Below are positions 1 through 23,428 of a stretch of 23,428 nt of DNA, one piece after another. The notes beneath the pieces are model-generated. The model made no database searches. It worked only from the letters and a program-made list of their open reading frames with translations, and was not told the DNA's origin. This stretch comes from a virus: the IMG/VR virus record IMGVR_UViG_3300013093_000290, positions 1 to 23,428 of that record; one strand, written 5' to 3'. Each line of letters opens with the position of its first letter. Positions within the stretch are counted from its first letter, which is position 1. A program made the position numbers and the translations under genes.

Positions 1-264
1 GCCATCAGCCGTTATGGTGGCAGTGGTAGGTCCAGTGTTGGAATATGATCCAGCTTGCGGAGTCCAAATGGTTCCATTGTTATTTGGAATGTTGTTTGAA
101 CTAACAAATTGTTGATTACCGCCGCCATATCCGGCAGTACCGGCAGTGGAAGTGGCAAAATTTAAGAATGCGTATTGCGTTAATACGACTGTACCGGCAT
201 CTCTTTGAGGACCAAAGCGTTGGTCAGCGGCGAGAATCGGTCCTTCAAATGTACTACGTCCCAT
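1..264 (-). CDS. Virion-associated protein, 3' end outside window (partial)
   Basis: An open frame starts at the ATG on 262-264 (minus) and runs off the left edge without a stop, giving 88 codons. The protein begins MGRSTFEGPILAADQRFGP and continues into a Gly/Asn/Thr/Ser-rich stretch (YGGGNQQ, NNIPNNNG, GSYSNTGPTTATITADG). That composition is typical of phage decoration or fibre-like structural proteins. The Shine-Dalgarno AAGGA lies about six bases before the ATG. It lies downstream of the major capsid gene but beyond the intrinsic terminator at 388-419, so it may have its own promoter or depend on read-through. I do not recognise a named family. A virion role is inferred from position and composition. 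Confidence 0.65.
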   Translation of the reverse strand, partial: MGRSTFEGPILAADQRFGPQRDAGTVVLTQYAFLNFATSTAGTAGYGGGNQQFVSSNNIPNNNGTIWTPQAGSYSNTGPTTATITADG

Positions 265-387
265 TTTTATTCCTTATGCAAAAGTACCTTGTCAATCGTT
301 GCATCGTCTGCTGGGGCAGTGGCGACAAGGAAAAACACCCAGATGTCTTAGTTTACTACGTTTAAACGTTTCTGCAAATATTTTTTT

Positions 388-419
388 AAAAAAACCCCGC
401 TTTTTAGGGCGGGGGTTTT
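388..419 (-). terminator. Intrinsic terminator after the capsid gene
   Basis: On the minus strand a GC-rich stem (CCCCGC at 409-414 read in reverse, paired with GCGGGG at 395-400) with an 8-base loop is followed by seven T residues (388-394). It begins two bases after the stop codon of the major capsid gene (422), which is where a leftward transcript of the head operon should end. Confidence 0.85.
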
Positions 420-421
420 GT

Positions 422-1324
422 TTAGTAAGAAGCGTATACGCCAAGTGGGTCGGAATAGCCAAAGCTATAACGCTCACGTGACTTGTAACGCACGTTACCT
501 GTATCGAAGTCGCCGTCCATGCTATTTTGTAGCGGTGTACGAACAAACATCTTCAAACCGTTTGGAACATCAGTGGTTAAGAACCATGCGTTTGTAGCGG
601 TCAAGAAGTGATTGATTGTGTATCCTTCTGGGATAGAACCATTGTTTTCGATAGCGTTAATGTCGTTGTTGTTTGTACCAACACGCAATTTAGTTTCGAG
701 CAAACGAGTTGCAACGAACTGTAGTGCAGGTGGAACAACCAATTTACGAGGTTTAGCGGCAATCAAAAGACCACGCTCATCTGTCCATCCGGCGATCTGA
801 ATAACTGCGTTTTCAAGCGCTGTTTCGTTCAGGTCAGCAGGTGTAGATGGTGTATTGGCATTTGTACCGCCATTAACGAGTGGGTGTGATGAAGAGAACA
901 AGGGTTGTCCGTCACCGCCTACAAACTGAGTAGAAAAGCCGTTATTAAGAGTAGCGGCGGCTTTTACCTGCTTAGTGTAAGCCATAGCACGAGCCAAGCC
1001 CTTTGTATAACGTGCAGACAGTGAGTCATACAAGTTATCTTCAATAGCTTCTTCTGTTAAGGAAAAGCCAAGAGCAATGGTTTCGTGTTGGTAACGAGCA
1101 GTCCATGCTTCTTGCGCATTGTCATAAGCGATGGCATTGCCTTCGTTTTTAACAGGTGCGGCAGAGAAACCAGACAGTTTTGTTTCCTCTTCAAATGAAC
1201 GCTCTGATGATTCGATTTCATAAATTTCTTTATGCTCTTCACCGTAGCGGGCGTACTCTAATCCGAACAATGCATTCAATCCGGGGAGTAATTCTTTCAA
1301 TAGTTGGGCACGTGAAATAGCCAT
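422..1324 (-). CDS. Major capsid protein (Mu gpT-like type)
   Basis: This 300-residue protein forms the phage head shell. The sequence has traits I associate with gpT-like major head subunits: an N-terminal helix (MAISRAQLLKELLPGLNALF), a central QHETIALGFSLTEEAIEDN segment, the SSHPLVNGGTN motif near residue 145, RKLVVPPALQFVATRLL near 195, and a C-terminal segment with RYSFGYSDPLGVYAS. The length is normal for the family. AAGGAG lies eight bases before the ATG. It follows two other head genes and the scaffold-like gene, in the usual assembly order, and is closed by a terminator immediately downstream. The identification rests on recognised sequence patterns, not on a search. Confidence 0.85.
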   Translation of the reverse strand: MAISRAQLLKELLPGLNALFGLEYARYGEEHKEIYEIESSERSFEEETKLSGFSAAPVKNEGNAIAYDNAQEAWTARYQHETIALGFSLTEEAIEDNLYDSLSARYTKGLARAMAYTKQVKAAATLNNGFSTQFVGGDGQPLFSSSHPLVNGGTNANTPSTPADLNETALENAVIQIAGWTDERGLLIAAKPRKLVVPPALQFVATRLLETKLRVGTNNNDINAIENNGSIPEGYTINHFLTATNAWFLTTDVPNGLKMFVRTPLQNSMDGDFDTGNVRYKSRERYSFGYSDPLGVYASY

Positions 1325-1337
1325 TTTAAATTACTCC

Positions 1338-2192
1338 TTAAGCAATTGAAGTGGGTGAGTAATAGCCGTGCAACGCTTGGTTGAACTTAACTAAAACTTC
1401 CGGATATTGAGTAAATACCAATGTCGCACTAGACGCAAAAGCGACTGATGGAGCTTGATTCAAAATAATTGATGTAGAACCAGCGGCTACAGAAGCGCCA
1501 GTACCAGCACCGATTACAAATGAACCAGAACCAATATATTGACCATTGGAAGCGAGTGAACCTACTTCAGTACCAACTGGCAACGCTTGTGTCAAACCTG
1601 AAGAGATTGTGATTGTTGCTGTAGAAATTGAAGAGTAAGTTGCAGTACCTAAAGCAACTGCTGTATCACGTACTAAATCAACAATGCGGAAAGGCAATGT
1701 TGTAGTTACAGGCGTAGCATAAGGTGACAAAATACCGTTGCTTGAATCGCCAGTATTTAAATTACCTGCTAGGTCTGAACCAGATACGTTTTGACCAATC
1801 ATTGCTGTTGCCGCAGAGCCGATAGTTGTACCACCTTGCGTAGTCACCATAGCCGCTTTAAAAACGGTATCAGGATCATCAGCAATAATGGCTTGTGCAT
1901 CACCGGCTAGGGTGTTTGCAATCCAGTTTTGAGCGTAAAAAGGTTGTTTTGTACTTGGGTTTGTATAAGAACATCCCAAGAAAACGCCAGTAACTTGGTC
2001 AGTAGTCGTACCAGTTGTTACAGCGGCACGAGTAATAAAACCACGAGAAAGAACCACGGTGTCGCCGTAATAAATATTGGTTCCATAGTTATATGCAATG
2101 GGCAACTTGCGTGTTGACCCTGCAAAAACTTGACCACCAATAAGATTAACCGGCTTCAACCCGTATGGTGCGGGTACGATTGGATATGCCAT
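1338..2192 (-). CDS. Virion structural protein upstream of capsid gene
   Basis: This 284-residue protein starts MAYPIVPAPYGLKPVNLIGG. Its N-terminal half (about residues 1-110) looks like the small phage head proteins encoded beside capsid genes, with GDTVVLSRGFI and GVFLGCSYTNPSTKQPFYAQNW. Residues 110-270 are rich in Thr, Ser, Gly and Ala and look like beta-structured, decoration-type sequence. There is no signal peptide or membrane segment. It is 13 bp upstream of the major capsid gene and shares its transcript, so a role as head decoration or minor head protein is likely. The precise function is not recognisable. Confidence 0.7.
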   Translation of the reverse strand: MAYPIVPAPYGLKPVNLIGGQVFAGSTRKLPIAYNYGTNIYYGDTVVLSRGFITRAAVTTGTTTDQVTGVFLGCSYTNPSTKQPFYAQNWIANTLAGDAQAIIADDPDTVFKAAMVTTQGGTTIGSAATAMIGQNVSGSDLAGNLNTGDSSNGILSPYATPVTTTLPFRIVDLVRDTAVALGTATYSSISTATITISSGLTQALPVGTEVGSLASNGQYIGSGSFVIGAGTGASVAAGSTSIILNQAPSVAFASSATLVFTQYPEVLVKFNQALHGYYSPTSIA

Positions 2193-2209
2193 TTAAATCT
2201 CCATTAAGT

Positions 2210-2659
2210 TTAATTTCCTTTTCCAAAGCTAACCGCAGATTTTCTCTCATTGAAAAGAGGCATTCTTGCGTCACTCTGGCGCATGAGACTATTGTTGACA
2301 GCTTCTTCATTGGAACGAGTCAAACCTTGGTAATAAGCCTGTTGTTGCTCGACCAACTCCGTAGGAGTCTTGCATAACAATAATCCGCCAACCTCGATGT
2401 TGTCTTTGAAACGACTATCGGGATCAACTAGCAGTTTAAACTTCGGTTGTTCCTCAAGTTTTACTGGTTCCCATCCTTCTCTGAGTCGAGAAGAAATGTT
2501 TCTTGGATCAGCATTATTTAAGATAGCAACTCGAATCCATCGATATGACATCCCGGCTTCTTTATCCGGTTCAGGAAGAATTTCTGGCGGAGTCCACTGC
2601 TTAGGGCGCTCTGTCAATTCACGGGTTATCAAATCACGGGGTGTTCTGTTTTCAGCCAT
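2210..2659 (-). CDS. Conserved hypothetical head-region protein
   Basis: This 149-residue soluble protein lies between the scaffold-like and head genes. Visible segments are TPRDLITRELTERPKQWTPPE, a YRWIRVAILNNADPRN core, LREGWEPVKLEE, NIEVGGLLLCKTP and a basic C-terminus ending FNERKSAVSFGKGN. I recall similar proteins at this position in marine and freshwater phages, always unassigned. One base separates it from the scaffold-like gene stop, so the two are probably translationally coupled. A role in head assembly is suggested by position only. Confidence 0.7.
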   Translation of the reverse strand: MAENRTPRDLITRELTERPKQWTPPEILPEPDKEAGMSYRWIRVAILNNADPRNISSRLREGWEPVKLEEQPKFKLLVDPDSRFKDNIEVGGLLLCKTPTELVEQQQAYYQGLTRSNEEAVNNSLMRQSDARMPLFNERKSAVSFGKGN

Positions 2660-2660
2660 T

Positions 2661-3584
2661 TTAAGACTCCAATTTAAGTACAGCTTGAGCGTATTGCTCA
2701 GGTGTTAATCCAAGTTTTTTCGCAATATTCACTTGTGTAGTGCTTAAACGAATTTTCTTGGGCGATGTGCTACGAGTTGCCGGTGCGACTATCGTGCTAG
2801 ATTTTGTAGGACGTTCATCCTTTTCTTCGTTCTCAAATTTCTCTGGGAACCTTTGTCGCATTGTGTCATTAATGCGTTTGTAATACTCTTCAGAGGCGAT
2901 GATTACACCTTCCTCTCTCAACTCTTCGTGCAAGGCAAGCGCCATGCTTGTCATCAGCTTGTTTTCACCAAACCAAGGGTTGTTTTTTTGCCATCTTACA
3001 GCAGTTGGGTCAACAGGTGGCGGTTTAAACGCTGGTTGTTGGGGTATTGGAGCATAATTTTGTTCGTTTTGCAACGGAGCGGGTTTAAAATTCTTAACTT
3101 TATCGCTTTTTAACGATAAATCAGTCATTTTTTGTTGCGCTTCAATTATTGCATCGGTATCTCCGGACTCATACGCCTTACGGTAATCATCTTTTGCCTT
3201 AGAAATTTCCATTTCCAGAGATTTAGAAATGCTTTGCAGGGAAACATTTTGATTTTCATGCAAATTTTTCTTTAATTGCTTGTTTTCTTCAACCAAACGG
3301 TTGGCTAAAGCAATAGCTTCTTGATTTTCACGGTAAACACGCTCCTTTTCACGCCGCTCATCATGAGCAAGGCGCTTCATTTGGAGTAATTTCTTCTTAA
3401 CTTTGCTGGAATAATCAGTTAATTCATCACTATAAAGTTCTTCTTTAACAGATTCCGGCAATGGGTCTTTGTTTTTGTCTTCATCTGGAGCATCATCCTC
3501 TACTTCAATTAGGATTTGCTCATCTTGTTCGTTGCTTTCCTTTTCATCAGGAAATTTAAAATCTGGTTTGTCTAATTCTGCCAT
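2661..3584 (-). CDS. Scaffold-like head assembly protein
   Basis: This 307-residue, highly charged protein has the layout of an internal scaffolding protein. An acidic N-terminus (residues 1-60, rich in D and E) is followed by a long helical and coiled-coil region (about 60-165, with KKKLLQMKRLAHDERREKER and ENKQLKKNLHEN). A Pro/Gln-rich linker (about 170-195, QQPAFKPPPVDP) leads to a basic C-terminal helix (about 270-305, KKIRLSTTQVNIAKKLGLTP) that would contact coat subunits. It lies between portal and capsid genes, the usual scaffold position. No protease motif is visible. The function is inferred from layout and context. Confidence 0.75.
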   Translation of the reverse strand: MAELDKPDFKFPDEKESNEQDEQILIEVEDDAPDEDKNKDPLPESVKEELYSDELTDYSSKVKKKLLQMKRLAHDERREKERVYRENQEAIALANRLVEENKQLKKNLHENQNVSLQSISKSLEMEISKAKDDYRKAYESGDTDAIIEAQQKMTDLSLKSDKVKNFKPAPLQNEQNYAPIPQQPAFKPPPVDPTAVRWQKNNPWFGENKLMTSMALALHEELREEGVIIASEEYYKRINDTMRQRFPEKFENEEKDERPTKSSTIVAPATRSTSPKKIRLSTTQVNIAKKLGLTPEQYAQAVLKLES

Positions 3585-3595
3585 GTGTACGCTCC

Positions 3596-4012
3596 TTATT
3601 TGCGTTTAATTCCACGGGGGTCTTCTACAGTACCCTCCACGGAGTCGTCATTAATCATCCGGAATTCTTTGCCATGAATGACAAGTCTTGAACCGGCGTG
3701 TGGTCGGACTAAAATAAAGTCTCCTACCTTGCACCAAGGTCCTGTTGGAAACTTGGTTTTGTCTTGATAGCAATCTGGACCTAGAGCTACAACAAAAAGA
3801 ACCGTTGTCATGATTTCTTCTTGGCGAATGGTCTCTGTGGCTTTGATTAAACTACTTCCTTCTAATGTTTCCTCTTGCTCAGGAATAGCACAAAGAATGT
3901 GATACCCACTAGGCATAGGGAGTTGTTTTGCTTTTTCTTCCATTGTTTTATTGATTGAACCAATAATTGTTGGGTTGTCTGGATTGGTAGCCAGTAAAAT
4001 TTCAGTCATCAT
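3596..4012 (-). CDS. GroES-like co-chaperonin (Cpn10 fold)
   Basis: This 138-residue protein carries a Cpn10-like pattern. MPSGYHILCAIPEQEE (about residues 33-48) matches the first beta-strand segment of GroES. A segment resembling the mobile loop follows (EGSSLIKATE). Then come VVALGPDCY and WCKVGDFILVRPHAGSRL and a final strand (KEFRMINDDSVEGTV). It would cap the host GroEL so that the phage capsid protein can be folded, as gp31 does for T4. An N-terminal extension of about 30 residues precedes the domain. Two ATGs are adjacent (4010-4012 and 4007-4009). AAAGGA is better spaced for the second, so the true start may be one codon in. The gene sits inside the head operon and overlaps its upstream neighbour by 11 bp. 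Confidence 0.75.
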   Translation of the reverse strand: MMTEILLATNPDNPTIIGSINKTMEEKAKQLPMPSGYHILCAIPEQEETLEGSSLIKATETIRQEEIMTTVLFVVALGPDCYQDKTKFPTGPWCKVGDFILVRPHAGSRLVIHGKEFRMINDDSVEGTVEDPRGIKRK

Positions 4013-4196
4013 GTTCCTTTACTCTTTGTTGTAGGTCTTTAATGTTTAAACGGGCAGTAAGAAGACCTTTTACCTCACCACACATTGCTTTGTATTCAAC
4101 AAAGTCCTTGGCAGAACCATTGCCAAGAGCCTCTTGAATTTGGTTTATTTTGTCGTCCAATTGTTTAATTAGAACGTCTAAATACTTATGGATCAT
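4002..4196 (-). CDS. Small helical protein between portal and GroES-like genes
   Basis: This 64-residue protein looks entirely alpha-helical and probably coiled-coil, with charged heptad-like stretches (LDVLIKQLDDKINQIQEAL and ARLNIKDLQQRVKEHDD). Its start overlaps the portal stop by four bases (ATGA, 4193-4196) and its end overlaps the co-chaperonin gene, so translation is coupled on both sides. Small genes at this point are frequent in similar phages. No function can be assigned. GTTTAAAC at 4044-4051 encodes its Leu-Asn pair. Confidence 0.65.
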   Translation of the reverse strand: MIHKYLDVLIKQLDDKINQIQEALGNGSAKDFVEYKAMCGEVKGLLTARLNIKDLQQRVKEHDD

Positions 4197-6628
4197 TGAT
4201 TACCTTTGGTTTGAAGTTCTGCACTCTTGATAGATGATTGAACGCCAAGTTTGAGTCTTTCTTTTGCCATTTGGTGATCTGCATCTGCTTGATTTTTCTG
4301 AATTTGTGCGGCAATGCGGAGTTTTTCTGTTTCCGCTTGTGACATGATTCGGTCTCTTTCCACTTGTACTTGAGCCATTTTTGCTTGAATATCGGCTTGA
4401 TCTTTTTGCGTTTTGGCTTGTTGCGCCTGTTGTTTGAGTTGCAATTCTTGCTGTTGCAATTGAATAAGCGGGTCTTGAGCCTGTTGTTGGGCTTGTTGTT
4501 GAGCCGCCTGTTTGTCGTTTAACTGCTTGAGTTGTACAGATGCTTGTGCAATTAAACGAGACAATTGAACCTCTACGTCTTGCGGTAATTGTTGACCTGG
4601 CATTGGCATTGCCACGCCCATTTGTTTTTCTATTTGCGACCTGTACTGGAAACCCAAATGTTCTGCAATATGCGCCTGCATTGCCGCAGTAATCTGATTT
4701 GCTTGCGGGTTTTGAGAAATAGTTTGTTGTACATTTGGGTCTCCTAAGAAAGATTGATGAGCCGCAATGTGTGCGTCTTGATCTTGATAGATAAACGCCT
4801 TAAGCGGTTTGCCGTTTAAACAATTCATGTTTTCTGATATAGGATCAAGAGGAACTTGATCTTCTTTTGTCGGTATTAATTTAGCCGCATTTTTTATACC
4901 TAATGTATCAATCATTTGTCTATGCAAATAAGCTAGGTCATATAGCTGTGGTGCTTGCTGTGCTAACTGCATTACAGCTTGCCATTGCACAACTTTTTGA
5001 GACATGGTTGCCGAATTAGGATCGGAAACAGGAATAATATCTACATTTGAATAATCTGATTTTTTGGCTTGACGACCACCTTCCTCTGGGTCATATTCAT
5101 AATCTTCAGGCGTATAGTCGGCAATAATAACTTTAAGCAGTCTTAACTCTTGCTTTAAAGAATAATGAATGCGAGCCTGAACCGCAGTCATGACTTTCAT
5201 GGTTCGCTCTAAGATTGCCAATGTTGTGCCTACAGGCGCATTGGCAGACATATCCGCCGTGGTTAAATCTGCTGTATTGGCAAATCTTCTGCCATCTTCC
5301 ACAATTTGATTGAGCAAAGACATCAATACTTGACTAGGCTCCTTATAAGGAAGAAGCATTAAGTTGTCTTTAATAGTTCCGGATGCCACATCTACATCTC
5401 TAAACTCTGCTGGAGCTATAGGTGTGTCGTCTCCCTTGACTCGCATTCCCCGAGTTTTAAAACCGCCCGGCAAGTTAGCGAGAGTGCCCGCATCGACCAA
5501 CTGACGAATAAGAGAAGTACCTGACTTAGCAAAAGCGCCAATAAGATGAATAAGCCCAAAGTAATAGAAACCAAAACCCGGAACATATCCATAATGGACA
5601 AAGTGCTGACGTTTTTGATGGGTTTTGTCGGACTCTTTCCAGTTTCTTCTAATGGAAAGTATTTTGTTACTTCCATGTTCAAATGTGACAAGGTAGGGGA
5701 GTGCAATTCCTGTTTCGTTTCCATCTTTGTCCTTGTGTTCAAAACCTACCAAATCTAAATCTACTTGCATCTCAAGTAGTTTGTATCTGAAATCTGATGT
5801 AGCTCTAAAGCCCATCTTTTCCGCAATTTTCTTTTCTACTTCATCTAGCGTATTGTTTGGTTCGCCCAGATCAATGTCTCTATAAAAACCCATAACTTGT
5901 AAGCGCCTGAGTTCATTTTCAGTTTTACGCATGACATGGGTTACCCGGGGAGCGGTCTCTATATTTGATGCGCCGTAAGGAACTACAACATCTTCTGCTG
6001 GAACAAAAACAGCCGCAGGTCTTTCAGTATGAGGATCGTAGTAAACTTTTTTAAAGGCATTTCCTGACAATCCCAATCCCCAAATCATTCGTTCTGTTTC
6101 GGGTCGATATTCGGTCATGACATCGGTCAGCATGTAGTTCATGTCTGTTTCAACACGCTTGGCTGATTCTCTTTTTTCTGGAGTTTCTTTTCCTACAATT
6201 TCCGTTCTTGCTGGACCTGTTGCCGGAAAAATCTCCATGATGGTTTCAGCTTGAAACTTAACCAGCGCCTCTGATAAAAGAGGATGATATACACCGCAAG
6301 CACCAACCCAAGGATCGGTTCTCTCTTCTATTTTTAAACCTAAAAGCTCTAGCCCATCAACGTAGGCTCTGATCCAATCCCTTCTTGAGGATAGGTCATC
6401 ATCATAATCCGCCACCAAATCTCCCACAATGGATTGCAATGTGGATTCATCCATTAACTCGGCAAGGTTTTCATCAAAGTTATTGGACTCATTTTTTTCC
6501 ATGTGCATTTCAAAACCAGGTCCTGATATATGCAAAGCTTCTGGGTCTTCAATTTCTATTTCTATATCAGGTTCATCTTGAAGAGATTGAATACCTTGGG
6601 GCGCTTGATAAAGACCTTTGTCAATCAT
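4193..6628 (-). CDS. Portal protein (P22-like, long form)
   Basis: The portal forms the dodecameric ring at one capsid vertex through which DNA is pumped. This 811-residue protein has an acidic N-terminus (residues 1-60). A region reading DWIRAYVDGLELLGLK, ERTDPWVGACGVYHPLLSEAL and ETIMEIFPATGPARTEI (about 80-170) is characteristic of this portal type. The core continues with GLGLSGNAFKKVYYDP and FVPAEDVVVPYGA. The last 160 residues are a Gln/Ala/Lys-rich helical tail (QQQAQQQAQDPLIQLQQQE), consistent with a long barrel domain. It begins eight bases after the large terminase stop, the standard order. Length exceeds P22 portal (about 725) because of the tail. Confidence 0.88.
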   Translation of the reverse strand: MIDKGLYQAPQGIQSLQDEPDIEIEIEDPEALHISGPGFEMHMEKNESNNFDENLAELMDESTLQSIVGDLVADYDDDLSSRRDWIRAYVDGLELLGLKIEERTDPWVGACGVYHPLLSEALVKFQAETIMEIFPATGPARTEIVGKETPEKRESAKRVETDMNYMLTDVMTEYRPETERMIWGLGLSGNAFKKVYYDPHTERPAAVFVPAEDVVVPYGASNIETAPRVTHVMRKTENELRRLQVMGFYRDIDLGEPNNTLDEVEKKIAEKMGFRATSDFRYKLLEMQVDLDLVGFEHKDKDGNETGIALPYLVTFEHGSNKILSIRRNWKESDKTHQKRQHFVHYGYVPGFGFYYFGLIHLIGAFAKSGTSLIRQLVDAGTLANLPGGFKTRGMRVKGDDTPIAPAEFRDVDVASGTIKDNLMLLPYKEPSQVLMSLLNQIVEDGRRFANTADLTTADMSANAPVGTTLAILERTMKVMTAVQARIHYSLKQELRLLKVIIADYTPEDYEYDPEEGGRQAKKSDYSNVDIIPVSDPNSATMSQKVVQWQAVMQLAQQAPQLYDLAYLHRQMIDTLGIKNAAKLIPTKEDQVPLDPISENMNCLNGKPLKAFIYQDQDAHIAAHQSFLGDPNVQQTISQNPQANQITAAMQAHIAEHLGFQYRSQIEKQMGVAMPMPGQQLPQDVEVQLSRLIAQASVQLKQLNDKQAAQQQAQQQAQDPLIQLQQQELQLKQQAQQAKTQKDQADIQAKMAQVQVERDRIMSQAETEKLRIAAQIQKNQADADHQMAKERLKLGVQSSIKSAELQTKGNQ

Positions 6629-6636
6629 GTTAATTC

Positions 6637-9042
6637 CTAGTAATAAGATACTTTGCGTTTGAAGTATTGTTGTTCATCTTCCATGTCAGAGTTAAGACGA
6701 ATAAATCCGCCTTGCCTGAATCTAAGCATTGCTTGACTGGTCGAATCGACTAAGTCATCATGGTCGCCGTTGGGGAAAGATGCAAGCTCTTCTACCAATT
6801 CTTCCGCCCATCTTGTTGTGGGACACCATACAAAACCAGATGCAAACAAATCTGATATAGCGTTTACACGGGCTATCTTATCATTTCCTTTGCTTGGTGT
6901 ATATTCAGAAAGCGGTATTCCCATTGCTCTTAGCTCATAAATAAGCGGTGCACCAGCGGCTTTCTTTTCAATAATTAAAGAATCAGGTTGCCATTCTTTA
7001 TACATTTGTTGCGCCTTGGCTTTGAGAGCTGGAAACTCCATTCGTTGTTTAAACGCATCAAGCAAGATAATATTGGCTTGTTCTTGACCTTTATCGTTTG
7101 GATGGTAAAAAACACCCCAAGTTGTACAAGCTGAATAGTCAGCCCGGGAAGATTTTTCAAACGCAGTATCCCAAGATTGAATAATGTATTCGCATGGTGG
7201 AGGATTGTCTTTGTCCCAAAGTCTCCACATATCCCTTTTAATAATAGCGCCTTCTTCAGAGGTTGGATTTTGCTGGTATTGGGCTTCCCACTTCGATACG
7301 GGAAGTTCAGCTTTAATTGCCTCTAATTCTTCTTGAGACCAAAACTCTGACCATAGGGGTTTACCCGATGGATACAGCGCTGGAAATTCTATAACTTCCC
7401 ACTCGCTACTTCCATCCCGTTTAAACGATGCATCTAATATTTGACCTGTTAAATCTCTTTTAGACCATCTGGTGTTATGGGAAACAATACCATTAGCTAT
7501 AAAATTTTCAGTGCGGTCTATTTCAACATCAAATACCTCTTTTTGCCCTGAAAAAACAATACTAACTATTGGGTCTACTGTGAAGTCTGAGATACGATGC
7601 AGCTCGTTCAAGTATGCTTGCTGTCTTTCCGTATCCAACTGCAAGGTTGCAGTCATTGCAGAGTAATCCTCTGACTTTTCCTGTCTCATGGCAGTGGTCG
7701 ATGCACAATTTACCATTCCAATGGGCACGAGTATTTTTTGTTGTTGGTGGGTTACCGCATATATCACATTGGTTATGACACCCCTTAACCATTGCTTCAT
7801 ACTGTTCAACGGTAATACCATAACGGTGTTTGATGCGGTGTTTACGGGCTTCTTCTGATGATTTTTTGGGAGTATATTGTTTGCCGTAATGTGTAGCGCA
7901 TAAACCACGGCTTGCAATTTTTCTATTACATCCTTCCATTTCGCAAGTAATACCTTTCCACTTTCCATGATGCCCCAATGGTTTTCGTGGTGCGTCTGGA
8001 TTTTTTCGGTGGTAGCTGTCGCTTGCTTGGCATGGTCCACATTTTCCAGCTTTTGTTTTTGCCCTTGAAGGTCTGTTACATCCTTCAGTGATACAAGTAA
8101 ATCTCCCGCTTGTAAATGTTTTAATCTGGTCCACTCTAATACTCCTTCATTCATTACAAGAAACGGATGTCTCTCATTTGCTTGAAGTATTTTACCAGAT
8201 TGTGTTTGTACTGTATATATGGAATCAAAACCATTTGACTTCCAGTTGTTTACTTTGCTAGTAGATAGTTTTCCATTATCAAAGGTGGCAACTACATCGT
8301 CTTTTTTTATATTTTTTAATAAAGTATTTGTTCCGTCAGCCATTAATACGTTTGTATCGCCAACCATACACATTACTATAATAATAGCTCCGCCTGGTTG
8401 TAGACGTTGTCTAGGACCTGAGTTATACCATTCATAGACACGGTCATAAACCGCAGGATTGCCTAGCATGGCTTCTTGTTCGCTATGCGGGTCATCAATG
8501 ATTAATACATCAGCGCCTTTTCCTGTTACCGCTCCGCCCACTCCAATAGCAAAATAGTCCCCCCCTGCATGGGTATTCCAACGACCGGCGGCTTTTGAAT
8601 CGCTTGATAATTTAGTATTAAAAACCGATTGATAGTCAGACGTATTGACAAGATTACGAACCTTGCGACCGAATCCAACTGCCAGTTCAGCGGTGTGGGC
8701 AGTTTGAATGATTTTTTTATTTGGGAACTTTCCAAGATACCAAGAAGGGAAAAGGTATGAAGCAAACTCGGACTTTGTATGTCTAGGTGGCATGTTGATA
8801 ATGAGTCGTTTAAGAGAGCCTTCCGCAACTCGTTCAAATGCATTAGCCATGATTGCGTGGTGCTCTCCAGCAATAAATGCGCTCCACATAGCCTGTACAA
8901 ACGGTAAGAAGTTTTCCCTGCATCGCTCATTTTGATCCGCCTTTAATACTTGTTGAATTTTCTTTATATTCGGGTGGTCCTTGGGAAGCGCATTAAGCAT
9001 TTCCCTATAGTTACGTATTTCAGTCTTAGTTAAAACTGGCAT
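6637..9042 (-). CDS. terL: Terminase large subunit precursor with in-frame intein
   Basis: The packaging motor ATPase and nuclease is encoded as an 801-residue precursor. N-extein (1-224): Walker A-like PPRHTKSE at 85-92 and Walker B VLIIDDPHS at 179-187. The intein occupies residues 225-523, inserted exactly between IIIVM and TRW, a conserved strand of the ATPase domain. C-extein (524-801): TRWSKRDLTG, then an RNase H-like nuclease with D625 (QSWDTA), D635, E692 (LIIEKK) and the NGDHDDLVD acidic cluster at 758-766. Spliced length would be 502 residues, normal for the family. Protein splicing must occur for function. The gene follows the small terminase and winged-helix genes and precedes portal. 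Confidence 0.93.
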   Translation of the reverse strand: MPVLTKTEIRNYREMLNALPKDHPNIKKIQQVLKADQNERCRENFLPFVQAMWSAFIAGEHHAIMANAFERVAEGSLKRLIINMPPRHTKSEFASYLFPSWYLGKFPNKKIIQTAHTAELAVGFGRKVRNLVNTSDYQSVFNTKLSSDSKAAGRWNTHAGGDYFAIGVGGAVTGKGADVLIIDDPHSEQEAMLGNPAVYDRVYEWYNSGPRQRLQPGGAIIIVMCMVGDTNVLMADGTNTLLKNIKKDDVVATFDNGKLSTSKVNNWKSNGFDSIYTVQTQSGKILQANERHPFLVMNEGVLEWTRLKHLQAGDLLVSLKDVTDLQGQKQKLENVDHAKQATATTEKIQTHHENHWGIMESGKVLLAKWKDVIEKLQAVVYALHITANNILPKNHQKKPVNTASNTVMVLPLNSMKQWLRGVITNVIYAVTHQQQKILVPIGMVNCASTTAMRQEKSEDYSAMTATLQLDTERQQAYLNELHRISDFTVDPIVSIVFSGQKEVFDVEIDRTENFIANGIVSHNTRWSKRDLTGQILDASFKRDGSSEWEVIEFPALYPSGKPLWSEFWSQEELEAIKAELPVSKWEAQYQQNPTSEEGAIIKRDMWRLWDKDNPPPCEYIIQSWDTAFEKSSRADYSACTTWGVFYHPNDKGQEQANIILLDAFKQRMEFPALKAKAQQMYKEWQPDSLIIEKKAAGAPLIYELRAMGIPLSEYTPSKGNDKIARVNAISDLFASGFVWCPTTRWAEELVEELASFPNGDHDDLVDSTSQAMLRFRQGGFIRLNSDMEDEQQYFKRKVSYY
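7562..8134 (-). CDS. EndoVII-type HNH endonuclease nested out of frame in the intein
   Basis: This 190-residue protein lies entirely inside the intein DNA but in the -1 frame relative to terminase. It begins with GTG at 8132-8134, with AAGGAG seven bases upstream. It has two Cys-rich zinc-binding modules (C14, C19, C32, C35 and C64, C69, C79, H82), each with an EGCNR signature. The endonuclease VII-like HNH domain follows: YGITVEQYEAM, CDICG at 123-127, LCIDHCHETGKVRGLLCNDCN at 143-163 with H147, H149 and N163, and the closing helix SILERAASYLR. All metal-binding and catalytic residues are intact, which argues against a chance frame. It probably cleaves intein-free terL alleles to drive intein homing. 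Its ends overlap codons of intein strands, so those bases encode two proteins. Confidence 0.88.
   Translation of the reverse strand: MDQIKTFTSGRFTCITEGCNRPSRAKTKAGKCGPCQASDSYHRKNPDAPRKPLGHHGKWKGITCEMEGCNRKIASRGLCATHYGKQYTPKKSSEEARKHRIKHRYGITVEQYEAMVKGCHNQCDICGNPPTTKNTRAHWNGKLCIDHCHETGKVRGLLCNDCNLAVGYGKTASILERAASYLRLHSRPNS
8142..8147 (-). promoter_or_regulatory. Internal ribosome binding site for the nested endonuclease
   Basis: AAGGAG on the minus strand lies seven bases before the GTG at 8132-8134, inside the intein coding frame. This supports independent initiation of the nested gene on the terminase mRNA. I found no convincing slippery heptamer that would favour frameshifting instead. Confidence 0.75.
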
Positions 9043-9054
9043 AGCTACTCCTGA

Positions 9055-9285
9055 TCATAACCGTACCATTTTCTCTACTGACTTATCTATCACCTTTAAA
9101 GACCTAACCTCATGAGCCTTAACCTGAAGCAATCCATCTTTCTTAAGCCTATGCACAAGCCTATGTATATTGCTTTTGCTTTTTAAATTTAATCCTTGTG
9201 CAATATTCATGTACGAAGGAGCATAACCTTTAAGTGTTATATACGCCTTGATAAATTCAAAAACCTGTTGTTGTCTAGGACTCAT
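9055..9285 (-). CDS. LexA-type winged-helix DNA-binding protein
   Basis: This 76-residue protein (MSPRQQQVFEFIKAYITLKG) matches the N-terminal DNA-binding domain of LexA: helix 1 with RQQQVFEFI, GYAPSYMNIAQGLNLKSKSNIHRLV as the helix-turn-helix, then a wing with GLLQVKAHEVRSLKV. The autocleaving peptidase domain of LexA is absent, so it cannot self-cleave. I chose the ATG at 9283-9285; a TTG seven codons upstream would place the palindrome inside the gene. It lies 12 bp upstream of terL and 268 bp downstream of the small terminase gene. It is likely a transcriptional regulator, possibly acting on its own promoter. Confidence 0.75.
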   Translation of the reverse strand: MSPRQQQVFEFIKAYITLKGYAPSYMNIAQGLNLKSKSNIHRLVHRLKKDGLLQVKAHEVRSLKVIDKSVEKMVRL

Positions 9286-9289
9286 ATAT

Positions 9290-9323
9290 ACCCCCGGGGT
9301 GAACAAAATAGAAACGTTCTAGG
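9290..9323. promoter_or_regulatory. Candidate operator palindromes before the winged-helix gene
   Basis: ACCCC-C-GGGGT (9290-9300) lies just before the ATG. AGAA-ACG-TTCT (about 9311-9321) lies a little further upstream, and GAACGTTC occurs again near 9380. Such symmetric sites between a leftward promoter and a LexA-type gene suggest autoregulation. This is inference from position and symmetry. Confidence 0.4.
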
Positions 9324-9328
9324 GGGGT

Positions 9329-9356
9329 ATTCTATATTCAATGTTTAAACTGTCAA
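9329..9356 (-). promoter_or_regulatory. Candidate sigma70 promoter, leftward
   Basis: On the minus strand TTGACA (9351-9356) is separated by 16 bases from TAGAAT (9329-9334). The spacer begins with GTTTAAAC (9343-9350). Transcription would start near 9322 and read the winged-helix gene and terL. The rest of 9357-9553 shows only G-rich tracts and no gene that I can support. Confidence 0.5.
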
Positions 9357-9553
9357 GTCCTTTTATTGATAAGGGGGTAGGGGTGAACGTTCGTATTGCA
9401 TAGAGAGTTTGTAATCGGATGTGGAAAATAGAGCGTAAGGTTGGACGGGGCAGGAGTGCCGTTCCGGCGGGGGTGGTACGTGGGTGGTCAGCTACGCCAG
9501 GCACACGACAAGCGCATACCCCTGCGACACTATTTGTTATAAAAGAATAATCG

Positions 9554-10153
9554 TTAGTGAACTGCTTTGAACTTAGTCCAGTGCTCATCTAACTCACGCT
9601 TCAATTGCTCTGCGTCAACAGTCTCTGTCTTGACCTCACTCTTATCAGTGAACATGCCGATTGCTCTACCCATAAGCTCGAGTGACTTAAGACGATCTCC
9701 AAGCTTTGCCTTGTCATCATCCGCATGCTTCAGTAAATCACCCATAATCTTTCTCCGAGTGGCAACTGCATCATCAATAATATTTTGCTCCACGCTCTCC
9801 CAAACGTGCTCTAGCAGACTACTCACTCGAGGGTCACGCATAAGACGATTAGCCTCAGTGATCACGCTTGCATCACTCATTCTCCGAGTGTCGTAAGCTT
9901 TTACGTAAGCCTCTCGAGGTGATAAACCTTGAGCGACGCAACTTGTAAAGCATCTCATCTTTGCAGTCATTCTTGGATGGTTGTCCTTTACTCCTACAAC
10001 CTTGCCACTTCTTTTATATTTACTTACAGTAGAAGCAACCGCAGACCGCATCGCTTCGCTTATTCCCTCGCTCTCCACGTTCGTGCCTGTGCGTTCTCTA
10101 TCGTTGGTGCTATTTGATTCAGCGCTCTGGTTGCCGTCATTTAATTCACTCAT
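9554..10153 (-). CDS. terS: Terminase small subunit
   Basis: This 199-residue protein binds the packaging start site and hands DNA to the large subunit. It has a disordered, Asn/Ser-rich N-terminus (1-30), then the fold expected of small terminases: MRCFTSCVAQGLSPREAYVKAY (about 67-88) with SDASVITEANRLMRDPRVSSLLE resembles the helix-turn-helix seen in this family. A coiled-coil-like helical region (QNIIDDAVATRRKIMGDLLKHADD) and a charged C-terminus (ELDEHWTKFKAVH) follow. AAGGAT lies a few bases before the ATG. Position upstream of terL on the same strand supports the call. Confidence 0.85.
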   Translation of the reverse strand: MSELNDGNQSAESNSTNDRERTGTNVESEGISEAMRSAVASTVSKYKRSGKVVGVKDNHPRMTAKMRCFTSCVAQGLSPREAYVKAYDTRRMSDASVITEANRLMRDPRVSSLLEHVWESVEQNIIDDAVATRRKIMGDLLKHADDDKAKLGDRLKSLELMGRAIGMFTDKSEVKTETVDAEQLKRELDEHWTKFKAVH

Positions 10154-10336
10154 TGGTCATCCTTACATTGTTTTAAAAATACCCTATCGATTAATACTCA
10201 TATCAATATTGTTTAAACACTACGTGTAAACATGTGTTCTTATTTTGGGAGCATTTGACTGTCTCGCTTCGCTCCCCAAAACCGCAGGCTCACCACATGA
10301 GCTACCAACATCTGCGTTTAAACATCTTGATAAAAG

Positions 10337-10411
10337 TTATCCACAACCACCATTTTAAACTTATCCACACCCTGTTGACAACTTAAGTTATCCACCGCAA
10401 ACTGTGGATAA
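10337..10411. other. DnaA-box cluster, candidate replication origin
   Basis: Four DnaA boxes lie in 75 bp: TTATCCACA at 10337-10345 and 10361-10369, TTATCCACC at 10388-10396, and the reverse-strand copy TGTGGATAA at 10403-10411. Three are perfect consensus. The cluster sits where leftward and rightward genes diverge and next to inverted repeats and an AT-rich stretch (10500-10640). This is the arrangement of a DnaA-dependent origin. A DnaA-titrating or regulatory role is the alternative. Confidence 0.65.
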
Positions 10412-10442
10412 TAAATGCACCAAAATAGTGAAAACCGCCCAG

Positions 10443-10499
10443 GAGCGACAAACGATAGCACGTCAAGGGGGTAGGTGCTATCACCCCTAAAAATCGCTC
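10443..10499. repeat. Nested inverted repeat beside the DnaA boxes
   Basis: An 8-bp perfect inverted repeat, GATAGCAC (10454-10461) and GTGCTATC (10475-10482), is enclosed by GAGCGA (10443-10448) and TCGCTC (10494-10499). The 13-base loop contains a GGGGG tract. It could be a protein-binding site, a cruciform or an RNA hairpin. Confidence 0.6.
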
Positions 10500-10529
10500 T
10501 AAAGCCGTTTAAATCGGTCAAATATACAA

Positions 10530-10548
10530 AAGTATTCAACTAATACTT
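10530..10548. repeat. Short perfect inverted repeat in AT-rich stretch
   Basis: AAGTATT (10530-10536) and AATACTT (10542-10548) flank a 5-base spacer, inside the AT-rich segment between the DnaA boxes and the rightward promoter. Confidence 0.5.
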
Positions 10549-10631
10549 AAGAGTTCAAATCGATACACTAATAAAGAATACAACTCAACCACATAATAAC
10601 CCTACAAAGCATTAGGTCTTTATAAAAATAT

Positions 10632-10661
10632 TTGTTTATGCGTTTAAACATGTGCTATCAT
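10632..10661 (+). promoter_or_regulatory. Rightward promoter with extended -10
   Basis: TTGTTT (10632-10637), an 18-base spacer and TATCAT (10656-10661) with a preceding TGC extension form a plausible sigma70 promoter. The spacer contains GTTTAAAC (10642-10649). It would drive the rightward block starting at 10962. Confidence 0.5.
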
Positions 10662-10961
10662 TGAGGCTCATTCAGTGAAAGCACTGACTGAAATTGACCC
10701 CTAAGACCTACACCTAACGACTGTAAGAGGGCGAGCCAAAAGCCGGTAAGGTTCCAGTCCTTATTACTCCGAGAGCCTAGATTGCAATAGCTACAGACCA
10801 CTCGCACTACACATAAGAGGGTCAACCGCAGTTGAGCACGATCTAATTACTCTCTCATGACCCTATTCGTGAATAAGTAGGGTGTGATTGCATCACATAA
10901 GCGCATTCTTTTTAGTGTGCTTATGCGATGTAATTTCGCATCGATACAAGGAGCCTAAAAT
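10662..10961 (+). promoter_or_regulatory. Long structured 5' leader of the rightward block
   Basis: These 300 bases hold no gene that I can support but many local helices: TCAGTG/CACTGA near 10672-10688, TAAGG/CCTTA around 10746-10762 with a 7-base loop resembling a tRNA T-arm, ACCCTA/TAGGGT near 10860-10882, and a 19-bp imperfect stem at 10887-10934. AGGGTCA and TGACCCT also match at longer range. AAGGAG near 10949 then leads to the ATG at 10962. A regulatory leader RNA is plausible. No known riboswitch class was recognised. Confidence 0.45.
10887..10934 (+). repeat. 19-bp stem-loop just before the first ribosome site
   Basis: Arms 10887-10905 and 10916-10934 match at 16 of 19 positions. 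Two of the three exceptions are G-U in RNA, with a 10-base loop. The second arm can alternatively pair with the bases just downstream (TGCGA with TCGCA), a possible switch near the ribosome site. Confidence 0.55.
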
Positions 10962-11081
10962 ATGGGAACACTATTACAGAGATACAACATCTATTTGGCT
11001 TGCGCCGATGACGGCAAGGGCGGGGACATTACCAGGGGAGGCGCTCCCTTACTTACATTTGAGGAGTGGCTCAATGCTTAA
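10962..11081 (+). CDS. Small soluble hypothetical protein (39 aa)
   Basis: This 39-residue reading frame begins MGTLLQRYNIYLACADDGKGG and ends in TFEEWLNA. AAGGAG lies upstream of the ATG at usual distance and the stop overlaps the start of the next gene by eight bases. The clean ribosome site and the overlapping start of the next gene support its being real. No function is recognisable. Confidence 0.55.
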   Translation: MGTLLQRYNIYLACADDGKGGDITRGGAPLLTFEEWLNA

Positions 11082-11262
11082 AGCACTCATCACTTTAATA
11101 CTCTCAATAATTTTTGCAGGCGTGGCATTCGTGGTCATGCTCGACTGGCTCGGCGGGTGCGGTGAAACTTACACCTATGCCGATGGCTCTCAACACCAAG
11201 GCGAATGCCTTGGACGGTTAACTCTTAAATCATTAATCAATAAAGGCATCAATCATGGATAA
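11074..11262 (+). CDS. Small single-pass membrane protein (62 aa)
   Basis: The protein starts MLKALITLILSIIFAGVAFV, one membrane helix (about residues 3-25), followed by a short polar tail with two cysteines (GGCGETYTYADGSQHQGEC) that could form a disulfide if exported. GAGGAG precedes the ATG at 11074, which I prefer to farther upstream starts because those lie in the structured leader. Its stop overlaps the SprT-like gene by eight bases. The function is unknown. Confidence 0.6.
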   Translation: MLKALITLILSIIFAGVAFVVMLDWLGGCGETYTYADGSQHQGECLGRLTLKSLINKGINHG

Positions 11263-11827
11263 CATTACACGTGAAGACTGGCTCAATAATGCAGTCATTG
11301 AACTGCGCCCCATTTTCAAATCAGTTGGCTTTCCGCTCCCGGACAATATCCGAGTAACCTGCGGGTTCCCATCTCGGCACGCTCGCAGTTTAAACAGGGC
11401 AATCGGTGAGCACTGGAGCGCCAAGGCATCGGACGATAACACTCACGAAATTCTCATCTCGCCGGTGCAAGATGACCCCATCGAGGTATTCGGTATTCTT
11501 GTACACGAACTGTCTCACTCAGCGACTGACGGTGACGGGCATAAAGGCAACTTTCCCCGATTGGTGCGAAGTTTATGGCTTGAGGGCAAGCCGACTGCGA
11601 CCGTAGTCGGTGAGGCTTTTAAGAAAAGCTTCTCGGCGCTCATCGATGGGCTTGGCGCTTATCCTCACGCCCGCTTAAACATCAATGCGAATAAAAAGAC
11701 TCAGTCCACTCGCATGCTCAAAGCGGTCTGTAAAGGGTGCGGTTTCACCATTCGGTTATCTAGTAAGTGGGCTGATCAAGGCTTGCCGATATGCTCATTT
11801 GACAACAACGTATTCACTTTATCTTAA
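11255..11827 (+). CDS. SprT-like zinc metalloprotease
   Basis: This 190-residue protein has the SprT-type metalloprotease active site HELSH (residues 84-88) with a downstream DGHKGNF. A C-terminal zinc-ribbon half-site CKGCGFTIRLSSKW...GLPIC follows (C159, C162, C180). The usual fourth zinc ligand after C180 is not evident. SprT/Spartan proteins cleave DNA-bound proteins. In a phage this could clear protein from replicating DNA. It is the first of a tight operon with the AAA+ ATPase and CobT-like genes, which suggests a shared task. AAGG precedes the ATG. Confidence 0.8.
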   Translation: MDNITREDWLNNAVIELRPIFKSVGFPLPDNIRVTCGFPSRHARSLNRAIGEHWSAKASDDNTHEILISPVQDDPIEVFGILVHELSHSATDGDGHKGNFPRLVRSLWLEGKPTATVVGEAFKKSFSALIDGLGAYPHARLNINANKKTQSTRMLKAVCKGCGFTIRLSSKWADQGLPICSFDNNVFTLS

Positions 11828-11845
11828 TTTTTAGGAGGCTTACCC

Positions 11846-13321
11846 ATGTTACCAATCGAACGTCAACTCTCTCTTATCCCGCTCAATCAACTCAATGCGG
11901 TGCTTTTATCTAAATCGATTTGCGCTCAAACATCAAAGGATAGCGCAGTCGAGCAAGTGTCTATCCTGATCAATGATGGGCACATCACATTAGACCAGGT
12001 CAAATCAACCAGGTCGAACGGTGCAACCGTAGTCGCATCAAATGTAACGATACCGGATGACGTACGTGCTCAAATCACAAAGGCATCAAGCGAGGTGAGC
12101 AATGCGGTCGCTGAGATTCAGAGACTGCAATTTGTTATTGACAACACCATAAGATCGCAGAGCCGTAATCATTCAGCGATGGAGAATAATTTTGATGACC
12201 TGTCTCGCCGTTTAAACGCTAAGATCGATGCGGTGCAGGGCGTTGATTACAACATTGTCAAGGGGTCGATTGTCTCTGAGGTATCAAAACTGTTTGATGA
12301 ATTCAGGACTGTCGCAACTCCCGAGCAATTGGTTGAGGTTGCCAAAATTGTTCCCAAGACTACCCACAAAATTGCAAAGGATGTATTCGGAGACATCTGC
12401 ACCTACAGGTACAACGGTGAGACGATTGACTTCTCATCGTTCGAGGTCGATGTGTGGAATGACCCCGATGCACCGGCTCTCGTTGCCGATTACAACTTCA
12501 ACCCCGAGCACTTGCATCAAGCACTTATCGCACTCGATGATCCACTGCCTGATAACGTGTGGCTCGCCGGTGAGCGTGGCACTGGTAAGACCGAATTCGT
12601 GGCTCAACTTGCCAACCGCCTGGGTCGCCGATTGTTCCGAGTCAACTTTGATGAGGCTCTCGAGCGTGCCGAGTTTATCGGGGGTAACACAATTGAAAAT
12701 TCAAACGTGGTTTGGAAGCCCGGTGTTATCACTCAAGCGATTCAGCATCCAGGTGCAATCATTCTGCTAGATGAAATTGGTTTTGCACGTGCTCAAAATC
12801 TCGCCGTCTTGCATGCCCTGTGCGAGCGCTCACCGCACCGCTCAATCGTGATCAGCGAGACCGGTCAACGCATTCCAGTCGCTTCGCATGTCGTGTTTTT
12901 CGGCGCTGACAACTCGAACGGTCATGGTGACCAGTCAGGCAACTTCGCCGGTGTACGTGATCAAAATACGGCATTCCTCGACCGCTTCTCATTCACTCTG
13001 CGATTTGATTATTTAGAGGAAAGTGACGAAGTTGAATTGATTGTGAACCGCACCGGCTTGCCGTTCGATGCTACTTTGACACTAGTTCGCTTTGCGAATG
13101 TGGCACGTGAGAAAGCACGTGCAGGGTTGCTGACACAACCGCCGAGCATACGTCAACTTTTTGCCTGGGCAAGAGCGATCAAAAAGGGAGTACCAGTCGC
13201 AATTGCATTTAAGAATTCAATCGTTAACAAATTTCCGAGTGACTGCGAGAGCGAATTGCTTGGAGTGTTTAGCGCCACGATTGATGTTGACAATTTGAAA
13301 TCATTTTTAATTAAGGGGTAA
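11846..13321 (+). CDS. CobS/MoxR-type AAA+ ATPase
   Basis: This is a 491-residue protein with a long N-terminal region (1-215, partly coiled-coil around 75-130) and a C-terminal AAA+ domain. The domain has Walker A GERGTGKT (242-249), Walker B AIILLDEIG (304-312), sensor 1 FFGADNSN (351-358) and an arginine finger in LDRF (R380). FIGGNTIENSNVVWKPG between the Walker motifs resembles CobS and MoxR proteins, which act with VWA-domain partners to remodel or load metal into a target. No CobN chelatase subunit is present, so cobalamin synthesis is unlikely. AGGAGG precedes the ATG. The CobT-like partners follow directly, four bases after the stop. Confidence 0.85.
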   Translation: MLPIERQLSLIPLNQLNAVLLSKSICAQTSKDSAVEQVSILINDGHITLDQVKSTRSNGATVVASNVTIPDDVRAQITKASSEVSNAVAEIQRLQFVIDNTIRSQSRNHSAMENNFDDLSRRLNAKIDAVQGVDYNIVKGSIVSEVSKLFDEFRTVATPEQLVEVAKIVPKTTHKIAKDVFGDICTYRYNGETIDFSSFEVDVWNDPDAPALVADYNFNPEHLHQALIALDDPLPDNVWLAGERGTGKTEFVAQLANRLGRRLFRVNFDEALERAEFIGGNTIENSNVVWKPGVITQAIQHPGAIILLDEIGFARAQNLAVLHALCERSPHRSIVISETGQRIPVASHVVFFGADNSNGHGDQSGNFAGVRDQNTAFLDRFSFTLRFDYLEESDEVELIVNRTGLPFDATLTLVRFANVAREKARAGLLTQPPSIRQLFAWARAIKKGVPVAIAFKNSIVNKFPSDCESELLGVFSATIDVDNLKSFLIKG

Positions 13322-13324
13322 ATT

Positions 13325-14308
13325 ATGTTAGGCATAAACGTAAAACGTGGGGTTGAGACTACCCTGGAGCGAGTGTTCAAATCCAGTAACAACGAATTTG
13401 GCAAGCTTGAATTCCACTGGTCGGGCACGACCGCCGGTATTAATTTTTCTCGCTATGCGTATAAAACCGATGCGACTATTATTTTTCCAAGCCTTGATGA
13501 AAATTCAAACATCGACAATGGGACATTTACTAATCTAATCGGTTATGCATTACACGAACTAGGTCATGCTTGGTTCACAGAGAATGCTCCCTGGGATAAG
13601 GCACGTAATGAATACGGTGCATTCGTCAACAACCTGATCAACGGTCTTGAAGACCCTCGCATTGAGCGTAAGGTCATTGAATCCGGTTATGCACCTAATT
13701 CTCGAGTGCTATTTGAAAACTTAACAAATTCAATTCTTAAACGCAGTGGGTATGTGGAGCCGGACGATAAGAAAAATATTCCTTTTATGCTTGCTATTGA
13801 GGGTCGCCGTTTAAACGGCTACATCATCGAGGCTGAAAGTGTGCTGTTGAATTCACCTTACGCCAAGCATTTAAACTGGGCGCTTAAGCGTGCAAAGGAT
13901 GCAAAGGATACAAAGTCAATTGTCAAGATTGCCGTTGAACTGTATAAGCGCTTGCTTGAAGACGAACAAAAAGCAAAGGATAAGCCCGAGGACGGCAAGC
14001 AGGGCAAGGATGACAATCCTGTAGAGGGCACTTCCGCAAACGATACTCAAGCACCATGTGAGCATGGTGAACCCGGTGAGTCTAGTGATGCACCTAGTGA
14101 ATCCGGTGAATCCGGTGAACCCGGTGAGCCTAGCGATGCGACTGACAAGCCTAGCAACTCCTCAATTAAATCATTTGAGGGAGGCAGAGAGGTCGAGCCT
14201 AGTCAATTTATAAAGGACATTCTTAAATCTCACTCAACCACTGCCGATAGAGTCAGCCCAAGACCATCGGCGCTTAAACCAACATACTCAGCATTTATTT
14301 GGAGTTAA
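13325..14308 (+). CDS. CobT-like N-terminal half with HExxH motif
   Basis: This 327-residue protein carries HELGH at residues 77-81 and NLINGLEDPRIERK at 103-116. That combination is known from CobT-like and DUF2201-type proteins, which combine a metallopeptidase-like domain with a VWA domain. Residues 210-280 are a low-complexity acidic linker with SESGESGEPGEPSDA-type repeats, the region that in CobT joins the two halves. Here translation stops shortly after the linker at TAA 14306-14308. The VWA half is a separate gene starting two bases later in another frame. The result is either a true two-subunit arrangement or a split of a single ancestral gene. Confidence 0.75.
   Translation: MLGINVKRGVETTLERVFKSSNNEFGKLEFHWSGTTAGINFSRYAYKTDATIIFPSLDENSNIDNGTFTNLIGYALHELGHAWFTENAPWDKARNEYGAFVNNLINGLEDPRIERKVIESGYAPNSRVLFENLTNSILKRSGYVEPDDKKNIPFMLAIEGRRLNGYIIEAESVLLNSPYAKHLNWALKRAKDAKDTKSIVKIAVELYKRLLEDEQKAKDKPEDGKQGKDDNPVEGTSANDTQAPCEHGEPGESSDAPSESGESGEPGEPSDATDKPSNSSIKSFEGGREVEPSQFIKDILKSHSTTADRVSPRPSALKPTYSAFIWS
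14066..14140 (+). repeat. Short tandem repeats encoding the acidic linker
   Basis: Imperfect 9-base units of the form GGTGAAYCC or GGTGAGYCT repeat across this stretch and encode Gly-Glu-Ser/Pro units of the linker. It is prone to slippage and could vary in length between relatives. Confidence 0.7.
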
Positions 14309-14309
14309 C

Positions 14310-15122
14310 ATGCCTCACCTCAAAAAATCAGACTGTGAAAATAATTTTTCTGTGCAATACAACTTACAACCGCATGGGCTTGGAGCAACTCGAGCCAACC
14401 TGCTTAAACTGTTGCGTTCTCTTGACCTGGTCTCCTGGTCAACGCATGAGGAGTCGGGGCGCTTAGACCGTAAAGCGTTTACACGCTTTGCAGTTGGTTC
14501 CACTGCAATATTTTCAAAGCGCCGGGTTGCTGAGGCTGAGACCAGTGCGGTATCTATTTTGGTTGATTGCTCCGGTTCAATGCAGGACTATGATCGCATT
14601 GTTGTTGCAGAGTCTTTAACGATTCAGCTTGCCCGGTTACTTGATAAGGCTAGGGTTGAATTTACTATCAATGGATTCTCCGGTCGAGGAGGCTATAAAA
14701 GTGTTGAAGCCGGTGGCGCTAACGGCGCTCACTCCCAAGACATTCGAGTGGAGCGAGTCGATTACTTAGCATTCAAGACCTGGAAAGAGAATCTCGCTAA
14801 GGCAAGCGCCAAGCTCGGCGGTATGGCTAAGTGCGCCGGAGGCTCTACCCCGGATTACTCAGGTATCCGAATCAAGCTCGAGGAACTCGCACTAAGAGAT
14901 GAGAGTCGCAAAATTATGTTTTTATTGACCGATGCCGATGGGTACGACAGTAACCACATGAAACATTTGCAAGCGTTTGCCGATAAGCAAAACATAAAAA
15001 TTATTGCTATCGGTATTGGTCGCACCAATGTCAAGGCTTGCTTTACGGTAAGCGATGATGTTCAAAATGTGCACGACCTTGCGAGTGCATCATTCAACAA
15101 GCTCCTCAAGGAACTTGCGTGA
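14310..15122 (+). CDS. CobT-like VWA-domain protein
   Basis: This 270-residue protein has a VWA domain with a complete metal-ion-dependent adhesion site: DCSGS (D86, S88, S90), GGSTPDYSG (T180) and LTDADG (D208). The segment before it (SGRLDRKAFTRFAVGSTAIFSKR, about 49-71) is typical of CobT-like proteins just ahead of the VWA fold. GGAG lies five bases before the ATG and overlaps the end of the previous gene, so initiation is coupled to termination there. It should work with the AAA+ ATPase (11846-13321) and the HExxH protein. The target is unknown. Confidence 0.82.
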   Translation: MPHLKKSDCENNFSVQYNLQPHGLGATRANLLKLLRSLDLVSWSTHEESGRLDRKAFTRFAVGSTAIFSKRRVAEAETSAVSILVDCSGSMQDYDRIVVAESLTIQLARLLDKARVEFTINGFSGRGGYKSVEAGGANGAHSQDIRVERVDYLAFKTWKENLAKASAKLGGMAKCAGGSTPDYSGIRIKLEELALRDESRKIMFLLTDADGYDSNHMKHLQAFADKQNIKIIAIGIGRTNVKACFTVSDDVQNVHDLASASFNKLLKELA

Positions 15123-15340
15123 ACGATTCTAAAATCATAATGCAAAAATTATTAGTCGATATCAGTGAGCATCTCGAGGGAAAGGATGCTCGCATGGTAT
15201 TGCCTGTACTTGCATCTCTCCTCGTCAGCGCCGGACTGAGCGCAGAGTGCGCCGAGGATGAATTAATAATCTATTTAGTAGCAACGATTACTGAGGGTTA
15301 TAGGCAACATGCCCCAAATGAAAATTCAATTATCCACTAG
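15119..15340 (+). CDS. Small hypothetical protein (73 aa)
   Basis: It begins with GTG overlapping the TGA of the VWA gene (GTGA, 15119-15122), with AAGGA just upstream. The 73-residue product looks helical (KIIMQKLLVDISEHLEG, VLPVLASLLVSAGL) with acidic character. There is no recognisable family. Coupling to the VWA gene suggests co-expression. Confidence 0.6.
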   Translation: MNDSKIIMQKLLVDISEHLEGKDARMVLPVLASLLVSAGLSAECAEDELIIYLVATITEGYRQHAPNENSIIH

Positions 15341-15348
15341 GAGTAAAC

Positions 15349-15546
15349 ATGTCAAATTATTATCACACCGATGAGTCTGCGTATCAAACAATTAAAAATT
15401 ATCAGCTATTGCAGGAGATTGAATCTTTTAATCAAGCGCTTGATTCAATGCATGAGGACTGGGATTATTTAGATCATGAGGACAAGAGTGCATATGCTCA
15501 CTATATGCGTAATTTAATGAGGGCTAAAAAGAATGGCACACGTTGA
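15349..15546 (+). CDS. Small hypothetical protein (65 aa)
   Basis: A 65-residue acidic, Tyr/Asp-rich helical protein (SNYYHTDESAYQTIKNYQLL) ending in a basic tail (RNLMRAKKNGTR). AGGAGTAAACATG gives a strong ribosome site. A nearly identical one precedes the gene at 15752, which hints at cassette-like spread of the initiation region. The function is unknown. Confidence 0.6.
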   Translation: MSNYYHTDESAYQTIKNYQLLQEIESFNQALDSMHEDWDYLDHEDKSAYAHYMRNLMRAKKNGTR

Positions 15547-15742
15547 AATGAGGAATGGTAAAGCGGTACTCACAGACGACTGGCATGATGATGATATCTA
15601 CCAGGTCGCAGAGCAAATGGGAGTGACCGTTGAGGAGTCTGACATTGAACCTATCATGCAAATTATTGCTGATGTGTTTGATGCAAACAATGGCATCAAC
15701 TGGAATGTCATCGAATATGCAATTGAAGAATATCTTAACTAA
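15533..15742 (+). CDS. Small acidic hypothetical protein (69 aa)
   Basis: A 69-residue very acidic protein (LTDDWHDDDIYQVAEQMGV, NVIEYAIEEYLN) overlapping the previous gene by 14 bases. GAGG lies eight to ten bases upstream of the ATG. There is no recognised domain. Small acidic phage proteins are sometimes host inhibitors, but nothing here shows that. Confidence 0.6.
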   Translation: MAHVEMRNGKAVLTDDWHDDDIYQVAEQMGVTVEESDIEPIMQIIADVFDANNGINWNVIEYAIEEYLN

Positions 15743-15751
15743 GGAGTAAAC

Positions 15752-15964
15752 ATGCAAGCATTAACAACACTTTTAAACCATGCCGGAGGATTTAAAGAAT
15801 CCATCACCATCACACCGCTTGAATTCGATATGTTCGAGATCAAGATTGAGAGTCGCTTGTCGAGCGCTAAAGACCCGGAGGCTACTCAGACACGCTACCA
15901 GGGCTTTGTATCGATCCAGGCTTTGCAAAGTTTGCACGAGGAGTTACAACAGTTTTTATATTGA
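15752..15964 (+). CDS. Small hypothetical protein (70 aa), last of block
   Basis: A 70-residue protein with alternating strand- and helix-like segments (SITITPLEFDMFEIKIESRL, FVSIQALQSLHEELQQFLY). AAGGAG is well placed. It is the last gene before the terminator at 15998-16032. No family recognised. Confidence 0.6.
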   Translation: MQALTTLLNHAGGFKESITITPLEFDMFEIKIESRLSSAKDPEATQTRYQGFVSIQALQSLHEELQQFLY

Positions 15965-15997
15965 CACTAGTTCATTAATCTAATAATGCATTTTTTT

Positions 15998-16032
15998 AAA
16001 CCCTCCCTTGGAAACATCGGAGGGTTTTTTTT
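15998..16032 (+). terminator. Intrinsic terminator of rightward block 1
   Basis: A perfect 9-bp stem, AAACCCTCC (15998-16006) and GGAGGGTTT (16019-16027), with a 12-base loop is followed by a run of T to 16032. It lies 33 bases after the last rightward gene. Confidence 0.88.
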
Positions 16033-16075
16033 CGTCTGTAAATTGTTTGCTACGTTGCTACGCCGTTTAAACGCT

Positions 16076-17752
16076 TTAGAATGAATCTCTAACTTCGTAG
16101 TACGTGCCTGTTACTTTGTTGTATCCAAGCTTGGTCTCGCCCTGCGTTCCGATCCAACGGTAGCGACATTTCCAAACCGCCATCTCTACCATGTTTTCTT
16201 TGCCTCGGTGAATGGTAATGCCACAATCAGCCTTAGCCCACCATGCCATTGATCCTGAGATTGCCATGCCGTCCGGGCGGGGTAAATCCATGCCTGACCT
16301 GGTTATCTTAGCCGGATGCGCTACAAACCACACATGTACACCGTAAGCCTTAGCGAATGCCTGAACCCTGGTCAGCATGTTGCTGATAAATTCAGTCTCT
16401 GATTGACCTCCCTTGTTATCGATGTAGTTGTATGGATCAATGACCAATCCTCGAATGCCTGTTCGAGCCACTGCAACCTTTGCCCTGTCAAGAATTGATT
16501 CAATGGTTGCCGGTTCTACGCTCTCAGAATCTAGAAACATAAAATGTTCTTCAACCCATTTAAACGCCTCATCCTTATCCCGCTCGGTCATCCTGTGCGA
16601 TCCGTCAAAGAACCTTTTTTCTTTGTAAATCTCCATTAATCTAGAAATGTGAATCTCAGGCTGATTCTCAAATGAGCATAGCGCAAATTTCCAATCATGT
16701 GAGCGACCCAAATTAACCATAAGCTGATCCACAAAGTTGGATTTGCCTGACGATGGATATCCTGTCACGATTGTGAGTTGTCCTTCCGCAACGGTATAAA
16801 TTTCATCTACGTTTGAATAACCTGTTGATGTTCCGCTTCCCGTGCCTTTGACGTATAAGTCGTTTAAACGGTCTGCAAATTTGCTGGCTGATGATAAACC
16901 TGCAACTGGATAAGGTTGAGCGCCATTGATGATTTCAATAACTTTATCCTTGCCTTCTGTCAAAAGAACTTCGTTTAAATCTTTTTTGTCAAATTCAACA
17001 AGACGACATCTGTCCTTTCCTATGCGCCTTGCAAGTTCTTCTGCCAATGCTTGACCAGGCACATCTGTATCGGTTGCAATAACAATAAAAGGAACAGACT
17101 CGAGAACATCAAATCCATTCCAAATGTAACTGAATTTTTTATCTTCGCTTGCATCGATCTTGCCATCGGATACTTTCATTGGTGCGCCACTGGGTACAGA
17201 TAGAACATTCGGTATACCGCATTCCATGAGTGACAATGCATCAATCTCACCCTCAACGATAACAATGGGAGAGTCTGTAATGACTTTATCGATGCCAAAA
17301 AATTCTTGAGCGCCTCCAATGTCCTGAGTGAAATCTTTGGATTCAATGCTTCTGTATTTGGCTGATACCATTTTGCCGTTTTTAAAATACGGAAATCCTA
17401 TCGCATCGGTCTTCTTGTTTAAACGAGCAAAGAATTTTTGAGCCGAGAACAATTGCATTGCATCTGCGGTTGTTTTTGATATGCCTCGAGTAGAAAGAAA
17501 ATCATAATGTTGTGGTTGTAAAAATTCTATTTCTTTGATGGATTGCATAATTTTTTCCTGTACATATTTTTTTTTAATTTCAACTGCGCCACTGATTTGG
17601 CAATGATGACAATGAAAAACCCAACGATCATCCTTACGGTCGATGCTCAGTTCTTTGAGGTTTTGTTTCTTGCGCTCATGTGAGCAATTGGGACATATCG
17701 CCCGCAGATGTTTATCTACGTGCAAAGAAGAGACGTACTCTTCAACATTCAT
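16076..17752 (-). CDS. Primase-helicase (T7 gp4-like)
   Basis: This 558-residue fusion makes RNA primers and unwinds DNA at the phage fork. It has an N-terminal zinc ribbon (C20, C23, C48, C51) and a TOPRIM primase core with VEGEIDALS (about 166-174) and ATDTDVPGQ (226-234). The C-terminal RecA-like helicase domain has Walker A GYPSSGKS (331-338), LVIDPYNY as Walker B region, and HPAK and ISGSMAWWAKAD segments. The length is close to T7 gp4 (566). It is encoded opposite to the flanking blocks, 10 bp after a small HNH gene and probably co-transcribed with it. GTTTAAAC occurs twice inside (16862, 17417), encoding Leu-Asn each time. Confidence 0.92.
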   Translation of the reverse strand: MNVEEYVSSLHVDKHLRAICPNCSHERKKQNLKELSIDRKDDRWVFHCHHCQISGAVEIKKKYVQEKIMQSIKEIEFLQPQHYDFLSTRGISKTTADAMQLFSAQKFFARLNKKTDAIGFPYFKNGKMVSAKYRSIESKDFTQDIGGAQEFFGIDKVITDSPIVIVEGEIDALSLMECGIPNVLSVPSGAPMKVSDGKIDASEDKKFSYIWNGFDVLESVPFIVIATDTDVPGQALAEELARRIGKDRCRLVEFDKKDLNEVLLTEGKDKVIEIINGAQPYPVAGLSSASKFADRLNDLYVKGTGSGTSTGYSNVDEIYTVAEGQLTIVTGYPSSGKSNFVDQLMVNLGRSHDWKFALCSFENQPEIHISRLMEIYKEKRFFDGSHRMTERDKDEAFKWVEEHFMFLDSESVEPATIESILDRAKVAVARTGIRGLVIDPYNYIDNKGGQSETEFISNMLTRVQAFAKAYGVHVWFVAHPAKITRSGMDLPRPDGMAISGSMAWWAKADCGITIHRGKENMVEMAVWKCRYRWIGTQGETKLGYNKVTGTYYEVRDSF

Positions 17753-17762
17753 ATTAAGCCTC

Positions 17763-17987
17763 TTACCGTTTGTTATCTGATTTATTTGCTTTGGGAGAAC
17801 GTAATCTTAGATTCCCTTTGCTAGACAGTCCGCCTGTTTTAATTGGCTTGATATGGTCTATGTTTTTACCATCCCTGTCGATGCCTTCCTTGTCGTACAT
17901 CCTTCTTGCACGTTGTCTCTCTATTTGTCCTTTGTCATCGCCCCTTTTCAGTTGCGTTTGATATTCTTGTTTGTAATCTCTTGGCAT
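17763..17987 (-). CDS. Small HNH endonuclease
   Basis: This 74-residue protein (MPRDYKQEYQTQLKRG) has a compact HNH motif: IDHIKPIKTGG (about 43-53) followed by NLRLRSPKANKSDNKR, with DH and the downstream Asn and Lys residues typical of phage HNH proteins. No zinc-binding Cys pairs are present. I chose the ATG at 17985-17987, five bases after AAAGGAG. The GTG two codons upstream overlaps the ribosome site. It sits directly upstream of primase-helicase. It may be a free-standing homing endonuclease or serve replication. Confidence 0.75.
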   Translation of the reverse strand: MPRDYKQEYQTQLKRGDDKGQIERQRARRMYDKEGIDRDGKNIDHIKPIKTGGLSSKGNLRLRSPKANKSDNKR

Positions 17988-18016
17988 GTCCACTCCTTTG
18001 TTGATAAGATTTTATA

Positions 18017-18047
18017 CCCCGGCGGGGGATTTCACCTAAAGGCTCCC
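18017..18047 (-). promoter_or_regulatory. GC-rich hairpins in the leader of the HNH-primase unit
   Basis: On the minus strand GGGGGA/TCCCCC encloses a short loop, and CCCC-GCC-GGGG (about 18017-18027) is followed at once by TATAAA. A weak -35 (TTTAGG) lies 18 bases before the TATAAA. The palindrome would fall in the promoter spacer, a possible operator. Confidence 0.35.
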
Positions 18048-18261
18048 CCTACCCCACAGAGTATGAGAGAGGTTTCACCGCCCGGTAAGGGCATCTACAT
18101 GTTAATTTCTTAACCCCCAGACTTGTAGATTCGGCTAGTCCTACGGATTTTTCGGGAGTTGCACCCTAGCTAACGCATACCGTATAACCCTTTTATTCCA
18201 CGCAGTCAGGTTGAACTCTTGCTATCGTGTGGAGTACGGCTGACGTAAGACGTATAGATAA

Positions 18262-18384
18262 TAAAAAAGCCGTTTAGCCATACACTCTGGTCGTAGCTCT
18301 CTCCAATATACTTTCCACGAAATATTGGACAAAGCAGAGTGCATGATTAAACGGCTTAACTAACCTATTGCCTACGACAGCAAC
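18262..18384 (-). ncRNA. Candidate structured small RNA with possible kissing interaction
   Basis: Three nested complementary pairs are visible: 18267-18276 with 18348-18357 (10 bp), 18283-18289 with 18335-18341 (7 bp) and 18303-18309 with 18322-18328 (7 bp). Three more pairs lie between the first two. On the minus strand the outer stem runs into a T-rich tract (about 18262-18268), as in an intrinsic terminator. At the 5' end TTGC/GCAA (18380-18383 with 18368-18371) makes a hairpin whose loop GTCGTAG is perfectly complementary to CTACGAC in an internal loop (18290-18296). A sigma70 promoter at 18391-18420 would start transcription at the first base of that hairpin. The predicted length is about 120 nt. 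The RNA family is not recognised. Confidence 0.72.
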
Positions 18385-18390
18385 GGAATT

Positions 18391-18420
18391 AGTATATCAA
18401 ATAATTTTCGTTCGTGTCAA
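18391..18420 (-). promoter_or_regulatory. Sigma70 promoter for the leftward small RNA
   Basis: On the minus strand TTGACA (18415-18420) and TATACT (18391-18396) are separated by 18 bases. The expected start lies near 18384, exactly where the folded region begins. Confidence 0.75.
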
Positions 18421-18501
18421 TCCCAAGTAAAAATATTTGTAGTCCTAAAACCAATGGACGTTTAAACTGCTTATGCATTTACTCTGCATTACCAGCGTCT
18501 C

Positions 18502-18531
18502 AAAAAAAAAGGAGCGCTGTTTAAACGCTCC
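18502..18531 (-). terminator. Intrinsic terminator, leftward
   Basis: On the minus strand GGAGCG (18526-18531) pairs with CGCTCC (18511-18516) across a 9-base loop and is followed by nine T residues (18502-18510). The loop contains GTTTAAAC (18519-18526). It probably ends the transcript of the RusA-like gene. Confidence 0.85.
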
Positions 18532-18561
18532 GAAAGTCTGGCAACTAACAATAAAAATAAT

Positions 18562-18590
18562 TTGACAAATGCAAACACGAACGGTATAAT
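18562..18590 (+). promoter_or_regulatory. Consensus sigma70 promoter, rightward
   Basis: TTGACA (18562-18567), a 17-base spacer and TATAAT (18585-18590) match the consensus at all 12 positions. Transcription would start near 18597. Confidence 0.85.
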
Positions 18591-18596
18591 ACAATC

Positions 18597-18670
18597 ACTT
18601 CAACATGATTAAGCCTCCTGTTAAAGAGACCTCGGTCGGAACAGAGCCTCCCTATGCGGAGGCTTTTTTC
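18597..18670 (+). ncRNA. Candidate 73-nt small RNA with CCUCC elements
   Basis: A short transcript would run from the consensus promoter to the terminator at 18645-18669. It contains no convincing reading frame. It carries AAGCCTCC twice (18611-18618 and, as AGCCTCC, 18645-18651), both able to pair with GGAGGCT in the terminator. The free upstream copy resembles the 16S anti-Shine-Dalgarno sequence. CCTCCTGTTAA (18614-18624) is complementary, apart from one bulged base, to the ribosome site of the nuclease gene at 19179. It could be a trans-acting RNA or an attenuated leader. Confidence 0.6.
18645..18669 (+). terminator. Intrinsic terminator of the rightward small RNA
   Basis: AGCCTCC (18645-18651) and GGAGGCT (18658-18664) form a 7-bp stem with a 6-base loop, followed by a T-run to 18669. 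Confidence 0.88.
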
Positions 18671-18771
18671 TTATGGGTTGTTGGTGCTCACATGAAGCAG
18701 TGTTTCCCATTCTCCAAGATCGATTTCTCTAACTTGAAATACTGTCGCTAACACAGTACACACCAACGCAT

Positions 18772-19131
18772 TCATTGTAATTGTTTAACTTCTATCTCGC
18801 ACCTGGGATTTTCTTTATCCACGCCCATCCAATAGATATGTTTCTCTTTAACCTGACGGTCGTTCTCATAAGCAACGCCTTGTAACAAATCCAATATAAG
18901 AGATTCATCAAGATCAGGTCGCCTTGATGCATACCAAATGCGAATGGTTACCACAACATCATTCCAAATCAATCTACTTGCAGGCACATTGCATTGACGT
19001 TTAAACGACTCAGCATACGCCCGTGCCTTGTCCGATTTTATCGAAGCAAGACGACTTCCAAACTTCACAATCTTACGACTGTTTGCTTTTGAGCAAGGCT
19101 CACCATATATTTTTAATGATAGTGTTTGCAT
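18772..19131 (-). CDS. rusA: RusA-like Holliday junction resolvase
   Basis: This 119-residue protein matches RusA: an N-terminal GEPCSKANSRK strand-loop, then RRPDLDES (D73, D75), LILDLLQGVAYENDRQVKEK with D81, D91 and K95, and a final IEVKQL strand. The usual DxDN reads DLDE here. RusA dimers cut four-way junctions, which helps resolve replication and recombination intermediates before packaging. It is encoded divergently from the nuclease gene at 19179, with 47 bp between them. Its transcript probably ends at the terminator at 18502-18531. Confidence 0.85.
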   Translation of the reverse strand: MQTLSLKIYGEPCSKANSRKIVKFGSRLASIKSDKARAYAESFKRQCNVPASRLIWNDVVVTIRIWYASRRPDLDESLILDLLQGVAYENDRQVKEKHIYWMGVDKENPRCEIEVKQLQ

Positions 19132-19178
19132 GTGCGTAAAAGTTGTGTTAGCATTATGGTTCTTAACAAGGAGGACTC

Positions 19179-20081
19179 ATGAAAATTACAAACAAGTTTA
19201 ACGTACCTGAGACGTTAATGGCATTGGCTAGTAAGGAATACTATTCCAAGGGTAAGGCTGATTACTCAGTGACAGAGATCATGTCACCACCGAGAATTCA
19301 GCGCTTACGATCTAGACATTATAAGGACATGGAACAAGATGTGAGCGATATGCTTTGGTCTCTTTTAGGGTCTGCATTGCATGTGGTAGCAGAACGTTCT
19401 GAGATACCGAATCATATCAATGAAGAGCGTTTGTTTTTAGATGTTGATGGTGTAACCTTATCCGGTGCGATTGATTTACAACACATTGATGGTAAGAACG
19501 TACAGATTACAGATTACAAATTCACAAGCGCATGGGCGCTCAGAGAAGACAAGATTGAGTGGATTCAGCAACAGAACATTTACGGCTACATGGTTGAAAA
19601 GCTTAAAGGTTTAAACGTTACATCATTGAGGATTTGTGCTTTCGTCAGGGACTGGGCAAGACGAGAGGCGCAAAGGAATCCCGATTATCCGCAAGCGCCA
19701 ATACAGATTGTTGATATTCCGCTTTGGAATACTGAGCAGACAGAGGCTTATATAAAAGAGCGCTTAGAAGCTCACAGAAACGCCAAGGTGAGCGCAGATT
19801 GGAACGAGGAGTTACCTGAGTGCACCAACGATGAAAAATGGATTAGAGAAGAGAAATTTGCCTTGAAAAAAGAGGGTCGCAAGACCGCCGTTAAACTTTT
19901 TGACAATGAGGCTGATGCAAAAAATCACATCAATACATTTGCCGAAAAGGACAGACCGGTTTATTTTATTGAGCATAGAAAAGGAGAGCCAATACGATGT
20001 GTAAATAATTTTTGTGGTGTTAATCAATGGTGTTCACAATACCAACAATATTTAAAGGAGCAAGAAAATGACAGTGTTTAA
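19179..20081 (+). CDS. PD-(D/E)XK nuclease, RecB/Cas4-like
   Basis: This 300-residue protein has the exonuclease signature of the PD-(D/E)XK superfamily: GSALHVVAER (H68), LSGAIDL (D99), QITDYKF (D112, K114) and IQQQNIYGYM (the QxxxY motif, about 130-137). Near the C-terminus three cysteines (CVNNFCGVNQWC) recall the iron-sulfur site of AddB/Cas4-type nucleases, although an N-terminal fourth cysteine is not evident. It is probably the 5'-3' exonuclease partner of the annealing protein that follows with a 14-bp overlap. AAGGAGG gives a strong ribosome site, which may be targeted by the small RNA at 18597-18670. Confidence 0.82.
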   Translation: MKITNKFNVPETLMALASKEYYSKGKADYSVTEIMSPPRIQRLRSRHYKDMEQDVSDMLWSLLGSALHVVAERSEIPNHINEERLFLDVDGVTLSGAIDLQHIDGKNVQITDYKFTSAWALREDKIEWIQQQNIYGYMVEKLKGLNVTSLRICAFVRDWARREAQRNPDYPQAPIQIVDIPLWNTEQTEAYIKERLEAHRNAKVSADWNEELPECTNDEKWIREEKFALKKEGRKTAVKLFDNEADAKNHINTFAEKDRPVYFIEHRKGEPIRCVNNFCGVNQWCSQYQQYLKEQENDSV

Positions 20082-20700
20082 AAAGCTACAAAAGGCTAGG
20101 CTTTCCTTGGTTCAATCGAACCTTAAGAAGTCAGGAAAGAATGCGTTCGCTAAGTACGAATACTTTGAACTGGGAGATTTCATTCCAACGATTCATAAAA
20201 TCTTTGATGAGGTTGGATTGTGTGGCGTATTTACCTTTGGTGAAACCCAAGCTTTTCTCATAATTCATGACACCGAAAAAGAGGGTGCAACGATTACATT
20301 CGCTACGCCTTTGGTCATGGCGAACAATCCAAAAGGTCAAGCGATTCAAGACCTGGGTAGTACCCATACTTATTTACGCCGTTACCTTTGGCTCATGGCG
20401 ATGGAGATTGTCGAGCACGATACCGTTGACGCAATTACAGACCCTCAAGAGCAAGCCCGTTTAAACGAGGTAAGAAAGCAAATCAAGGTAGAGCCTACTT
20501 TTAAGCCCGATGAGAGCAGGGTTTTGTTTGTTGATGGGCTTATAGATTATGGTAGCAAATGTACCAGGTTATCAGATATTGTTTCCTTATGGAAATCCAA
20601 CCAATCTCAGGTCGATGATTTAAAGAAAAATCATAAGGCTGAGTATGCACGTTTGCAAGCTGAGTTTGCAAAATTAAAAGAAAACTTCAAGGAGGATTAA
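20068..20700 (+). CDS. erf: Erf-family single-strand annealing protein
   Basis: This 210-residue protein matches ERF-type recombinases. The N-terminal NLKKSGKNAFAKYEYFELGD and FIPTIHKIFDEVGL segments are followed by AIQDLGSTHTYLRRYLWLMAM (about 91-111) and an acidic HDTVDA. The C-terminal third is charged and helical. Such proteins anneal complementary single strands exposed by the nuclease encoded just upstream. GGAG about ten bases before the ATG gives initiation. The SSB-like gene begins immediately after its stop. Confidence 0.82.
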   Translation: MTVFKKLQKARLSLVQSNLKKSGKNAFAKYEYFELGDFIPTIHKIFDEVGLCGVFTFGETQAFLIIHDTEKEGATITFATPLVMANNPKGQAIQDLGSTHTYLRRYLWLMAMEIVEHDTVDAITDPQEQARLNEVRKQIKVEPTFKPDESRVLFVDGLIDYGSKCTRLSDIVSLWKSNQSQVDDLKKNHKAEYARLQAEFAKLKENFKED

Positions 20701-20979
20701 ATGGCATTCGAAACCAAACCACAGACTGGTGCACTATTTGCAGTTAAAGCAAAGAAGCATCCTAAAGCGCCTGACTATCAAGGGGACTTACTTATTGATA
20801 CAAGGCTTATGGAAATTGATAATGGCTTAATCAAGATCAGACTTGCAGGGTGGAAAAAAACCGCATCAAGCGGTACAACATTCTTGTCTATCTCAGTTGA
20901 TACATACAAGCCTAAAGATCAACAAGAGAAATCACAAGAAAAACCGCAGGAGAATACAGATGATGATATTCCTTTTTGA
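20701..20979 (+). CDS. SSB-like single-stranded DNA-binding protein
   Basis: This 92-residue protein has a single strand-rich domain (GDLLIDTRLMEIDNGLIKIRLAGWKK, SGTTFLSISVDTYKP), plausibly an OB fold. A disordered Gln/Glu/Lys-rich linker leads to an acidic tip DDDIPF, identical to the protein-interaction tail of bacterial SSB. The domain is shorter than E. coli SSB. Position directly after the annealing protein supports a role in protecting ssDNA and recruiting partners. AAGGAGG overlaps the end of the upstream gene. Confidence 0.72.
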   Translation: MAFETKPQTGALFAVKAKKHPKAPDYQGDLLIDTRLMEIDNGLIKIRLAGWKKTASSGTTFLSISVDTYKPKDQQEKSQEKPQENTDDDIPF

Positions 20980-20988
20980 GGTGAAACT

Positions 20989-21414
20989 ATGACAAACGCA
21001 CTAGGATTTGAATGTGTAAAGGTTGCATTGAAACAAGATCGCACCGGTTTCATTCTTACTCTTAGTGTGCACCCCGATGAAATCCCTGAAGAGCTAATGA
21101 GGGATTTTGTTGGTGCTAGGTACATGTGCGCACTTGCCCGTTTAAACAACGATGAGTCAGCAGTACCTTACTTCAACAGAGTAAAGAAAGCGGTTATGTT
21201 ATGCAAGGCTTCAAGGTTTCATGATTGGCTAAAAGAAATTGGTGTCATCACTGAAATACATGATGAGAAAATTTACGAACCGAGGGCGGTTGAATACATC
21301 TATGAGGTGTGTGAAATTCAATCTCGAACAGAACTTAATGGCAATAAGCAAGCCCAACAAAAATTTGATGAAATGGTGAAAGACTATGACGACTGGCAAC
21401 AAGAGCCGTTTTAA
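20989..21414 (+). CDS. Conserved phage hypothetical in recombination operon
   Basis: This 141-residue protein starts MTNALGFECVKVALKQDRTGF. It has a strand-rich N-terminus with VHPDEIPEELMRDFVGARYMCALARL and a helical C-terminus (QAQQKFDEMVKDYDDWQQEPF). I recall similar proteins next to phage annealing proteins, without a known activity. Order in the operon suggests a DNA-processing role. A weak ribosome site (GAGGTG) precedes the ATG. Confidence 0.65.
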   Translation: MTNALGFECVKVALKQDRTGFILTLSVHPDEIPEELMRDFVGARYMCALARLNNDESAVPYFNRVKKAVMLCKASRFHDWLKEIGVITEIHDEKIYEPRAVEYIYEVCEIQSRTELNGNKQAQQKFDEMVKDYDDWQQEPF

Positions 21415-21706
21415 AACTGTAACTCCGGTAATGATTTATTTATCTCCGGAGCATAAAAAGAAACTCAACGACTACGCAAGAAAGCTAAAGATTGCCTCAA
21501 CTCAAATTGCGAGAGAGGGTATAGAGATGCGTTTGCAAGGCGAAGATAATTTATACAACAAAGGATTCAATGACGGTTTAAACAAGGCAATGGAAATAAC
21601 CAGGGGTAATCATGGTGCGCAAATGAAGTTCCCATCTGGTAAATCATTTGCTGATTATGTATGTGAAGACATTGAAACGTATCTCAGAACGAAGGATACA
21701 TCATGA
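21386..21706 (+). CDS. Ribbon-helix-helix-like protein
   Basis: This 106-residue protein contains TPVMIYLSPEHKKKLNDYARK followed by IASTQIAREGIEMRL (about 13-49). One strand and two helices match the ribbon-helix-helix DNA-binding fold. The C-terminal half has no recognised domain (GFNDGLNKAMEITRG, KSFADYVCEDIETYL). It overlaps the preceding gene by 29 bases and the next one by four, so translation is coupled. It could be a regulator of this operon. Confidence 0.6.
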   Translation: MTTGNKSRFKTVTPVMIYLSPEHKKKLNDYARKLKIASTQIAREGIEMRLQGEDNLYNKGFNDGLNKAMEITRGNHGAQMKFPSGKSFADYVCEDIETYLRTKDTS

Positions 21707-21891
21707 CAGACAGAGAACACATGCGAATGTTGTTTGGCATGTTTGTTTTCAATGGACTCTTATCACGTTTGAACCCTGATGAAATTGAGGTGGAAGATGT
21801 GTGGGAGTTTGTTGAGCATGTCATTACTGCGGGGGAAAGTGAGCCTATGGGTATAGTTGCAATCAAAACAAGGAAAAAGAAAAATGCTTGA
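21703..21891 (+). CDS. Small hypothetical protein (62 aa)
   Basis: A 62-residue protein, acidic in the middle (LNPDEIEVEDVWEFVEHVI) with a basic tail (KTRKKKNA). Start overlaps the previous stop as ATGA (21703-21706). No family recognised. Confidence 0.55.
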   Translation: MTDREHMRMLFGMFVFNGLLSRLNPDEIEVEDVWEFVEHVITAGESEPMGIVAIKTRKKKNA

Positions 21892-21985
21892 ATTTTTTAT
21901 ATTTACATTTGCGTTACTTGGACTGGCATCTTTTGTAGTGGTTATCATTGTTTTATTTTTGCTTTTTCTAAATGATAGGAAATAA
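21884..21985 (+). CDS. Very small membrane protein (33 aa)
   Basis: Thirty-three residues, nearly all hydrophobic: MLEFFIFTFALLGLASFVVV then IIVLFLLFLNDRK. This is one transmembrane helix with a short charged end. AAGGAA lies about seven bases before the ATG, and the gene overlaps the previous one by eight bases. Single-helix phage proteins can be holin-like or inhibit host membrane complexes. Nothing here decides. Confidence 0.5.
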   Translation: MLEFFIFTFALLGLASFVVVIIVLFLLFLNDRK

Positions 21986-21987
21986 AA

Positions 21988-22170
21988 ATGTCAACCAATT
22001 ATTTATTAGATTCTGGATATGCTCAAGCGTTTAGCGATGGGTGTGATTATTTTGTGCGTGAAATTAAACAGTACAGATTAAATTTTCATTACACATCAAA
22101 AGAGCGTAGAGTATTAGACAACCTTATTAATTATCTTGAGAAGAATGACACTAGTAAGGAGAAAGAATGA
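21988..22170 (+). CDS. Small hypothetical protein (60 aa)
   Basis: A 60-residue protein, MSTNYLLDSGYAQAFSDGCD at the start, with a charged helical C-terminus (RRVLDNLINYLEKNDTSKEKE). AGGAA precedes the ATG, and the stop overlaps the next start by four bases. No family recognised. Confidence 0.55.
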   Translation: MSTNYLLDSGYAQAFSDGCDYFVREIKQYRLNFHYTSKERRVLDNLINYLEKNDTSKEKE

Positions 22171-22573
22171 CTAAAGAAGAAATAATTGAGATGGCTTGTC
22201 AAGCATTTGGTGGAGTTATCAAAAAAGAAGAGCGTGATAATTTCATAAACTTTGCCAAATTGGTAGCAGAGCATGAGCGTGAGGAATGTGCAAAAATTTG
22301 TTCTGAATTTCCAGATGTTGGCTATGTAAAAGCAATATTAACGTGCGACTATCATTCTTACTTGATTAATAAAAGGGGGATAAAAATGAGTGCAATACCA
22401 ATATCACAAATGGCTAATGACATTTTAAAAATCATAGAAGAGGTTGCTCTTGATTATCCAGAAGAAGAAAGAGAAGAGTTAAAAGCGGTAATGCTTGGGC
22501 AATTGGGACTTGCAATGTTTAATAGACCTATGGGGGGGAAAGAATGACTAAAGAAGAAATACTTGAGATGGCT
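22161..22573 (+). repeat. Direct repeat pair at two gene starts (22161-22196 and 22538-22573)
   Basis: Two 36-base copies match at 35 positions. They cover the ribosome site, start codon and first nine codons (MTKEEI.EMA) of two consecutive genes. This points to recent duplication of the initiation region or whole cassettes, with divergence behind it. Confidence 0.85.
22167..22547 (+). CDS. Small hypothetical of the 'ERExCAKIC' type
   Basis: A 126-residue protein with MTKEEIIEMACQAFGG, then NFAKLVAEHEREECAKICSEF (about 27-47), a signature shared by several neighbouring genes. A second segment from about residue 74 (MSAIPISQMANDILKIIEEVALDYPEEE) looks like a separate unit, as if two small genes were fused. 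An internal ATG preceded by AGGGGG near 22375 could start that second part independently. The function is unknown. Confidence 0.6.
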   Translation: MTKEEIIEMACQAFGGVIKKEERDNFINFAKLVAEHEREECAKICSEFPDVGYVKAILTCDYHSYLINKRGIKMSAIPISQMANDILKIIEEVALDYPEEEREELKAVMLGQLGLAMFNRPMGGKE

Positions 22574-22765
22574 AAAAAAGCAGGACTTCACATAGCAACC
22601 GATGTAAATTGGATGCCGATTATTGGGTTTGAATATGCTGAAAAGTTTGCCAAACTGGTAGCAGAAAAAGAACGTGAGAAGTTTTGCGCTTTACTTCGAC
22701 AATTACATGATTCATATTCATTGACAAGCGATTCAAACGCCATCAGAGCAAGGGGACAAGAATGA
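22544..22765 (+). CDS. Small hypothetical, paralogue of preceding gene
   Basis: A 73-residue protein starting MTKEEILEMAKKAGLH, with KFAKLVAEKEREKFCALLRQ and ending SNAIRARGQE. It resembles the gene before it in its first 40 residues and the last gene in the window at its C-terminus. It overlaps its neighbours by four bases on each side through ATGA. Confidence 0.6.
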   Translation: MTKEEILEMAKKAGLHIATDVNWMPIIGFEYAEKFAKLVAEKEREKFCALLRQLHDSYSLTSDSNAIRARGQE

Positions 22766-23070
22766 AACATAAACACGCAGATTTAATACACGCTTGGGCA
22801 GAAGGCGCTCAGATTCAATGTTTTGATTGCAATCATGGTTGGAAAGATTTAGGAGAGTATTTTGTTTGGGTTGATGATTATCAATACAGAATAAAACCAG
22901 AACCTAAGCCAGACATTATTAAATTTATCAATGTACGTCTTCAATACAAAGACACAGGCATATGTAGATGGGATTCATGCGATGCATCATATGCGAATCT
23001 TAAATTGGTATTTGATGGCGAAACAGGTGAGTTGAAATCAGCAGAGGTGCTCTCAAGGGGACAAGAATGA
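22762..23070 (+). CDS. Small hypothetical protein (102 aa), unrelated core
   Basis: A 102-residue protein beginning MKHKHADLIHAWAEGAQIQC, with a WKDLGEYFVWVDDYQYRIKPEP segment and a strand-rich second half. It ends in RGQE like its neighbours although its body is unrelated to theirs. That suggests the shared junction moves separately from the coding core. I recall the HADLIHAWAEGA...YRIKPEP pattern from many phage small proteins of unknown function. Confidence 0.65.
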   Translation: MKHKHADLIHAWAEGAQIQCFDCNHGWKDLGEYFVWVDDYQYRIKPEPKPDIIKFINVRLQYKDTGICRWDSCDASYANLKLVFDGETGELKSAEVLSRGQE

Positions 23071-23234
23071 TTAAAGAAGAAATATTAACTAAAGACTATG
23101 CGCTAGTAGTAGCATTAGAAGCACTTGTGTTAGCTAGAACTCATTCCAGTGGTCCGGCTGGTGATAAATATCATGCTGCCATAGAAATTATTAAAAGAAC
23201 ATTTATAGAACAACAAGGGGACAAAAATGATTAA
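23067..23234 (+). CDS. Small hypothetical protein (55 aa)
   Basis: A 55-residue helical protein (MIKEEILTKDYALVVALEAL, then AAIEIIKRTFIEQQGDKND). It starts inside the repeated junction at 23054-23070. Its end reads through the variant junction at 23214-23230 in a shifted frame, overlapping the next gene by eight bases. Confidence 0.55.
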   Translation: MIKEEILTKDYALVVALEALVLARTHSSGPAGDKYHAAIEIIKRTFIEQQGDKND

Positions 23235-23427
23235 AGATACAGCGGTTCAAATACTTTTAGAACACTTTAGTGAGGGTATGGTACGCACAATAGTTGATGC
23301 TATTGCTGAAGATGAACGTGAGGCGTGTGCAAAGGTGTGTGATGCTATGGATAGCATAAGCGATTACTACACATTAAGGGTTGAGTTAATTTGTGCTCAA
23401 GCTATTCGTGCAAGGGGACAAGAATGA
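23227..23427 (+). CDS. Small hypothetical of the 'EREACAKVC' type
   Basis: A 66-residue protein beginning MIKDTAVQILLEHFSEGMVR, with AIAEDEREACAKVCDAMD and ending AQAIRARGQE. It shares the central and C-terminal signatures with the genes at 22167 and 22544. The last junction copy at its end places the start of a further gene at 23424, cut by the window edge. Confidence 0.6.
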   Translation: MIKDTAVQILLEHFSEGMVRTIVDAIAEDEREACAKVCDAMDSISDYYTLRVELICAQAIRARGQE

Positions 23428-23428
23428 A

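Follow-up and report, generated by a model that had tools for sequence, protein, structure and literature searches.

The minus strand of a 23.4-kb virus record (IMG/VR IMGVR_UViG_3300013093_000290; the window hereafter means its whole analysed length of 23,428 nucleotides) carries a promoter, a 5' hairpin, a nested hairpin and a U-run, all found between positions 18420 and 18262. We consider it slightly more likely than not that these elements form an independent phage RNA of about 120 nt with its own promoter and terminator, closed by a pseudoknot between two strands designated K5 and K3, which heads a two-RNA cassette and acts in trans as a scaffold or decoy. Covariation among the sequences of relatives shows the pairing of its helices P1, P2/P3 and K, and the RNA family appears to be undescribed.

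The RNA locus in the window

The locus and its surroundings comprise the following features, in the direction of transcription.

18511..18531, minus strand: terminator 5' of the RNA promoter, predicted to end leftward RusA transcription (terminator scan)
18391..18420, minus strand: sigma70 promoter, TTGACA-18 nt-TATACT with TG before the -10 element (11/12 consensus match)
18258..18396, minus strand: whole RNA locus as found by covariance model R1 (35.8 bits, E = 7.6e-7)
18367..18384, minus strand: P1, the 5' hairpin at the predicted transcript start, with K5 in its loop (folding; P1 covariation in relatives)
18372..18378, minus strand: K5, GUCGUAG, loop strand of P1 and partner of K3 (sequence, folding, covariation)
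18267..18357, minus strand: P2/P3, the long terminator hairpin with an inner hairpin (z = -6.15; covariation in relatives)
18290..18296, minus strand: K3, CUACGAC, 3' internal strand immediately next to P3 (sequence, folding, covariation)
18263..18268, minus strand: U-run of the intrinsic terminator, the predicted transcript end (sequence; a U-run follows the stem in relatives too)
18004..18242, minus strand: RNA2, second conserved noncoding stretch, directly 3' of the RNA and before the HNH gene (conserved in relatives)
17763..17993, minus strand: next gene, a small HNH-like protein (phrog_4590; HNH Pfam match weak, below cut-off)
16076..17752, minus strand: primase-helicase gene, after the HNH-like gene (domain match)

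The original prediction, made from the letters alone, had named a minus-strand sigma70 promoter, a 5' hairpin at the predicted start, nested helices and a terminal stem with a T-run, and each of these was borne out. The P1 stem pairs 18384-18379 with 18372-18367 and opens at the expected transcript start, and the nested helices (18357-18348/18276-18267 and 18346-18336/18288-18278, plus two inner ones) belong to a 124-nt RNA with a minimum free energy of -49.7 kcal/mol, against -28.6 +/- 3.4 for dinucleotide shuffles (z = -6.15, 0/200). The G+C-rich hairpin followed by a U-run, as in an intrinsic terminator, is conserved in relatives; our simple terminator scan, which covers loops of 3-8 nt only, does not have the RNA's own terminator among its listed sites. 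Together, these signals predict an RNA of about 120 nt with a promoter and a terminator of its own.

Further upstream, on the plus strand, a promoter with a 12/12 consensus match is followed about 75 nt on by a terminator (18562-18672), which predicts a further short RNA transcribed in the opposite direction. The region is conserved in many relatives, with the stretch AAGCCTCC kept, as judged by eye. A pairing between the rightward and leftward RNAs (ATGATTAA), also spotted by eye, was dropped as not conserved.

Covariation of the helices and the K5:K3 pairing

The match between the 5' loop and a bulged 3'-side strand, to which the original prediction had drawn attention, is an exact 7-nt complement (GTCGTAG, 18378-18372, with CTACGAC, 18296-18290), and such a complement arose by chance in 234 of 200,000 trials in which loop and bulge were composition-shuffled. 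The K sequences vary among relatives, and every one has its matching complement: GTGGAAAC, GTGGCAAC, GTGGTAA, TTGATAC, GTGACAG, TTGACTGT, GGCTTGGT, CGTCGAAGT and others. Compensatory change keeps the match. All 17 hand-annotated members are self-complementary (0/20,000 permutations), which is weak taken alone because these strings were picked for complementarity. Even with search patterns that left K5 unconstrained, each of the 93 distinct sequences that extend far enough upstream has a K5 that complements K3 over at least 6 nt.

In alignment A1 (MAFFT, 14 core members, the window left out), 95.9% of cells were paired and 18 pairs had changes on both sides, with none of 500 shuffles as good; the K helix had both-side changes at 4/7 pairs. 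Alignment A3, of 99 sequences with a median pairwise identity of 62% (minimum 41%), gave 97.7% of cells paired and both-side changes in 21 pairs and 367 cells (0/500 shuffles), against slid controls at or below about 50%. Helix by helix, K had 98.8% of cells paired with both-side changes at 4/7 pairs, P2/P3 had 98.7% with 14/19, and P1 kept 87.5% of its pairs in the 99 relatives, with both-side changes at 3/3 scored pairs. Pair 28-119 of A3 takes all four Watson-Crick types (GC 32, AU 31, CG 22, UA 9). Changes in the homologues, which the original prediction had named as the place where its fold could fail, include compensatory ones in all these helices.

Relatives, gene context and the second RNA

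A nucleotide search of window positions 16000-19200 against phage records returned zero relatives, and blastn with the intergenic region matched the neighbours but not the RNA itself, so a structure-led search was needed. Searching with the primase-helicase gave 80 related loci per scan, the scans heavily overlapping, and most of these loci retain the gene order exo, RusA, intergenic region, HNH-like, helicase; folding of their intergenic regions revealed the RNA. Of 82 distinct upstream regions, a descriptor search identified about 25 that have the promoter, P1 carrying K5 and the long terminator hairpin carrying K3. The covariance search that had been proposed as a check was carried out with a model, R1, built from A1 with the K pairs left out and hence free of the window. 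It finds a single match in the window, and on 840 kb of relatives no locus has more than one match at E ~1e-15 or lower, these matches lying where the RNA is expected; there are weaker antisense matches, for which the near-palindromic stem accounts.

A DNA pattern derived from P4 and K3, biased to a CCCC-GGGG hairpin subfamily outside which the window lies, matched at least 120 viral contigs and none of the contigs among 84,980 bacterial and archaeal species (257 Gb of genomes). At this pattern, at least 120 contigs of environmental phages, and no sequenced bacterial genome, hold the covarying pseudoknot tied to a terminator. A second DNA pattern matched 12 stretches, and the plasmids searched gave no match. 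Most of the RNA-carrying loci are metagenome fragments; among deposited phage records, the metagenomic genome MW202545, whose RNA region is annotated as hypothetical proteins, was the sole match in all three queries. Two such annotated products, UOF78434 and UOF78433 (MW202545.1), lie over the RNA cassette and are probably spurious. At the curated gathering score, Rfam 15 matched the RNA neither in the window nor in relatives, in keeping with the claim of a new small RNA of unrecognised family, and loose thresholds, applied to the window, yielded nothing above chance level. Full-text literature searches, within whose reach few subscription papers fall, found no description of the RNA.

The genes beside the RNA differ from phage to phage. 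Terminase, exonuclease, RusA, helicase and portal genes are each close to some copies and missing beside others, and other neighbours, read by eye, are phosphoesterase-like, ParB-like, 2OG-oxygenase-like and terminase small subunit-like proteins. Both neighbours are co-directional with the RNA in 41/93 loci; the next supported ORF is convergent in loci L290, L292, L296, L300 and L301, of which the L301 ORF may be spurious. Since neighbour genes vary and some next genes are convergent, an independent RNA cassette is likelier than the leader of one operon. That the RNA is so widespread in phages whose genes differ suggests that it is of general use during infection. In the window, the RNA does precede the HNH-helicase genes, which it may additionally regulate.

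The original prediction is supported as to a small RNA with this fold and pairing; what it overlooked is a second conserved RNA directly downstream. RNA2 (about 240 nt) is conserved in L141, L144, L145, L080, L139 and L077, in varying gene contexts, and is present after the terminator in most carriers examined, L067 and L038 being two in which no second noncoding stretch was seen there. The single-sequence folding energy of the window's RNA2 is not below that of shuffles (z 0.46). It matches nothing in Rfam at gathering score, and a group I intron, considered as a candidate, was dropped for want of an Rfam match. The promoter 5' of the pseudoknot RNA is a general feature (best upstream match 9.0/12 against 6.15 shuffled in 91 relatives, usually 12-17 nt before K5), whereas none was seen between terminator and RNA2, where relatives average 4.2/12. 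In L300 and L301, RNA2 has its own terminator behind it; these two loci also have a large insertion inside one RNA2 hairpin. A helix AUCUACA/UGUAGAU in RNA2 seems to covary, and a pseudoknot there seems likely by eye.

RNA2 comes in several types: that of the window (CGTACTCCRCACGA...GGAAGAAAAGGGT), others, and, in L302, the Rfam family Betaproteobacteria-1 (RF02932), which lies directly 3' of the RNA and scores 100.8 bits. The window has no match to this family (gathering score 49.4 bits). In about 44 helicase-clade loci, a count based on a short motif that Rfam confirmed in six loci, five of them within the slot test, the Betaproteobacteria-1 motif occupies the slot and the pseudoknot RNA is absent. 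RF02932 matches in L020, L050, L031, L005, L059, L012 and L302 lie in phage genomes, mostly upstream of HNH-helicase genes. Betaproteobacteria-1 is thus likewise a structured, phage-borne RNA that shares the cassette or the slot, but it has a different fold and lacks the terminator module of the window RNA. For this orphan family, the RNA described here provides a context, as its members can share the cassette.

Possible action of the RNA and competing explanations

We envisage that transcription from the host-type sigma70 promoter would begin at the P1 hairpin and that the long P2/P3 hairpin with its U-run would cause intrinsic termination. Pairing of K5, in the P1 loop, with K3, the junction strand next to P3, would lock both ends of the RNA in one compact pseudoknot. 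Transcription past the terminator would yield RNA2, which lacks a separate promoter; the arrangement is visible in the sequences, and the read-through is what we infer from it. During infection, the RNA could then serve in trans as a stable protein-binding scaffold or decoy, a role proposed because its shape and not its sequence is conserved, almost nothing in it is single-stranded, and its neighbours vary. We think that it is this kind of conservation, and only this, that points to such a function; as a counterpoint, in the window and the helicase clade the cassette stands between a promoter and replication genes. A CsrA decoy acting through a GGA in the P1 loop was ruled out, since several members, including the window, have no GGA. 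A more elaborate version, in which a self-terminating pseudoknot RNA is joined to an interchangeable second RNA and its 5' loop pairs either with K3, in the short product, or with a segment past the terminator, in the read-through product, is a tentative idea that we would sooner doubt than accept. If it is true, terminated and read-through products would fold differently, and the cassette would represent a new class of phage noncoding machine.

The position of the cassette also suits a cis-acting attenuator, in which the pseudoknotted terminator of a 5' leader sets transcription into RNA2 and the HNH-helicase or another operon, with the 5' strand of the read-through RNA re-pairing with the segment just past the terminator; we regard this combined scheme as rather unlikely. 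It would account for the lack of a visible promoter before RNA2 and for the co-directional neighbours, and in L067 about 13 nt separate the terminator from the start codon (ATG) of the following ORF. Complementarity between the 5' strand and the post-terminator segment scored 14.48 against 12.65 +/- 0.52 (0/400) in 27 members with a K5 other than GTGGAA, and K5 position -1 covaries with that segment (p ~0.001), both uncorrected for relatedness. This pairing is suggestive only, since it is significant just with the extended segment and the non-GTGGAA members; an earlier, narrower test was indistinguishable from swapped controls, and the window's own alternative pairing is weak, at 6 bp. Moreover, the post-terminator segment is transcribed after the termination decision, no antiterminator was seen by eye among the members read, downstream genes are highly diverse and in several loci convergent, and RNA2 ends in terminators of its own in L300 and L301. 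HK022 put RNAs and lambda-type leaders are likewise structured and lie just past a strong promoter, and the window RNA resembles them in its closeness to early or replication genes; put-type antiterminators render RNA polymerase resistant to terminators further along. A put RNA, however, consists of two simple stem-loops without a terminator of its own, while the window RNA has one and sits in unrelated contexts. Type III toxin-antitoxin RNAs (ToxI and relatives) are also pseudoknotted RNAs followed by a terminator; they are tandemly repeated and precede an endoribonuclease gene, whereas the window gave one R1 match, showed no evident tandem repeats, and has no toxin gene after the RNA.

As for the pseudoknot itself, we infer that the pairing lies inside one molecule, and covariation is equally compatible with, and blind to, pairing between molecules. 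K5 and K3 might accordingly bridge separate RNAs in a dimer or ring, which we hold to be improbable. With 7-17 nt (median 11), the linker between K5 and P2 is short against a stem of about 20 bp, which makes the intramolecular fold tight but possible; lengths roughly fit if P1 and the K helix stack alongside P2/P3, K3 meets P3 with zero spare nucleotides in aligned members, and we know of no ring-forming partner. More improbable still is a plain intrinsic terminator, or protein-bound DNA repeats, with the role of the RNA limited to termination. The strong U-run terminator would fit, and K5 and K3 might represent a repeated DNA site, but P1, K and P2/P3 covary as antiparallel RNA helices, and a strong promoter lies at a roughly fixed distance 5' of them, none of which a plain terminator requires. 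The original prediction had likened the RNA to the packaging RNAs of phi29-like phages, an analogy that our results do not support, a packaging RNA working with terminase being scarcely credible. The resemblance lies in a roughly similar size, phage origin and loop-mediated long-range pairing, and a terminase large subunit gene is on the fetched stretch in about 30 of 93 distinct loci, often some 2 kb off. In phi29 pRNA, however, two hairpin loops are joined between molecules and serve the packaging motor, whereas K3 is no hairpin loop but a junction strand beside the terminator stem. The RNA's genomic place varies: many loci have no terminase match on the fetched stretch and carry the RNA in replication or recombination regions, and the window's terminase gene is about 9 kb away. 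No Rfam family was matched at gathering score.

Elsewhere in the window, the terminase large subunit gene (6637-9042, minus strand) is split by an intein (Pfam PF14890) at residues 247-523, and an ORF overlapping it (7562-8134) looks by eye like an HNH protein. On the plus strand, 11846-15122 encodes a MoxR/CbbQ-type AAA ATPase and, after it, metallopeptidase-like and von Willebrand-like proteins. The palindrome GTTTAAAC, by its appearance a signal or protein-binding site shared across the clade, has 24 copies in the window against 0.55 expected. In 768 kb of helicase-clade relatives (L002-L081) there are 726 copies where about 14 would be expected, the next palindromic octamer reaching 117; the palindrome recurs about once per kb, within and outside genes, and is mostly missing from other RNA-carrying phages.
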